Below, piece after piece: positions 1 to 64,000 of a stretch of DNA of 64,000 nt. The stretch lies in the NCBI RefSeq assembly GCF_024204685.1, contig NZ_CP100350.1, positions 806,001-870,000 on the forward strand, in the 5' to 3' direction. Both the position numbers and the translations under genes were made by a program. The DNA comes from Gilvimarinus sp. DA14. GTDB taxonomy: Bacteria; Pseudomonadota; Gammaproteobacteria; Pseudomonadales; Cellvibrionaceae. Within the stretch, counting starts at the first letter, position 1; each line of letters begins with the position of its first letter. The notes under the pieces are model-generated. The model saw only the letters and a list, made by a program, of their open reading frames with translations. It made no database searches and had not been told where the DNA came from.

Positions 1-135
1 GCGCTTCCAAACCCGGTCTATCTCGGCAGTCGGCTCAAAATCCACCAGCTCCATGGGCTCAGTGCCGTCCTCTTTGCTAAACAGCGAGCAACCGGCCAGC
101 AGTGCAGTGAGCGACAGGGTCAGAACTAATCTCAT
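1..135 (-). CDS. bamB: BamB outer-membrane assembly lipoprotein (5' end only)
   Basis: Only the first 45 codons are in the window; the gene runs off the left edge. The translation opens with a short basic N-terminus and a hydrophobic stretch ending in LLAGC, a lipobox that places the lipid-modified cysteine at residue 16. BamB is the beta-propeller lipoprotein of the BAM complex that inserts beta-barrel proteins into the outer membrane; the propeller itself lies outside the window. The call rests on the lipoprotein start and on its place directly after hisS and yfgM, the usual gammaproteobacterial order. Its ATG overlaps the yfgM stop (ATGA), which suggests translational coupling. Confidence 0.8.
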   Translation of the reverse strand, partial: MRLVLTLSLTALLAGCSLFSKEDGTEPMELVDFEPTAEIDRVWKR

Positions 136-800
136 GCAGAAGGCTCCTCGGCATTGGCCGGCTTCATATCATCGGCTTTCATTTGCAGCACCAGGCGGCG
201 CTGTTGATCACCGTCGAAATTTTCCAGCGCTTCTTGATAAGCGCTGTAAGCGGAAGCTTGATCGCCGCTCATACGCAAGATATCGCCGCGCACCTCAGCC
301 TGTTCGGCAGCAAAACCTACAGCGGGGGCTGCGCTCACCAGCTGCAAAGCGCTATCGTATTCACCTTTGGCTGCCAGTACGCGAGCCAGGCGCATACGAG
401 CGATCTCTTGAAATGCCTCGGTTTTCGAATTGTCGATCACCCATTGAAGTTGCTGCTGGGCCTGATCCAGATTATCGTTTTGCACCGCCGCCTTTGCTGC
501 GAAAAAGGCAGCCTGAGCCGCGTAGGCGGTATCATCAGCACTGTCTTTTATCTGCGCCGCCAGATGTTCTGTGGTCGCGGCGGACTCTTCCCCTGCAGCG
601 GGCCCAGAGGCGCTGGCGACTATCTCTTCGTAGGTGTCTGAGGCCTGCGCGATACGCTGTTGCTCAGCGCTTTGCCAATAGTTCCAGCCAAAGTAACCGG
701 CGGTAGCAACCGCTACACTCGCTATGATTGTGGTGCCATACTCTTTCCAGAGCCGTTTGAGGTTTTCTAGTTGTTCTTCTTCGGTCAGATGATCGCTCAC
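132..800 (-). CDS. yfgM: YfgM-family periplasmic chaperone / ancillary SecYEG protein
   Basis: A 222-residue protein with a short cytoplasmic N-terminus, one membrane segment at about residues 24-42, and a helical TPR-like periplasmic part rich in Ala and Gln. This is the layout of YfgM, which associates with SecYEG and the periplasmic chaperone PpiD and, in E. coli, also affects RcsB stability. The position between hisS and bamB is the standard one for the family. Length is close to the E. coli protein (about 206 residues). It ends inside the bamB start codon and begins 35 bp after hisS, so it is part of the same transcript. Confidence 0.9.
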   Translation of the reverse strand: MSDHLTEEEQLENLKRLWKEYGTTIIASVAVATAGYFGWNYWQSAEQQRIAQASDTYEEIVASASGPAAGEESAATTEHLAAQIKDSADDTAYAAQAAFFAAKAAVQNDNLDQAQQQLQWVIDNSKTEAFQEIARMRLARVLAAKGEYDSALQLVSAAPAVGFAAEQAEVRGDILRMSGDQASAYSAYQEALENFDGDQQRRLVLQMKADDMKPANAEEPSA

Positions 801-835
801 AATCTACTCCTAGCGGATTCTAATCAATAATATTG

Positions 836-2104
836 TTAAAGCTGGCCCAACAACTCGGTCAGGGCAGACTGTTTACAGGTTTGCTGGGGCTTATCTTCGC
901 GCAGATACTTAACCCCCACTTCAGCGGCTGCCGCTTCGTTTTCACCCAGAATTAGCGCGATAGATGCACCGCTTTTGTCGGCTTTTTTCAGCTGGCTTTT
1001 AAAACTGCCGCCACCGCAGTGCATACTCAAACGCAGCCCCGGAAGCGCCCGGCGAATGCTCACGGCTAAATTTAATGCTTCGGCCTGTACATCGCCCACC
1101 GCGGCTAAATACACATCTACGGGACGGGACAATGACTCGGGCACATGGCCTTCGCTTTGTAGCAAGAGTACCAGTCTCTCCAGGCCAATCGCAAAACCTA
1201 CCGCCGGCGTAGCGCGACCACCGAGCTGTGCTACCAGATTATCGTAACGCCCGCCGGCGCATACCGCGCTCTGCGCGCCCAGTTTGTCGGTCACCCACTC
1301 AAAGGCGGTGCGCGAGTAGTAATCCAGCCCGCGTACCAAACGACGATTGATCCGGTATGGGACACCAGCGGCGTCCAGCAGTTGCGTCAACTGCGCAAAA
1401 TGCTGCTCGGACTCCTCGTCTAGGTAATCTTCCAAGCTGGGGCCGGTATCCAGTAATGCCTGAGTAGCTTCGTTTTTACTGTCGAGAATACGCAGCGGGT
1501 TGCTGTCCAGACGACGCTTGCTGTCTTCATCTAACTGGTCTTTACGCTCGCTCAAGTGATCTACCAATGCCGCGCGGTAGCGAGCGCGAGCTTCATCGCT
1601 GCCCAACGAGTTAACCTGCAACTCGACGCAGTGCTCAAGCCCGAGCGTCTGGAACAGGTTATAGCTGAGCAGTAAAAGCTCGGCGTCGATATCTGGCCCC
1701 TGCAATCCATAGGTTTCAATACCCACCTGATGAAACTGACGGTAGCGTCCTTTCTGTGGTCGCTCGTAACGAAACATGGGGCCCATGTACCACAGGCGCT
1801 GGGTCTGGTTGTACAACAGGCCATGCTCTTCGCAGGCACGCACACAACTGGCCGTACCCTCGGGACGCAGGGTCAAGCTCTCGCCGTTGCGGTCTTCAAA
1901 GGTATACATTTCTTTTTCAACGATATCGGTCACTTCGCCGATGGAGCGCTTAAATAGATCGGTTTGCTCCATAATCGGAAATCGAATTTCGCTGTAACCA
2001 AAACCCGCTAGAGTCTGTTTAATCACAGACTCTAAGTGCTGCCATACCGCCGTATCGGCGGGCAGCAAATCGTTCATACCGCGTATTGCCTGAATCTTCT
2101 TCAA
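836..2104 (-). CDS. hisS: Histidyl-tRNA synthetase
   Basis: A class II aminoacyl-tRNA synthetase of 422 residues, the usual length, which charges tRNA-His in the cytoplasm. The motif 2 loop RPEGT is at residues 80-84, the histidine-specific GLDYY segment at about 258, and motif 3 (GFAIGLERL) near 300, followed by the anticodon-binding C-terminal domain. It starts 27 bp downstream of ispG and is followed by yfgM in the same direction, as in most gammaproteobacteria. Nothing unusual is seen. Confidence 0.98.
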
Positions 2105-2131
2105 ACTAATTCCTTACTCGACCCGCGCACC

Positions 2132-3244
2132 TTAAGAGCGCGCAATAATATTCTTTTCGCTCTGTTCTTTCTCCGCCGCTTTACGGCGAATCAGTTTTTC
2201 CAAGTCATCCACCAAGGAATCATTGGTTAACTTGCTATCGGGCTGACCGTCCACGTACACCAGGTTACTCGGCGTGCCACCGGCGAGACCAAGATCCGCC
2301 TCTTTGGCTTCACCCGGGCCATTTACCACGCAACCGATAACCGCAACATCCAGAGGCACAGTAATGTCCTCTACCCGGGTCTCAAGTTCATTCATGGTTT
2401 TGATCACATCAAAATTCTGACGCGAACAACTGGGGCAGGCAATGAAATTCACTCCCTTGGTGCGCAGCTTTAAACTTTTCAGTAAGTCCCAGCCTACTTT
2501 TACCTCTTCGACCGGATCGGCAGCGAGCGAAATACGAATGGTATCGCCAATCCCATCCATAAGTAGTGCACCTAAACCTACGGCGGACTTAACCGTACCG
2601 GCGCGCAAACCGCCAGCCTCGGTAATACCCAGGTGCAGTGGCTGATCAATTTCTTTAGCCAACAACCGGTAGGCATCCACCGCCATAAACACATCGGACG
2701 CCTTAACACTGACTTTGAAGTTCTCAAAGTTCAAATCCTGCAGAATAGCCACATGGCGCAGGGCCGATTCCACCAGTGCCTGGGGGGTGGGCTCACCGTA
2801 TTTTTTTTGCAGATCTTTTTCCAGCGACCCGGCATTTACACCAATGCGAATCGGGATATTCAGATCACGGGCTTTATCAACAACGGCACGAATACGCTTT
2901 TCTCGGCCGATATTACCTGGATTAATCCGCAGACAATCCACACCCAAGTCCGCCACCCGCAGCGCAATGCGATAATCAAAGTGAATATCGGCCACCAAGG
3001 GCACACTGACTTGTTTGCGAATGTCACCAAAGGCTTCGGCGGCCTCCATAGATGGCACAGACACCCGGACGATGTCAGCGCCGGCGTTTTGCAGACGCTG
3101 AATTTGCCCCACCGTCGCCGCTACGTCGCAGGTTTCTGTATTAGTCATGCTTTGCACCGCAATCGGTGCATCGCCACCGACGGGCACATTGCCCACCATA
3201 ATTTGGCGCGACTTGCGGCGTTTGATAGGAGACTCGTGCTGCAT
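2132..3244 (-). CDS. ispG: 4-hydroxy-3-methylbut-2-enyl-diphosphate synthase (flavodoxin), IspG/GcpE
   Basis: Penultimate enzyme of the MEP isoprenoid pathway; it reduces MEcPP to HMBPP with a [4Fe-4S] cluster. The start at 3244 ([10 protein letters not shown]) is chosen over a longer frame because it gives 370 residues, matches the E. coli length, and has an AGG ribosome site six bases upstream, inside the end of rodZ. With this start the cluster ligands fall at Cys270, Cys273 (CPSC), Cys305 and Glu312 (VNGPGE), the same numbers as in E. coli. Being an Fe-S enzyme, it depends on the Suf system encoded nearby. Confidence 0.97.
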
Positions 3245-3251
3245 ATAAAAC

Positions 3252-4235
3252 CTATTGATTGTCGCCGACGGTAAAATTAACCACATTGCCACTGGCCGAA
3301 ACCGGCACGGTAACAGTTCTGCCATTCATACTCGCGGAGACACCCTGAGCATTACCCAAGCGAATCTGAAACGGAGCTGCGCCTGCCAAATCGGCACTGC
3401 TGCCGCCTCTTTGCAAAGACTCCAGCAATACCACACCATCAGCATCGGTCACTCTCACCCAGCAGTCTTGCGCAAAAGTCAGAACGAGATTATCACCGCC
3501 TGACTCTTGTGGCTGGGAATTTTGCGGACCACTACTTTGCAGCGACACTTCGTCGGCCGGCACGGCAAGCTCTGCGGCCGGAGCATCGGCTGCACTTTCC
3601 TCTGCTGCAGCTGCGGGGTCTGAGGGGGATTCTAAATCACCCGCACCGGAGCGAACGGATTCTGCACCACTGTCAGGTTCAAACGAAAGCGCATAAGGGT
3701 TTGCTTGCGTATCCTCATCGCTGGCAAGTTGCTGCTCTGGCTCTGGAGCCGAAACGGCGGGGTTACCAGCCGCCACAGCAGGTGATGCCTGGTTAGCAGT
3801 GGGCACACTCGCAGATGAGGCTGTGCTCTGCGTCTCGCTCTGCGCAGCAAAATACCAGTACGCCAAGATCCACAGCAGTAAAATAATAATGACCAAAAAT
3901 ATTCGGCCCAACCAGTTGGAGCGCTTGCCGCCCATTTTTACGTTCAGCGACTCGGTCGCGGGCAACGGCTGTTCCGGCGCGGGAGCCAATTGGTCAAAGC
4001 GTTCCACCAAAGGTTTACTGTCTAACCCGAGATACCTAGCGTAGCTGCGAATATAGCCACGGGTGAAAACGACCGAAAACATTTTTTCGTACTCGCCCGC
4101 TTCCAGCGCCTTAAGCTTATTGGGCTGGATATTGAGGTCGGTGCAAACCTGCTCGGCGCTTAATCCCTGGCGCTCGCGCTCGGCGCGCAAAAGCGGACCA
4201 GGTTCAAGTTCGGTCAATGATTCTGGCTGGCTCAT
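3252..4235 (-). CDS. rodZ: RodZ cell-shape / helix-turn-helix membrane protein
   Basis: A 327-residue protein with a cytoplasmic helix-turn-helix domain of the Xre type (about residues 14-80), one transmembrane helix (about 111-130), a long low-complexity linker rich in Ala, Ser, Pro and Glu (about 132-240), and a C-terminal periplasmic DUF4115 beta domain. RodZ binds MreB through the HTH domain and positions the elongasome in rod-shaped cells. It lies between pilW and ispG as in related genomes, with 6-7 bp to each neighbour, so the three genes are almost certainly co-transcribed. Confidence 0.94.
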
Positions 4236-4241
4236 ACCGAC

Positions 4242-5027
4242 TTAATTCTCCAGCATTTGCTTGTACTCAAGATACTCCGGCGAATAGGGATATCTGTTCT
4301 TCAACAACAAAGCGTAACTCGCCTCTTTATTCTGATTACCAAAAATACGTTCTATTTTTATCCCCAGCAGCAGGGTTTGCGGCACAGGGCGGGCGATCTG
4401 CTCGTAGGCATCTAAATATTTTTTCGCCTCAGCATAATCTTTCTGAGTGAAATTCAACGCAGCCAACTCGTACTTCACCGTCGGCAGTGCCGGATCGAGA
4501 CGATTGGCGTGCTCGAACACGGACTCGGCCTTTTCCGGCTTGTCCAGCTGGATCGCGGTGCGCCCCAGATTCACCATAGCCTGGGCGCGATTATCGTAGT
4601 CTAAATCTTCTGCGGCGATTTCAAATTGCTCGTAGGCATCCTGATAGCGCTCGTGGTTATACAGGAACACACCGTAATTGTTACGCCCACGGGTGTAGTT
4701 CTTATCTAGCCGCAGAGTTTTCTTAAAGTACTCTTCGGCCATTTCCGGCTCACCCTCTAACTGGTAGAGCATCGCCATGGCAAAGGTGGCATCAACCGAG
4801 CGCGAATCGATTTCAAACGCTTTACGTAAGTGGTGGCGTGCGGACTCACGATTCTGCGCTTCGATATACTTGAGCGCCAAAGTAACATGACTGTCGAGCG
4901 CTTTTTCTTCGTCCACCTGATACTTCGATGGCGGCACAGTACTGACGCACCCAGCCAGCAAGGCTGCGCAAAATGTCGCTATTAACCATTGAATCAGTGC
5001 TGTTACTCGCAAGTGTTTTTTCAACAC
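4242..5027 (-). CDS. pilW: Type IV pilus assembly lipoprotein PilW/PilF (TPR)
   Basis: A 261-residue lipoprotein: signal peptide ending in LLAGC (lipidated Cys27), then a run of tetratricopeptide repeats visible as repeated patterns of the type Ala-Met-Leu-Tyr / Asn-Tyr-Gly-Val-Phe-Leu between residues 45 and 230. PilW (called PilF in Pseudomonas) is the pilotin needed for PilQ secretin multimerisation in the outer membrane and so for type IV pili. The position between rlmN and rodZ is conserved. No other pilus genes are in the window. Confidence 0.9.
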   Translation of the reverse strand: MLKKHLRVTALIQWLIATFCAALLAGCVSTVPPSKYQVDEEKALDSHVTLALKYIEAQNRESARHHLRKAFEIDSRSVDATFAMAMLYQLEGEPEMAEEYFKKTLRLDKNYTRGRNNYGVFLYNHERYQDAYEQFEIAAEDLDYDNRAQAMVNLGRTAIQLDKPEKAESVFEHANRLDPALPTVKYELAALNFTQKDYAEAKKYLDAYEQIARPVPQTLLLGIKIERIFGNQNKEASYALLLKNRYPYSPEYLEYKQMLEN

Positions 5028-5044
5028 GACTTTGCCTCTAGTTT

Positions 5045-6214
5045 TTATTGACTGACAATAGTAACCGGCTCTGCCTGGGAAAACTGTGCCCTGTATCTCT
5101 CAGAGCGTTTGGTTCGGTCGTTTACCTCACCGGCCAGCTGACCACAGGCCGCGTCGATATCATCACCGCGGGTAGTTCGAACCGTGGTGATGTAGCCTTC
5201 CTGCATCAGAATGTCCTGAAAACGACGCATGGCATTATTGCTCACCCGTTTGTAGTTGGACAAATTAAACGGATTGAACGGAATTAAATTAATTTTCACC
5301 GGCACGTCGCGCAGCAACTCGGCGAGCTGTCGAGCGTGCTCAGGGCGGTCATTTACGTGATCGATGAGGGTGTACTCGATGGTGATTTTGCGGTGAGTAT
5401 CCGGCAGCGACTCGATATAGCGTTTTGCCGACGCCAGCAACATTGCAATAGGATACTTTTTATTAATGGGCACCAGCTCGTTGCGCAGCTCATCGTTCGG
5501 CGCGTGCAAAGATATCGCCAAACAAGCATCGGTGTACTCACCTAAGCGGTCTAGCTCGGGCACCACACCTGAAGTGCTCAAGGTCACCCGGCGTTTGGAG
5601 ATACCATAGGCATTGTCGTGCATCATTAAGTTCATGGCATCGACAACGTTATCGAAGTTCATTAACGGCTCGCCCATACCCATCATCACCACATTGGTGA
5701 CTTTGCGCGGCCCATTGGGAGCCAGCTGACCAAAGGATTTTGCCGCGATCCACACCTGCGCGATAATTTCTGCCGCACTCAGATCGCGGTTAAAACCCTG
5801 CTTGCCGGTGGCGCAGAAGCTGCAATCCAAAGAGCAGCCTACCTGAGAGGAAACGCACAAGGTGCCGCGCTCACCGTCGGGAATAAATACGGTCTCGACA
5901 ACACTGCCGCCTGTGACACGAATCAGAAACTTGCGCGTGCCATCGGCGGAATCCATCTGACGCAATACTTCAGGAGCGCGAATTTCGCACTTGGCTTTTA
6001 ATTTCTCCCGCAGCGCCTTGCTGATGTTGGACATCTCATCAAAGTCATCCACGCCCAACTGATGAATCCACTTAAGCACCTGGGCCGCGCGAAAGCGCTT
6101 CTCGCCCATGGTTTCAAAAAACGCCACCAGCTTGGCCTCGGTCAACCCCAAAAGGTTCACCTTGGTCTGCTCTGCGCCAGATGCGGCGTTTGTATTCATG
6201 TCAGCGTTGGTCAT
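5045..6214 (-). CDS. rlmN: 23S rRNA/tRNA adenine-C2 methyltransferase RlmN
   Basis: Radical-SAM enzyme that methylates A2503 of 23S rRNA and A37 of some tRNAs. The [4Fe-4S] motif CxxxCxxC is at Cys127, Cys131 and Cys134 (CSLDCSFC), and the methyl-carrying cysteine near the C-terminus is in [10 protein letters not shown]. The start at 6214 is preferred because GAAGGTGA sits just upstream at good spacing, giving 389 residues; a longer frame would run into ndk. Like IspG it requires an Fe-S cluster. It lies 16 bp after ndk. Confidence 0.96.
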
Positions 6215-6230
6215 GGTGTCACCTTCGCGC

Positions 6231-6656
6231 TTAGCGCGGGTAAAGCTCCTGAGCATTGAAAAAATAATCGATCTCGCGCGCCGCTGAGGCTGCAGAGTCC
6301 GAGCCGTGCACAGCGTTGGCGCTCACCGCCGTGGCAAAGTCAGCGCGAATGGTGCCTGGCGCAGCCTCTTCTGGATTGGTTGCCCCCATTAACTCGCGGT
6401 TGCGGCTGATGGCATTTTCACCACGCAGCACTTGCACACAAACCGGGCCGGACATCATAAACTCCACCAGCGACGCAAAAAATGGACGCTCTTTGTGTTC
6501 GGCGTAAAAACCCTCGGCCTGTTCGCGGGTCAGCTGCAGCATTTTCAGAGCGATAACCTGCAAGCCTGCTTCCTCGAAGCGAGCGATAATCGCACCTATG
6601 TGATTGTTACCCACAGCGTCTGGTTTAATAATCGATAAAGTCTGTTCTACGGCCAT
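6231..6656 (-). CDS. ndk: Nucleoside diphosphate kinase
   Basis: A 141-residue protein with the complete NDK fold signature: N-terminal [10 protein letters not shown] and the phospho-accepting His117 in NAVHGSDS. It transfers the gamma phosphate between nucleoside triphosphates and diphosphates and so balances the NTP/dNTP pools. It is the first gene of the minus-strand cluster that continues with rlmN, pilW, rodZ, ispG and hisS. The gap to the upstream suf operon contains a strong hairpin. Confidence 0.98.
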
Positions 6657-6711
6657 TTGGCACTCCGTTCTCGCGTCTTTAATCGGGCATTACGCCCTTT
6701 AGGCTCGCCCT

Positions 6712-6754
6712 ATATACCCAAAACCCGCGGATTATACGCGGGTTTTGGGTATAT
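6712..6754 (-). terminator. 18-bp perfect hairpin between suf operon and ndk
   Basis: Arms 6712-6729 and 6737-6754 pair without a mismatch around a 7-base loop. It lies just after sufE and before ndk, so it probably ends suf transcription. There is no clear U-tract on the minus strand. The loop reads TATAATC on the minus strand, which matches a -10 hexamer, but no -35 is seen at the right distance. Confidence 0.6.
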
Positions 6755-6783
6755 TTATACGAAATCGCACCCGCGGGTACAGT

Positions 6784-7200
6784 TTAGGCGGAGGCGATTG
6801 CCTGGATGCGCTGCACCATGGCTTTTAGGCCATTGCCGCGGGTGGCGCTAAGGTGATTGAGCAGGTTTAAGCGGCCGAAATAAGCGTCAATATCAAAGCT
6901 GGTGACCTCGGCCGGTGTTTTGCCATTATAGGCTGCCAAAACCACCGCCAAGAGCCCCTTGACGATAAAAGCGTCGCTGTCGGCATGAAAATACAATTTG
7001 CCGTCTTTGGCGTCACTGACCAGCCACACCTGGCTCTGACAACCACGCACCAAGTTCTGCTCAGTTTTGTAGCCATCGTCGAGCGGCGGCAGCTCTTTGC
7101 CCAAGTCAATAATGTACTTGTAGCGCTCCTCCCAACCGTCAAAAAAACCTAGGGTTTCGACGATATCGTCGGCAGTTACTTCAACACCAAACTCAGTCAC
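6784..7200 (-). CDS. sufE: SufE sulfur-acceptor protein
   Basis: A 138-residue SufE. The sulfur-accepting cysteine is Cys54 in VRGCQSQVW, the family signature. SufE takes persulfide sulfur from SufS and hands it to the SufBCD scaffold. It is the last gene of the iscR-iscS-sufBCDS-A-T-E operon, 28 bp after sufT, and is followed by a hairpin. Start and length agree with E. coli SufE. Confidence 0.95.
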   Translation of the reverse strand: MTEFGVEVTADDIVETLGFFDGWEERYKYIIDLGKELPPLDDGYKTEQNLVRGCQSQVWLVSDAKDGKLYFHADSDAFIVKGLLAVVLAAYNGKTPAEVTSFDIDAYFGRLNLLNHLSATRGNGLKAMVQRIQAIASA

Positions 7201-7228
7201 TCAGTCCTACCTTAAAAACCATAGCGGC

Positions 7229-7768
7229 TTAAAAAAACATTCCGGTTTCAAGCTGCGCTTCTTCGCTCATCATGTCGCGGTTCCAGGGCGGATCGAACAC
7301 CAGCTCGACGTCCACCTCGCGCACATTGGGCACCCGCCCCACCCGGTATTCGACATCCCCCACCAAGACCGGGCCCATACCGCAGCCAGGCGCAGTCAAG
7401 GTCATGGAAATACCCACATGACCTCGGGCTTGATCAATGTCGAGCGCGTAAATCAGCCCCAAGTTAACCAAATCCACCGGGATCTCGGGGTCAAACACGG
7501 TTTTCAGTGCTTCCCAAACCTGGGACTCGTCGATCTGACCATCGCCAGGGTCATTAAACTCAAGCTGTTCCGGCTCTTTACCGATTGCAGCCGCATCCAG
7601 GCCGTCCACCCGGACCATCTGGCCCTGATAGCTAAGGGTGTAGTTCCCCCCCAGCGCCTGAGTAATGGTTACGAAAGTATCCTTGGGAATCGTCACCGGT
7701 GTACCATCTGGCACGCGACGCGCCGGGCAGTCAGCCTGGGTGACCACCATTTCTCTCTCTGCGGCCAT
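7229..7768 (-). CDS. sufT: SufT (DUF59/MIP18-family Fe-S maturation factor)
   Basis: A 179-residue protein with a family-specific N-terminal extension (about residues 1-75) followed by a DUF59/MIP18 domain containing FDPEIPVDLVNLGLIY and the reactive-cysteine motif TAPGCGMG. SufT proteins assist maturation of Fe-S proteins, especially under high demand for cluster assembly; the biochemical role is not fixed. Its place between the A-type carrier and sufE, with short gaps on both sides, supports the name. Confidence 0.9.
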   Translation of the reverse strand: MAAEREMVVTQADCPARRVPDGTPVTIPKDTFVTITQALGGNYTLSYQGQMVRVDGLDAAAIGKEPEQLEFNDPGDGQIDESQVWEALKTVFDPEIPVDLVNLGLIYALDIDQARGHVGISMTLTAPGCGMGPVLVGDVEYRVGRVPNVREVDVELVFDPPWNRDMMSEEAQLETGMFF

Positions 7769-7776
7769 AAGCTGTC

Positions 7777-8139
7777 CTAACCGATGTTAAAGCTTTCCCC
7801 ACACCCGCAGTAATCGCGCGCATTGGGGTTCAAAAAGGCCAGCTGACGATTGACACCCTCAGTGACAAAATCAATGGTGGTGCCGCGAATCACCGGCAAA
7901 CTGGCCGGATCCAAATAGACCTCGACCCCGTCCGCGAGATGAATAATCTCGTCGCCGTCGCGGGCTTCGGGCACCAAATCAAGCACATACATATAGCCAG
8001 TGCAGCCACTTTCTTTGATGGAAAGGCGCACACCACGGGCTCCATTGGAGTCCGCCTGTAACTGCTTTTTAAAATGCGCCGCCGCTTTGTCGGTTATCTC
8101 GACTGTAACGGCCTGCGGATCAAAACTCTCTACACTCAT
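7777..8139 (-). CDS. sufA: A-type Fe-S carrier (SufA/IscA/ErpA family)
   Basis: A 120-residue A-type carrier with the three conserved cysteines at Cys46 (SGCTGY), Cys111 and Cys113 (CGCGESF). These proteins receive a cluster from the scaffold and pass it to apo-targets. Because it sits inside the suf operon between sufS and sufT, SufA is the natural name; the sequence alone does not separate SufA from IscA or ErpA. Confidence 0.93.
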   Translation of the reverse strand: MSVESFDPQAVTVEITDKAAAHFKKQLQADSNGARGVRLSIKESGCTGYMYVLDLVPEARDGDEIIHLADGVEVYLDPASLPVIRGTTIDFVTEGVNRQLAFLNPNARDYCGCGESFNIG

Positions 8140-8148
8140 AAGCTCCCC

Positions 8149-9372
8149 TTAAGCGAGAAACATTTTGGCTTTTGCCAAGCCTGCCATCAGCGCGTCGATA
8201 TCCGCCTGAGTGTTGTACAGACTAAAACTCGCGCGCACGGTTCCCGGCAAGCCGTACTGGTCCATAATGGGCTGGGCGCAGTGGTTACCGGTGCGCACCG
8301 CGATTCCCTGCTGATCGAGAATCATGCCGATATCCTGCGGGTGCGCGAAATCGGCGACAAAACTCATTACCGCCACTTTATCAGCTGCGCGACCGACTAT
8401 CTCAAAGCCGCCGAGTTCGGCCAGCGCCTGTTCCGCGCTCTGCAGCAACTGCTTTTCGTGGGCATCGGCCGCCGTCCGCTCAAGGCTGTTGAGAAAATCC
8501 ACCGCCGCGCCCATACCTACGGCACCGGCAATATTGGGGGTTCCCGCCTCAAACTTGTAGGGCAATTTGTTGTATACGGTGCCGGCAAAGCTGACCGACT
8601 CAATCATTTCCCCACCGCCCTGATAAGGCGGCATAGCCTCTAGCAACTCGCGCTTGCCATAGAGCACACCCATGCCAGTGGGGCCAAACATCTTATGGGC
8701 GGAAAAAGCCAGAAAATCGCAGTCGAGCTGTTGCACATCGATAGGCCAATGAGCGATTGACTGAGCCGCATCCAAAAGCACCTTAGCGCCAACTGCGTGG
8801 GCTTTGGCAATGACCTGCTCGACCGGATTGATAGAACCCAGCGCATTGGATACATGCCCCAGCGCCACCATTTTCACCCGTTCGTCCAGCAGACTGTCCA
8901 GCGCCTGCAGGTCAATCACACCCAGCTCATCCACTGGTATAGGCTCGACATTGGCGCCAACCTGCTGCGCCACCATTTGCCAGGGCACGATATTCGAGTG
9001 ATGCTCCATAGCAGAGACCAGCACACGGTCTCCAGCGCCTAAATTGGCCCTGCCCCAACTACTGGCAACCAGGTTTACCCCCTCGGTGGTGCCGCGCGTC
9101 CACAACACCTGAGAGGAAGCCGGAGCATTGATAAACTGCGCCACCTTGTTGCGCGCACCTTCAAACTGTTCGGTCGCTCTGTCGCTTAGGGCGTGTGCTC
9201 CGCGGTGCACATTGGAATTGTCATAGCGATAGTAGTTGGCAATCGCCTCAATCACCGACTCTGGCTTTTGCGTGGTAGCGGCATTGTCCAGATACACCAG
9301 CGGATGGCCGTTTACTTCTTGCTGCAGAATCGGAAACTGGGCGCGAACGGTGGCGACATCAAAGCGCGTCAA
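8149..9372 (-). CDS. sufS: Cysteine desulfurase SufS
   Basis: A 407-residue PLP enzyme of the group II desulfurases. Lys227 in AFSAHKMFG binds PLP and Cys365 in RTGNHCAQP carries the persulfide; E. coli SufS uses Lys226 and Cys364. It mobilises sulfur from cysteine and passes it to SufE. Its start overlaps the end of sufD by 14 bp, consistent with translational coupling. It is the second desulfurase of the operon; the first is an IscS-type protein. Confidence 0.97.
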   Translation of the reverse strand: MTRFDVATVRAQFPILQQEVNGHPLVYLDNAATTQKPESVIEAIANYYRYDNSNVHRGAHALSDRATEQFEGARNKVAQFINAPASSQVLWTRGTTEGVNLVASSWGRANLGAGDRVLVSAMEHHSNIVPWQMVAQQVGANVEPIPVDELGVIDLQALDSLLDERVKMVALGHVSNALGSINPVEQVIAKAHAVGAKVLLDAAQSIAHWPIDVQQLDCDFLAFSAHKMFGPTGMGVLYGKRELLEAMPPYQGGGEMIESVSFAGTVYNKLPYKFEAGTPNIAGAVGMGAAVDFLNSLERTAADAHEKQLLQSAEQALAELGGFEIVGRAADKVAVMSFVADFAHPQDIGMILDQQGIAVRTGNHCAQPIMDQYGLPGTVRASFSLYNTQADIDALMAGLAKAKMFLA

Positions 9373-10669
9373 AAGACTCAGCCTCCAGTTGCAGCAACTC
9401 GTTCTCGCGGCCGAACTGCTCCGCCAAAATCGGCAACAGATGATTCATTACCGCTTCATTGTCGATGGTTTGAATCAGCTCGTTGATAAAACCAAAGCTC
9501 ATCATCACCTTAGCTTGCTCTTTACTGACACCGCGCGTTTGCAAATAGTAAAGAGCGTCATCGTCCAGCTGCGCCACAGTCGCGCCATGGGCACACTTCA
9601 CATCGTCGGCGTAAATTTCCAGCTCTGGCTTGGTATCGATTTCGGCGCGGTTGGAAGTCAACAGGTTTTTGTTTGACAGCTCCGCCAGTGTTTTTTGCGC
9701 GTCTTCAAAAATATGAATTCGGCCGTTAAACACCGCTTTGGCGCGATCGCCGATAATGCCGCGAAACACTTCGTTGCTGGTGCAGTGAGGCACGCGGTGC
9801 TTGATGTTGGTGTGGTAATCCACCACCTGGCGCCCGCGCGGCATGTAAACGCCCTGCAACTCGACATGAGCGCCCTCGCCACAGTGCTCGAGCACATAGT
9901 CGTTGCGTATCAGTTCGCCGCCTTTGGCAATAGCAAAGCCGTCAAAATTAGCGTCGCGACCCAGCTCCACGAACACACCGCCCATGTGGGTTACGCCTTC
10001 GTGTTCGAGATTGAGGCGGTAATGTTTGACTCGCGCATTGTCGGCGAGAACAATTTCGGTCTGCGCGGCAACCAGGTTAGCCTGCTCGTTATCACTGGAG
10101 AGAAACTGCTCGACAACTTCTGCTTCAGCGCCAGTTTCCAGCACCACCAGCAACCGTGTAGCGGCCAGCTGTGCAGCCTCGCCACTAGAATAATTAACCA
10201 GATATAATGGCTTATCGAGCTTCTGCCCCGCCTTAATGTGCAACAGCACACCCTCGCCAGAGGCGGCTTCACCTAACGCGGCAAACAGGTGCTGAGAACT
10301 GTCGGCAATCCGGCCGAGATGCTTTTGCACCTGCTCCACTTGCGGCCCTTCGGCATTGGCAAAGGCGACCGCTCCTGCCGGCAACTCATCCGACTGAGCC
10401 GTATCTAAAATGCCGTTTACGAACACCAGTTTGTAGGCGTCAAAGGCGATTAAATCTTGCTCCGGCACGGTTGTGGTGGCCGCAGTAGGCGCACTCAACT
10501 CTTTGTTGGCCAGCGCCGCGAGGGAAGTATACTTCCAGTTTTCAGTACGGCGATTGGGCCAGGCGGTAGCGGCAAATCGCTCTGCGCCGCGACGACGCAC
10601 ATCCGCAAGCCAAGCGGGCGCGGATTGCGCCTCGGCAAGTTTTAATGCCGCGGTTTGCAAATCTCCCAT
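9359..10669 (-). CDS. sufD: SufD, SufBCD scaffold subunit
   Basis: A 436-residue SufD with the beta-helix core seen in the series of short repeated strands (about residues 140-370) and the C-terminal helical part shared with SufB, including CAHGATVAQLDDDALYYLQ. With SufB and SufC it forms the scaffold on which new clusters are built. Its ATG shares one base with the sufC stop codon (TAATG). Confidence 0.96.
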   Translation of the reverse strand: MGDLQTAALKLAEAQSAPAWLADVRRRGAERFAATAWPNRRTENWKYTSLAALANKELSAPTAATTTVPEQDLIAFDAYKLVFVNGILDTAQSDELPAGAVAFANAEGPQVEQVQKHLGRIADSSQHLFAALGEAASGEGVLLHIKAGQKLDKPLYLVNYSSGEAAQLAATRLLVVLETGAEAEVVEQFLSSDNEQANLVAAQTEIVLADNARVKHYRLNLEHEGVTHMGGVFVELGRDANFDGFAIAKGGELIRNDYVLEHCGEGAHVELQGVYMPRGRQVVDYHTNIKHRVPHCTSNEVFRGIIGDRAKAVFNGRIHIFEDAQKTLAELSNKNLLTSNRAEIDTKPELEIYADDVKCAHGATVAQLDDDALYYLQTRGVSKEQAKVMMSFGFINELIQTIDNEAVMNHLLPILAEQFGRENELLQLEAESFDAL

Positions 10670-11418
10670 TAAGCCACCTCTCCTTCGAGCCAGCTGTAGC
10701 CTTTTGCTTCCAGCTCTTTCGCCAGAGATTTATCACCGGATTTAACAATCTTGCCATCGGCCAGTACATGGACAAAGTCGGGTACGATGTAGTCCAGTAG
10801 GCGCTGATAGTGAGTCACCACGATAAAACTGCGCTCGGCACTGCGCATGGCATTTACGCCATCGGCCACGGTTTGCAAGGCATCAATGTCCAGCCCCGAG
10901 TCGGTTTCATCAAGAATGCACAGTTTGGGTTCGAGCAGCATCATTTGCAGAATTTCATTGCGCTTTTTTTCGCCGCCCGAAAAACCTTCGTTGACGCCGC
11001 GTTTTAAAAATGCCTGATCCAGCTTAACTTTTTTGCTGGTTTCGCGAGCTAGCTTCATAAACTCAACGCTGGATAACTCGGGCTTACCCTGATGCTTGCG
11101 CACGGCATCTACGGAGGCTTTCAAAAACTCCATGTTGCTAACACCCGGGATTTCTACTGGGTACTGAAAGGCGAGAAATAAACCTTCGCGCGCGCGCTCT
11201 TCCACGTCCATGTCTAACAGGTCTTTGCCGTCAAAGCTGGCTGATCCCTGCGTCACCTCAAAGGCTTCGCGACCCGCCAGCACACTGCCCAAGGTGCTTT
11301 TTCCTGCGCCATTGGGGCCCATAATGGCATGAACTTCACCCGGTTTAACGTCCAGATTCAAACCTTTAAGAATGTCTTTCTCTTCAACGCTGGCGCAGAG
11401 ATTGTTAATACTCAACAT
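10669..11418 (-). CDS. sufC: SufC ATPase of the SufBCD complex
   Basis: ABC-type ATPase, cytoplasmic, that drives the SufBCD scaffold. Walker A GPNGAGKST is near residues 35-43, the signature FSGGEKKR near 144, and Walker B LCILDETDSGLD follows. The start at 11418 (MLSINNL) was chosen because it aligns with E. coli SufC and gives 249 residues; ATG codons at 11430 and 11484 are possible but would add a tail not known in the family. It lies 46 bp after sufB. Confidence 0.95.
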   Translation of the reverse strand: MLSINNLCASVEEKDILKGLNLDVKPGEVHAIMGPNGAGKSTLGSVLAGREAFEVTQGSASFDGKDLLDMDVEERAREGLFLAFQYPVEIPGVSNMEFLKASVDAVRKHQGKPELSSVEFMKLARETSKKVKLDQAFLKRGVNEGFSGGEKKRNEILQMMLLEPKLCILDETDSGLDIDALQTVADGVNAMRSAERSFIVVTHYQRLLDYIVPDFVHVLADGKIVKSGDKSLAKELEAKGYSWLEGEVA

Positions 11419-11464
11419 GATTTCATTCATCTCTTTTCGTTCAGGCCGCAGCCTGCAATTCGAT

Positions 11465-12901
11465 TTAACCCACCGAGCCTTCAAGGCTCACTTCGAGCAG
11501 TTTGCCGGCCTCAACCGCAAACTCCATGGGCAATTCTTTAAACACTTCGCGGCAGAAGCCGTTGACGATCATTGATACAGCCTTTTCCGCGTCTAAACCG
11601 CGCTGCTGACACAGGAACATCTGATCATCACTGACCTTGGAGGTGGTCGCTTCGTGTTCGATAACCGCGCTGGGGTTTTTACTTTCAATGTAAGGAAAGG
11701 TGTGCGCCCCACAGCGATCGCCAATCAGCAGCGAATCACATTGGGTATAGTTGCGCGCGCCCTCGGCGCCCGGATTCATACGCACCAAACCGCGGTAGCA
11801 GTTTTGACTTTTGCCCGCCGAAATACCTTTAGAGATAATGGTCGAGCGCGTATTTTTACCAATGTGAATCATCTTGGTGCCGGTATCGGCCTGCTGATAA
11901 TTATTGGTCAAGGCAACCGAGTAAAATTCGCCGACACTGTTATCGCCACGCAGCACACAGCTGGGGTATTTCCAAGTCACGGCCGAGCCGGTTTCTACCT
12001 GGGTCCAGCTGATTTTGGCACTGGTGTGGCAAACACCGCGCTTGGTCACAAAGTTGTAAATACCGCCTTTACCGTCTTCATCACCCGGGTACCAGTTCTG
12101 TACCGTAGAGTATTTGATTTCGGCGTTGTCTTTGGCAACCAGCTCAACCACTGCGGCGTGCAACTGGTTTTCATCGCGCATGGGCGCAGTGCAGCCCTCA
12201 AGGTAACTTACGTAAGCGCCCTCTTCGGCAACAATCAAGGTGCGCTCAAACTGACCGGTATTTTGTTCGTTAATACGAAAATACGTGGACAACTCCATCG
12301 GGCAGCGCACACCTTTGGGTATGTACACAAAAGAGCCATCGGAAAATACCGCCGAGTTAAGCGCAGCAAAATAGTTATCTTTTTGTGGCACCACCGAGCC
12401 CAGGTGCTGCTTCACCAACTCCGGATATTTTTCCACCGCTTCGCTGATAGAACAGAACAGCACGCCAGCCTCTTCGAGCTTTTCGCGAAAGGTGGTTACC
12501 ACGCTAACCGAATCAAACACGACGTCCATAGCCACCCCGGCGAGCATTTCTTGCTCGTGCAACGGAATGCCTAATTTTTCATAGGTTTCGAGAAGCTTGG
12601 GGTCCACCTCATCAAGGCTTTTTGGCTTATCGTCCATGCTTTTGGGCGATGAGTAATAGGAAATCGCCTGGTAATCCACCTTGGGATAATCCACATGGGC
12701 CCACTCGGGCTCTTCCATCTCCTGCCAGGCGCGAAACGCCTGCAGACGCCATTCGAGCAGCCACTCGGGCTCATTCTTTTTCGCGGAAATAAACCGCACC
12801 ACCTCTTCGTTCAAGCCGGGCGGCAAGGTATCTGTGTCAATCGCCGTATGGAAACCGGCGGCATACTCTTTTCTGATTAGGTGTTCTACCTGTTCAGACA
12901 T
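11465..12901 (-). CDS. sufB: SufB, SufBCD scaffold subunit
   Basis: A 478-residue SufB, close to the 495 residues of E. coli. The C-terminal region includes [15 protein letters not shown] and the region around [15 protein letters not shown], matching the area of the functional Cys405 in E. coli. SufB accepts sulfur from SufE and holds the nascent cluster. A 95-bp gap separates it from the upstream iscS-like gene; no promoter could be recognised there. Confidence 0.97.
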
Positions 12902-12996
12902 GTTTCACCTCTTCTTCACCTGTGTGAAGTGGCGAGCTTTGCCCGCCTGCTAATCACTTGCAGCTAACGCTGCCCAAAAGCGGTTTGATTGCCGTC

Positions 12997-14139
12997 TTAA
13001 CTTGCTTTGCTTTGTAACTTGCCCACCACCTCGCAAATATGCGAGATGGCCTGTTCTATATCTGCACTACTGGTGTCGCGCCCAAGACTGATGCGCAGCG
13101 ATGAGAGCGCCGCGACATCATCAAGACCAATGGCCTTAAGCACGTAGCTCGGCGCCATAGTCGCGGACGTGCACGCCGAGCCCGTCGAAAGCGCCAAACG
13201 GCGCAGACTGAGCAGCAGCATTTCACCATCAACGCCGCTAAAAGCGACATTTAAATGAGTGTAGAGCCGCTTCTCTGGGTGACCATTCAAGCGCACACCA
13301 GGCAGATGTTTAATTCCTTGCCAGAGCTTGTCGCGCAAGGGCTCCAGACGTTGCCGATCCGACTCCATTTGCGCTGCTGCCAGCTCACAGGCCACACCAA
13401 AACCCACACATTGATGGGTAGGTAAGGTGCCAGAACGCATACCGCGTTCGTGGCCACCACCGTGAATCTGGGCTTTTACTTCAATATCTGGGCTACGGCG
13501 CACATACAATGCTCCGATGCCCTTGGGGCCATACAATTTGTGTGCAGACGCCGACAGCAAGTCTACGTCCAGAGCTTTGACATCCACCGGCATCTTGCCC
13601 ACCGCCTGGGCGGCGTCCACGTGCAGCAGACAACCATTGTCGCGACAGACTTTGGCAATTTCCGCAATCGGGTTAATGGTGCCCAATTCGTTATTCACCA
13701 ACATGACACTGACTAATTTGGTATCGGCGGTAATGGCATCGGCTACCGCCTGTGCACTCACCAATCCGTTGGCATCTGGCCTAAGTAGATCGAGCTTTAC
13801 CCCCTGGCCGACCAACCACTGGGCCGGGTCGAGCACCGCTTTGTGCTCAATCGCGCTCACCAGCAGGTGATCCCCCGATTCACACACACCTTTTAAGGCG
13901 AGGTTATTGGCCTCTGTCGCGCCGCTCGTCCAAACAATTTCACGAGCATCGGCGCCCAGTAGCGCCGCGACCTGGCCTCTGGCGGCCTCTACTGCCTCTT
14001 CGGCCTGCCAGCCATAAATGTGCGAACGAGAAGCCGGGTTGGCGAAATTGCCTTCACGGGTCAAACACTCGGCCATAGCGGCTGCGGCCTGCGGCGCCAC
14101 GGGCGTTGTGGCGGCATAATCGAGATAAATCGGCTGCAT
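12997..14139 (-). CDS. iscS: IscS/NifS-type cysteine desulfurase
   Basis: A 380-residue group I desulfurase. PLP lysine is Lys201 (SASAHKLYGPKG) and the catalytic cysteine is Cys323 in the flexible loop STGSACTSAT, as in IscS. It supplies sulfur for Fe-S clusters and probably for tRNA thiolation (TusA is encoded elsewhere in the window). It lies 4 bp after iscR and before sufB. There is no iscU, hscA, hscB or fdx, so an IscS-type enzyme has been kept in a Suf operon. It is about 25 residues shorter than E. coli IscS. Confidence 0.93.
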   Translation of the reverse strand: MQPIYLDYAATTPVAPQAAAAMAECLTREGNFANPASRSHIYGWQAEEAVEAARGQVAALLGADAREIVWTSGATEANNLALKGVCESGDHLLVSAIEHKAVLDPAQWLVGQGVKLDLLRPDANGLVSAQAVADAITADTKLVSVMLVNNELGTINPIAEIAKVCRDNGCLLHVDAAQAVGKMPVDVKALDVDLLSASAHKLYGPKGIGALYVRRSPDIEVKAQIHGGGHERGMRSGTLPTHQCVGFGVACELAAAQMESDRQRLEPLRDKLWQGIKHLPGVRLNGHPEKRLYTHLNVAFSGVDGEMLLLSLRRLALSTGSACTSATMAPSYVLKAIGLDDVAALSSLRISLGRDTSSADIEQAISHICEVVGKLQSKAS

Positions 14140-14143
14140 CAGA

Positions 14144-14617
14144 TCACCCTAAATCGCTACAGAGAATCTGCTGGCCGTCGCGGCGCAGATCCTGACGCTG
14201 ACAGACCGTCTGAATATCGCGCCGGGCCACTAAATCTGCGAGAGTGATACCACTGAGAAACTCATGTATCTGACTGCTTAGATCCTGCCAAAGGTGGTGG
14301 GTGATACAAATCTCACCGTCCTGACAATCGCCTTTGCCCTGACACTTGGTGGCATCCAGTGACTCGCTTACCGCATCGACTACCTGCGCCACCGAAACCC
14401 GGCTGGCTTCAGCCGACAGACGATAACCACCACCCGGACCGCGAATACTGATCACCAGATCTTCGCGGCGCAATTTGGAAAACAACTGCTCAAGATAAGA
14501 CAGAGAGATGCCCTGGCGCTCGGATATATCCGCCAGGCTCACAGGCCCCGCATCGCTGTGCAGCGCCAAATCCAACATTGCAGTGACCGCATAGCGGCCT
14601 TTGGTGGTCAGTCGCAT
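14144..14617 (-). CDS. iscR: IscR, Rrf2-family [2Fe-2S] transcription regulator
   Basis: A 157-residue Rrf2 regulator with a winged helix-turn-helix N-terminus and [2Fe-2S] ligands at Cys92, Cys98, Cys104 and His107 ([15 protein letters not shown]), the same positions as in E. coli IscR. Holo-IscR represses its own operon and senses cluster demand. It is the first gene of the iscR-iscS-suf operon, and a matching operator is visible just upstream. Confidence 0.97.
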
Positions 14618-14672
14618 GGTGTTTCAAGGCTTTCAGTGAAACGGCGTGCAGTGATTTTGATCCCGCACCATA

Positions 14673-14697
14673 ATAACTGAGTATTTTACTCAACTAT
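14673..14697 (-). promoter_or_regulatory. IscR type 1 operator upstream of iscR
   Basis: On the minus strand the 25-base site begins ATAGTTGAGT and ends ACTCAGTTAT around an AAAAT centre. It matches the published E. coli type 1 IscR consensus at nearly all positions. The difference is GAGT/ACTC in place of GACT/AGTC in the two half-sites, a change that keeps the dyad symmetry. It lies about 56-80 bp before the iscR start, where autorepression would act. Confidence 0.7.
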
Positions 14698-14731
14698 TCG
14701 CAAAATTCCAAGTCTCACGGGGCCTGCGGGC

Positions 14732-15517
14732 TTACTCTTGCTCCCCAACGTCGCTTTTTTCCAGCTTGCGCTCGGCGTGATAGATATAATTCTGGGTCGC
14801 CGTCAGCACACCTCGCAGAATCGACAACTCCATTTCATCCATACGAATTCGGTTATACAAACGACGTAAACGCGTCATGGTTTGACGCGGATTATCCGGC
14901 TCTAAAAAGCCCAGATGCTCAAGAGTTTGCTGCAAATGCTCGTAGTAGCGCTCCATCGCCTCGACCTTGGCAGGGGGCACGTCCCAGTCATCGAAGGTGG
15001 GCGCCTTGCCATCTTTAGCGGTCAGCCAGGCCATGCGCAACTCGTAGGAAATCACCTGCACCGCTGCGGCTAGGTTGAGCGAGCTGTATTCGTCGTTGGC
15101 CGGAATGTGCACGTGATTGTGGCATTTATGCAGCTCTTCGTTAGTCAGGCCGCGGTCTTCGCGCCCAAACAAAATTGCCACCTCGTGCTGCTCAGCCTCG
15201 TGCACCGCCTTTTCAGCGCATTCGCGTGGATTCACCAGCGGCCAGGGAATACGGCGCTCGCGGGCGCTGGTGCCGACCACCAGGCCACAACCTTCGATCG
15301 CCTCATCCAGGGTCTCCACCACCACGGCATTGTCCAGTACATCGAGGGCGCCAGCGGCGCGCCATACGGCTTTTTCCGCGGGAAATTCTTTGGGCGCCAC
15401 CAGATACAAACGAGACAGCCCCATATTTTTAATCGCTCGGGCAGCGCCGCCGATATTACCTGGGTGGGATGTGTTGACCAGTACGATGCGTACCTTATCC
15501 AGTTGATTATCACTCAT
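14732..15517 (-). CDS. trmJ: tRNA (cytidine/uridine-2'-O-)-methyltransferase TrmJ
   Basis: A 261-residue SPOUT methyltransferase that modifies position 32 of several tRNAs. The N-terminus has RIVLVNTSHPGNIGGAARAI (SpoU motif 1), then FGREDRGLTNEEL (motif 2) and the knot segment SSLNLAAAVQVISYE (motif 3). The start at 15517 is preferred over 15562 because GAGG precedes it and it matches the family N-terminus. It lies directly upstream of iscR and divergent from suhB, a common arrangement. Confidence 0.95.
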   Translation of the reverse strand: MSDNQLDKVRIVLVNTSHPGNIGGAARAIKNMGLSRLYLVAPKEFPAEKAVWRAAGALDVLDNAVVVETLDEAIEGCGLVVGTSARERRIPWPLVNPRECAEKAVHEAEQHEVAILFGREDRGLTNEELHKCHNHVHIPANDEYSSLNLAAAVQVISYELRMAWLTAKDGKAPTFDDWDVPPAKVEAMERYYEHLQQTLEHLGFLEPDNPRQTMTRLRRLYNRIRMDEMELSILRGVLTATQNYIYHAERKLEKSDVGEQE

Positions 15518-15706
15518 GGAACTGCCTCGGGTTGCGCGCCACAGGCGCCAAAAGCGCGGCATTTTAACAAACTTGTCGCCCTAGGCGTAGTAGCCTGCAT
15601 AGGCTTGCCGAGTTTTCCTTGGTAAGCGGCGCAGGCGTTGCTATAATCGCCGCCTCGGCCGCCCCGGCCCCCGTTCTTTAAACCCTCTTTCGTAACTGGT
15701 GCCCCC

Positions 15707-16510
15707 ATGGAACCCATGCTGACAATTGCCCTGCGCGCGGCGCGCAAGGCCGGTGAAATTATCGAGCGCGCTACCGAGCGTTTGGATGTTGTTGCTATTG
15801 AAGAAAAAGGCCGCAATGACTTTGTCACCGAGATAGACAAAGCCGCCGAAAAGGAAATTATTTACCACCTGAGAAAAGCCTATCCCGACCACAGCATTGT
15901 CGGCGAAGAAGGCGGCTCGCAGCCGGGCAGCAACACAGATGTTGAATGGGTTATCGACCCGCTGGACGGCACCACCAACTTTATTCACGGCATTCCCCAC
16001 TTTTCCGTTTCCATCGCCTGCCGTATTAAAGGCCAGCTGGAACACGCCGTGGTTTACGACCCCATTAAACGCGAAGAATTTACCGCCAGCCGCGGCCGCG
16101 GCGCCGCCCTTAATGGCCGTCGCATCCGCGTCAGCAGCCGCAAAGGTCTGGCCGGTGGTGTTATCGGCACCGGCATTCCGTTTAGCGGCTACGCCCTGGA
16201 AAATATTTCTGCATACCTAGCAGCGGTGCAGGAAATTGCCGGCCAAACCTCTGGCATTCGCCGCCCGGGTTCGGCGGCACTGGACTTGGCTTATGTCGCA
16301 GCCGGGCGCTTTGATGCCTTTTGGGAGATGAACTTAAACCAGTGGGATATGGCCGCAGGCCTGCTACTGGTGACAGAAGCCGGCGGATTGGTCAGTGACT
16401 TTAACGGCGGTAATACACACTATGAAACCGGGCATGTAGTGTGCGGCAGCCCCAAGGTGTTTAAACCGGTGCTGCAAATTGTGAAAAAACACATGGGCCA
16501 TATTCGCTAG
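15707..16510 (+). CDS. suhB: SuhB inositol-1-monophosphatase family protein
   Basis: A 267-residue protein with the metal-binding motifs of inositol monophosphatases: Glu67 (GEEGG), and Asp84 and Asp87 in WVIDPLDGTTNF. E. coli SuhB also acts as part of the rRNA antitermination complex with NusA/NusB/NusG. The start MEPMLTIALRAARKAG aligns residue by residue with E. coli SuhB. It is divergent from trmJ with a 189-bp shared upstream region. Confidence 0.96.
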   Translation: MEPMLTIALRAARKAGEIIERATERLDVVAIEEKGRNDFVTEIDKAAEKEIIYHLRKAYPDHSIVGEEGGSQPGSNTDVEWVIDPLDGTTNFIHGIPHFSVSIACRIKGQLEHAVVYDPIKREEFTASRGRGAALNGRRIRVSSRKGLAGGVIGTGIPFSGYALENISAYLAAVQEIAGQTSGIRRPGSAALDLAYVAAGRFDAFWEMNLNQWDMAAGLLLVTEAGGLVSDFNGGNTHYETGHVVCGSPKVFKPVLQIVKKHMGHIR

Positions 16511-16519
16511 AGTCCTGTT

Positions 16520-16539
16520 GCCGGCACCTAGGTGCCGGC
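16520..16539. terminator. 20-bp perfect palindrome between convergent genes
   Basis: GCCGGCACCTAGGTGCCGGC lies between the ends of suhB and the hybrid histidine kinase and touches the kinase stop codon. Its position suggests a two-way terminator, but it lacks T-tracts on either side. Confidence 0.45.
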
Positions 16540-18587
16540 TAACCCGCATCGATCAGATTGCCTTCAGTACGACCTTCATCGCCAAGCAAGCCATTCAATA
16601 CCTCAACCAGCTGCTCAATCTGTAGCGGCTTGGTCAAATACTCATAAAATCCCGCCTCACGGCCCTTCTCGACATCGATTGACATCACATTGGCCGACAA
16701 GCCTATCACCGGAATATCCCGCGTCGCCGGGTCACTTTGCAACACGCTCAGCACTTCGTAGCCATCCAGGCCGGGCAGATTAATATCCAGAATAATCACC
16801 GCTGGACGGGTCTGCCGCGCGCGGTACAAACCAATAAACGGCTCTTCGGCTACCTCCAGCGAGAGATTTTTGTAACGGTAAAAGAAATGCTCCATCAGAC
16901 GGATGTTGGTCGCATTATCCTCAATGTACAGTATGTCGTGACGCCCGGTTATTCGTAATTCAGTACGCTGGCTTATCTCTGCCAAGGCATCGCCGGGCTG
17001 ACTCACAAACTGCGCCCGTCCGGCATCGCGCAAGTCCACCCAAAAGCAAGTACCCTCTCCGGTGACGCTGGAAAAATCGATACTGCCATCCATTTTTTCA
17101 ATTAGTTGCTTGGTAATGACCAGCCCTACACCTGAGCCCTCTACCTTGCTCATTTCGGCATGCAGGCGATTGAACGGCTGAAAGACCTCTTCGCGACGCG
17201 ACTCTTCAATACCCGTACCCGTATCCTGCACCAAAATTCGCAGCATACGCTCGGGGCGTAACTCCAACTCCACATTAACTTCGCCACCCACGCGGTTGTA
17301 CTTGATGGCATTGCTCATTAAATTTAAAAGCGCCTGCTTTAAACGGATGGGATCGGCGTGTACGCACACTGAATCCAAACCGTGAAAATCGACTTTTAAC
17401 AAAATACTACGGGCGTCGGCCTGCGGCTGCAGGAGGGTGACACAGTCATTCAGCAAACGGCTTACTAGAACATTTTGCAAACTGGTTTCCATGGCTCCGG
17501 ACTCAATTTTAGCGAGGTCTAAAACATCGTTAATCAAACGCAACAAGTGCTCCCCGGCCGCATGAATCTCGCGGATATTCCCCTTTTGAACTTCTTTTAA
17601 ATTACTGTCGTACTCAAACAGTTGAGCGTAACCGAGAATGGCATTGAGCGGCGTGCGCAACTCGTGGCTCATGCTGGAGAGAAATTCGCTTTTTGCCGAG
17701 TTGGCCTTTTCCGCCTGCTCTTTGGCCTTGACCACCCGAGCCTCAGCCCGCTTGATATCGGTGATATCCATATTGGTACCCGACATCCGCATGGGCCTGC
17801 CATCGAAATCAAAACTGGCCTTGCCACGGGCACGAATCCAGCGAATTTCGCCATCTTTAGCCCGCACCCGGTATTCCACATCGAACGGCTCCTGGGCGGT
17901 TAAGTGACGCTCCAGCGCGCTGTCGAAAAGGGGTAAATCTTCACTGAGAATATGGTTGCGCCACTGTCGCATGCGGTCCCGACCAGTGCTGATTAAATCA
18001 TCTTCACCGCCGTAACCTAAATGCTCCCAGCAGCGGGCAGAAAAATGGAAGGCGTCGCGATCGGCGTACCACTCCCAGATACCATCGTTAGAGGCCTGAA
18101 TAATCCTTGCCTGGCGCGCCTCACTTTCACGCAGCGCCGCCTCGACATCTTTGAGTTCAGAGATATCAAAATTTACGCCAGAGATATACATGGCTCTGCC
18201 GGACTCGTCGCGAATAGAGTCCGCCCGCACCTGAGTCCAGATATAGTCGCCGCATTTGGTGCGCACTCGGTAACAGGTGTACAGGGGTTCGGCAGTGCGC
18301 AAATGCTCGCGCACCGATTCAAACATCTGTTCGACATCGTCCGGGTGAATAAAGGCGGGCAGTTCGCGGGCGTCGGTCAGGCGCTTGCGGTCTTCATCAT
18401 CGTAGCCGATGGACTCCCAGAAGCCACCCGACCAGTCGATATAATGGGTATTTAAATCCCACTCCCAAAAGCCATAGCCACTGCCGCAAAAAATGCGACG
18501 ATAACGCTCAACCAATGCCTTGAGCTGATCCGCATTGAGATCATCCAGGGGTTGGGACATGCTGATAGTGGGCTGGTCGTTTATCAT
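16539..18587 (-). CDS. PAS-PAS hybrid sensor histidine kinase with C-terminal receiver
   Basis: A 682-residue cytoplasmic hybrid kinase with no membrane segment. Two PAS/PAC domains lie at about residues 25-150 and 160-285 (PAC ends at SGVNFDISELK and SGTNMDITDIK). HisKA carries His308 in FLSSMSHELRTPLN; HATPase has the N box near 432, G1 DTGTGI at 465 and G2 GSGVGL near 494. A CheY-like receiver (about 560-680) has phospho-acceptor Asp611 in ILDINLPG and Lys663. It is an orphan: no output regulator or Hpt gene lies beside it. The absence of a membrane anchor points to an internal signal such as redox state or a ligand. A GGAGAG ribosome site precedes the start. Confidence 0.9.
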   Translation of the reverse strand: MINDQPTISMSQPLDDLNADQLKALVERYRRIFCGSGYGFWEWDLNTHYIDWSGGFWESIGYDDEDRKRLTDARELPAFIHPDDVEQMFESVREHLRTAEPLYTCYRVRTKCGDYIWTQVRADSIRDESGRAMYISGVNFDISELKDVEAALRESEARQARIIQASNDGIWEWYADRDAFHFSARCWEHLGYGGEDDLISTGRDRMRQWRNHILSEDLPLFDSALERHLTAQEPFDVEYRVRAKDGEIRWIRARGKASFDFDGRPMRMSGTNMDITDIKRAEARVVKAKEQAEKANSAKSEFLSSMSHELRTPLNAILGYAQLFEYDSNLKEVQKGNIREIHAAGEHLLRLINDVLDLAKIESGAMETSLQNVLVSRLLNDCVTLLQPQADARSILLKVDFHGLDSVCVHADPIRLKQALLNLMSNAIKYNRVGGEVNVELELRPERMLRILVQDTGTGIEESRREEVFQPFNRLHAEMSKVEGSGVGLVITKQLIEKMDGSIDFSSVTGEGTCFWVDLRDAGRAQFVSQPGDALAEISQRTELRITGRHDILYIEDNATNIRLMEHFFYRYKNLSLEVAEEPFIGLYRARQTRPAVIILDINLPGLDGYEVLSVLQSDPATRDIPVIGLSANVMSIDVEKGREAGFYEYLTKPLQIEQLVEVLNGLLGDEGRTEGNLIDAG

Positions 18588-18634
18588 TGCGCTCTCCGTT
18601 CTGCGCCAAGCATACCCCTAACTTGCCGTTAAAA

Positions 18635-18664
18635 AAAAGCCCGCACGTTATCGTGCGGGCTTTT
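18635..18664 (-). terminator. Rho-independent terminator after secF
   Basis: A 13-bp perfect stem (AAAAGCCCGCACG with its complement) around a 4-base loop, followed by a run of T on the minus strand. The A-run on the other side would also let it work from the plus strand. Confidence 0.9.
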
Positions 18665-18679
18665 ATTGGGTAGTCCAGA

Positions 18680-19837
18680 TCAGGGCATTTCGTCGACTTC
18701 GCTGCCCTCTTTCTCCGGTGGTATCAGGTCTTCTTTCTGCAGATGCATCCACATCAAGGTGTTGGCCGACACATAAATAGATGAGTAGGTACCCACCACC
18801 ACACCGACAATCAATGCCAGGGCGAAACCGCTGATCAGCTCGCCACCAAAAACAAATAACATAACCAACACTAACAGCGTGGTTAAAGACGTAATAAAGG
18901 TACGCTCCAGTGTCTGAGTCAGTGACGCGTTAATAACCTCGCCAGTGGTGCCTTTACGCATTTTGCGAAAATTCTCGCGAATGCGGTCAAACACCACAAT
19001 GGTATCGTTGAGGGAGTAACCAATCACCGCCAGCACAGCGGCCAGTACCGTCAAGTCAAAATCAATTTGCAGCAAGGCAAAAAAACCGAGCACGATGATC
19101 ACATCGTGAACCAGAGCTAACACCGCACCGACCGAGAACTTAAACTGAAAGCGCGCCGCCACATACAGCATTACCACAGCCAGGGCAATCAGCATCCCCA
19201 GACCGCCTTCGTCACGCAGCTCAGCACCAATTTGCGGGCCGACATACTCACTGCGGCGCAGCTCCACTTCACTGCCGGTTTCGCGCGACAGTACTTCAAG
19301 CAGCTCTTGGGTGTAGGCATTATCCAGTGAATTTTCCACCAACACACCTAACTGCTCGCCATTGTCGACAACACGAGTGTCGCCAAAATAACGCGGCGGA
19401 AACAACTCAGACGAATCAAGCTGGACGGCGGTAGCACCGCTAAACACCAGCTCTTGAGCATAATTGCCTTGATCGCGAGGCGCGCGGTTTACCGAATCTA
19501 AGCTAGCCCCCGGCACCGCCTGTTGCAGACGCTCCTGCAGCGCGGCCTGGCCGCCGTCGCCCATCGCACCCTGAGTGCGGATAAGCACTTCAGTATCCGA
19601 ACCAAACAGCACGGCAACGGGATTCTTAAGACCCTGCTCATCCAAAATGGAGCGAATCTCGGGAATATCCGCAGGCTCGGAAAAACTAACCTCCACCTGG
19701 GCACCGCCGGTAAAATCCAAGCCGAGCTTGAGCCCATTCATTACCAGTGCGCCTATGGCCACTACCAGCAAAATCACAGACAGAGCGGTCGCGGGGATCC
19801 GGGCCCCCATAAAATTCAATATTTTTTGTTCAGACAT
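18680..19837 (-). CDS. secF: SecF protein-export membrane subunit
   Basis: A 385-residue RND-type SecF with six predicted membrane helices: one N-terminal helix, a large periplasmic P1 domain (about residues 35-200), and five C-terminal helices that include VLAVIGYSLNDTIVVFDRIRENF. With SecD it uses the proton gradient to complete preprotein translocation through SecYEG. It is about 60 residues longer than E. coli SecF, mainly in the periplasmic part. An AGGAG site precedes the start, 10 bp after secD. Confidence 0.96.
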   Translation of the reverse strand: MSEQKILNFMGARIPATALSVILLVVAIGALVMNGLKLGLDFTGGAQVEVSFSEPADIPEIRSILDEQGLKNPVAVLFGSDTEVLIRTQGAMGDGGQAALQERLQQAVPGASLDSVNRAPRDQGNYAQELVFSGATAVQLDSSELFPPRYFGDTRVVDNGEQLGVLVENSLDNAYTQELLEVLSRETGSEVELRRSEYVGPQIGAELRDEGGLGMLIALAVVMLYVAARFQFKFSVGAVLALVHDVIIVLGFFALLQIDFDLTVLAAVLAVIGYSLNDTIVVFDRIRENFRKMRKGTTGEVINASLTQTLERTFITSLTTLLVLVMLFVFGGELISGFALALIVGVVVGTYSSIYVSANTLMWMHLQKEDLIPPEKEGSEVDEMP

Positions 19838-19847
19838 GACCGGCTCC

Positions 19848-21704
19848 TTAAATCCAAAGCTTTTTCAGGTTTTTGCGACCGCCGTACACCAAGTTGGTCA
19901 GGGCACGGGTACCCATAATGGCGGTAAACATGGAGGTAAGAATCCCGATGGACAGTGTTACCGCAAAGCCTTTAACCGGCCCGGTGCCAATGGCATAGAG
20001 AATCACCGCGACAATTAAGGTGGTGATATTGGCATCCAGAATGGTGACATAGGCGCGATCGTAACCTGCGGAAATCGCCGACTGCGGACTGGCTCCGGCC
20101 TTAAGCTCCTCCCGTATTCGCGCAAAAATAAGCACATTGGCGTCCACCGCCATACCCACAGTGAGCACGATACCGGCAATACCCGGTAAGGTTAGCGTGG
20201 CACCCAGCAGCGACATAACTGCCACCAACAGCAACATGTTTACGGCCAGTGCGATATTGGCAAAAATACCAAACACCTTGTAGTAAACCAGCATAAACAG
20301 CAGCACCAAAGCCAAGCCCCACTGCACAGACTTAACCCCAAGCTCAATGTTCTCTGCCCCCAAAGAAGGGCCGATAGTACGCTCTTCGACAAAATACATA
20401 GGCGCGGCCAGTGCGCCCGAGCGCAGCATTAGCGCAAGCTCTGAAGCGGCGCGAGGTGAATCCAGGCCGGTGATACGAAACTGAACCCCCAGAGCCCCCT
20501 GAATCGTCGCCAGGCTGATCACGCTGCGCTCTACATATTGCTCGGGCACTTGCACTTCTTCACCGCTCTCGTTGACTTCGGTGTTCATGCGAGTCTTGTA
20601 CTCGATAAACAACACCGCCATGCGGCGGCCTATATTCGAGCGGGTGGCGTGGTTCATCTTGGTACCACCCAGGCTGTCCAGGGTGATGTTGACCTGGGGC
20701 ATGTTGGTTTCCGGGTCCACCGAGGCATTGGCATTGGCCACATGGTCACCGGTTAAAATCAACTTGCGCTCAAGGCTTGCGGGATAACCATTGTAGTCAA
20801 ACTCTTCGGTCGCCGCTGACAGCGCATCCGGCTCGGCCTCAAGGCGGAACTCCAGGTTAGCCGTCTTACCGATCACCCGCTTGGCCTCGGCGGTGTCCTG
20901 AACCCCGGGCAGCTGCACAATGATTCGGTTGCGCCCCTGGCTCTGCACAATTGGCTCGGATACGCCCAATTCGTTAACCCGCTTGCGCAGGGTTGTGAGG
21001 TTTTGCGTCAGCGCATCCTGCTCCATTTGGCGCTGCGCGGCCTCGCTCAGAGTGGCGGTAAAGCGGTAGTGGCCGTTCTCCTCGGGAAAGTCGTTATCAA
21101 ACAGCATCTGCCGGTATTCGCTACGCAGCGCGCTCACCGCCTGGTCGCGCAAGTCTTCAGAGCGGAAGTATGCGTTAATAACGGTGTTTTCAACGTCAAA
21201 CTTCAAGTAACGAATACGCTCATCGCGCAATTGATCTTTCATTTCATCGGCGCTGGTTTGCTGGCGTTTGGTGATCGCCGAGTCTACGTCCACCTCCAGC
21301 AAAAAGTGCACCCCGCCGCGCAAGTCCAGGCCCAACTTCATCGGGCTGGCTCCCATCGACACCAGCCAATCGGGCGTGGTCGGCGCCTGATTCAGTGCCA
21401 CTACATAGTCACTGCCGAGTGCCTGCTGCACCACTGTTTTACCCTGCAGCTGATCTTCACCATTATTGAAGCGAAGCTCGGCCGAGGTGTCGGAAAACTC
21501 GCTGCCAAAGTAGCTAATGCCCGCATCATTCAGCGCCTGTTCGGCACGCTTGAGGGTGGCCGCGTCTATGGTCAGATCGCTGGAGCTCCCAGAGATTTGA
21601 ATGGCGTCATCCGGCGGGTAAAGGTTGGGGGCCGAGTAAACAAAGCCCAGAACTGCTACCAAAACGATCAGCAGATATTTCCAGAGTGGATAGCGGTTTA
21701 ACAT
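19848..21704 (-). CDS. secD: SecD protein-export membrane subunit
   Basis: A 618-residue SecD that begins MLNRYPLWKYLL, matching E. coli SecD from residue 1. The start at 21704 is therefore preferred over an upstream TTG. The protein has one N-terminal helix, a large periplasmic region with P1 and base domains (residues about 30-450), and five C-terminal helices with GMAVDANVLIFARIREEL in TM4. It works with SecF on SecYEG. The usual upstream partner yajC is absent; tgt lies 147 bp upstream. Confidence 0.97.
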   Translation of the reverse strand: MLNRYPLWKYLLIVLVAVLGFVYSAPNLYPPDDAIQISGSSSDLTIDAATLKRAEQALNDAGISYFGSEFSDTSAELRFNNGEDQLQGKTVVQQALGSDYVVALNQAPTTPDWLVSMGASPMKLGLDLRGGVHFLLEVDVDSAITKRQQTSADEMKDQLRDERIRYLKFDVENTVINAYFRSEDLRDQAVSALRSEYRQMLFDNDFPEENGHYRFTATLSEAAQRQMEQDALTQNLTTLRKRVNELGVSEPIVQSQGRNRIIVQLPGVQDTAEAKRVIGKTANLEFRLEAEPDALSAATEEFDYNGYPASLERKLILTGDHVANANASVDPETNMPQVNITLDSLGGTKMNHATRSNIGRRMAVLFIEYKTRMNTEVNESGEEVQVPEQYVERSVISLATIQGALGVQFRITGLDSPRAASELALMLRSGALAAPMYFVEERTIGPSLGAENIELGVKSVQWGLALVLLFMLVYYKVFGIFANIALAVNMLLLVAVMSLLGATLTLPGIAGIVLTVGMAVDANVLIFARIREELKAGASPQSAISAGYDRAYVTILDANITTLIVAVILYAIGTGPVKGFAVTLSIGILTSMFTAIMGTRALTNLVYGGRKNLKKLWI

Positions 21705-21851
21705 ACGAAAATCCGTCAAGGCGCTGACTTAACCACGGGGGGACATCAGGCGTGTTATCAATTGTGCCCCTGTATATGGGACTGAACGCTGTAATCTCAA
21801 GTACGGAGGCGGATTATACCGAAACTCACCGCCACCACAATGACACCCGAA

Positions 21852-24082
<2,231 letters not shown>

Positions 24083-24152
24083 AAAAAACGTCCGGAGCCG
24101 ATTACAAGGCGCGCAAGAGTAGCCCAATTAACCTCTTCTTGCCAGTATTTGG

Positions 24153-24180
24153 TTGACGAAGCAAAAGTCGCTGATATAAT
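24153..24180 (+). promoter_or_regulatory. Sigma-70 promoter of tRNA-Leu(CAA)
   Basis: TTGACG at 24153-24158 and a perfect TATAAT at 24175-24180, with a 16-base spacer. The bases after the -10 are G+C rich (CACGCCCAC), as in stringently controlled stable-RNA promoters. The tRNA starts 12 bases after the -10. Confidence 0.9.
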
Positions 24181-24192
24181 CACGCCCACTTC

Positions 24193-24279
24193 GCCAGAGT
24201 GATGAAATTGGTAGACATGAGGGATTCAAAATCCCTTGCCTTCACGGGCGTGCCGGTTCGAGTCCGGCCTCTGGTACCA
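24193..24279 (+). tRNA. tRNA-Leu (anticodon CAA)
   Basis: An 87-base class II tRNA with a 7-bp acceptor stem (GCCAGAG with CTCTGGT), a GGTTCGAGTCC T-arm and an encoded CCA. The anticodon CAA is at 24227-24229 in the loop TTCAAAA. It reads UUG codons. It has its own promoter and terminator. Confidence 0.97.
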
Positions 24280-24285
24280 TATCTA

Positions 24286-24314
24286 AATAAGGCCCCGCCA
24301 TGCGGGGCCTTATT
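24286..24314 (+). terminator. Terminator of tRNA-Leu(CAA)
   Basis: Stem AAGGCCCCGC / GCGGGGCCTT (24289-24298 with 24302-24311) plus A/T pairs on the outside, with a CAT loop and followed by ATTTGTTT. Confidence 0.9.
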
Positions 24315-24436
24315 TGTTTCCGCCTCCCAGTTTATCCGCGCCGCTGTTTTATTTATCTCTTCTTCTATTGCAGCGGACTTTAAATCGTCGCATTTGTTGC
24401 CTATGCTGAAACATCATTCCGCACAGGAGGCACGCT

Positions 24437-25702
24437 GTGTACCGCGACAATCTCGCCCACACAGAGCAACACTTATCGGATACTTTTTCCCGCATTCGCC
24501 AACGCAGCCTAGAGCTGGTGCGGGGCTTTAGCGCCGAAGACTTGCAAATTCAGTCGATGCCTGACGCCAGTCCGGGCAAATGGCACCTGGCTCACACTAC
24601 CTGGTTTTTTGATCACTTCATTCTCCGTCAGCACCAGTCCGAATACCGCCCTTTTAACAGCAGCTTCGATTTTCTCTTCAATTCCTATTACGACGCGGTA
24701 GGCAGTCGTCACCCGCGACCCGAGCGGGGCTTGCTAAGCCGCCCCAGCCTGCAGGAGATCTTGGACTACCGTGCGCACGTCGATCAGGCGCTACTGTCTT
24801 TATTAACTCCTGCTGCTCCCAGCCAGCAGCTGCAGTCACTTGTGATTACCGGACTGCATCATGAAATGCAGCATCAAGAACTGTTGCTGACGGATTTGAA
24901 GCACGCTTTATCGCGCAACTGGTACGCGCTGCCCGAGCTAAGTGCAGAGCCTTCCACCGGCAACAGAGATACATCCATCGCGTTCAGCCGTTTCGATGAA
25001 ACCATTACCCAGGTGGGCGCTAGCGCTGAAGGCTTTAGCTACGACTGTGAGCAACCGCGCCACCGGGTATTTCTCGAACCCTATGAGCTGCGGCACGGAC
25101 TCGTCAGCAATCGTGAGTGGCTGGCCTTTATGGCCGATGGCGGTTACCAAAACCCCGCACTCTGGCTGAGCGATGGCTGGACCTGCTGCCAGCAAGCTAA
25201 GTGGCAAGCACCTTTATACTGGCAACAAACCGATGACGGCTGGCAGGAGCTGACTTTTTATGGCCATCAAGCCGTAGCGCTCGATGCCCCTGTATGTCAT
25301 ATCAGCTACTACGAGGCCGACGCCTTTTGCCGCTGGGCCGGCTGGCGCCTGCCAACGGAATTTGAATGGGAACACGCCGCGCGCCGCGAAGCCGGGATTA
25401 CTGGTCATTTTGCCGAGAACGAACCCTGGCACCCGCAAGGCCAAGCGTGCGACGGGCTATCGCAGATGTACGGCACCGTCTGGGAATGGACCTGCAGCGC
25501 CTTTGCTCCCTACCCCGGCTTTACCCCTTTGCAGGGCGCGCTGGGTGAATACAACGGCAAATTTATGGCCAATCAATTCGTACTTAAAGGCGGCTCTTGT
25601 GCCACACCCGCAGAGCAAATGCGGCACAGCTATCGCAACTTCTTCCACCCCTATCAGCGCTGGCAGTTCAGCGGTGTCAGGCCGGCGCGAGCCGCAAAAT
25701 AG
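24437..25702 (+). CDS. egtB: Ergothioneine biosynthesis sulfoxide synthase EgtB
   Basis: A 421-residue non-heme iron enzyme. An N-terminal DinB-like domain supplies the His ligands (His53 in LAHTTW; the HHEMQHQE cluster at 141-148), and a C-terminal FGE-sulfatase domain carries GTVWEWT, FVLKGGSCATP and the final HSYRNFF...GVRPAR. It forms the C-S bond between hercynine and a thiol donor. It starts with GTG preceded by a perfect AGGAGG six bases away. No egtA, egtC or egtE is present, so the thiol donor may be cysteine directly, as in some EgtB types. This last point is inference. Confidence 0.92.
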   Translation: MYRDNLAHTEQHLSDTFSRIRQRSLELVRGFSAEDLQIQSMPDASPGKWHLAHTTWFFDHFILRQHQSEYRPFNSSFDFLFNSYYDAVGSRHPRPERGLLSRPSLQEILDYRAHVDQALLSLLTPAAPSQQLQSLVITGLHHEMQHQELLLTDLKHALSRNWYALPELSAEPSTGNRDTSIAFSRFDETITQVGASAEGFSYDCEQPRHRVFLEPYELRHGLVSNREWLAFMADGGYQNPALWLSDGWTCCQQAKWQAPLYWQQTDDGWQELTFYGHQAVALDAPVCHISYYEADAFCRWAGWRLPTEFEWEHAARREAGITGHFAENEPWHPQGQACDGLSQMYGTVWEWTCSAFAPYPGFTPLQGALGEYNGKFMANQFVLKGGSCATPAEQMRHSYRNFFHPYQRWQFSGVRPARAAK

Positions 25703-25745
25703 CACCAGGTATTCATTACCAAGACACAATCGTCAAGGAGTAACT

Positions 25746-26714
25746 ATGCAGCAGGCACAGGCAATCGAGAGCGCGACCCAACCCGGTAGTGAGTTTTTAA
25801 TTGATGTTCTGCAGGGATTGCAGTCTAGCCCCAAGCATTTGCCACCCAAGTATTTTTACGACGCTCGCGGCTCAAAGTATTTTGACGAAATTTGCAATTT
25901 GCCAGAGTACTACCTGTACCACGCCGAGCTGGAATTACTGCCCATTGTCGCCCATGACTTAGCCAAATTTATCAAGCAGCGCGGCCAGCCGCCGTTAGAA
26001 ATTGTCGAGTTTGGTGCAGGCTCATTGCGCAAAATAGGCATATTGCTGCGCGCCATTCCTCACCTACATCACTTTACCGCCATCGACATCAGCCGCGAGC
26101 ACTTGATCGATGCCTGCCGCACCCTCGAGAGCCAATACCGCGAACTGACCATTACCCCCTGCGTACACGATTTCACCAAGCCTCTGGCACTTTGCGACAG
26201 TCAGCGCACCAGAGTGGGATTCTTTCCCGGATCCACTATCGGCAATCTAAGCCACAGCGAAGCGCAGATGTTTTTGCGCAATGCGGCGCAAACTTTGGGC
26301 GCGGGCAGCTATTTGCTAATTGGCGTCGATACGAAAAAATCCGAAGCGGTACTGCAGCGCGCTTACAATGACTCACGCGGCGTTACCGCGCGCTTTAATA
26401 AAAATATTTTACAGCGCATTAATCGCGAATTAGATGGCAATTTTGTGCTGGAAAACTTTGGTCATCACGCTTTTTATAATGAAGAGCAAGGCCGGGTAGA
26501 GATGCATTTGCGCAGCCTTAAATCCCACGCGGTAGATGTCGGCGGAGAATCCATTGAGTTTCATCGCGGCGAGAGTATTCATACCGAAAACTCCTATAAG
26601 TACCGCCCATCTGAATTTACTCAACTGGCCAAACGCGCCGGCTGGAGCACCGAAAAACTCTGGTTGGCCCCGGATGATCAGTTTGCCATTAGCCTGCTTA
26701 AGCATGACGGATGA
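25746..26714 (+). CDS. egtD: L-histidine N-alpha-methyltransferase EgtD
   Basis: A 322-residue SAM-dependent enzyme that trimethylates histidine to hercynine, the first step of ergothioneine synthesis. It shows YDARGSKYFDEICNLPEYY (about residues 38-56), the SAM-binding EFGAGSLRK (88-96) and FFPGSTIGNL (159-168), all typical of EgtD. The ATG at 25746 is chosen because AAGGAG lies just upstream and the length fits the family; a longer frame overlaps egtB. It lies 43 bp after egtB, in the same operon. Confidence 0.95.
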   Translation: MQQAQAIESATQPGSEFLIDVLQGLQSSPKHLPPKYFYDARGSKYFDEICNLPEYYLYHAELELLPIVAHDLAKFIKQRGQPPLEIVEFGAGSLRKIGILLRAIPHLHHFTAIDISREHLIDACRTLESQYRELTITPCVHDFTKPLALCDSQRTRVGFFPGSTIGNLSHSEAQMFLRNAAQTLGAGSYLLIGVDTKKSEAVLQRAYNDSRGVTARFNKNILQRINRELDGNFVLENFGHHAFYNEEQGRVEMHLRSLKSHAVDVGGESIEFHRGESIHTENSYKYRPSEFTQLAKRAGWSTEKLWLAPDDQFAISLLKHDG

Positions 26715-27459
26715 GGCTTTTGTCTGCCAAAGCTTTTGCGGCCCCGGGGCCACGGGCAACATACACCAGATAGAAGCGGGCGTCTCTTTGCGCCGCAATT
26801 GCCCAACTGACATCCCTCTTGTACAACTAAGCATCACCAAGCAAGGCTACCGGGTAGACTTTTGGCAAAACGGTCGCCCGGTGCGCCGCTGCGGCTCGGG
26901 CACCATAGCGCTGGCGGCCTATCTCTATCATCGCCGCACTGATGGCGATTTTTTTCACACTCGTGTTCATACCCACACCGGCACCATTGAGCTGGGCTAC
27001 GACCCACTGGGGCCTTATTATGTAGATCGTGCCCTGCCCCAACTGCCGCTGCGCCAACCGCGTCTGTGGAGCCATCTCGGGAACCTCAGGATTATCCACG
27101 GTGCCTATGCCGGTGGCCGCGGTGAGTACTGCATCGCCCTGTGTCAGAACCGGCAGGAGCTAATTGCCGCCAAGCCCAGACTGCACCAGTTTGCGCTCTA
27201 TACCGGACGCGCACTTATTGCCGCCTGTAAGGCCGGAGATTCAACTCACATGCGCTATTTTGCGCCTCAGTACGGGCAGCAAGAGGACGCCGCAACAGGC
27301 TCAGCCAGCGTGCAACTGGCTGAATTCATCTATCGACTGGCGGGCCAGACGCACCTTGATATTCAGCAGCTCTCATCGCAAGGCGGGCGTATACAGTGCC
27401 GACGAATTAGCCCGGCAATGATAAAGGTGCGCGGCCAATATCGCATTTGCTCGCAATAA
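26704..27459 (+). CDS. PhzF/DapF-fold isomerase-like protein in the ergothioneine operon
   Basis: A 251-residue protein that starts inside the last codons of egtD (11-bp overlap), so it is translationally linked to it. The C-terminal signature YGQQEDAATGSASVQLAEF and the internal RRCGSGTIALAAYL are those of PhzF-like members of the diaminopimelate epimerase fold. The N-terminus (FVCQSFCGPGATGNIHQI) is atypical for PhzF, which usually reads FxxxPFxGNPAAV. The substrate is unknown. A role linked to ergothioneine or histidine betaine metabolism is suggested only by position. Confidence 0.75.
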   Translation: MTDEAFVCQSFCGPGATGNIHQIEAGVSLRRNCPTDIPLVQLSITKQGYRVDFWQNGRPVRRCGSGTIALAAYLYHRRTDGDFFHTRVHTHTGTIELGYDPLGPYYVDRALPQLPLRQPRLWSHLGNLRIIHGAYAGGRGEYCIALCQNRQELIAAKPRLHQFALYTGRALIAACKAGDSTHMRYFAPQYGQQEDAATGSASVQLAEFIYRLAGQTHLDIQQLSSQGGRIQCRRISPAMIKVRGQYRICSQ

Positions 27460-27526
27460 CACAGGCAGCGGTCCCCCAATGCAGCCGTGATATACTTGGC
27501 CGCGCAAAAAACCACGAGACTTAGCC

Positions 27527-28438
27527 ATGCAACCCACGCGAGTATCACAAGCTGTTATGTTTGCCGATGTATCCGGCAGCTCGCGCCTGTACAAAAGACA
27601 TGGCAACACCCAAGCCAAGCTGCAGATAGACAACACTTTGCTGGGCACTCGGCAGATTATCGAACAGCATGATGGCGTCGTGGTGAAAACCCTGGGCGAT
27701 GAAATTATGGCCCGCTTTCTCAGTCCTCAAATGGCCTGCCGCGCCGCCATTGCATTGCAGCGCCGCGCCCAGGAAGAGGACAACCTGGCGCTGCGAATCG
27801 GCATCTCATATGGCGACACCCTGATGGACAATCAGGGCGATGTTTTCGGCGATGTCGTGAATGATGCCGCCGATGTCTCGCACATCGCCCGCGGCCGGCA
27901 GATCGTCATTACCGACAATCTGAGAAGTGAATTACCCGAGGTATTTCAGCATCAGTGTGAGGCTTTTGACTGCATCGCCCTCAAAGGCGCCTCCCACAGC
28001 AGGGTTGTCTACCGGCTGTGCTGGGAAAGCCAAGCCCAGCCACATAAGGCTACAGCAGTGATGGAAGTGGCCGAAATCAATCAACTATTGCAAGCACACC
28101 GCCTGAGTTTGAGCGGCCCTGATCGCTCACAGAGCTATAGCCCAGATCAGCTGCCGCTAAGTATCGGTCGCGATGCCAGTGCCGTGAACTGGCTGGCGAG
28201 ACACGAGCGGGTCTCGCGCGAACATTGCGACATTGTTTTTAGGCGAGGCAAATTTGTGCTGCGCGATCACAGCACCAACGGAACCTATGTGTGTATCGAG
28301 GGTAGCGAGCCTGTTTACATCCGCCGCGAAGAAATTCCACTGATGGGATCGGGTTTCGTCGCCTTGGGGCAAAAGCCCAGTGAGGCAAACAGCTACCAGC
28401 TGCAATATTGCGCCCAGGCCCCAGAAACAACTGAATAG
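27527..28438 (+). CDS. Class III nucleotide cyclase-like domain fused to FHA domain
   Basis: A 303-residue soluble protein. The cyclase homology domain (about residues 5-170) has metal aspartates Asp14 (FADVSGS) and Asp58 (KTLGDE), the base-selecting Lys54 and Asp105, and the transition-state Asn112. The partner arginine expected four residues later is Asp116 (VNDAAD). An FHA domain follows (about 205-285; IGRDAS, RVSREHCDI, STNGTYV) and would bind a phosphothreonine partner. It may be a low-activity or regulatory cyclase. It lies between the egt operon and an RDD protein, 67 bp after the former. Confidence 0.85.
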   Translation: MQPTRVSQAVMFADVSGSSRLYKRHGNTQAKLQIDNTLLGTRQIIEQHDGVVVKTLGDEIMARFLSPQMACRAAIALQRRAQEEDNLALRIGISYGDTLMDNQGDVFGDVVNDAADVSHIARGRQIVITDNLRSELPEVFQHQCEAFDCIALKGASHSRVVYRLCWESQAQPHKATAVMEVAEINQLLQAHRLSLSGPDRSQSYSPDQLPLSIGRDASAVNWLARHERVSREHCDIVFRRGKFVLRDHSTNGTYVCIEGSEPVYIRREEIPLMGSGFVALGQKPSEANSYQLQYCAQAPETTE

Positions 28439-28458
28439 AAAAACCGAGTTCTGCATCA

Positions 28459-28926
28459 ATGAATGAAACCCAACCTCTTCCCTCTGTCGCCAATGCTGGT
28501 TTGGCCAAACGTCTTGCGGCCGCCGTGTACGACTGGTTACTTTTACTTGCCATTAGTATTGGCTACGGCGCTGCGGTGTTGGCCGTTAAAGTCAAACTAT
28601 TAGGACTTGAGCTAGCAGAAGGCGAAAAGGCCAGTATGGGGCTTTTAGGCTTTGCTGGCTGGCTGCTGGTGCTAATGGCGTTTTACTGTCTGTTCTGGCG
28701 CCGTTTCGGGCAAACTCTGGGAATGAAAGCCTGGCGACTAAAGGTCACCGATATAAACGGCGAAAACATCACCCTGGCGCGGGGCATGCTGCGCTGCTGC
28801 TGCGCAATACTCAGCGCCCTACCCGCCGGTCTCGGCTACTGGTGGATGTTGGTTGACTCACAACGCCTGACATTACACGACAGGCTCTCAGGCACTCGGG
28901 TCTGGCAACTACCCAAGGGCTTATAG
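28459..28926 (+). CDS. RDD-family membrane protein
   Basis: A 155-residue inner-membrane protein with an RDD domain: the conserved Arg and Asp of helix 1 are in AKRLAAAVYDWLLLL (about residues 16-30), a second helix is at about 62-80, and the GQTLGMKAWRLKV motif follows. A third helix covers about 112-130, and the tail HDRLSGTRV is typical. RDD proteins are transporters or channel-like proteins of mostly unknown substrate. It starts 20 bp after the cyclase-FHA gene and is probably co-transcribed with it. Confidence 0.9.
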   Translation: MNETQPLPSVANAGLAKRLAAAVYDWLLLLAISIGYGAAVLAVKVKLLGLELAEGEKASMGLLGFAGWLLVLMAFYCLFWRRFGQTLGMKAWRLKVTDINGENITLARGMLRCCCAILSALPAGLGYWWMLVDSQRLTLHDRLSGTRVWQLPKGL

Positions 28927-28939
28927 TTAGTTTTAAGTT

Positions 28940-29998
28940 TTAGCCCGCTCGCTTTAACAGCACCCAGCCAACCAGCAAACAAACTAGAATCGGTATGGCC
29001 ACCGCGATCAGCGGTGGAAAACCAAACACGATACTCGATGGCCCCAGCAGACTTTGCAATAAACGAAAACCGATACCAAAAGCCACACCGGTAAAGATTT
29101 TCTGCCCCATGCTAACGCTGCGCAAGGGACCAAAGATAAAAGAGATAGCAATTAACACCAAGCTGATGGTGGCAAGAGGCTGTAACAACTTTTGCCAAAA
29201 CGCCAGGGCGTACTCGCCGGCGTGCAAGTTTTGATCGGCCAAATAACGGCTGTAGCTGCGCAAACTGCTGATGGACAACACCTCGGGCTCCATCGCCACT
29301 ACATTCAACAGTGCCGGGGTTAATTCAGTATCCCAGCGACGTTTCCGCATCCGCTCGGTAGCTATGCTAGCGCCTGAAAAGTTAGTAATAGACACGCCGG
29401 TTTCTTCCCAGTGATCACCGCGATACTCAACTTCGCGGGTAAAACTGGCGCTTGTCAAATCACCATTGTCAAACTGGTAACGAGTCACACCGAACAGCTT
29501 GCCGTCTGGCTGAACCACATTAAAACGAATGTATTCATTGGCCTCGCGATGCCATACGCCCCGCCTCGCCTGATCTTCATTTGTGTAACCCAAGGCCAGT
29601 GAGCGCCGGCTGTCGGCTGTCTGCTCCGCGTAGGGCACAACAAACTCGCCTAAACACAGCGCCAGGGCAATAAACACCATTACCGGCTTTAGCACGATCC
29701 AGGTTATCTGTAGCACCGAAACCCCGGCCGCACGAATAACCACCAGTTCACTGCTGCCGGCGAGGCTACCAAGGCCGATCAAACACCCCACCAAGACCGC
29801 GTAGGGAATAAACTCGTAAACACTGCTGGGAATACCCCAAACGATGTAAACCAGCATTTCATAAAAGGTGTAGTTCTCGCGCAGACTATCGAGCTGGTCG
29901 ATAATTTTACCGATAAAATCTAATCCCAGCACCAGCGCCAACACCATCAAGGTGGCGACGAATACCTGTCTGGCAATATAGCGATTGAGTATTCTCAA
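28940..29998 (-). CDS. lptG: LPS export permease LptG
   Basis: A 352-residue permease with six membrane helices (three N-terminal, three C-terminal) around a periplasmic beta-jellyroll. With LptF and the ATPase LptB it extracts LPS from the inner membrane. The start is taken as TTG at 29998: it overlaps the lptF stop as TTGA, has GGGGGA four bases upstream, and gives the family N-terminus LRILNRYIARQVF. A frame extending to 30085 would add an unlikely tail. It ends 13 bp from the convergent RDD gene. Confidence 0.94.
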   Translation of the reverse strand: MRILNRYIARQVFVATLMVLALVLGLDFIGKIIDQLDSLRENYTFYEMLVYIVWGIPSSVYEFIPYAVLVGCLIGLGSLAGSSELVVIRAAGVSVLQITWIVLKPVMVFIALALCLGEFVVPYAEQTADSRRSLALGYTNEDQARRGVWHREANEYIRFNVVQPDGKLFGVTRYQFDNGDLTSASFTREVEYRGDHWEETGVSITNFSGASIATERMRKRRWDTELTPALLNVVAMEPEVLSISSLRSYSRYLADQNLHAGEYALAFWQKLLQPLATISLVLIAISFIFGPLRSVSMGQKIFTGVAFGIGFRLLQSLLGPSSIVFGFPPLIAVAIPILVCLLVGWVLLKRAG

Positions 29999-31086
29999 CG
30001 GGTCCCCCGCACAGCACTGAGCAATTTTCCCGGGCCGGTGAACAAAAGCACTGCCAAAGCGAAAAAGCAAAGGTGCACCAACCACAGACCTGGCAGAGGC
30101 GGAAACTTGCCTTCTTCAACGGCGCTGCGAACAGTGCTTAACGCAGCAACGTAAAGCAAATACAAAATAATCGCTGGCAGCATTTTCATAAACCGCCCCT
30201 GGCGCGGACTGGTGCGACTTAAAGGCACCGCCAGAACCGTCACCACCAACACCAATATAGGCATGGACAGGCGCCATTGAATGGCCGCTTGGCTCTGCAC
30301 CGAGCCGTCGGCCAGAAGAGTAAGCGTATCGCGGGCGTCCGCCTCGACGGCAAAAGAATCGGCGACACTAGGCTCGGGAATGTGTTGTCCCAAACGCTCG
30401 AACTCAGTCACCTGGAAGTCAGCAGCACCTGGGCGCCCCTGATAGCGCACCCCATCATGGAGTTCCAGATAGCGCTCGCCAAATTCCGGGTGCACTATCT
30501 GATTGCCGCGCTGGGCGAGTGATACCGCCGGCAATTGATCAGCGCCGCCAACCTGAGCGACAAACAAATTGTTTAGCTGGCTGTTGTTGTGACTCACTGT
30601 TTCCACGTAAGTCACCTGACGGCCGCCGTTAAGCTTTTGAAAATGCCCTGATCGCAGCATGGTAAATTCACTGCGTGAGGCCTGCTCCGCAAACAGCAAC
30701 TCCGTCTGCGCCGCTCCCCAAGGACTAACCCATAAACTCATGGCTCCGATCAGCACAGCCACTAAAACGCCGGGTACAGCAGTAATTACCAACAACTGCC
30801 GCTGACTCATACCGCAGGCAGACAACACGACCATTTCGCTATCCATATGCAAACGCCCGTAGGCGAGCAAGATAGCGATCAAAAAACCCAATGGAATGAT
30901 AAGTTCGAGAAACCCAGGAAGACGATACGCCATAATGGCGAACAGCACATCTACCGCTATTTTGCCCGCAGCGGCATCGGCAAGGTATTTCACAAAACGC
31001 CCGCTCATAATAATGAGCAGCAGAGTTGTGCTTACCGCCAGCATGGTCAGCAAGATTTCTCGGGATAAATAACGGTAGATGATCAA
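29995..31086 (-). CDS. lptF: LPS export permease LptF
   Basis: A 363-residue partner of LptG with the same six-helix plus jellyroll layout; the N-terminus IIYRYLSREILLTMLAVS and the coupling region near AYGRLHMDSEMVVLSACGMS are typical of LptF. It is the first gene of the lptFG pair and is divergent from pepA, with about 200 bp between the starts, the same arrangement as in many gammaproteobacteria. Confidence 0.96.
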   Translation of the reverse strand: MIIYRYLSREILLTMLAVSTTLLLIIMSGRFVKYLADAAAGKIAVDVLFAIMAYRLPGFLELIIPLGFLIAILLAYGRLHMDSEMVVLSACGMSQRQLLVITAVPGVLVAVLIGAMSLWVSPWGAAQTELLFAEQASRSEFTMLRSGHFQKLNGGRQVTYVETVSHNNSQLNNLFVAQVGGADQLPAVSLAQRGNQIVHPEFGERYLELHDGVRYQGRPGAADFQVTEFERLGQHIPEPSVADSFAVEADARDTLTLLADGSVQSQAAIQWRLSMPILVLVVTVLAVPLSRTSPRQGRFMKMLPAIILYLLYVAALSTVRSAVEEGKFPPLPGLWLVHLCFFALAVLLFTGPGKLLSAVRGTR

Positions 31087-31289
31087 AATCTAAACACCCA
31101 TCCTTTAACCGGCGGTTTAAAGGACTTTAGCTGTGTAATAACTTGGCGCGCTCTAGCGCCGTGGTAAACTCTACACCAAGGTTGAGGCCATTACGACCAA
31201 TCCGGCGGCGCTATTATCCCGCAGCCAGATGCATTTGTCTTGCAAATGCGGCCCTTCTCTCATTCACATAGCGAAGACAGAGGATAGAC

Positions 31290-32771
31290 ATGCAATTTTA
31301 CGCCAAATCCCAAGATGCACTCGCGCTCAAATCCGACGTACTGGTTGTGGGCCTTTTTGAAGGCGGCTCACTGAGTGAAACTGCCGCGGCTGCAGACAAA
31401 GCCTGCCAGGGCGAGCTAAGCAAAATCATCGAGCGGGAAAAATTCAAGGCCAATGCCGGCGCCAGCCTACTGCTGCATCACAATCTGGGGCAAAGCGCCA
31501 CTCGTCTTTTGCTACTCGGCTTGGGCAAACAAAGTTCGGGCAAAATTTCAGCAGAGAGTTTCAGCAGCGCTCTGCAGGCATTAGCCAACAGTATTAAAAG
31601 CTACCGCAGCGCTACCTTCGCGCTGAACGGTATTACCGTCGAAGAGCAAAGCCCGCAATGGCAAGCCCAGCAACTGGCGCAAACCCTGCAAACCAGCCTG
31701 TGGCGATTTGACCAGCTAAAGAGCCAAAAGCAACCTCGTCCGGCCCTGAGCAAGGTCACCCTGTGTACCGACAAAGCCTCTCTCAGCACAATTAAAAAGG
31801 GACTGAGCGAAGGACAGGCGCTCGCCGAGGGCATCAATTATGCGCGCGAGCTTGGCAATCTGCCGGGCAATATCTGCACCCCGACCTATCTCGCGCGCCA
31901 AGCAAAATCTCTGTCACGCAACCGTCCCGAGCTGTCGGTAAAAGTTCTCTCAGAAAAGCAGATGAAAGAGATGGGCATGGGCGCTTTTCTATCGGTGTCC
32001 GCCGGTAGCGATGAACCCGGGCAGATGATCGTCATGGAATATAAAGGCGCCGCAAAATCCACTGCGCCCTATGCATTGGTGGGCAAAGGCATCACCTTTG
32101 ATACCGGCGGCATTAGCCTCAAGCCCGGCGCCGGCATGGATGAAATGAAGTTCGATATGTGCGGCGCGGCCAGCGTTTTCGGCACCATGAAAACCCTGCT
32201 GCAATTAAAGCCCAAAATCAATGTGGTGGCCGTGGTCGCGGCGGCGGAAAATATGCCGTCCGGCGGCGCCACCAAGCCCGGCGATATTGTCACCACTATG
32301 TCTGGGCAGACCGTCGAAATTCTTAACACCGACGCCGAAGGTCGTCTGGTGCTCTGCGACGCTTTGAGCTACGTGCAAAAATACAAACCCAAAACCATTG
32401 TCGATATCGCCACATTGACCGGCGCCTGCGTTATTGCCCTGGGCAGCCACGCGCACGGTTTGTATAGTAACGATCAGGCACTGGCCGACTCTCTGCTTGC
32501 CGCCGGCGTACGCAGTGGCGATCGCGCCTGGCAAATGCCCCTATGGGACGAGTATCAAAAACAACTGGACAGCAACTTTGCCGATATCGCCAACATTGGC
32601 GGTCGCGAAGCGGGCAGTGTTACCGCTGCCTGTTTTCTGTCGCGCTTCACCAAAGAGGCCAAGTGGGCCCACTTGGATATTGCCGGCACAGCCTGGAAAT
32701 CCGGTAGCGCCAAAGGTGCCACCGGGCGCCCGGTGGCCATGCTTGTGAACTACCTGCTTAACCCGGCATGA
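31290..32771 (+). CDS. pepA: Leucyl aminopeptidase PepA
   Basis: A 493-residue M17 metallo-aminopeptidase. The C-terminal catalytic domain carries the two-metal site: [27 protein letters not shown] and the signature [10 protein letters not shown]. PepA removes N-terminal residues from peptides; the E. coli and Pseudomonas proteins also act in DNA recombination or transcription. It is preceded by an AGAGGA ribosome site and overlaps holC by ATGA. Confidence 0.97.
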
Positions 32772-33193
32772 CCCGCATCGATTTTTACGTGCTAAAAACT
32801 GCCAGCAGCGAAGCAGAACGCTGGCAGTTTGCCGCGCGCGTTATTGAAAAGGCGATAAAGCAAAAGCATCAGCTTCTAATCACCCTAGACACAGAAGCCC
32901 AGTGCGATGCACTGGAAGAGACTTTATTAGCGCTCAAACCCGAGTCTTTCCTTCCTTTTCGCCGCACGGAGGAGCAGAACTTGCAACAACCCATAGTGAT
33001 CAGTTGTGGCGAAGACTGCGCACAGCAACACGATTTACTGATCAATCTTAGCCGCACCCTGCCGGCATTTTTCAGTCGCTTCCAGCGGGTAATAGAGGTA
33101 GTCGTACAACAACAAGATGTTTTAGAGTATACCCGCGAACACTGGGCGTTTTTAAAAGAGCGCGGCTACCCTATTCACCATCATCCACTATAG
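32768..33193 (+). CDS. holC: DNA polymerase III chi subunit
   Basis: A 141-residue HolC. The family pattern is visible: [19 protein letters not shown] at the start, the [10 protein letters not shown] loop and the C-terminal [19 protein letters not shown]. Chi links the clamp loader to SSB at the replication fork. Its ATG overlaps the pepA stop, as in Pseudomonas and relatives. Confidence 0.95.
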
Positions 33194-33213
33194 GCGCCTC
33201 GGGAGCACTGGCA

Positions 33214-33819
33214 ATGGACCGGGAAAAAGAACAAACCAAAACCGAACTGCTGAGCGAGCTCGAATCTATTCAGGGCCTGCTGTTGGACGATATTCCATTG
33301 CTGAATGAAGTTATCGATAAAGCCGAAACCGGCACCAGAGTTCAGGTTTCGTCAGCAACAGACGCGCAGCCATACAGCTCTGAGTCTGTGCAGGGCAGCG
33401 AAGAACAAAACTATGAGCTGGATCTGGGAACAGCACCAACACTAACCCCACAACAAGATTCACCGGACTACGGCGACCAACCTGCGACAAACCCACGCCC
33501 TGAATCGACCCTCGACAACCAACAGCCACTGTTTGCACTAGCACAGAGTTCGGTTGACTCCAGCCGCGAACCTCACACCGCTAGCACAAAAGCCATGGGC
33601 GAGAACCCGTTTTTGCCCCAGCATATCCGCGAGCGTTTGAAAGGTAACCGCGCCGCCGAATTCAGTCAGTTATCCGCCAGCCAGGCGATGAGTCAAAATG
33701 CCCTGGTAGAAGAGCTGATACAGTCTGTTATGCCACAACTGGAAGCCCAGCTGCGACTGAAACTCTCCAGCATGACCGAAGATCAACTGCAGCATTTGTT
33801 GCAAAATAAAACCGATTAA
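33214..33819 (+). CDS. Uncharacterised acidic protein downstream of holC
   Basis: A 201-residue protein of no recognised function. The N-terminus (about residues 1-30) is helical and acidic (ELLSELESIQGLLLDDIP), the middle (about 45-125) is low-complexity and rich in Ser, Gln, Pro and Thr, and the C-terminus (about 128-201) is helical with GENPFLPQHIRERLKG and an amphipathic SMTEDQLQHLLQNK end. No signal or membrane segment is seen. A gene of this kind sits between holC and valS in pseudomonads, but valS does not follow here. It overlaps the convergent MFS gene by four bases. Confidence 0.75.
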   Translation: MDREKEQTKTELLSELESIQGLLLDDIPLLNEVIDKAETGTRVQVSSATDAQPYSSESVQGSEEQNYELDLGTAPTLTPQQDSPDYGDQPATNPRPESTLDNQQPLFALAQSSVDSSREPHTASTKAMGENPFLPQHIRERLKGNRAAEFSQLSASQAMSQNALVEELIQSVMPQLEAQLRLKLSSMTEDQLQHLLQNKTD

Positions 33820-35027
33820 TCGCTTGCGCGCTCGCCCCCTGCCCCGGTCTTTTCTACCCGCACGTAAAAGAACAGCAAGGTTGCCAACAACACCAATACC
33901 ATATTCGCAGCAAAAACACTGTGATAACCAAAAGCCTCGGCCACACTGCTCACCAACGCACTGCTTATTAGCGTCCCCACATGGGTGGTATTAGTATAAA
34001 GTGCCGACGCACTGCCGGCTCTGCCGGGCAACATTTGCTGCACTACAGAGACACCCAAGCCTGCCAAAATCCCGATAAACACCGCATTAGCCAACTGCAA
34101 AGCAAACAACTGCCAGAGTGCGTCTGCCCAGTAAATGCCAGCGTACAAAATCAAACCTGCGAGTCCGCTGGCGCGCACAATAAACATTGCACTGACCCTG
34201 GCGGCCAGTACACCGGACAACAGCATTACCGGCACTTCAAGGCCAGCAGCGGTACCCATAATCCAGCCTACCCAGCCGGTATCCAGTTCCAGATTGCGGG
34301 TAAGATGCAAAGGCAAGCTGATCAGGTAAGCGTTGTTAACGCCCCACATTAAAGACAGCGCCAGTAAACACAGCCACAAATTGCGCCCCCCGGGGCCACG
34401 GATCAATTGCAGAAAAGATATCGACGCCGGTTTAGTTTTCTGATGATGTTCATCCAGTGCCGGTAACAGTAAAAGCGTTAGTAGAGCTACCACTACAAAT
34501 AAGACAGCCGCACTCGCATATAAGGTGGTAAAACCAAAATGACTCACCAACAGAAAGCCCGCGGGCGGGCCCGCTACCCAGGCAAAAGCTATTTGCGCCC
34601 GCACCAATGCATTGAAAAGCGCAATACGCTCAGTGGCAATTACCGTTTCGGCATACTCCAGGCTATAGGCCAGCACCTGGGAGAACGACACCATCGCTAA
34701 ACTGAGTAAACCGATGGCGCAAAGACAGGTCACCCAATAGTCCCGCGAGAGCGCGAACACGGCACAGGCGATTAAGCCGACCACGCAGAGCGCCAGCACC
34801 AACAACCGTCTGTCGTGTAAGCGATCAGACCAATCCCCTAACAGTTGATTGTAAAAAATACTGCCAAGCGCGATACCCGCGTAGGGAATCCCCACCCAGA
34901 ACGGACTGACGTCGATTTCGTCGGCAAAGAAGATACTTAGCGTAGGCAACAAGAGCGCGCCTATGACCCCGGTTGCGAAAGATAAAAAATAAATCCCCAA
35001 CGCTCTGGGGCGCCACAGTGAATTCAC
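33816..35027 (-). CDS. MFS transporter, sugar-efflux (Set) type
   Basis: A 403-residue major facilitator with about twelve membrane helices. The N-terminus (LSFATGVIGALLLPTLSIFF) and the segment LGSIFYNQLLGDWSDRLHDRR (loop 2-3, motif A position) resemble the SetA/SetB sugar-efflux transporters. The substrate cannot be read from sequence. It is transcribed toward and overlaps the gene after holC by four bases. A terminator separates it from aceF. Confidence 0.82.
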   Translation of the reverse strand: MNSLWRPRALGIYFLSFATGVIGALLLPTLSIFFADEIDVSPFWVGIPYAGIALGSIFYNQLLGDWSDRLHDRRLLVLALCVVGLIACAVFALSRDYWVTCLCAIGLLSLAMVSFSQVLAYSLEYAETVIATERIALFNALVRAQIAFAWVAGPPAGFLLVSHFGFTTLYASAAVLFVVVALLTLLLLPALDEHHQKTKPASISFLQLIRGPGGRNLWLCLLALSLMWGVNNAYLISLPLHLTRNLELDTGWVGWIMGTAAGLEVPVMLLSGVLAARVSAMFIVRASGLAGLILYAGIYWADALWQLFALQLANAVFIGILAGLGVSVVQQMLPGRAGSASALYTNTTHVGTLISSALVSSVAEAFGYHSVFAANMVLVLLATLLFFYVRVEKTGAGGERASD

Positions 35028-35079
35028 ACTGCCTCCACTCTAATACTCATCATGTAACCGATTACCGGCCCTATAAGAA

Positions 35080-35109
35080 AAAAGCCCCGCCTATGTAGGC
35101 GGGGCTTTT
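35080..35109 (-). terminator. Rho-independent terminator after aceF
   Basis: Arms AAAAGCCCCGCCTA and its complement (35080-35093 with 35096-35109) pair perfectly. On the minus strand the stem runs into TTTTTTCTT. It ends aceEF before the MFS gene. Confidence 0.92.
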
Positions 35110-35132
35110 GGCATTACATAACCTAAGACTAA

Positions 35133-37055
35133 TTACAGCAGCAGACGACGTACGTCTGCAATTACTGCAGTCAGGTAAGTAAAGAAGCGCCCTGCATCAG
35201 CACCGTTAATAGCACGGTGATCATAAGACAGAGACAGAGGCAGCATATTGCGTGGCTCGAACTCTTTACCATTCCATACAGGCTTCATTTGCGCGCGTGA
35301 GACACCCAAAATAGCCACTTCAGGCGCATTCACGATGGGTGTAAAGCCGTTACCGCCCATGGCGCCCAGGCTTGAGATCGTAAAGCAACCGCCCTGCATA
35401 TCGGCGGCGGTCAATTTACCATCGCGTGCCTTTTTAACCATAGCGCTGAAGTCGTCGGCCAACTCCCACAAACCTTTTTTGTCCACATCGCGAATCACCG
35501 GTACAACCAAGCCGTTAGGCGTATCTACCGCAACGCCGATGTGCACGTATTTCTTCTGCACAATGTGCTCGCCATCGTGGTGAATCGAGACATTAAAGCT
35601 TGGCTCTGCTACCAGAGCAGCCGCGCAGGCCTTCAGCAAAAACGGCAGCGGCGTTAATTTGCTGCCGCGCTTTTCGGCTTCGGCTTTAAGTCCTTTGCGG
35701 AAGGCTTCCAACTCGGTGATGTCGGCATCATCAAACTGGGTAACATGAGGAATGTTCAACCAGTTACGCACCATGTTATCCGCGGTGAGCTTTTTGATTT
35801 TGCTCATTTTCACGGTTTCAATCTCGCCGAACTTGGCAAAATCAACCGCCGGAATTGGTGGAATACCACTGCCGCCAGTAGCCGTACCTTTACCTTCCTG
35901 AGTAGCAGTGACGATGTTTTTCACATAGCCGCGCACGTCGTCTTTGGTAATGCGCCCGCGCGGGCCAGAGGCCTTCACCTTAGCCAAGTCGGCGCCCAAC
36001 TGACGCGCCAGTTTGCGCACCGCAGGGCCTGCGTAAACGCCGGCATTGCTGCTGGCCACTTCGACGTTATCGGCCGTCACCGGAGAACCCGCAGAGGTGG
36101 TTGCCGCTGAAGGAGTTTCAGCTTTGGGGGCAGCCGACTCTGGCTCAACTTTTGCTGCTGGCGCAGGCGCAGCTGCGGCTTCGCCTTCAAGCTGACAAAT
36201 CAGATCACCCTGAGAGACTTTATCGCCCTCTTTCAGTGCCAGCTTGACAATTTTACCGGCCGCCGGAGCGGGGATTTCCATGGAGGCCTTGTCGGTTTCC
36301 AGTACGATCAGGGTGTCGCCCTCATCCACTTCGTCGCCTTCAGCTACCGAAATTTCAATAACATCAACACCTTCGGCGCCGCCAATATCAGGCACAGGAA
36401 CGTCCTGCACACCGCTAGCGGCAGCAGGCTCTGACGCCTTCGCTGCAGAGCTGGACGGTTGCGCTGCGGGCTCTTCTGCCGGGGCCTCGCCACCGGCTGC
36501 AGAACTCATAACACCCAAGGTATCGCCCTGGGAGACTTTATCGCCCTCTTTCAAGGCTATGCTGACAATCTTGCCATCGGCGGGAGCCGGAACTTCCAAA
36601 GAGGCTTTGTCGGTTTCCAGCACCACCAATGAATCGCCTTCGGAGACGTCGTCGCCTGCAGCAACACACACTTCGATGACATCGACATTCTCGGAGCCGC
36701 CCAAATCAGGGATGGTAATGGTTTGTTCCGCACCACCACTGGATTTTGCCGGCGCAGGCGCTTCGCTTTGTGCTTTCGGCTCTTCTTTAGCCGCTTCAGG
36801 CTCAGCAGCGGACTCGCCCGCTGTTTCCACTTCAACGATCACATCGCCTTCAGAAACCTTATCGCCTTCTTTGACTTTGATGGCGGTCACCTTACCGGCC
36901 ACGGTGCTCGGCACTTCCATAGAAGCTTTATCGGTTTCCAGCACCACCAAAGAATCTTCAAGCTCAACGGTATCGCCTACGGCCACCGAAATTTCAATGA
37001 CGTCTACGTTTTCCGAGCCACCAATATCGGGGACTTTTACTGATTCAATTGCCAC
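35133..37055 (-). CDS. aceF: Dihydrolipoyllysine acetyltransferase, E2 of pyruvate dehydrogenase
   Basis: A 640-residue E2 with three N-terminal lipoyl domains (about residues 2-75, 112-185, 222-295), each with its lipoylated Lys in ETDKAS, joined by Ala/Pro-rich linkers. The peripheral subunit-binding domain follows (about 335-370; AVRKLARQLGADLAKVKASG), then the catalytic acyltransferase domain ending in SYDHRAINGADAGRF, which holds the active His and Asp. Three lipoyl domains is the E. coli number. No lpd gene lies beside it, so E3 must come from elsewhere. Confidence 0.97.
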   Translation of the reverse strand: MAIESVKVPDIGGSENVDVIEISVAVGDTVELEDSLVVLETDKASMEVPSTVAGKVTAIKVKEGDKVSEGDVIVEVETAGESAAEPEAAKEEPKAQSEAPAPAKSSGGAEQTITIPDLGGSENVDVIEVCVAAGDDVSEGDSLVVLETDKASLEVPAPADGKIVSIALKEGDKVSQGDTLGVMSSAAGGEAPAEEPAAQPSSSAAKASEPAAASGVQDVPVPDIGGAEGVDVIEISVAEGDEVDEGDTLIVLETDKASMEIPAPAAGKIVKLALKEGDKVSQGDLICQLEGEAAAAPAPAAKVEPESAAPKAETPSAATTSAGSPVTADNVEVASSNAGVYAGPAVRKLARQLGADLAKVKASGPRGRITKDDVRGYVKNIVTATQEGKGTATGGSGIPPIPAVDFAKFGEIETVKMSKIKKLTADNMVRNWLNIPHVTQFDDADITELEAFRKGLKAEAEKRGSKLTPLPFLLKACAAALVAEPSFNVSIHHDGEHIVQKKYVHIGVAVDTPNGLVVPVIRDVDKKGLWELADDFSAMVKKARDGKLTAADMQGGCFTISSLGAMGGNGFTPIVNAPEVAILGVSRAQMKPVWNGKEFEPRNMLPLSLSYDHRAINGADAGRFFTYLTAVIADVRRLLL

Positions 37056-37082
37056 TGTAACTCCTCGCTACTTTTTGCTATC

Positions 37083-37105
37083 CGCCCGGGCTTTTGGCTC
37101 GGGCG
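37083..37105 (-). other. Hairpin between aceE and aceF
   Basis: Arms CGCCCGGGC and GCTCGGGCG pair with one mismatch around a 5-base loop inside the 105-bp aceE-aceF gap. It may slow or stabilise the transcript between the genes; no T-tract follows, so it is not a clear terminator. Confidence 0.5.
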
Positions 37106-37160
37106 TAGTGTTATCCATTGATCTCGCAGCCGCCAGCGCGGCTACTGGTCGCGGTAGCGA

Positions 37161-39809
37161 CTATACGGTCAACGGATCGGCTTTATCCTGGTCGATACCA
37201 AATTGCTTGATGGCTTTGGCGACCACGTCTGCTTTGATTTTGCCTTCATCGGCCAGCGACTTAAGCGCGGCGATAACCACAAACTCACGGCTCACTTCAA
37301 AGAAGTGACGCAGTTTCTGACGCGAATCGCTGCGGCCAAAACCGTCGGTACCCAGCACGGTGTATTTACCGGGGATGTACGGACGCAATTGCTCGCCGTA
37401 GTTTTTCATGTAGTCGGTGGCAATCACAAACGGACCGTCTTTGCCTTCCAACTGCTCAGTCACATACGCTTTGCGCGGTGTTTCGGTTGGGTGCAGCAGG
37501 TTCCAGCGATCTACCGCCTGACCTTCACGGGTCAGTTCGTTAACGCTGGTCACACTCCACACGTCAGCTTCCACGCTAAAGTCTTTGCGCAGAATTTCCG
37601 CCGCCGCGCGAACTTCATTAAGAATGGTGCCAGAGCCCATCAACTGTACGCGGTTTTTCTTCTTGCTGGTGCCTTTCTCCAGCTGATAAATACCTTTGAT
37701 GATGCCCTCTTCGGCGCCTTCAGGCATATCAGGATGAACGTAGTTTTCGTTCATCAAGGTGATGTAGTAGTAGCAGTTTTCTTTGTCCTGATACATACGC
37801 TTCAGGCCATCTTGCACAATCACCGCCACTTCGTAAGAGAAGGTCGGATCATAGGTGTGGCAGTTAGGAATGGTGTTGGCCAAAATCAGGCTGTGGCCAT
37901 CCTGGTGCTGCAAACCTTCACCGTTCAGAGTGGTGCGACCGGCGGTACCACCTAACAGGAAGCCGCGCGCCTGAGCATCACCCGCCAGCCAGGCCAAATC
38001 ACCAATACGCTGGAAGCCGAACATTGAATAGTAGATATAAAACGGCAGCAAGGGCTTCTCGTGGTTGCTGTAAGAAGTTGCCGCAGCAACCCAGGCCGCC
38101 ATAGAACCTGCTTCGTTAATACCTTCTTCGAGGATCTGACCTTTCTCGTCCTCTTTGTAGTACATGATTTGACCGGCATCCTGCGGCGTGTACTTCTGGC
38201 CAAAGCGCGAGTAAATACCCACCTGGCGGAACATGCCTTCCATACCAAAGGTGCGAGCTTCGTCCGGCACGATAGGCACTACCTGCTGACCAATTTTCTT
38301 GTCTTTGATCAAGGTAGTCAGCACGCGCACGAACGCCATGGTGGTGGAAATTTCACGCTCGCCCGTCGATTTAAGCTGCGCTTTGAACGCTTCCAGGGTT
38401 GGAATTTCCAATGCTTCAAAGTCTGCCTTACGCGCAGGTAAATAACCATTAAGCTGCTTGCGACGCTCCTGCAGGTAGCGCATTTCGGCGCTGTCTTCAG
38501 GCGGACGGTAGTACGGAATTTTCTCCAGGTCTTTGTCTTCAATCGGAATATCAAAACGATCGCGGAACGACTTCAAGGCCTCGATATCGAGCTTCTTAAC
38601 CTGGTGAGCGTTGTTCACCGCTTCACCGGTGGGGCCCATACCATAGCCTTTTACGGTTTGGGCCAAGATAACAGTTGGCTGGCCTTTGGTGTTAACCGCA
38701 TTGTGGTAAGCGTTGTACACCTTGTGCGCATCGTGACCGCCGCGCGCCAGACGCAGAATTTCATCGTCCGACATATCTTTAACCAGCTCCAGCAACTCCG
38801 GGTATTTACCGAAGAAGTGCTCGCGGGTATAGGCGCCGCCATTGGCCTTATAGTTCTGCATTTCGCCGTCGCAGACTTCGTCCATACGCTTTTGCAGCAG
38901 GCCGGTTTTGTCTTTTTCCAGCAGCGCATCCCAGCCGCCGCCCCACAGAACTTTAACCACGTTCCAGCCGGCGCCGCGGAATACACCTTCCAGCTCTTGC
39001 ACGATTTTGGCGTTGCCACGTACAGGGCCGTCAAGGCGCTGCAGGTTACAGTTGATCACAAAGATCAGGTTTTCCAGTTTTTCGCGACCGGCCAGTGCAA
39101 TCGCGCCCAGGCTTTCTGGCTCATCACACTCACCGTCACCCAAGAATGCCCAGACCTTGCGGTCAGCCATATCAGACAGACCGCGCTGGTGCATGTACTG
39201 CATCACATGGGCCTGGTAAATAGCGCCAATTGGGCCAAGCCCCATAGATACGGTGGGGAACTGCCAGTAATCGGGCATCAACCAGGGGTGCGGATAAGAC
39301 GAAAGACCTTTGCCGTCGACTTCGCGGCGGAAGTTATCGAGCTGATCTTCGCTCAGGCGACCTTCAACAAATGAGCGAGCGTACATACCGGGCGAGCTGT
39401 GGCCCTGGAAGTAAACCAGATCGCCGGGGCCGTTTTCGTTGCCGCGGAAGAAATGGTTAAAGCCCACTTCGTACAATGTGGCGGCCGAGGAGAATGATGC
39501 AATGTGACCACCGAGCTCATCGGCACTCTTGTTGGCACGCACCACCATCGCAATCGCGTTCCAGCGAATAATCGAGCGGATTTTCTGCTCGATAAAATGA
39601 TCGCCGGGGCTTTGAACTTCTTTGGAGGGGGGGATGGTGTTGCGGTAGGGAGTGGTGATGGCTGAAGGCTGATCAATACCATGATCGGCAGCGGATTCTG
39701 ACAGGCTCTTCAGAAGAAATGCAGCACGCTCTTTACCGACGTGGCGAACAACAGAATCGAGGGCGTCACGCCACTCTCGGGTTTCCAGAGCATCTTGATC
39801 TTCTATCAT
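37161..39809 (-). CDS. aceE: Pyruvate dehydrogenase E1 component (homodimeric)
   Basis: An 882-residue E1 of the homodimeric type that decarboxylates pyruvate with thiamine diphosphate. Recognisable parts are the N-terminal GDLVYFQGHSSPGMYARSF, the ThDP motif FLGDGECDEPES...VINCNLQRLDG (about 225-260), and the central AQTVKGYGMG. It is slightly shorter than the E. coli enzyme (887). It heads the aceEF operon. The upstream region (39810-40093) shows no pdhR-like gene and no operator that could be recognised. Confidence 0.97.
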   Translation of the reverse strand: MIEDQDALETREWRDALDSVVRHVGKERAAFLLKSLSESAADHGIDQPSAITTPYRNTIPPSKEVQSPGDHFIEQKIRSIIRWNAIAMVVRANKSADELGGHIASFSSAATLYEVGFNHFFRGNENGPGDLVYFQGHSSPGMYARSFVEGRLSEDQLDNFRREVDGKGLSSYPHPWLMPDYWQFPTVSMGLGPIGAIYQAHVMQYMHQRGLSDMADRKVWAFLGDGECDEPESLGAIALAGREKLENLIFVINCNLQRLDGPVRGNAKIVQELEGVFRGAGWNVVKVLWGGGWDALLEKDKTGLLQKRMDEVCDGEMQNYKANGGAYTREHFFGKYPELLELVKDMSDDEILRLARGGHDAHKVYNAYHNAVNTKGQPTVILAQTVKGYGMGPTGEAVNNAHQVKKLDIEALKSFRDRFDIPIEDKDLEKIPYYRPPEDSAEMRYLQERRKQLNGYLPARKADFEALEIPTLEAFKAQLKSTGEREISTTMAFVRVLTTLIKDKKIGQQVVPIVPDEARTFGMEGMFRQVGIYSRFGQKYTPQDAGQIMYYKEDEKGQILEEGINEAGSMAAWVAAATSYSNHEKPLLPFYIYYSMFGFQRIGDLAWLAGDAQARGFLLGGTAGRTTLNGEGLQHQDGHSLILANTIPNCHTYDPTFSYEVAVIVQDGLKRMYQDKENCYYYITLMNENYVHPDMPEGAEEGIIKGIYQLEKGTSKKKNRVQLMGSGTILNEVRAAAEILRKDFSVEADVWSVTSVNELTREGQAVDRWNLLHPTETPRKAYVTEQLEGKDGPFVIATDYMKNYGEQLRPYIPGKYTVLGTDGFGRSDSRQKLRHFFEVSREFVVIAALKSLADEGKIKADVVAKAIKQFGIDQDKADPLTV

Positions 39810-40093
39810 TTAATTCTCCTCAGTCATGCGCCTTTTGAGCACATATAGACAATGCGTTAGCACCAACGCGGACCTAGCCTGGCAGGATAAATACCAGTGG
39901 CCTCGCCCCCATTTAGCACTGACTTTCGCAGGGTTTACCCCCAAGTCGGGGGCCGAAAAATGCGCGAATTTTTACACATTTACAGTGTTTTTACTAGCCC
40001 CGGCCCGGGTGCGCCCTGGGTTTGCACGAGCGGCAACAGGTATCGGTATGCATTTTGCTCACAGCGTTCAATTTTCACTCAAACGGCACCAAT

Positions 40094-42820
40094 TCAGGGC
40101 AGATTAAATCCTACTCCCTTTAGCTGGTAGAGCCCTCGGTAAGCCTCCATACTGCCGAAAGAGTCTAAATTTATCGGCCTGGGGGCAAACAATTGCTTGA
40201 TATAACGCTCCACGGATGAGGAGTTAAGCGCCGCCACCGCTGTGCGTTCATCGCCGCGATAGCCTTTGCGCAACTCCTGCCAGAGTGAGTTCGAGAGCTC
40301 AAATTCGCTATGGCCCTGCCCCTGGTGCCGCCAACGGCGTTTGATAACCGCCAGCTTTGAGCCAATGTCCGGCTCAGCCAGACGCAGGCTAACAGCCTGC
40401 AACAGCGCCTCCACCGGCACCTCGGCAGAGGCAGCCAGGCGCAGACCCGGGCGTCCCGCCAGAGGGGCCGTGTGAGCGCGCACAGCAATTGGCGGGCTCA
40501 GTTGCTCACCAGCTTCATTAACTTGAGAGACCAGCTCACCGTCAATCAATTGCGCCAAAGCGCTGGTAAATACCCGGTCGCGCTCTTGATTGCCAGGCGC
40601 CTGCAGATAAACCTGCAGCTCTGTATCCCTCACGGTGGCAATAAGAGCGCCCTGCTCGGCCGTCAGCAGCTGAGCCGCCTCGGCACCCGGAGCATCCTTG
40701 GGCAGAAAGTAATACTCGGCAAGTGCTGTAAGGCGCTGCGCCTCCTGGCGATAAATATCGCCAGTAAAGAGCGACTCCAGCCGCAAGGCCTGAGGAATAC
40801 GGCGCACAGCATCTTCGCGCTGCCCGGCCAAGGCCTCAAGCAGATCGCTACGCGGCCAGGATGGCAAATAGTGCCATTGAGCTATCTGATCGAAATAGAT
40901 CGGGTGCAGCATTTCGCTACCGCCTTTACTCAGGCTCGCAACCAATGCATCGCGGGCCTGCTGCCAGCGCTCCAGCAACGGCCAGGGATCAGTGTACACC
41001 TGCCCCATCCTATTCAACATTAAACCTAACTGGGTGTTGTAACCGGCCAGCTGGATATCCAGCCCCAGAGGGTGCGCGAGCAGTCGGTAATCGGCACCGG
41101 CGACCTGCGCGTCGTATAAAGCCTCATCCAGCGCATCGCGGTACAAGCGCGACCAGATTAACCCCCGCGCCGCCGCCTCGGCATCCGCGCTCGGCCTGTT
41201 GAAGATCAGACGCAAATGCACGCTGGCGGTAGGCGTATTGGTATTCGCCGGACGAAAGTACCACGCCTGCAATGTCGGCTTTTGCGCCAAGACATCAACT
41301 CCGTCAGTTCTGGCGCCACCCAGCAGGGAGGTTTCTTTCATGCTCAGGCGCTTGGGTACAAAATTGTTGCTTTCGGGAAAGGCGAGCTTGCGCTTAACCG
41401 ACAGTTTAATATCGGGGTAGGTCTCACCAGCGTCGCTTGCGGTAAAACGGGTACGGGTGACTACGGTTTGACGGCCACCCGTCAATCTCTCTACAGGATG
41501 CAGCAGCAACGCATTATCACTGCGCAAAGCGTCGACAAAAGCGCGGTTGAGCTTTTCATCGTAAGCCCCATACTGGTAGGGGGCAAAAAGAACATTTTCC
41601 GCGTCTACGTGATGCAGGCGGCGGGCTAACAATAGGGGCGAGCGCGCTTGCTCCCAGTCGTGATAGCGAAACTCATACTCAGCCGACTGCGCCAGCTCGT
41701 CAAAACGCCAGGCTTTAAGCCCCTTCTGGCGAATCTGATCCAGCTGATAGAACACCAGTGCGGCAATTTGATCGCGAGCCTTGCTGCCCAGCTCGGTCAG
41801 ACGCACGGTTACCGTGTAAACGCCCTGATTCTCGGTCAGCTCACTAAACCCGGTATCGATGCTATCAGCCCAGCCCAAGGAGCGCAGCAGCGCCACCAAG
41901 CTACCCTCACCGCGATGCTGCAACAGGTAAGAAACCAGTTTATAAGGTTTGGTCGTGCCGCGAAAAGACTCCAACTGCACCGGAAAGTGCAGCTGCAATT
42001 GAGGCTCGGCATCCAGCTCCGCCTGTACCGAAAGGGGCAAATCTTCGCTATCGACCCTGGCCTCAATATCAACCTCAGTGGCTTGCGGCGCAGGCGGTAA
42101 CTGACCCACGCCTTGCCGTAGCGCACTCTCCAGGCTGTCGAGTGGTGCCGAGGTGCGCACCACGAGGCTCGCCCGCGCAGGCCGGTAATAGCGCTGGGTA
42201 AAGCTCTGTAGGTCCTCAGCGATATGTTCTAGCTGTACCAGGCTTGCTGAAGGCGTGACCAGCACGCCAGGACTCTGCGGTTTGCGCAACAACAGGGTGT
42301 TAAGGATATCGCTGCGCCTGTCATCGGCGCTGATCGCCTTAGCCGCGCGCATTTCATCGGCCAGATTTTGCTGCGCACGCGCAATGTCAGCCTGTGCCGG
42401 TGCGTAACCCGACAGAATGGCTGCGACATCAGCAACTGGCGCATTTCCTGAGCGATGGAACACAAAATGCGTGTAGAGATTATCGGTTTGCGCCTCCCAG
42501 TCGCGTCTCGCACTGGCGCTAGTCACGCTAAGAGCGGCAAGACGGGCAAGATCGGGAACCTGAACAGGATCGTGCAGACTACCGGCATTGATACTGAGCA
42601 CCCAGGTGGGCGCCCCTGTGTCTCGAATCAGCAGTACCTGCAAGCCATTGGCAAATCGCAGCGCTCGGTACTCGCGCGGGTCATACTCACTGTGGCGCAC
42701 AGCTACGGCAATATCGTCCTGTGAACTGGCGGTTTCAACTTGTGCCTGAACGGGCCCCACGCTTACCAACGCGCAAGTGAACAAGACCCACAACCACTGC
42801 CGGACCACCACTGGGGTCAA
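40094..42820 (-). CDS. Secreted M16-family (insulinase-like) protein lacking the zinc motif
   Basis: A 908-residue protein with a signal peptide (about residues 1-26, cut after VQA). The M16 fold shows in LRFANGLQVLLIRD, SINAGSLHDP and the four-domain length. Where active members have HxxEH in GLAHFLEH, this protein reads DLARLAAL (about 91-98), so both His and the Glu are missing; a downstream Glu (LADEMRAA) remains. It is thus probably a non-catalytic pseudopeptidase, perhaps a chaperone or binding protein in the periplasm. It overlaps the PerM gene by four bases and is followed by about 284 bp without a gene before aceE. Confidence 0.85.
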   Translation of the reverse strand: MTPVVVRQWLWVLFTCALVSVGPVQAQVETASSQDDIAVAVRHSEYDPREYRALRFANGLQVLLIRDTGAPTWVLSINAGSLHDPVQVPDLARLAALSVTSASARRDWEAQTDNLYTHFVFHRSGNAPVADVAAILSGYAPAQADIARAQQNLADEMRAAKAISADDRRSDILNTLLLRKPQSPGVLVTPSASLVQLEHIAEDLQSFTQRYYRPARASLVVRTSAPLDSLESALRQGVGQLPPAPQATEVDIEARVDSEDLPLSVQAELDAEPQLQLHFPVQLESFRGTTKPYKLVSYLLQHRGEGSLVALLRSLGWADSIDTGFSELTENQGVYTVTVRLTELGSKARDQIAALVFYQLDQIRQKGLKAWRFDELAQSAEYEFRYHDWEQARSPLLLARRLHHVDAENVLFAPYQYGAYDEKLNRAFVDALRSDNALLLHPVERLTGGRQTVVTRTRFTASDAGETYPDIKLSVKRKLAFPESNNFVPKRLSMKETSLLGGARTDGVDVLAQKPTLQAWYFRPANTNTPTASVHLRLIFNRPSADAEAAARGLIWSRLYRDALDEALYDAQVAGADYRLLAHPLGLDIQLAGYNTQLGLMLNRMGQVYTDPWPLLERWQQARDALVASLSKGGSEMLHPIYFDQIAQWHYLPSWPRSDLLEALAGQREDAVRRIPQALRLESLFTGDIYRQEAQRLTALAEYYFLPKDAPGAEAAQLLTAEQGALIATVRDTELQVYLQAPGNQERDRVFTSALAQLIDGELVSQVNEAGEQLSPPIAVRAHTAPLAGRPGLRLAASAEVPVEALLQAVSLRLAEPDIGSKLAVIKRRWRHQGQGHSEFELSNSLWQELRKGYRGDERTAVAALNSSSVERYIKQLFAPRPINLDSFGSMEAYRGLYQLKGVGFNLP

Positions 42821-43902
42821 ACCTCTTCTCCGGCGTGTGGGTGTTGCGCTTCTTGTACCCCGATGGGCCAGGCGTACAGAATCGCTTTAACCAGGGTGGC
42901 CAAAGGAATGGCAAAAAATACCCCCCAAAACCCCCACAGGCCACCGAATACCAGCACCGCCATAATAATCGCCACCGGGTGCAGATTCACCGCCTCGGAA
43001 AACAACAGCGGTACCAGTACGTTGCCATCCAGCGCCTGAATAATGCCGTAGGCGAGCATCAGGTAAAAGAACTCCGAACTCCAACCCCACTGAAAAAAAC
43101 CAATCATCGCCACCGGCAAGGTGACCACCGCAGCGCCTATGTAGGGAATGACCACCGATAAGCCCACGGCGATTGCCAGCAGTGCGGCATAGTTAACCCC
43201 GAGCAGAGTGAACACCAAGTAAGAAACGGCGCCGACAATTAAAATTTCGATCGCCTTGCCGCGCACATAATTGGCAATTTGCTGGTTCATTTCCTGCCAG
43301 ATCTTGCTCATAACCGGCCGCTTGTGGGGCAAAAAGCTCCCCACCCAGTTGACGATCAGCGAGCTGTCTTTAAGGAAAAAGAACACTAAAATGGGCACCA
43401 GAACAAAATACACCAGCATGGTCACCAGCACCGGCAAACTGCTTACCGAAAAGCTCAATACGCTTTGACCAAAACGCCCAAGCTCGGCGGCCGTCACTGA
43501 GATCAGCTCCTCGACCTGAGACTCGCTGATCAAGTTGGGATAGTTTTGCGGCAGCAATAACAATAACTCTTGCCACTCGCCCAGCATACGCGGCAGCTCG
43601 GCAACAAAACGCGCCGACTGATGCCAGATAACGGGCAGCAGCACCAGCACAATGGAGGCCAGTATAGCGATCAGTAAGATAGAGGTAAGGGTAACCGCAA
43701 GCCAGTGTGGCGCCCCCCAGCTGCGCAATCGTACCACCACGCCCTGCATTAAAAAGGCGATAATCACACTGGCAATCATGGGCGCCAGCACCGTACCCAG
43801 GGTAAGCAGAATAATTAAACTGGTGGCAATCAATACCACCAACAGCACCGCCTCTTCGTCGGAAAAGTAGCGGTCAATCCAGCCGCGAAAAACCTTTAGC
43901 AT
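42817..43902 (-). CDS. perM: AI-2E/PerM-family permease
   Basis: A 361-residue inner-membrane protein of the AI-2 exporter/PerM family, with about seven to eight membrane helices. The middle has the family loop FFLKDSSLIVNWVGSFLPHKRP, and the C-terminal part carries VIPYIGAAVVTLPVAMIGF and ALDGNVLVPLLFSEAVNLHPV. Members export small molecules or act as ion antiporters; the substrate here is open. It starts 9 bp after tusA and overlaps the M16 gene. Confidence 0.88.
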   Translation of the reverse strand: MLKVFRGWIDRYFSDEEAVLLVVLIATSLIILLTLGTVLAPMIASVIIAFLMQGVVVRLRSWGAPHWLAVTLTSILLIAILASIVLVLLPVIWHQSARFVAELPRMLGEWQELLLLLPQNYPNLISESQVEELISVTAAELGRFGQSVLSFSVSSLPVLVTMLVYFVLVPILVFFFLKDSSLIVNWVGSFLPHKRPVMSKIWQEMNQQIANYVRGKAIEILIVGAVSYLVFTLLGVNYAALLAIAVGLSVVIPYIGAAVVTLPVAMIGFFQWGWSSEFFYLMLAYGIIQALDGNVLVPLLFSEAVNLHPVAIIMAVLVFGGLWGFWGVFFAIPLATLVKAILYAWPIGVQEAQHPHAGEEV

Positions 43903-43911
43903 ACTCTTCCC

Positions 43912-44184
43912 TTACGGCCTGGGGCCGGCTTCGCCTTTGCGTACAACATGATAGTAAACCCCCTGCTCCTGCCACTGCTGTAACAGCTCGTGAGCGGTTA
44001 AATCCACATAGGCGCGAAAATCTCTCACAGAGCCCTGGTCGGTCGCCAACACCTGCAACACGGCGCCGACAGGCATCTTATGTAACGCCTGTTTCGCGCG
44101 CAGCAGGGGCATGGGGCAGGATAGATCGCGGGCATCCAGAATTTCATCCACGCGAGCGGAACTGCTGCTGGTAATCTCGGTCAT
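43912..44184 (-). CDS. tusA: TusA sulfurtransferase-family protein
   Basis: A 90-residue protein with the TusA/SirA signature LDARDLSCPMPLLRAK; Cys23 would carry persulfide sulfur. TusA relays sulfur from IscS for 2-thiouridine and other pathways, and an IscS-type enzyme is encoded in the suf operon of this window. It lies upstream of and close to perM and is divergent from bepA. Confidence 0.92.
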   Translation of the reverse strand: MTEITSSSSARVDEILDARDLSCPMPLLRAKQALHKMPVGAVLQVLATDQGSVRDFRAYVDLTAHELLQQWQEQGVYYHVVRKGEAGPRP

Positions 44185-44386
44185 AGGCTCGACTTACAGT
44201 AACGATTAAAACGGCTAACCACATAGAGACGCCCGCAACACCTCTCGGCCCTGCGGGACGAGACATGCTATTGAACAATCCGCCCGTGCACAAGTACATA
44301 ATCCCGCCTGACTAGTGGTAACATGCGCTCAGCCCGCCCGGCGGTATCGGCGATGCAGCGGGCGTACAACGGAGTTTAGAGCCCAA

Positions 44387-45823
44387 GTGAAACGCAAAAT
44401 TACCTGTGCACTGCTGTCACTCACTCTCGCACTGCCCATAGCCCCGGCAAGTGGCAACGATTTGAATCTGCCGGATTTCGGCGACACCTCATCGGGTATT
44501 GTGTCCTTCCAAGAAGAGCAGCGCCTGGGCGAGCTGTTTATGCGCAGCTACCGCAGCCAGATACCCACGTCATCCGATCCATTGCTGATTCGCTACCTCG
44601 AAACCCTGATTGGCCAGCTCGCCCAGCACAGCGAACTGCGCAACCGCAACTTTCACTTAATCGTGGCCGAAAACCCCACCATGAACGCTTTTGCCGCACC
44701 GGGCAATATTATCGGCGTGCATACGGGTCTGTTTCTCTATTCACAGAACGAGGCGCAGCTGGCCTCGGTACTCACCCACGAACTGGCCCACTTAAGCCAG
44801 CGCCACTACGCGCGCCGTTTGGAGCAGCAGCGCAATATGACCCTGCCCTTTTACACCGCCTTGCTGGCCAGCTTGGTGTTGGCCGCCAGCGGCAGTGGCG
44901 ATGGCGGTATGGCGGCGATGGCCGCCACCCAGGCAGCGGCGGCCGATGCCCAGCTGCGCTTTAGCCGCCAGAATGAGCAGGAAGCGGACCGCTTAGGTAT
45001 TGAGACACTGATACAGGCGGGCTATGACCCCTATGCCGCGGCCGATATGTTTGAACAGATGCTGCGTGCATCACGCTACTCGCGCCGCCCGCCCGACTTT
45101 TTGCTAACCCACCCGGTTACCGAAAGCCGGGTGGCCGATGCCCGCGCCCGCGCCATGCGCTACCCACGCACCTTAAAAGAGGACAGCCTGGAGTTTCATT
45201 TAATGCGCGCCCGTGTTCGCGTGCTGCAAGCCGAAAGCCCGCAGCGCGCGGTGCAGCAATTTACCGGTGAGCTGGAAGGCGACAGTTTATCGGACGACGC
45301 CAGCCGCTACGGCCTGGCGCTCGCTTACTCACGCGCGGGCAACGCCAGCAAAGCGCGCGAAGCCTTTGCCCCACTGTGGCAGAAGGACTCGTCGCGCCTG
45401 ACTTATCAAGTAATGGATATTGATATTGATATTGCCGCCAAGCAATACGATAAAGCCCTGGAAAAACTGCAGACGGGTTTGCGCAAACTACCCAACTACT
45501 ACCCGTTTATCGTGCGCTACGCCGAGGCCTTGATGGACTCGGGCCGCTACCAGAGCTGCGCCGATTATCTATCGCAAGTGGTGCGCGATCGCGATGACGA
45601 CCCCTACCTTTGGTATTTACTGGCGGAGGTGGAAGGCCTTGCCGGCGATGTATTGGGCGTGCACGAGGCGCGGGCCGAGTACTTTATTCAGATAGGCATT
45701 TACGATAAAGCGATTATTCAGCTGCGCAACGCCCTGAAACTGACCAACGATAACTACAAAACCGCACTGCTAACCGAAAGGCTGCGCTACGTCGAGAAAC
45801 TAAGGTCCGAGCTGAATTATTAA
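44387..45823 (+). CDS. bepA: BepA-type periplasmic M48 metalloprotease/chaperone
   Basis: A 478-residue protein with a signal peptide (about residues 1-22), an M48 protease domain with HELAH at 131-135 and the third ligand Glu in QNEQEADRLG, and a C-terminal TPR region (about 265-470). BepA degrades or rescues LptD and BAM substrates. The start is taken as GTG at 44387, because it gives a clean signal peptide (MKRKITCALLSLTLALP) and the family length; a GTG at 44315 would put 24 extra residues before it. It is convergent with slyX. Confidence 0.92.
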   Translation: MKRKITCALLSLTLALPIAPASGNDLNLPDFGDTSSGIVSFQEEQRLGELFMRSYRSQIPTSSDPLLIRYLETLIGQLAQHSELRNRNFHLIVAENPTMNAFAAPGNIIGVHTGLFLYSQNEAQLASVLTHELAHLSQRHYARRLEQQRNMTLPFYTALLASLVLAASGSGDGGMAAMAATQAAAADAQLRFSRQNEQEADRLGIETLIQAGYDPYAAADMFEQMLRASRYSRRPPDFLLTHPVTESRVADARARAMRYPRTLKEDSLEFHLMRARVRVLQAESPQRAVQQFTGELEGDSLSDDASRYGLALAYSRAGNASKAREAFAPLWQKDSSRLTYQVMDIDIDIAAKQYDKALEKLQTGLRKLPNYYPFIVRYAEALMDSGRYQSCADYLSQVVRDRDDDPYLWYLLAEVEGLAGDVLGVHEARAEYFIQIGIYDKAIIQLRNALKLTNDNYKTALLTERLRYVEKLRSELNY

Positions 45824-45853
45824 GGCATTAGGAAAGTATCTGACAGCCAGGCT

Positions 45854-46063
45854 TTAGTAATGCGGCGGGACCTCACTCGCCGCAGTCGCTGTACTCTGCT
45901 GTGCATCGTAAGCCATGTCGTCCAGCTTTTTAGCCAGACGCGTCAGCGCATCGGTAAGCGCTTCTATCTGGCGATCCTGGCGTGCGACAATCGCGTTTAA
46001 TTCGCTCAAGGTGTCCTCCTGAAACGCTAAACGGCTCTGTAAATCTTCAATTTCTGTGCTCAT
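45854..46063 (-). CDS. slyX: SlyX family protein
   Basis: A 69-residue coiled-coil protein with the SlyX pattern IEDLQSRLAFQEDTLSELNAIVARQDRQI. The function is unknown. It follows the serine hydrolase by 6 bp on the same strand. Confidence 0.9.
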   Translation of the reverse strand: MSTEIEDLQSRLAFQEDTLSELNAIVARQDRQIEALTDALTRLAKKLDDMAYDAQQSTATAASEVPPHY

Positions 46064-46069
46064 TTGGCT

Positions 46070-47266
46070 TTATACCTCTATGCGATCAATTGCGGCGATA
46101 AGTCGCTGCGCCCTGGCGTCAATCAGCAGGCTTTGGCCGAGCCTTGCGGTGACATAACCAAAACCAATACCCCTGTGCGGGTCGGCGTAGCCCAGGCTGC
46201 CGCCCGCCCCCGGGTGCCCAAAACCCTGCATACTGCCGTAACGGCAATCGTCCACATCCCGCGACAGCATCACACCCAAGCCAAAGCGCAAGGGAACGCC
46301 CAGCACCGCATCCTTGGCGCTGCTGGACTCGGCGCCAAGCTCGCCCAGGGTGTCTTGTCCCAGCCAGTCACTGCGGTGTAGCAGCGCATCGTAAAAACGC
46401 GCCAGAGATTTTGCATCCGTATGGCAGTTGGCCGCCGGAATACAGGCGCTGCGCCAAGCCTCAGTGTTGGTGCTGTTCATCAAGGTCATCGGGTTGGTAA
46501 ACGCGCGATTGGTGACACCGCGTGGGTCCGCCTTCATCAGCTGCCCCAGGGCAGCGCTGTTAGCCCCCTCGCTGGCCGAGCCCAAACTGCCCAATGGCTT
46601 TTTCAGTGGCGCGACATCGGCAAGCGCACCTTGGCGCTCGGCGGGCACACCGCAAAAGGCGTTTAGGCCCAGCGGCTCGACAACTTCAGCCTGAAACACC
46701 TCGGCGTAGCTAGCCGCGCCTACTGCCCTGCCAGCGCCCACAGCTTTACAAGCAAGAGTCGCAAGAATCCAGCCATATAAAAACGGCGAGTAGCCCTGCT
46801 TTGTGCCCGGCTCCCACCAGGGCGTCTCATAGGCCAGCAACCCTTCGATGCCGGGGAAATCGTAAATCACCGGGTCTTTCACCCGCGGATGAAAAGCGCT
46901 CAACCCGCTGGTGTGATTCAGTATCTGACGCAGGGTAATGGCTTCTTTACCGCGGCTGGCAAATTCGGGCCAGTAATCCCCCACAGGCGCGTCAAGGCGT
47001 AACAAGCCCCGCTGCACCAGGCGCAGGATCACGGCGGCCACCAAAGGCTTACCCGCCGAAAACACATTGACGCAGGTATCCTCGCACCAGGGCTCGATAG
47101 CGCCTCGATCGCGGGTACCGGCACACACACTCAGCAAAGGCTCACCGCGCCGGTAAACCGACAGGGCCGCACCCTGCTCATCAAACTCGGTAAAGTTTTG
47201 CCGAAAAGCCTCTACCAGCGCCTCGGCACCCGGTTGCCACCGCCCTCTGATTTCAATATCCGTCAC
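46070..47266 (-). CDS. Serine hydrolase of the beta-lactamase/class C esterase family
   Basis: A 398-residue soluble enzyme with the SxxK motif at Ser70-Lys73 (VFSAGK), a Tyr-containing loop near GYSPFLYGW and the third motif FGHPGAGGS near the C-terminus. These belong to the penicillin-binding fold shared by class C beta-lactamases and EstB-type esterases. No signal peptide is seen, so an intracellular esterase is more likely than a beta-lactamase. It starts with GTG overlapping the cytochrome c stop (GTGA), so the two are coupled. Confidence 0.88.
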   Translation of the reverse strand: MTDIEIRGRWQPGAEALVEAFRQNFTEFDEQGAALSVYRRGEPLLSVCAGTRDRGAIEPWCEDTCVNVFSAGKPLVAAVILRLVQRGLLRLDAPVGDYWPEFASRGKEAITLRQILNHTSGLSAFHPRVKDPVIYDFPGIEGLLAYETPWWEPGTKQGYSPFLYGWILATLACKAVGAGRAVGAASYAEVFQAEVVEPLGLNAFCGVPAERQGALADVAPLKKPLGSLGSASEGANSAALGQLMKADPRGVTNRAFTNPMTLMNSTNTEAWRSACIPAANCHTDAKSLARFYDALLHRSDWLGQDTLGELGAESSSAKDAVLGVPLRFGLGVMLSRDVDDCRYGSMQGFGHPGAGGSLGYADPHRGIGFGYVTARLGQSLLIDARAQRLIAAIDRIEV

Positions 47267-47604
47267 CGGTCACCCCCGGGGCTTGGCTGGGCGGCAAAAT
47301 AAGCCGCTAGATGCTGCATATCAGTCTCACTTAAATTGACTGCCATGGCGTTCATCATCGGGTTTTGTCGCTGCTGGGATTTAAAAAGCTGGAGCTGCTC
47401 GACCATATAGTCTTCATCCAACCCCGCCAGAGACGGGTAAGACGCAACCCGTGACACGCCTTTGGGACCGTGACAACCGATACAAGCGCGGGCTTTCTTT
47501 GCCCCCATGGCGACAGGATCGACCGGCCCGGCATCCGCATCAGAAGTCGATGGTTCGCAGCCGGCCAAAGCAAACAAAGCCAGGGCAAGAAACAGCATTC
47601 GCAC
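47263..47604 (-). CDS. Class I cytochrome c lipoprotein
   Basis: A 113-residue c-type cytochrome. The N-terminus has a hydrophobic signal ending in ALAGC, a lipobox, so it should be anchored in a membrane on the periplasmic side. One haem site, CIGCHG, is followed by a C-terminal region with the likely axial Met (NPMMNAM). The start is taken as GTG at 47604, which lies 8 bases after GGAGGAG; an ATG two codons later is possible. It probably carries electrons in the periplasm; no redox partner is beside it. Confidence 0.88.
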   Translation of the reverse strand: MRMLFLALALFALAGCEPSTSDADAGPVDPVAMGAKKARACIGCHGPKGVSRVASYPSLAGLDEDYMVEQLQLFKSQQRQNPMMNAMAVNLSETDMQHLAAYFAAQPSPGGDR

Positions 47605-47690
47605 AGTGACAGCTCCTCCGGTTGAAAGTGACGGCATTATACAGATAATGCTCGGGTATACTTGAGAGCCAACTGAACACCGGAGACCCC

Positions 47691-48014
47691 ATGAGTAAAA
47701 ACTCCCGCCTGGTTTACTCCACCGACCAGGGCCGCATTAAAGAGCAACAACCCGAACCCGAAGCGCCCAGCGGTGACGGCATTGTGCGCATCTGGCGCGA
47801 GAGCAAAGGTCGCGGCGGCAAAGTGGTCAGCGCCGTAAAAGGACTGCCCCTGCAAGGCGCTGAATTAAAAGCCCTGGCGAAAAAACTCAAACAGGCCTGC
47901 GGCACTGGCGGCGCCGTAAAAGATGGTGTGATTGAAATTCAGGGCGACCACCGCGACACACTAAAAGCGGCGCTGGAAAAGGCGGGCTATCAGGTCAAGC
48001 TGGCTGGCGGCTAA
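47691..48014 (+). CDS. yciH: SUI1/YciH-family translation factor-like protein
   Basis: A 107-residue protein of the SUI1/eIF1 fold: GRGGKVVSAVKGLPLQG, LAKKLKQACGTGGAVKDGVIEIQGDHRD. Bacterial YciH acts as a regulatory homologue of eIF1 and can affect start-codon selection. It is monocistronic and divergent from the cytochrome c gene. Confidence 0.95.
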   Translation: MSKNSRLVYSTDQGRIKEQQPEPEAPSGDGIVRIWRESKGRGGKVVSAVKGLPLQGAELKALAKKLKQACGTGGAVKDGVIEIQGDHRDTLKAALEKAGYQVKLAGG

Positions 48015-48108
48015 ACCCTAGCCACAACAAACCAATGGCGCGCTTTTTGCTCTACAGGCCTTAATGCATACTAACGCCATTATTCTGACAGCTTGATTCG
48101 AGGCCTTC

Positions 48109-48648
48109 ATGGAAACCAGCTTGGTCTACTCATTTTTCGACACTGCCCTAAAAGTAGGCCTTGGCGCCGTTGTCGCCGTTGCCACCCAGTGGTGGTGGAG
48201 CCGGCGCAACCAAAATCCGGGGCCGCGCTCGCTGCGCGAACAAAAACGCCTGGATGTCCTGGAAGAAACCTCGAATTTCGTCGGCAAGGTCACCCACTGC
48301 TTCAGCAAATACGCCTCGCTCGCCACCGAATCGGTAGAGTTCGGCGAACGCTGGCCCGCCGAGCGCAAAATGGAGCTGGCGCAAGTAAGCGAAGAGCTGG
48401 TAGCCAGCTTTCAAAAAATGGCCGACGCCGAAGCCAAACTTTTAATGCTGGGTGAAAAAAACCTGGAGCGCAGTTTAAAGATTTACGCCGGACAAATCGT
48501 CGCCTTCCGCCGCCAGGTATACGCCGGGCGTAAAGACATCACCAGCGAACAGGCCACCGCCCTGCGTCAGGGAGTGCTGCAAGCGCGGGAGAGTTTTTAC
48601 GATATGTTGAGCCGGAAGTACGACAAGGTTTTGTCGGGAACAGGTTAG
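48109..48648 (+). CDS. Orphan protein with N-terminal membrane anchor
   Basis: A 179-residue protein of unknown function. One membrane helix lies at about residues 6-27 (FFDTALKVGLGAVVAVATQ), followed by a basic stretch (WWWSRRNQ) and a long helical, charged cytoplasmic part with no Cys-rich or catalytic motif. It is the last core-like gene before the accessory island, and a structured repeat begins 62 bp after it. Confidence 0.7.
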   Translation: METSLVYSFFDTALKVGLGAVVAVATQWWWSRRNQNPGPRSLREQKRLDVLEETSNFVGKVTHCFSKYASLATESVEFGERWPAERKMELAQVSEELVASFQKMADAEAKLLMLGEKNLERSLKIYAGQIVAFRRQVYAGRKDITSEQATALRQGVLQARESFYDMLSRKYDKVLSGTG

Positions 48649-48710
48649 TTTTTTTCGCCTTTGGCGTATTCGCTTTAAAAGGTTAAAACTTACGTTTTGT
48701 TTTTTGTTTG

Positions 48711-48960
48711 CCCGTGTCGCCGGGCGTGCGAGTTACTTTTTAGGGGCAAAAAGTAACCAAAAACCCTTCCCCGGAGATCCCGCCCTACGGGTTCCCTCAC
48801 TCCAGCCTGTTTTTGCGGGCCGCATCGACAGGCCGTCCCTGGCCTGACGATGCTTGCGCAAACGTCCTGTTTGCTTACCCCCAAAAAGCAGGCTTCCGTT
48901 CGGCGGGCTCTACGGGGCTAAGAACGGCACTTCGCAACCACGGCCTTCAACGATTGACGA
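48711..48960 (+). repeat. Structured repeat, copy A
   Basis: It starts with the hairpin GTTACTTTTT / AAAAAGTAAC (48732-48757). A long main stem follows (48805-48819 with 48878-48893). Inside it are two hairpins: CAGGCC/GGCCTG with loop GTCCCT (48829-48846), and GCAAAC/GTTTGC with loop GTCCT (48858-48874). The end carries GGCACTTCG. An inverted relative is at 54297-54649. The 312-bp gap has no supported gene. Confidence 0.85.
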
Positions 48961-49539
48961 TTATTGGGTCAAAGACGCAATTGCTTGTATATATAATTCA
49001 CCCTCGATACCTTGGACTCTAGACTTCAGGCTTTCTATGGTGTCTCCACGCAGGACTGGTACACTTTTCTGAAAAACAATTGGACCTTCATCATATTCCT
49101 CATTGATGATCTGTACCGTAGCTCCTGACACCTCATCCCCGGACTCCAGTACCGACCTATGAACTCTGTCACCATACAGTCCTTTGCCTCCATGCTTAGG
49201 TAATAATGAAGGATGGATGTTAAGAATTTTTCCATTAAAGCGGTTCAATGTTGCTGAGCCAATTTTTTTCATGTAACCGGAAAGAACTACAATGTCAGTT
49301 TTGGCTTCTTCTAACGCGAACTTTATTGCTAAGTCTTTCAAAAGCTCGTCGGGATGAGTATTCCCGCTAATGTGAGCAACTGGAATGTTATTCTCTATGC
49401 ACCACTCATATATTTCTGAATTTTTATTGTTGGTAATAATCACGCCAATTCGAGCATTCAACACTCCAGCTTCAGTAGCTTCGATAATTTTCTTCGCCGA
49501 ACTTCCCCCGTGCGAAGCTAAAAAGCTAACAACCTTCAT
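48961..49539 (-). CDS. PurN-like formyltransferase in the accessory island
   Basis: A 192-residue protein of the glycinamide ribonucleotide formyltransferase family. The catalytic triad is intact: Asn107, His109 (LNIHPSLLPKHGG) and Asp150 (EEYDEGPIV). The start at 49539 has AGAGGG at good spacing and gives MKVVSFLASHGG; a longer frame is unlikely. The chromosomal purN would normally sit beside purM, so this is probably a second, acquired enzyme. It could serve purine synthesis or formylate a nucleotide sugar or other amine. It is visibly richer in A+T than the core genes and lies between two structured repeats. Confidence 0.82.
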   Translation of the reverse strand: MKVVSFLASHGGSSAKKIIEATEAGVLNARIGVIITNNKNSEIYEWCIENNIPVAHISGNTHPDELLKDLAIKFALEEAKTDIVVLSGYMKKIGSATLNRFNGKILNIHPSLLPKHGGKGLYGDRVHRSVLESGDEVSGATVQIINEEYDEGPIVFQKSVPVLRGDTIESLKSRVQGIEGELYIQAIASLTQ

Positions 49540-49664
49540 ACTGAGCCCTCTTAAATTGATTTCCCCCGCCAAAAGTGGGCACTGTTTTAAATGAAAATAA
49601 GCGTATATTGATCTGCATAGGATCTTGATCTCGAAATAGATCTGACACCTTTTACTTATCAGGG

Positions 49665-49890
49665 TTTCGCCCTCACGGGCGAGTGACTTTTTAGCGGTAA
49701 AAAGTCACCAAAAACCGCCCCCCGAAGATCCAGCCCTACGGGTACCCTCGCTCCGGCTAATTTGGGCGGTCGGAAAAAACCGCGGTCCACGCGTTTTTCC
49801 TCAATCGCGCGTCCATGCACGATTGACCACCCAAATTAACCTACACTCGGCTGGATCTATGGGGATTTAAGCTCGGCACTTCGTAGCCTT
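49665..49890 (+). repeat. Structured repeat, copy B
   Basis: It opens with GTGACTTTTT / AAAAAGTCAC (49683-49708), the same hairpin as copy A with a compensated T-A to G-C change. Next come CCCTACGGGTACCCTC as in copy A, a main stem around CTAATTTGGGCGGTC / GACCACCCAAATTAA, and inner hairpins of different sequence. The end again has GGCACTTCG. It lies in the 628-bp gap between the formyltransferase and the small membrane gene. Confidence 0.75.
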
Positions 49891-49953
49891 AGCTTTCAGC
49901 GATTAACACTTAAATAAATCCACCACCAATAAATAAATCTGTCACCCTTTCTC
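49850..49953 (+). repeat. Direct repeat of about 104 bp, copy 1
   Basis: This segment, from GCTGGATCTA to CACCCTTTCTC, recurs at 50572-50676 with only a few changes. It overlaps the end of structured repeat B and carries the AAATAAATCTGTCACC motif. Confidence 0.85.
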
Positions 49954-49960
49954 AACATCT

Positions 49961-50085
49961 GGCCCTGCCGCCCCCCTCTCTCCGGCCTATTTTAGAGGGC
50001 CGCATAGACTCGCCATCCATGGCGAGACCATGCTTGCGTGAGCGTCCTGCTCACTTACCCTCTAAAATAGGCCTCCGTTCGGCTC
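49961..50085 (+). repeat. Structured repeat, copy B2 (lacks the 5' hairpin)
   Basis: A perfect 16-bp main stem GGCCTATTTTAGAGGG with its complement (49984-49999 and 50058-50073) encloses two hairpins: CTCGCC/GGCGAG with loop ATCCAT (50009-50026), and GTGAGC/GCTCAC with loop GTCCT (50038-50054). Every stem differs in sequence from copy A while its pairing is kept. Confidence 0.85.
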
Positions 50086-50167
50086 AGATGTAATCGGGCA
50101 AAACCCAGCTCATACAACGTTCATTGCAAAAAAGTAAATTTGTCACCTATTTCTGAAATCATAGTTA

Positions 50168-50386
50168 TTATTTTACTATGACAATCACAGCCACAATGAT
50201 AATGACCCAAGCGAGCATGCCGACGAATAACGCAGTAAAACCGTCAGGGTCTACTTTCTTAAATGGGCGACAAAGAAGATAACCCAACCCTTTGATTAAC
50301 ACCTCTACAACAACATCAAGAAGAAGCCACCCGAAAAATCTGAAAATAGCGCCTATCAAACCTGATCCAATTTCATCTATTGGCAT
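50168..50386 (-). CDS. Small membrane protein of unknown function
   Basis: A 72-residue hydrophobic protein with two likely membrane segments (about residues 10-30 and 52-70), ending in VIIIVAVIVIVK. No family was recognised. The ATG at 50386 is chosen for the AAGAAG site upstream; a GTG at 50425 is an alternative. It sits alone between the two copies of the 104-bp direct repeat, is A+T rich, and has no attC-like site at its end. Confidence 0.6.
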   Translation of the reverse strand: MPIDEIGSGLIGAIFRFFGWLLLDVVVEVLIKGLGYLLCRPFKKVDPDGFTALFVGMLAWVIIIVAVIVIVK

Positions 50387-50571
50387 TTTACATTCTTCTT
50401 GTATTGGCTCCGGACTTGAAATCACGTAACACAGTGAGCTAAGCTGACCTTCTAGTAGTTAAAAATCAAAGAATTCAAAAAACAAGGTCACAGCTATTCG
50501 CAATGAGCAACCCTTTCACGCTTATAGCGAGCATAATCCAGATTGGACGCCTGCCCCCGAAGGTTTCCTCT

Positions 50572-50676
50572 GCTGGATCTAAGAAGATTTAAGCTCGGCA
50601 CTTCGTAGCCTTAGCTTTCAGCGATTAACACTTAAATAAATCCACCACGCAATAAATAAATCTGTCACCCTTTCTC
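50572..50676 (+). repeat. Direct repeat of about 104 bp, copy 2
   Basis: Nearly identical to 49850-49953. It ends 22 bp before the stop of the next gene on the minus strand and appears to have cut the attC site that would follow that gene (GCTAACAAACGG is present, its partner core is not). The rest of 50387-50571 shows no gene or recognised site. Confidence 0.85.
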
Positions 50677-50697
50677 ATTTTCCGGTGGGTCCGTTTG

Positions 50698-51393
50698 TTA
50701 GCTCTTTTCCCAGAGCTTCCATTTGGAACTACCATTCTCCAGTACAGATTTTCTGTTTAGTTCAATACGATGGTAAACACCTTTTTTCTGAAGTAATTCG
50801 TGTATATGTTTCCGACCTTCAGCTCTTTTCTCGGCCACGTAATCAAGCTCATCAGGTGTTAGAATTTGAACCGTAACTAATGTAATTTCTTCTGCTGGGA
50901 AATTAACGGTTTTTGGCATATCTGGACTTTCAACACCAAGAATTACCCCTACCATACCATTTTTATTCTGAAACTCTTCAAGGCCGCAATCTTCAGCATA
51001 TAGCTCCATAGTAATGACACCATGAGTTGCAACAAAATCCGCTATTTGGCTACTGTGGGCTGCTTGTTGAGATATTGCGTAAACTAGCTTAAACAGCCAA
51101 GTGTTATATATGTCAGCTTCAAGCTTCTCTGCCGTTTCCGCAATAACCTCTAACCTGAAACCATTATTAGGCTCAGCCATATCTTCGAAGGGATCAGACA
51201 GCCCATTGCTAGCAACCTTTATACTTTTATTAGTTCGAATGATGCTAAATGCCTGACGAAGAGAAGGCCACTGAGGCCCACCCATAAACGCTGGATTGAT
51301 CATGTGCCCAATAACATCAGGGTCAACATTGCCTAATGAGCTAAACAAAGTGTCACGGACTTCATTAGTTTGATCATAAACTTCAGTGCTCAT
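50698..51393 (-). CDS. Cassette gene E, unknown 231-residue protein
   Basis: A soluble protein of 231 residues with no signal or membrane segment. The C-terminal part (VNFPAEEITLVTVQILTPDEL, then a charged helix) is distantly like suppressor-of-fused-type domains, but this is too weak to name. Its stop codon TAA lies inside an attC-like core (AGCTAAC), and its start is preceded by GTTAGAT, the other core, so it is a cassette. Composition is A+T rich. Confidence 0.75.
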   Translation of the reverse strand: MSTEVYDQTNEVRDTLFSSLGNVDPDVIGHMINPAFMGGPQWPSLRQAFSIIRTNKSIKVASNGLSDPFEDMAEPNNGFRLEVIAETAEKLEADIYNTWLFKLVYAISQQAAHSSQIADFVATHGVITMELYAEDCGLEEFQNKNGMVGVILGVESPDMPKTVNFPAEEITLVTVQILTPDELDYVAEKRAEGRKHIHELLQKKGVYHRIELNRKSVLENGSSKWKLWEKS

Positions 51394-51406
51394 AGGTATC
51401 CTTTTG

Positions 51407-51512
51407 ATCTAACGCCAAGGTAAGGCGTGCATGTGCGAAACGACGTGTAGCGCGTCCCGCTCAGGCTGCGCTTTTTTTTGCAGCCGAATTGAGCTTACCC
51501 GCCTTGTTAGCT
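51407..51512 (-). repeat. attC-like site between cassettes D and E
   Basis: A 106-bp site. On the minus strand it opens with GCTAACAAGGCGGGTAAG and closes with CTTACCTTGGCGTTAGAT. The closing core GTTAGAT fits GTTRRRY exactly; the inner arms pair around GGTAAG/CTTACC. The cassette D stop codon is inside the opening core. Confidence 0.75.
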
Positions 51513-51953
51513 TGCATACAACCTCGGTATAAACCAAGTAAAATCGGCTGGGGCACCTCTTTCCCAAGGCCAAACTCCAGACTTGCTAGGATATATTAGT
51601 TGGAGAGCATTAAAGTTATTACCCTTATACAGCCACTGAGCCCAGCCGAAGTATTCTTGGTAGTGTTTTTCTTCTACTTCTTTGAACGTTACGTCGAAGC
51701 CACCAACAAACCCATCATAAAAGTTGCCAGGAGAGAATATTTCACCAGCTTTAATGCGGTTGCTATATTCGTTAATTATCCAATGCGCCAATTCTTGCTT
51801 TAAACCTGTAACAATCAATTCAGGTTGGCCGGTGGATCTTTGGATACCAATTGAATAAGAAAACCGGGGATATTCACCTTCCTGCATGACATGAAGAACG
51901 TGACAACCACATTCCTCTATATCTTTTAATGCCTTTTCTTCAACTTTATCCAC
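51507..51953 (-). CDS. Cassette gene D, DUF4262 protein
   Basis: A 148-residue protein with the DUF4262 pattern: DIEECGCHVLHVMQEGEYPRFSYSIGI, then QPELIVTGL and a C-terminal WAQWLYKG...YPSKSGVWPWE. The function of DUF4262 is unknown; members are frequent in integron cassettes and beside toxin genes. The stop codon TAA lies in the attC core that follows. The gap to the upstream cassette is only 30 bp, so the site between them is short or damaged. Confidence 0.82.
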   Translation of the reverse strand: MDKVEEKALKDIEECGCHVLHVMQEGEYPRFSYSIGIQRSTGQPELIVTGLKQELAHWIINEYSNRIKAGEIFSPGNFYDGFVGGFDVTFKEVEEKHYQEYFGWAQWLYKGNNFNALQLIYPSKSGVWPWERGAPADFTWFIPRLYAS

Positions 51954-51989
51954 GACCTATCCTTTGCAAACTGCCTGCGTTTGTTAAGC
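51954..51989 (-). repeat. Shortened attC-like site between cassettes C and D
   Basis: GCTTAACAAACGC is present and contains the cassette C stop, and a small CAAAC/GTTTG hairpin follows. No GTTRRRY core is seen before cassette D, so part of the site seems to be lost. Confidence 0.45.
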
Positions 51990-52313
51990 ACTATACCGCG
52001 CCACCAGTGATTTACAGTGCTCAAGCGAGAACTCTTTCGCCCATTTCTTTGATTTTTTAATTTCTGTCTCGTTACGCTCGAGTGCATTTGGCGACCAATA
52101 TTGTCTAACCTTACCGATCGGAAGATGATCTATTTCAGAAGCTATTGCGATAAATTTAATGAAATCAGCATCGTTATCAGGAGCCTCAACTTGAAAGCTT
52201 AATGAAGCTAGCTCAATAGAGCCCTCTAAATAATCAACAGATCCATCTAGCATACCTTGCGCCACCTCAATGACTCTTTTCTTCTTTTTATTTACGTAAT
52301 CTTCGTGGTTCAT
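51984..52313 (-). CDS. Cassette gene C, DUF2489-like protein
   Basis: A 109-residue soluble protein with KRVIEVAQGMLDGSVDYLEGSIELASL, then DADFIKFIAIASEIDHLPIG and WSPNALERNETE. This resembles small hypothetical proteins annotated as DUF2489-like; the assignment is tentative. The stop codon lies in GCTTAAC and the start is preceded by GTTAAGC, so it forms a complete cassette unit. Confidence 0.75.
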   Translation of the reverse strand: MNHEDYVNKKKKRVIEVAQGMLDGSVDYLEGSIELASLSFQVEAPDNDADFIKFIAIASEIDHLPIGKVRQYWSPNALERNETEIKKSKKWAKEFSLEHCKSLVARYSA

Positions 52314-52323
52314 TATTACTGAT

Positions 52324-52429
52324 GCTTAACGCCCTTGTTCAGCGGCAGACTTGTAAGCGCGAAGCGATGGAAAGTCTGTCCGATGGAGGCACCGGAGGTG
52401 CCGGAATGCACTGCAACAGTTTGTTAAGC
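52324..52429 (-). repeat. attC site between cassettes B and C
   Basis: A 106-bp site with perfect cores: GCTTAAC (RYYYAAC) and GTTAAGC (GTTRRRY) on the minus strand. The inner arms TGTTGCAG and CTGAACA pair with one unpaired G, the extrahelical base typical of attC. The cassette B stop codon is inside the first core. Confidence 0.85.
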
Positions 52430-52906
52430 ATTCTTCCTTGGCCGATGAGCTATTTGCATAAACGTCATCCCAATTGAAAACCCTACAATCATCATTAAAG
52501 CAAGGCCAATTATTTTTCGCGGTGGCCGCTGCTGATTTACGCTGTCTTGGTATGAAAGTACTTTACTACCTGATACCGTCAGCTCCCACGCACGAATCTT
52601 TCCTAGTGGCAAGCGTCTATGAAGCTTCGCCGTCGCAGTATCTCCGACGTGGACATCACGACCCAGTGATAGGTACAAATCCGCCGGAATGTGAAAAACT
52701 CGTCTGTCAGCGGGTGATGCCAGCGCGATCTTCCAGCTGCGTGCTTTCTCTAGGTAATTCACTTCTTCCACCTGCCCCGTGAACTCCATTAGAGCGCTTG
52801 GCTTTGGTGCAGGCAAAAAGCCATCAGAACCAAACGCCAGCATCAATAAAGTCAAGGCCAACCCAGACAGTATTCCACGTTTAATCTCACTTTTAGTTAC
52901 GTACAT
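52424..52906 (-). CDS. Cassette gene B, two-helix membrane protein
   Basis: A 160-residue protein with membrane helices at about residues 10-28 (RGILSGLALTLLMLAFGSDGF) and 131-151 (GLALMMIVGFSIGMTFMQI), and a periplasmic-side beta-rich part between them. No family was recognised. Its start follows GTTGAGC and its stop lies inside GCTTAAC, both attC cores. Confidence 0.72.
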   Translation of the reverse strand: MYVTKSEIKRGILSGLALTLLMLAFGSDGFLPAPKPSALMEFTGQVEEVNYLEKARSWKIALASPADRRVFHIPADLYLSLGRDVHVGDTATAKLHRRLPLGKIRAWELTVSGSKVLSYQDSVNQQRPPRKIIGLALMMIVGFSIGMTFMQIAHRPRKNA

Positions 52907-52914
52907 TATTATGC

Positions 52915-53025
52915 GCTCAACTCCTGCAACAGCGGAATACCTGTAGTAGATTGTTCTGTGCCAGCGTAGCGACAGGCATAAAACAAGTAACGGAAAATAT
53001 TTCCGACTGATTGGGCTTGTTAAGG
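52915..53025 (-). repeat. attC-like site between cassettes A and B
   Basis: About 111 bp. On the minus strand it opens with CCTTAACAAG and closes with GTTGAGC, the latter fitting GTTRRRY. The arms CAATCAGTCGGAA and TTCCGCTGTTGC pair with two unpaired T. The cassette A stop codon is in the first core. Confidence 0.7.
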
Positions 53026-53637
53026 CTTTTTCTGGAAGCTAGTATCCATTGCCTCCCGATCGCAATCAAGTAGATAGCTAGAAAACTTATTGTATAGCTC
53101 AGCTAGAAAATTGTGATTGGGGCCAACTACATCCATACCCCGGTCATCATACGGACATACCTCGATAGATTTCTTAAGATCGAACAAGTAATACTCCGCC
53201 GGCGGACAGGGCTTTATTCCTTGATCGCAGGCCAAACTACACCACAACAATTTGTTCAAGGCATCCTTTGGCAGAGTAAAAGCAACAGTGTGCCAATATT
53301 CATCTTCATCTGTGACCCACTCTGGGTCTTCCTCGTTTTTCTCTTTCCAGTGCTCCTTCTTCATAGAAGGATATAAGCCGATACACCTTAACTCTTTCAA
53401 AATAGACAAAACGGATAGCAATGACTCTCTGCCGAAGATACGAATGCACAAGACAATTTCATCTTCAAAGATATTTGAGCATATCTCTTGCGCTTTTTTA
53501 TGAGCGAGCTGGAACTGTTCAAGCCAGTCTCCACCCTCAGCTAGTTCAAATCTTAGGCCGCCCAGATTGTTGTAGAAAATGGGCCTTTCAAAAGCCCGTT
53601 CACCAAATATTTTTCTGATCCTTTGCTCGATCTTCAT
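53020..53637 (-). CDS. Cassette gene A, DUF3885 protein
   Basis: A 205-residue soluble protein with the DUF3885 marks: GGLRFELAEGG near residue 26, the middle FEDEIVLCIRIFG, and the C-terminal PYDDRGMDVVGPNHNFLAELYNKFSSYLLDCDR. The function is unknown. The start is preceded at 53643-53649 by GTTAAGG, a core with one mismatch, and the stop lies in the following attC. It is the first gene of the visible array. Confidence 0.82.
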   Translation of the reverse strand: MKIEQRIRKIFGERAFERPIFYNNLGGLRFELAEGGDWLEQFQLAHKKAQEICSNIFEDEIVLCIRIFGRESLLSVLSILKELRCIGLYPSMKKEHWKEKNEEDPEWVTDEDEYWHTVAFTLPKDALNKLLWCSLACDQGIKPCPPAEYYLFDLKKSIEVCPYDDRGMDVVGPNHNFLAELYNKFSSYLLDCDREAMDTSFQKKP

Positions 53638-53642
53638 TGGAG

Positions 53643-54296
53643 CCTTAACAGCTTATTAATGTGCGAATTGAAAAAAACGCCTGGCAATGTATCTTCCCTA
53701 GAAAACTTTTAAAAAGTGCTTTCAAGCCTTTCATAACTCTCATATTAGTGGCCACTTGGCGTATTTATTTCAGTGTGTAAAGAAGCCGTCTTACTTTCAC
53801 ACTGGCAATGTATCACTCTTACTTGAGAGTCTTAGCTTTACGCTCTAAACAGCTGAACAGTATCGCTTTTGTTCCAGCAATATCAGCCAAACTGGAAAAA
53901 CAAAGTGAGCCGGCTCACTTTCTACAGCAACACTGGCTTTGGCAACCAAAAACCAATCGCTTAGAACACGCCATAGTGTGCCTGGAAAAAGTATGGAATT
54001 TCAAAACAGAAGGGAGAAGTGCTCGCACATCAGTCCCGATGCACTGTTTATCCTACCTTTCCGCTGGCCTAGCTGTGGGATTGATACGGTTAAGACAAGT
54101 CACCCAAACCCACAAGCACTTGATGAAAATAGTGCCATAGCTTTGTCTGTTCGGCAATGGGTTAGCGTCTTACGTCGAACGTCTGAAGTTCGATGGCAAA
54201 TAATGATTACCGGCAACATAGCTTTGAGCCTACGCTGCGTTTTACCCGTTTACTACAATCTGAGCCGTCACTGCTTTTTAATAAACCAAGGCTTTA
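53643..54296. other. Gene-poor stretch upstream of the cassette array
   Basis: No gene is supported here. The stretch starts with a single attC-like core (GTTAAGG on the minus strand) and holds an imperfect hairpin at 53771-53804 (CAGTGTG...CACACTG). Two short open frames on the plus strand (53808-54140 and 53939-54415) have no recognised family; the second runs into the repeat. This is where an integrase and attI would be expected, but no integrase motif was found in any frame. Confidence 0.6.
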
Positions 54297-54649
54297 GTCA
54301 TCAGCTACGAAGTGCCGCTTTTGGGCCCCGTAGAGCCCGCCGAGCGGAGGCCTGCTTTTTGGGGGTACGCGCACAGGACGTGCGCACAAGCATCGTCAGG
54401 CCAGGGACAAGGTGAATTGCGAAGCAAGAGAAGGCAGCCTGGGCTGTGGCCTGTCGATGCGGCCCGCAAAAACAGGCTGGAGGGAGGGGTGAGGTCTAGC
54501 GTTTGCAAAGCACTGCTTTGCGCGTAACCGAACGACAGCAGGCTGTGCTTGCTGGCCGGACGCTTCGCGCCGCAGGGGCCAGATGTTGGGCAAGGTTTTT
54601 GGTTACTTTTTACCCCTAAAAAGTAACTCGCAACGCCCGGCGACACAGG
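54297..54649 (-). repeat. Structured repeat, copy D (inverted)
   Basis: Reverse-strand relative of copy A. It has the GTTACTTTTT / AAAAAGTAAC hairpin (54602-54627), the main stem (CCCGCAAAAACAGGC at 54463-54477 with 54350-54365), a hairpin CAGGCC/GGCCTG with an enlarged loop (54397-54453), and GCGCAC/GTGCGC with loop GTCCT on the minus strand (54369-54385). With copy A it frames the island as inverted repeats. Confidence 0.85.
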
Positions 54650-54661
54650 CATATAAACAAA

Positions 54662-54685
54662 AAAGCCCCTTAAGAAAGGGGCTTT
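54662..54685 (-). terminator. Terminator after accA
   Basis: Stem AAAGCCCCTT / AAGGGGCTTT with loop AAGA. On the minus strand it is followed by TTGTTTATA. It lies 18 bp after accA. Confidence 0.88.
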
Positions 54686-54702
54686 CCAAAAAAACAAAAG
54701 AC

Positions 54703-55653
54703 TTACGGATTCCCGTAACTCATCAACCTCTCGTAACGCTTCTCAAGCAACTCATCCAACGGCACGCCTGCAAGGGTATCCAACTGCTCGCTCAAGCGAA
54801 CCTTAAGCGTTTGCGCCATGGCATCGATATCGCGATGGGCGCCACCCAGAGGCTCGGGGATGGTCTCGTCGACAATGCCAAGCTCTTCCAGAACGGTCGA
54901 GGTAACACCCATTGCCTCTGCGGCCAGGGGCGCTTTATCAACGGTTTTCCAGATGATGTTGGCACAGCCTTCCGGCGAGATAACAAAGTAAGTCGAGTAC
55001 TGCAGCATGTTCAGGTGGTCGCCCACGCCAATGGCCAGTGCGCCACCGGAAGAACCCTCCCCGATCACGGTGCAGATAATAGGAGTTTTAAGGCGCGACA
55101 TAACCGCCAGGTTTTGTGCGATGGCCTCACTAATGCCCCGCTCTTCCGAGTCGATGCCAGGATAGGCCCCGGGGGTGTCGATCAGGGTTAATACCGGCAG
55201 CTTGAAGCGCTCGGCCATTTCCATCAAGCGCAGAGCTTTGCGGTAACCTTCGGGCTTGGGCATGCCGAAATTACGCATTACCTTGTCGTTAACACTGCGG
55301 CCCTTTTCTTCGCCGATCACCATCACCGGCTTACCGTCCAATCGGGCAACGCCGCCGACAATGGCCTTGTCGTCACCGAAGTGACGGTCACCGTGCAGTT
55401 CGTCCCAGTCGGTAAAAATGCGCTTGATGTAATCGGTCGCGTAGGGGCGCTGTGGGTGACGTGCCACCTGGACCACCTGCCAAGAAGTCAGGTTGGTGTA
55501 GATACTCTCGGTCAGCTTGGTGCTTTTTTCCCGCAGCTTGGAGATTTCGTCGGTAATATTGAGATCATTGTCGTTACCGACCAGCTGCAGCTCTTCGATC
55601 TTGCCTTCCAGCACCGCAATTGGCTGTTCAAAATCCAGATAATTCAGGTTCAT
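54703..55653 (-). CDS. accA: Acetyl-CoA carboxylase carboxyltransferase subunit alpha
   Basis: A 316-residue AccA (319 in E. coli) that, with AccD, moves the carboxyl group from biotin to acetyl-CoA, the committed step of fatty-acid synthesis. Typical segments are [57 protein letters not shown] and [15 protein letters not shown]. It stands alone between the accessory island and a tRNA locus; dnaE, often its neighbour, is not here. Confidence 0.97.
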
Positions 55654-55844
55654 AATTCCACTTGAGTTTTCCGAGCCCGCCCGCGGGCAGTCTCACAATA
55701 ATTTTAAGTATCGGGCTGCATAAGATACGCGAATGTAAAGATTTAGTCGACCTTTAGCGTACCCCCCTGCTCCGCCCAAGGCAGCAACTACCAACTGGCA
55801 CTGACACCAATCAACAGAAATAGCTTTAACGCAAAAAGAGAATC

Positions 55845-56020
55845 GTGCCCGGAGCCGGACAAATCGGCCGGGAGCCGATTTAGATAGCGATAGCTAGCCC
55901 GCAGGGCCGAGCGCATGGACGCGCGAGTCACTTGACCGGGAACCGGTTCAAGGCCGGCAGGAACCGTCTGGCACGGCATCGGTGCCCAGAGAACTGCTTG
56001 ATCAAAAAAAGAAGATAATG
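55845..56020 (-). repeat. 176-bp tRNA-Leu-linked tandem unit 1
   Basis: The outer of two tandem units downstream of tRNA-Leu(UAA). Its left edge GTGCCCGGAGCCGGAC repeats the 3'-terminal bases of that tRNA gene. A perfect hairpin AAATCGGC/GCCGATTT with loop CGGGA follows. No coding frame is supported. The 191 bp between this unit and accA show nothing that could be named. Confidence 0.9.
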
Positions 56021-56196
56021 GTGCCCGGAGCCGGAAAAATCGGCCGGGAGCCGATTTAGATAGCGATAGCTAGCCCGCAGGGCCGAGCGCATGGACGCGC
56101 GAGTCACTTGACCGGGGACCGGTTCAAGGCCGGCAGCAACTGTTTGGCACGGCATCGGTGCCCAGAGAACTACTTGATCAAAAAAAGAAGATAATG
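56021..56196 (-). repeat. 176-bp tRNA-Leu-linked tandem unit 2
   Basis: Same length as unit 1 and almost the same sequence; it begins GTGCCCGGAGCCGGA and ends at the CCA of the real tRNA. It carries the same AAATCGGC/GCCGATTT hairpin and the same A-rich end. The two units plus the tRNA 3' end give three copies of the tRNA-derived segment. Confidence 0.92.
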
Positions 56197-56283
56197 GTGC
56201 CCGGAGCCGGACTTGAACCGGCACGATCAATTAAGATCGGCAGATTTTAAGTCTGCTGTGTCTACCAATTCCACCACCCGGGC
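56195..56283 (-). tRNA. tRNA-Leu (anticodon UAA)
   Basis: An 89-base class II tRNA: acceptor GCCCGGG with CCCGGGC, a long variable arm, T-arm GGTTCAAGTCC and encoded CCA. Anticodon TAA is at 56247-56249 (reverse) in loop CTTAAAA. It lies 47 bp after tRNA-Cys and is probably cut from the same transcript. Confidence 0.97.
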
Positions 56284-56330
56284 GTTGGGCGGGCCCTAGG
56301 GCCAAGATCCACAGCAGACCTGTGGAAAAG

Positions 56331-56404
56331 TGGAGGCGCGAGCCGGAATCGAACCGGCGTAACCGGATTTGCAATCCGGGGCATAACCACTTTGCTATCG
56401 CGCC
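56331..56404 (-). tRNA. tRNA-Cys (anticodon GCA)
   Basis: A 74-base tRNA: acceptor GGCGCGA with TCGCGCC, anticodon GCA at 56370-56372 (reverse), T-arm GGTTCGATTCC and encoded CCA. The usual partner tRNA-Gly of the pgsA locus is not found between it and pgsA. Confidence 0.97.
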
Positions 56405-56419
56405 ATAAAAGAGGGCGGC

Positions 56420-56425
56420 ATTCTA
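56420..56425 (-). promoter_or_regulatory. Possible -10 element of the tRNA-Cys/tRNA-Leu transcript
   Basis: TAGAAT on the minus strand, 16 bp before tRNA-Cys and followed by a G+C-rich discriminator (GCCGCCC). The -35 region is weak (TAGGCA). Confidence 0.5.
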
Positions 56426-56510
56426 GCCCAAAAAATCCGGGCTGCCTACCATTAATTCGCAAAAAATGTGTATTTGGCCCTGCTAACTGCTTGATTATTA
56501 AGCGGTTAGA

Positions 56511-57074
56511 TCAGCCTTCGTCCGAATCGCTGTCCATCTCGGCCAGCAGAAAGGGTTTCGCTGCGTTGAGATACAGCAACATTGACCAGAGGGTGAGCGC
56601 CGCTGCCGCCACCATGGCGATAAATCCAACCCAGCGCAGTGCGGGGATATCCGCCAGTAAGACAATGATCGCCACCATCTGCAAGGTGGTTTTTACCTTG
56701 CCAATATAGGACACCGCCACGCTGGCGCGCTGACCTAATTCGGCCATCCACTCGCGCAGCGCCGAGATAACAATCTCGCGCCCCACAATCACAATGGCGC
56801 ACACCGCAAACCAGGCCGCCGTATGCAAGGTAACCAAGAGTACCAAGGCAATTACCACCATCAGTTTATCGGCGACGGGGTCGAGAAAGGCGCCGAGCTT
56901 GGTGGACTGGTTGTACTTGCGAGCCACGTAGCCATCGGCCCAGTCGGTGATGGCGGCGGCGCTGAAAATCAGTGCCGAGGCGAAATGTGCCCATTGGAAC
57001 GGCAGAAAAAATACCAACACGAACAATGGAATGAGCGCGATGCGGATAAGCGTCAGCTGATTGGCCAGAGTCAT
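56511..57074 (-). CDS. pgsA: CDP-diacylglycerol-glycerol-3-phosphate 3-phosphatidyltransferase
   Basis: A 187-residue membrane enzyme that makes phosphatidylglycerol phosphate. The CDP-alcohol phosphotransferase motif is complete, with Asp44, Asp47, Asp65 and Asp69 in the segment [12 protein letters not shown]...[11 protein letters not shown]. About five membrane helices are seen. It lies between uvrC and the tRNA genes, as in many gammaproteobacteria. Confidence 0.97.
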
Positions 57075-57146
57075 AAAACAACTGCTTAGTTACTTGAATT
57101 CAATCGCCGATGATACACCAGCGAACACTAAAATAGTGCGTTGGCA

Positions 57147-58973
57147 TCACTGTTCATGAAAATGGTGATAAATATCCTCGGCTAACGCCCGACTGATGCC
57201 AGAAGCCTTGGCCAAGTCATCGACACTGGCGCGGGCAATTTCCTGCAAGCCGCCAAAGTGGCGCAACAGCTCGCGCCGTTTCACCGGCCCTACCCCGGCA
57301 ATTCCCTCCAGGCTGGAGGTACGTCTTTTCTTATCACGCCGGTTTTTATGCCCGGTGATGGCAAAGCGGTGGGCCTCGTCGCGAATTTGTTGAATCACAT
57401 GCAAGGCGGGCGAGTCCCCGCCCAGCACAATTTCTTGGCCAGTGTCGGCGTTGTACAGGGTTTCAAAGCCGGGCTTACGAGTGGTGCCTTTAGCCACCCC
57501 CACCAGCAACACACCTTTCACCCCCAGCTCGGCCATGACGCTGTTGGCCACCCCCAGCTGGCCCTTACCGCCGTCGATAAACAAAATATCCGGCAGCTTG
57601 CCCTCGCCTTTTTGCAGGCGGGTGTAGCGGCGCGTTAGAGCCTGTTCCATCGCCGCGTAGTCATCGCCGGGGGTGATGCCTTCAATATTAAAGCGACGAT
57701 AATCGGATTTAGCCGGGCCTTCTTTATCAAACACCACACACGAGGCTACGGTCAGCTCGCCACTGGAATGACTGATATCAAAACACTCCATACGCGCGGG
57801 CACTTCATCCAGGCCGAGCACATCCTGGAGCGCCAGCAAGCGGTCGGTGACGGTTTTACGGCTGTTAATGCGGGCGATTATATTTTGCTCTGCGGCGCGC
57901 TGGGCCATCTGTACCCATTTGGCGCGATGGGTGCGCACTTTATGAGTAATACTGACTTTGGCACCACGCGCTTCGGCCAGAGCTTCACTGAGAATATCCG
58001 CCTCGGCAAGCTCAACACTGGTGACAATCGCCGCGGGCACTTCACGCCCGCTACCAAGGTAAAACTGCGGCAGAAATTCTCCCAGCACATCGGCCTCGGT
58101 TTCGCTCAGGCCCAATTTGGGGTAATAGCTGCGACTGCCAAGAATACGCCCCTGGCGAATAAAAAGTGTGTGCACGCAGGCATTCGCGCTTTGCAAAGCG
58201 ACGGCCACTATGTCCATATCGCCACTGCCCTCTTCCACACTCTGCTGCGCCTGCACCTGACGTAGCGCGCCAATTTGATCGCGAAGCTCGGCGGCGCGCT
58301 CAAACTCCAGCGCCGTGGAAGCGGCTTCCATGTCGTCGGCCAGCTCTTTTAACAACTGCTGATTTTTACCCAGCAAAAACAGCCGGGTATGGTGTACGTC
58401 TTTGGCGTAATCCTCGGGGCTGATTAAGTCCACACAGGGGCCGGTACAGCGATCAATCTGGTATTGCAAACACGGGCGCGAGCGGTTTTTAAAAACGCTG
58501 TCTTCACACTGGCGCACCTTAAAGGTCTTTTGCAAAAAGTTCAGGCTGTCGCGCACCGCCCCCACGTTCGGGTAGGGGCCATAGTAGTCGCCGCGCTTTT
58601 TCTTGGCGCCGCGATGCAAGGCCAACCGCGGGTAAGGCTCGCCGGAGGAGGCGAAAACATAGGGGTAAGATTTATCGTCCCGCAGCAAGATGTTGTACGG
58701 TGGGCGATTGGCCTTAATCAGGTTTTGCTCAAGAATAAGCGCTTCGCTTTCGCTGCCGGTAATGGTCACTTCGATGCGTGCAATACGCGACACCAGCGCT
58801 TCGGTTTTAGGAGTTAAACCGGTGCGGCGAAAATAGCTCGCGAGGCGCTTTTTTAAATTTTTCGCCTTACCCACATAGAGAATGTCGCCCTTGGCATCGA
58901 ACATTTGATAAACGCCCGGGGCCTGGGTCTGGTTGGCTAAAAATTGTTTGGAGTTGAATTGAGTTTCTGCCAT
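57147..58973 (-). CDS. uvrC: Excinuclease ABC subunit C
   Basis: A 608-residue UvrC that makes both incisions in nucleotide-excision repair. It has the GIY-YIG domain (about residues 18-95; GVYQMFDAKGDILYVGKAKN), a UVR motif (about 205-240), the RNase H-like 5' nuclease domain (CFDISHSSGE; IDGGKGQL) and C-terminal helix-hairpin-helix repeats (about 550-605). The ATG at 58973 is preferred over an upstream GTG because it gives the E. coli length. It follows the gacA/uvrY gene. Confidence 0.97.
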   Translation of the reverse strand: MAETQFNSKQFLANQTQAPGVYQMFDAKGDILYVGKAKNLKKRLASYFRRTGLTPKTEALVSRIARIEVTITGSESEALILEQNLIKANRPPYNILLRDDKSYPYVFASSGEPYPRLALHRGAKKKRGDYYGPYPNVGAVRDSLNFLQKTFKVRQCEDSVFKNRSRPCLQYQIDRCTGPCVDLISPEDYAKDVHHTRLFLLGKNQQLLKELADDMEAASTALEFERAAELRDQIGALRQVQAQQSVEEGSGDMDIVAVALQSANACVHTLFIRQGRILGSRSYYPKLGLSETEADVLGEFLPQFYLGSGREVPAAIVTSVELAEADILSEALAEARGAKVSITHKVRTHRAKWVQMAQRAAEQNIIARINSRKTVTDRLLALQDVLGLDEVPARMECFDISHSSGELTVASCVVFDKEGPAKSDYRRFNIEGITPGDDYAAMEQALTRRYTRLQKGEGKLPDILFIDGGKGQLGVANSVMAELGVKGVLLVGVAKGTTRKPGFETLYNADTGQEIVLGGDSPALHVIQQIRDEAHRFAITGHKNRRDKKRRTSSLEGIAGVGPVKRRELLRHFGGLQEIARASVDDLAKASGISRALAEDIYHHFHEQ

Positions 58974-59012
58974 GAGCGAGAGTATAACGCCAAACACCCA
59001 AAGTTTAGGGCT

Positions 59013-59663
59013 TTATACCACCGCTTCGGGGTCTAACAGGTTGTATTTAACCGCCAGCAGCGCCAGCTCAACATCGGAGTTAATGCTGAGCTTTTCAAAA
59101 ATGCGATAGCGGTAACTGTTGACGGTTTTAGGGCTCACGGAAAAAGTATTCGCAATGTCCTGCGCTTTGTGCCCGCCCGCAATAAGCATGGCGGTTTCCA
59201 GCTCGCGCTGGGACAGACGTTCGAAGGGAGAGCGATCGCTCGCACCGCTGATGGTGCGCAGCGCCAGCTGCTGGGCAATGGTGCTGCTCATAAACTGGCG
59301 GCCGGACATTACCGTGTCAATGGCCTCAGTAATATCGGTAAAGCCTGTACCTTTAGTCACATAGCCTCGGGCCCCGGCTTGCAGCAGGCGCGACGGATAC
59401 ACGCTATCGTCACAGGCGGTAACGGCGATGATTTTTACCCCGGGGCGGGCCGCGAGCATTTTGCGGGTGGCTTCTAAACCCCCTATGCCGGGCATTTTGA
59501 CATCCATAAGAACTACATCGGGGGAGAGTTCGCGGGCTTTACGAACGGCTTCTTCGCCGCTTTTGGCGTCGCCGATTACCTCGTAACCGCTTACGTCGTT
59601 GAGCATACGAACTATGCCCATTCGCACCAGGTCATGATCATCTACGACCAGAATTCTTGTCAC
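59013..59663 (-). CDS. gacA: GacA/UvrY-type response regulator
   Basis: A 216-residue NarL-family regulator: receiver domain with Asp8, Asp9 and phospho-acceptor Asp54 ([19 protein letters not shown]), and a LuxR-type HTH (about 145-210; [38 protein letters not shown]). It is close to Pseudomonas GacA, which with GacS activates small RNAs that titrate CsrA/RsmA. The gene pair with uvrC is conserved. The cognate sensor is not in the window. Confidence 0.95.
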
Positions 59664-59782
59664 CCAACCCCCTCGAGCAAGAGATTAATCTCACTCTAAT
59701 ACCACTTGTGCACCTCTAAAGTGCCGTAAAATCTGATTATTTTCAGTCAATATTAGCAGCATTTAAACCCTGCGTGGTACCA

Positions 59783-60400
59783 CTAACTTTTGGGGTATAC
59801 CCAGCGAAAGGTTAAATTGATCCGAGGTCTGTGAGCCGAACGGGTTTTAGCAAGCTGGTGGACCCAGTTTTTTTGCAGTGCGCCGGTCATCAGGAGTAGA
59901 TCGCCATGGGCGAGATCCAATGCCACCTGCTGCTTATCACGCTTATGCTTCAGGGTGAAGCGGCGGGTCTGGCCTAAGCTGACCGAAGCGATGGCGGGCT
60001 CGGGGCCAAGCTCCGGCTCATCGTCACTGTGCCAGGCAACACTGTCATTGCCGTCACGATACAAATTGGCAAGTACGCTGTTAAAGCGGCAATGACTAAA
60101 TCTTTCTAACTGCTGTTTTAATGCAAAAAGCTCTGGTGTCCAGGGAAAGGGGGTGAAGCTTGCGCCCGAGTACTGATAGCGGCTGCCGGCATCGCCATAC
60201 CAGGCGTTTAAACGGGGAATGGGCACAGTCTTGCCGTACATGCTAATCAGGTTCTGCTCCCACCTTAGGGTATCGCGCAGCACGTCAAAATAGTTACTCG
60301 CCTCATGGTCCGGTAACCACTGCCCAAAGTGCACCGCCCTGCCGTCGCGATCGATCACACACGCTGGGCCTTGCGAGCTAAAAAGGTCTGCCTGGCTCAC
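59783..60400 (-). CDS. alkB: AlkB-type alpha-ketoglutarate-dependent dioxygenase
   Basis: A 205-residue 2OG-Fe(II) oxygenase. The iron ligands are in WHSDDEPELG (HxD) and WVHQLAKT, and the oxoglutarate arginine is in RPRINLTFRWV. AlkB proteins remove methyl groups from damaged bases. The short form, lacking the extended E. coli N-terminus, resembles the ALKBH2/3-like bacterial type. It overlaps the murB stop by four bases and is the last gene of that operon. Confidence 0.93.
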   Translation of the reverse strand: MSQADLFSSQGPACVIDRDGRAVHFGQWLPDHEASNYFDVLRDTLRWEQNLISMYGKTVPIPRLNAWYGDAGSRYQYSGASFTPFPWTPELFALKQQLERFSHCRFNSVLANLYRDGNDSVAWHSDDEPELGPEPAIASVSLGQTRRFTLKHKRDKQQVALDLAHGDLLLMTGALQKNWVHQLAKTRSAHRPRINLTFRWVYPKS

Positions 60401-61446
60401 GGCGCTGCCGCTGAGTCATCTGAGGGATAAACACGCGGTTCGATTTCCAGCGCCACCCCATAGAGCTCGTTGACTGTTGCGCTAATCTCGCGAGCCAACT
60501 CAAGCACATAGCGGGCGCTTTGTTTGCCCGGGTTAGTCAACACCAGTGCCTGGTCTTTATGCACGGCGGCGCTTTTGCGAGTAGCACCTTTAAACCCCGC
60601 CCGATCTATCAACCAGCCAGCCGCCAGTTTTACCTGGCCCGAGGCTGAATCCGGGTAGCCGACAATGTCCGGATATTGCTGTTGCAAGGCAGCAAACTGT
60701 GCCTGGGGCACCATGGGGTTTTTAAAAAAACTGCCAGCGTTAGGAGTTTGCGCGGGGTCGGGCAGCTTTTCACGGCGGATAGCCGTTACCGCAGCGCTCA
60801 CCTGCTGGGGGGTTATCTCTGTTTCTGGGATGTCGGCCAAGCGCTCGGCCAGCGCGGGGTAACCGAGCACCAGCTGCGGCGTTTTTTGTAGTTTAAAGGT
60901 GACATCGCAAATAATGTACTGATCTTTCAGGCGGTTTTTGAAAACACTGTCGCGGTAGGCAAAGCCGCAGCTGTCGCGAGTAAAGGTGACGGCCAGCTGT
61001 GAGCTGAGCTCAATGGCGCTGAGCTCTGCGAATACCGACTCCAGCTCTACACCGTAGGCGCCAATATTTTGAATGGGCGCCGCCCCTACCGAACCCGGTA
61101 TCAGGGATAAATTCTCCAGCCCATACCAGCCCATATTCAAACAGTACTGCACAAACTCATGCCAGTTTTCCCCCGCCTGGGCTCGCACCCATACCTCACT
61201 GTCGGACTCGTCCACCAGCTCAATGCCGCGCAAATTCAGGTGCACCACCAAGGCGTTCAAATTGGCAGCCAGCACCAAGTTGCTGCCCCCGCCTAACGGC
61301 AAAACCGGCAGCTTGTACTCTTTGGCATAACCGATGGCCTCTGCCACCTCTTCGCGACTGGCAACACTGGTATAGGCCCAGGCGGTAACCGGAGAGGCCA
61401 GAGTGTTGAGGCGGGCGAGGTTAAACTCGGGCAGGATTAAAGGCAT
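60397..61446 (-). CDS. murB: UDP-N-acetylenolpyruvoylglucosamine reductase
   Basis: A 349-residue FAD enzyme of type I (E. coli type), which reduces UDP-GlcNAc-enolpyruvate to UDP-MurNAc. FAD-binding PLGGGSNLVL is at about 50-59, the active-site Arg165 in CGFAYRDSVFK, the proton donor Ser239 in NAGSFFKNP, and the final Glu in ALEIEPRV. It follows the phosphatase gene by 2 bp. Confidence 0.97.
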   Translation of the reverse strand: MPLILPEFNLARLNTLASPVTAWAYTSVASREEVAEAIGYAKEYKLPVLPLGGGSNLVLAANLNALVVHLNLRGIELVDESDSEVWVRAQAGENWHEFVQYCLNMGWYGLENLSLIPGSVGAAPIQNIGAYGVELESVFAELSAIELSSQLAVTFTRDSCGFAYRDSVFKNRLKDQYIICDVTFKLQKTPQLVLGYPALAERLADIPETEITPQQVSAAVTAIRREKLPDPAQTPNAGSFFKNPMVPQAQFAALQQQYPDIVGYPDSASGQVKLAAGWLIDRAGFKGATRKSAAVHKDQALVLTNPGKQSARYVLELAREISATVNELYGVALEIEPRVYPSDDSAAAP

Positions 61447-61448
61447 AA

Positions 61449-61928
61449 CTAAGACAGATGCTGCTGGCGAATATCGTTCAGCAAACCGGCAGCGGCCTGC
61501 TCCACTAAGTTCAGCACATGTTCAAAACCTTCTGCACCACCGTAATAGGGATCGGGCACCTCGCGCTCGGGGCTCTGGGGCGCGTAATCCAAAAACAAGG
61601 CCAAGGTGCCCTTGAATCCGGCCGGCTGCATAGCCTGCAAGTCCATAAGGTTGGATTCATCCATGGCGACGATATAATCAAAAGTTTCGAAATCGGCAGT
61701 ATCCACCTGCCTCGCTCGCAGGGTACTGATATCGATACCTCGCTCGGCGGCAGCGGCAATTGCGCGACGGTCGGGCGCTTTACCGACATGCCAGGCACCG
61801 GTGCCGGCAGAATCGGTAGCCACTTTATCCACCAGTTGCCGCTTAGCCAGCTCAGCGCGAAACAAACCTTCGGCGGTAGGGGAACGGCAAATATTGCCGA
61901 GACAGACAAACAGTACTTTTACCGGCAT
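61449..61928 (-). CDS. Low-molecular-weight protein tyrosine phosphatase
   Basis: A 159-residue LMW-PTP with the P-loop VCLGNICRSP (Cys9, Arg15) and the general acid Asp126 in VPDPYYGG. It is close to the eukaryotic-like class rather than the Wzb class by the DPYYGG motif. It is tightly packed between kdsB (6 bp) and murB (2 bp), an order also known in pseudomonads. Its substrate is unknown. Confidence 0.95.
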   Translation of the reverse strand: MPVKVLFVCLGNICRSPTAEGLFRAELAKRQLVDKVATDSAGTGAWHVGKAPDRRAIAAAAERGIDISTLRARQVDTADFETFDYIVAMDESNLMDLQAMQPAGFKGTLALFLDYAPQSPEREVPDPYYGGAEGFEHVLNLVEQAAAGLLNDIRQQHLS

Positions 61929-61934
61929 CTGGTG

Positions 61935-62720
61935 TTACTCCTTGGGTGCAAGTTGCTCGCTGCAGGTAAGTTGCTCGCGCACGCGGTCCAGGTCGGCCTG
62001 GGTATCTACCCCACCGGGCACGGCGCGGCAGGCTTCGGCCAGATGAATGCGCTCACCATAGGCCAGTACGCGCAACTGCTCCAGCGATTCTATTTGCTCC
62101 AACGCCGCTGGCGCCCAGTGCACAAACCGGTTAAGCAAAGACACCCGATAGGCGTATAAACCAATATGCCGGCGCGCGGCAAAGTCTGACGGCAGCGGTT
62201 GATCGGTCAATACCTGGGCGTCATCGCGCGGCCAGGGAATGGGCGCGCGGGAAAAATACAACGCCATACCCGTTTGATCGGCGACGGCTTTGACAATATT
62301 AGGGTCGCGAAAATCGCGATAGCTTGCCAATGGCTCGCACAAGGTAGCGACACTGGCGGATGTATTGGCCGCCAGGTTTTGCGCCACCTGATCAATCACC
62401 TGGGCGGGTATCAAGGGCTCGTCGCCCTGAACATTCACCACGATTTCGTCTTCGCCAAGATTTAACTGGGTCGCTACTTCCTGTAGTCGATCGGTGCCTG
62501 ACACATGATCATCGCGGGTCATGATCACCTCACCGCCAAAGCTTGTTACCGCTTCCGCAACTCGGGTGTCATCGGTGGCGACAATGACTCGCGATGCCGA
62601 ACTTTTGCTCGCGGCACGGTATACATGTTCGATCATGGGCCGGCCGTTTATATCGGCCAGAGGCTTACCCGGTAGGCGGCTGGAGCCGTAGCGGGCGGGA
62701 ATAACAACCAAATAACTCAT
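61935..62720 (-). CDS. kdsB: 3-deoxy-manno-octulosonate cytidylyltransferase
   Basis: A 261-residue CMP-KDO synthetase that activates KDO for LPS core synthesis. Motifs are [17 protein letters not shown], the middle [11 protein letters not shown] and the C-terminal [12 protein letters not shown]. It overlaps lpxK by four bases. The small Trm112-like gene often found between lpxK and kdsB is absent. Confidence 0.97.
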
Positions 62721-63778
62721 GGGTTTGTATCACTCTTACAAGGCGTTGATTCGACGGGCGCAAGACTGTCCAGCGCCCTGTCCAACTGCGGCCAAAAACG
62801 CTTATCCAGCACCGCGTCAACTTCTAATGCCAGCCAGTCGGGCTTGGCAAAAGCCTGACACTTTACCGCATCTTTGCTGGTCATCACGATGGGCAGCGGC
62901 GCCTTAAAGGTAAAGTTGGCAGGGGTAAATTGATGATGATCGCGATAAATATGGCACTCTGGGCGCAGTCCCAATCGGGTTAAGGTATCGAAAAACCGCT
63001 GCGGGTTGCCAATACCTGCCACCGCATGCACGGCCGAACCCGCAGGTATCGTCTCCAGCGGCAGCGGCTGTAAGTCCGCCACCCGGTACCAATGCAGAGG
63101 CTGCAAGCGCATATTAAAGCTTTGCACTTCGGCGGGCAGAACAGGCGCGGTGTCGCCCTGCAACTGGGTTTGATTGGTTATCACAAAGTCGACCTGACGC
63201 AGGCGCGAAGCGGACTCACGCAGTGGCCCCACCGGCAGGCAAAAACCATTGCCCATCCCGCGGGCGGCATCGAGCACCGCAATTTCAATATCACGGCCCA
63301 GGCGGTAGTGCTGCAGGCCATCATCTGCAAGTATCAGATCACACCCCGAGCGCACCAGCGTTTGCGCCGCGGCGACCCTATTGGCGTCAATGCACACCGC
63401 GCAGTGGGTGGCCCGCCAAATGGATAAAGGCTCATCGCCTGCCTGCTGGGCTGTAGAGGCTGCAGAAATAACATAGGGATACTCGGGCGCTTGCGAGCCG
63501 TAACCGCGGCTTACCACGCCCACGGTGTAACCGCGTTGCTGCAGGTATTTAACCAGCGCGATAATCACCGGAGTCTTGCCCGTGCCGCCCACCGATAAAT
63601 TGCCCACAATAATTACGGGCACGGGCAAACGGGTTTGGCAGAAACGTTCGAGCCACCAGCGCCGGGCTTTGCTGACAAGATAAAACAACCCCGCCAGCGG
63701 CAACAGCCAGTACACCCAGCGTTTGCCTTCGTACCAGGCAGTTAGCCAGCGGGTTTCGCGCTCGGCGTTATCAGACAT
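62717..63778 (-). CDS. lpxK: Tetraacyldisaccharide 4'-kinase
   Basis: A 353-residue inner-membrane-associated kinase that phosphorylates lipid A precursor at the 4' position. Walker A is [14 protein letters not shown] (about 58-71), preceded by a hydrophobic N-terminal helix (about 18-35), with the catalytic region [17 protein letters not shown] (about 149-165). It lies between exbD and kdsB. Confidence 0.97.
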
Positions 63779-63781
63779 AGG

Positions 63782-64000
63782 TTATTCGGCCTGGCCCTCG
63801 GGACGGCGGGTGGTAATGCTTAAATTGACAAACCCCAGCTGCCCGGCGGCGTCCATCACTCGCACTACCGCCTCGTGGGGGGCTTTAGCATCGGCCGTAA
63901 TAATCAAAGGCTGATCGGTATTTTCGCCGGCAAGCTCGGTAATGGCTGCTTTTAAGGTAGCCGACTGGTTATTCACCAGCGATTTACCATCGATGGCGTA
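63782..64000 (-). CDS. exbD: ExbD/TolR-family biopolymer transport protein (C-terminal part)
   Basis: The last 72 codons only; the gene runs off the right edge. The segment contains DGKSLVNNQSATLKAAI, QPLIITADAKAPHEAVVRVMDAAGQLGF and the end TTRRPEGQAE, typical of the periplasmic domain of ExbD. With ExbB it energises TonB-dependent transport. It heads the lpxK-kdsB-ptp-murB-alkB run in the visible part, 3 bp from lpxK. Confidence 0.92.
   Translation of the reverse strand, partial: YAIDGKSLVNNQSATLKAAITELAGENTDQPLIITADAKAPHEAVVRVMDAAGQLGFVNLSITTRRPEGQAE

Follow-up and report, generated by a model that had tools for sequence, protein, structure and literature searches.

Tandem repeats downstream of tRNA-Leu(UAA) in Gilvimarinus probably carry a small mobile hairpin element

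What lies downstream of tRNA-Leu(UAA)?

The DNA considered here, which we call the window, is a stretch of 64,000 nucleotides corresponding to bases 806001-870000 of the 3.96-Mb single-contig genome of Gilvimarinus sp. DA14. Within it a tRNA-Cys(GCA) gene stands upstream of a tRNA-Leu(UAA) gene, a neighbourhood that is retained at most loci of the family in the relatives compared. The tRNA-Leu gene lies on the minus strand, so the two repeat units beside it are downstream of the tRNA (Table 1). The gene adjoining the array encodes AccA, and its closest named counterpart found, with 94% identity, is from Gilvimarinus gilvus, in line with a member of the Cellvibrionaceae; the stretch of the G. 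gilvus record that was covered contains no tRNA gene. The two units beside tRNA-Leu, which an earlier sequence-only reading had described as two repeats of 176 bp directly after tRNA-Leu(UAA), are real: they are 95% identical to each other without indels, and the sole array found by TRF in the window spans positions 55836-56211, with a period of 176, 2.1 copies, 96% matches and no indels. The repeat search placed the pair at 55833-56008 and 56009-56184, also with 95% identity, and located a third copy of the tRNA-end segment within the tRNA-Leu gene itself.

Read in the direction of the tRNA, unit 1 opens with a T-rich trailer and a spacer; next come the T-arm in inverted form and its 5' half in direct form, then a core and last a copy of the tRNA 3' end. 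The core of about 72 nt consists of four hairpins (TGACTCGCGCGTCCATGCGCTCGGCCCTGCGGGCTAGCTATCGCTATCTAAATCGGCTCCCGGCCGATTTTT), and to its right stand the 3' half of the T-arm and the acceptor strand through CCA (CCGGCTCCGGGCACCA); with one half of the T-arm on the left and the other on the right, the tRNA copy is thus interrupted in the T-loop by the core. It had been said that each unit carries the last 15-16 bases of the tRNA before CCA, and the copy is indeed there in both, but its length needs correcting, since that of unit 1 comprises 17 nt with the CCA included; the copy in unit 2 has one mismatch, which falls within the CCA. The hairpin that had been singled out, AAATCGGC/GCCGATTT, is likewise present, but it is the last of the four in the core, and because each unit also holds an inverted T-arm and a direct copy of the T-arm 5' half, the part derived from the tRNA exceeds what had been recognised. 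When folded, a window unit does little better than its shuffles on the tRNA strand (z -1.26) and better on the opposite strand (z -2.91). The terminator search lists no canonical terminator hairpin between tRNA-Leu and the units, so that the units are probably transcribed with the tRNA.

Table 1. Features of the array and the neighbouring tRNA genes (positions within the window)
Feature	Position	Strand	Basis
tRNA-Cys(GCA), upstream of tRNA-Leu	56331..56404	minus	ARAGORN
tRNA-Leu(UAA), intact gene copied by the units	56195..56283	minus	ARAGORN; Rfam tRNA 55.6 bits
Unit 1, 176 bp	56019..56194	minus	repeat search, TRF
Inverted tRNA-Leu T-arm copy, unit 1 (CCGGCCTTGAACCGG on the minus strand)	56119..56133	minus	inverted repeat; class-wide profile
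Direct T-arm 5'-half copy (CCCCGGTCAAG), left of core 1	56107..56117	minus	sequence, junction analysis
Core 1, four-hairpin module	56035..56106	minus	model R1 score 98.5 bits (by construction); orientation opposite to that of rtT cores
tRNA-Leu 3'-end copy (17 nt, CCA included) closing unit 1	56019..56035	minus	repeat search, junction analysis
Unit 2, 176 bp	55843..56018	minus	repeat search, TRF
Inverted T-arm copy, unit 2	55943..55957	minus	inverted repeat
Direct T-arm 5'-half copy, left of core 2	55931..55941	minus	sequence
Core 2	55859..55930	minus	model R1 score 97.8 bits (by construction)
tRNA-Leu 3'-end copy (17 nt, one mismatch) closing unit 2	55843..55859	minus	repeat search

Where else do such units occur?

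Within the same genome, a search of 1 kb downstream of tRNA and tmRNA genes found a perfect copy of the gene's own last 16 nt, 143-193 bp downstream, at eight of 41 genes, namely Leu(UAA), Phe, two genes for Asp, Ser(GCT), Ser(GGA), Met and tmRNA, which argues that the tRNA-end copies are not a product of chance. R1, as we call the covariance model built on the 72-nt hairpin core of the window, recovers 18 core copies in this genome at E < 0.01, mostly within tRNA-tail units, and our census of the genome covered 29 merged stretches around tRNA genes and cores. Two of the loci hold almost entire tRNA copies: a near-complete tRNA-Ala at about 77.5 kb (77.25-77.9 kb; locus L096) is split by the core in its T-loop, with similar loci in several congeners, and a near-complete tRNA-Met with the core in its T-loop lies at about 3438.5 kb. 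The core GTGCAAAATGGCTATCCTGCCATTTTGT is common to the Ala, Asp and tmRNA loci, and at each of them the flanks match the locus's own RNA gene.

The core also occurs outside tRNAs. In the relative G004, a copy of the 5S rRNA 3' end is split by the core in a hairpin loop and is preceded by an inverted 5S tail, and the loop of an rRNA terminator that is empty in the window's genome (CTGTAGATAGTCCTGCAG) is filled by the core in the congeners G001 and G003. At these sites, the rRNA terminator and the 5S copy, no target duplication is evident. As a separate observation, the 5S rRNA tail recurs in inverted form beyond the terminators of rRNA operons (L194:1340-1760; L094:1500-2300, minus strand), and the inverted copies in the window's own genome stand without an adjacent core.

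At the Leu(UAA) locus itself, related units are found in at least seven relatives (G001, G002, G004, G006, G007, G011 and G025). The window's genome has two, G006 and G007 have one each, G004 and G011 have one plus part of a second, and those of G001 and G002 are decayed; G003, G005 and most other genera examined have none at this locus. The sequence-only reading had proposed comparing the locus for copy number and period, and on that comparison the units recur with a varying copy number and with periods, measured between the 3' end in the tRNA gene and its repeat, of 172 to 218 bp across genomes. Base 59 in the T-loop of tRNA-Leu, which is G or T, is mirrored in the inverted copy of the same genome (CTTGAACC or ATTGAACC). 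That reading had also named what would undo it, an absence of similar units after this or other tRNA genes in relatives, which would leave a single recent local duplication without wider meaning. The window, with just two copies, might be read that way, but the idea is refuted by the units of these relatives and by those at about a dozen other kinds of stable-RNA gene, and we give it practically no chance.

Two further features of this locus may be recorded. In some relatives, partial matches to tRNA-Leu(UAA) lie near full-length ones (for example, G010:C20:3694-3969), and in G003, where the units are missing, an open frame that looks by eye like those of phage integrases lies about 160 bp beyond tRNA-Leu(UAA) (locus L128).

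How do the units relate to known repeats?

The tRNA-linked repeats (TLRs), the class of rtT/RttR and of RrA, RrB and RrF, were first reported in 1978; E. coli has 22 at ten loci, and in their last 18-19 bp they equal the 3' end of the tRNA or rRNA gene that precedes them (PMC8144298). That paper gives RrA, RrB and RrF as expressed in E. coli and bound by Hfq and CsrA, states that the amino-acid-starvation role once claimed for the RNA of the tyrT repeat has since been withdrawn, and describes TLRs as having no known function apart from the work on RrA/B/F. RtT RNAs have been detected by RT-PCR in Actinobacillus pleuropneumoniae (PMC4986893). The window units fit the TLR class as already described, and we therefore take them to be TLRs and not a new class: they lie directly downstream of a tRNA gene, they repeat its 3' end, exactly over 17 nt in unit 1 and at 16 of 17 positions in unit 2 (slightly under the 18-19 bp of E. 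coli), they number two at a locus where TLRs number one to five, and they share the core of E. coli TLRs, since R1 matches rrB and the RtT loci, in the opposite orientation. In the passages of the TLR literature that we covered we met no description of the T-loop interruption or of two core orientations.

Matches of R1 at RtT loci reach E values down to 3.8e-13, and the spacer between T1 and T2 of E. coli K-12 rrnB, which is the home of RrB, scores 32.5 bits (L196:339-410). At RtT loci and rrnB alike the match always falls on the strand opposite the stable RNA gene, where that gene was identified, so that the window units carry the rtT-type core inverted. Judged by these covariance-model matches, the window core is homologous with the RtT and RrB cores, though inverted relative to rtT, a homology that the sequence-only reading had left unclaimed. 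The rrnB T1-T2 spacer, which has the same core as the window units, is also the spacer widely used in expression vectors. R1 finds no match in the repeat cores of E. coli tyrV, so the link between the window and tyrV rests on anatomy and on RtT. The tyrV array, of period 178, reads GGGGAAGGATgagaagCTTCGACC-aa-GGTTCGA[core]AATCCTTCCCCCACCACCA, the annotation of RttR extending as far as the repeated CCA, and comparison with it bears out, down to the junctions, the suggestion that the architecture is that of the E. coli tyrT repeats.

The Rfam RtT model (RF00391), which is independent of our alignment, does not match the window units even with E values allowed up to 1, and hence yields nothing there at its gathering score of 45 bits, which is consistent with the inverted core. 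Its only match in the window's genome is the Ser(GCT)-linked core, at 30.9 bits and E 7.6e-4, below the gathering score; in a congener it scores 75 bits, above threshold, after tRNA-Lys. More widely, RtT matches occur in 50 of 274 genomes of Gammaproteobacteria (18 over the cut-off) and in 46 of 398 of Pseudomonadota (29 over the cut-off), and those loci that were examined lie after Tyr, Gln, Ser, Pro, Lys and tmRNA genes, in many cases as tandem copies. One family (f217) outside the window's class is rich in RtT matches, which suggests transfer or an older origin of the repeat family.

Taken against their closest counterparts, the E. coli TLRs and rtT (RttR at tyrT-tyrV), the window units are alike in lying downstream of a stable RNA gene, in the identical 3' end (17-19 bp), in forming one to several tandem copies of about 180 bp, and in having a tRNA copy split in the T-loop, an inverted T-arm and a homologous core. 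They differ in adjoining tRNA-Leu(UAA), in the opposite orientation of the core and in having no canonical terminator hairpin before the units. With Rfam RtT they share the anatomy and a recognisable core, other units in the genome and genus matching that model weakly or above threshold. RrA, RrB and RrF resemble them in the R1 match at rrB and in the repeated RNA 3' end around a hairpin core, but those are linked to 5S rRNA, have the core opposite to the window's, and theirs is the reported binding to Hfq and CsrA (PMC8144298). The REP and REPIN sequences mobilised by RAYT are also short, dispersed, gene-less hairpin repeats; the window's cores, unlike these, sit in the hairpin loops of stable RNAs and have no linkage to RAYT in the genome, and we set aside an identity as RAYT-mobilised REP because no core flanks either of the genome's two Y1 transposase genes.

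How constant is the junction between tRNA and core?

Both sides of the junction could be placed in 46 tRNA- and tmRNA-linked units, from E. coli to Gilvimarinus. In all 46, the tRNA sequence to the left of the core stops 16-18 nt short of the tRNA 3' end (18 nt in 42), the copy on the right is 15-19 nt long in all 46 (17-19 nt in 45), and this position in the T-loop holds in both orientations of the core. Together, the two lengths mean that the tRNA copy, followed from one side of the core to the other, is whole, with hardly anything lost or duplicated. Alignment of these sequences establishes the anatomy as class-wide, and with it the junction position and the two orientations; the 18-19 identical bp that are the hallmark of TLRs are accounted for, in these alignments, by the distance from a fixed split point in the T-loop to the CCA. 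In 7-mer profiles, the direct copy of the T-arm 5' half agrees with the cognate tRNA in 73% of cases as against 17% with swapped tRNAs at e=19, figures that become 56% and 5% at e=20, and the inverted T-stem/acceptor in 33-42% as against 1-3% at e=8-11, so both the direct T-arm half and the inverted fragment upstream of it are specific to the cognate tRNA.

The core lies on the strand of the RNA gene at Leu(UAA), Leu(GAG), Phe and Gly and on the opposite strand at Ala, Asp, Gln, Met, Ser and Tyr, with tmRNA divided (three opposite, one the same). This constancy within each tRNA type, bar the one tmRNA row, suggests that inheritance has been mostly vertical. By eye, the core read in the rtT sense is flanked by G before and A after at most sites, with Leu(GAG), Met and tmRNA as exceptions, and a G^A step would locate the core, whichever way it is turned, at GANTC, a near-palindrome in the T-loop. 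In the tRNA-Gly and Leu(GAG) units the tRNA appears on inspection to be split outside the T-loop, and the Gly units could not be placed by the junction script.

The att sites of integrases begin inside the T-arm and run through CCA, and since the repeats of our units likewise start in the T-arm and run through CCA, it is natural to ask whether the tRNA 3'-end direct repeats are att-site remnants left by a minimal integrative element devoid of genes, an idea to which the integrase-like open frame after tRNA-Leu(UAA) in G003 lends something. Recombination at att, however, would leave the 3' part of the T-arm only, whereas here both halves flank the core, and homologous cores stand, in either orientation, at about a dozen RNA genes, including 5S rRNA, and at terminators. 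Because of the two flanking halves, and because loops of 5S rRNA and of terminators hold this core as well, we reject att remnants as the main explanation and consider them quite improbable.

Is the core maintained as an RNA?

The stems of the core are 98.5% paired and include 16 double-changed cells in seven sequences, from which the structure itself was drawn, and none of 500 shuffles scored as high. The Leu locus shows compensatory changes of its own between congeners (AAATCGGC/GCCGATTT as opposed to AAATCTGT/ACAGATTT). G-U wobble pairs in rtT-oriented cores favour the transcribed strand by 15 to 3, whereas inverted cores such as the window's have no bias (7 against 7); the combined count of 22 against 10 (p 0.05) is weak, as one orientation drives it and an excess of C-to-T changes on the coding strand could produce the same pattern. 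At the level of sequence, selection on the RNA is suggested for rtT-oriented cores and not for inverted cores like those of the window.

It might then be proposed that the units are genes for a functional small RNA like rtT/RttR, selected for its RNA structure and without any mobility, whose tandem copies raise the dosage. The compensatory changes in the core stems, the wobble excess in rtT-oriented cores, the spread of RtT matches across the genomes counted above and the published RtT and RrA/B/F RNAs all agree with this. Against it, the window core is inverted, so that a transcript of the tRNA would carry the complement of the rtT core, and inverted cores are those without wobble bias, while units at the same locus are decayed or absent in the congeners G001, G002, G003 and G005. 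We regard a functional RNA as a doubtful account of the window units.

Could the core be a mobile hairpin element?

The explanation that we favour, and think probable on the sequence comparisons, is that the units are TLRs in which a hairpin core, a small mobile element, sits within copies of the tRNA tail and is co-transcribed with the tRNA. Each unit is a truncated copy comprising the T-arm and the 3' acceptor strand of tRNA-Leu, and a core of about 70 bp interrupts it in the T-loop; ahead of this split copy lies an inverted T-arm, and behind it the sequence that follows the tRNA recurs. The core itself would be a non-autonomous element that, without duplicating its target, entered the loops of hairpins with which stable-RNA operons end, often, from inspection, at a G^A step. 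Its insertions presumably persist as long as the RNA gene is still present in an intact copy, and unequal recombination between tail repeats may alter the number of units. Transcripts would probably run from tRNA-Cys and tRNA-Leu into the units, which might be trimmed at the repeated tRNA 3' end, as has been proposed for RrB in E. coli.

The filled and empty hairpin loops, the two tRNA pseudogenes and the 5S copy support insertion, on sequence grounds, with the empty and filled pair being one between species, at a multicopy rRNA terminator, and no movement observed between close strains. We found no transposase or other mobilising enzyme for the core in the genome, and no core lies within about 1.5 kb of its two Y1-transposase genes. 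The inverted T-arm is not explained by simple insertion. Also counting against this reading are the fixed orientation per tRNA type, the Gly and Leu(GAG) units in which the split falls outside the T-loop, and the unremarkable fold of the window unit on the tRNA strand. More broadly, the TLRs of the Gammaproteobacteria and beyond, including rtT and the rrnB T1-T2 spacer, may be relics of one mobile hairpin element that inserted, without target duplication and on either strand, into the hairpin loops of stable-RNA genes and terminators, mainly in the T-loop at about positions 57-60, a proposal for and against which we find ourselves evenly divided. The junction analysis does tie tRNA- and rRNA-linked repeats to one core in two orientations, and it makes the mobility of TLRs testable by sequence, through filled versus empty loops in sister strains.

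One other identity for the units was considered, the TwoAYGGAY RNA (RF01731), because of an AUGGAC loop on the plus strand, and was rejected, the model having no match at the units. The window does contain two matches to that model above its gathering score elsewhere on the minus strand, at 48761-48925 and 49977-50080, and with about 20 matches in the genome, 12 of them over the cut-off, this candidate RNA motif behaves here like a dispersed repeat.
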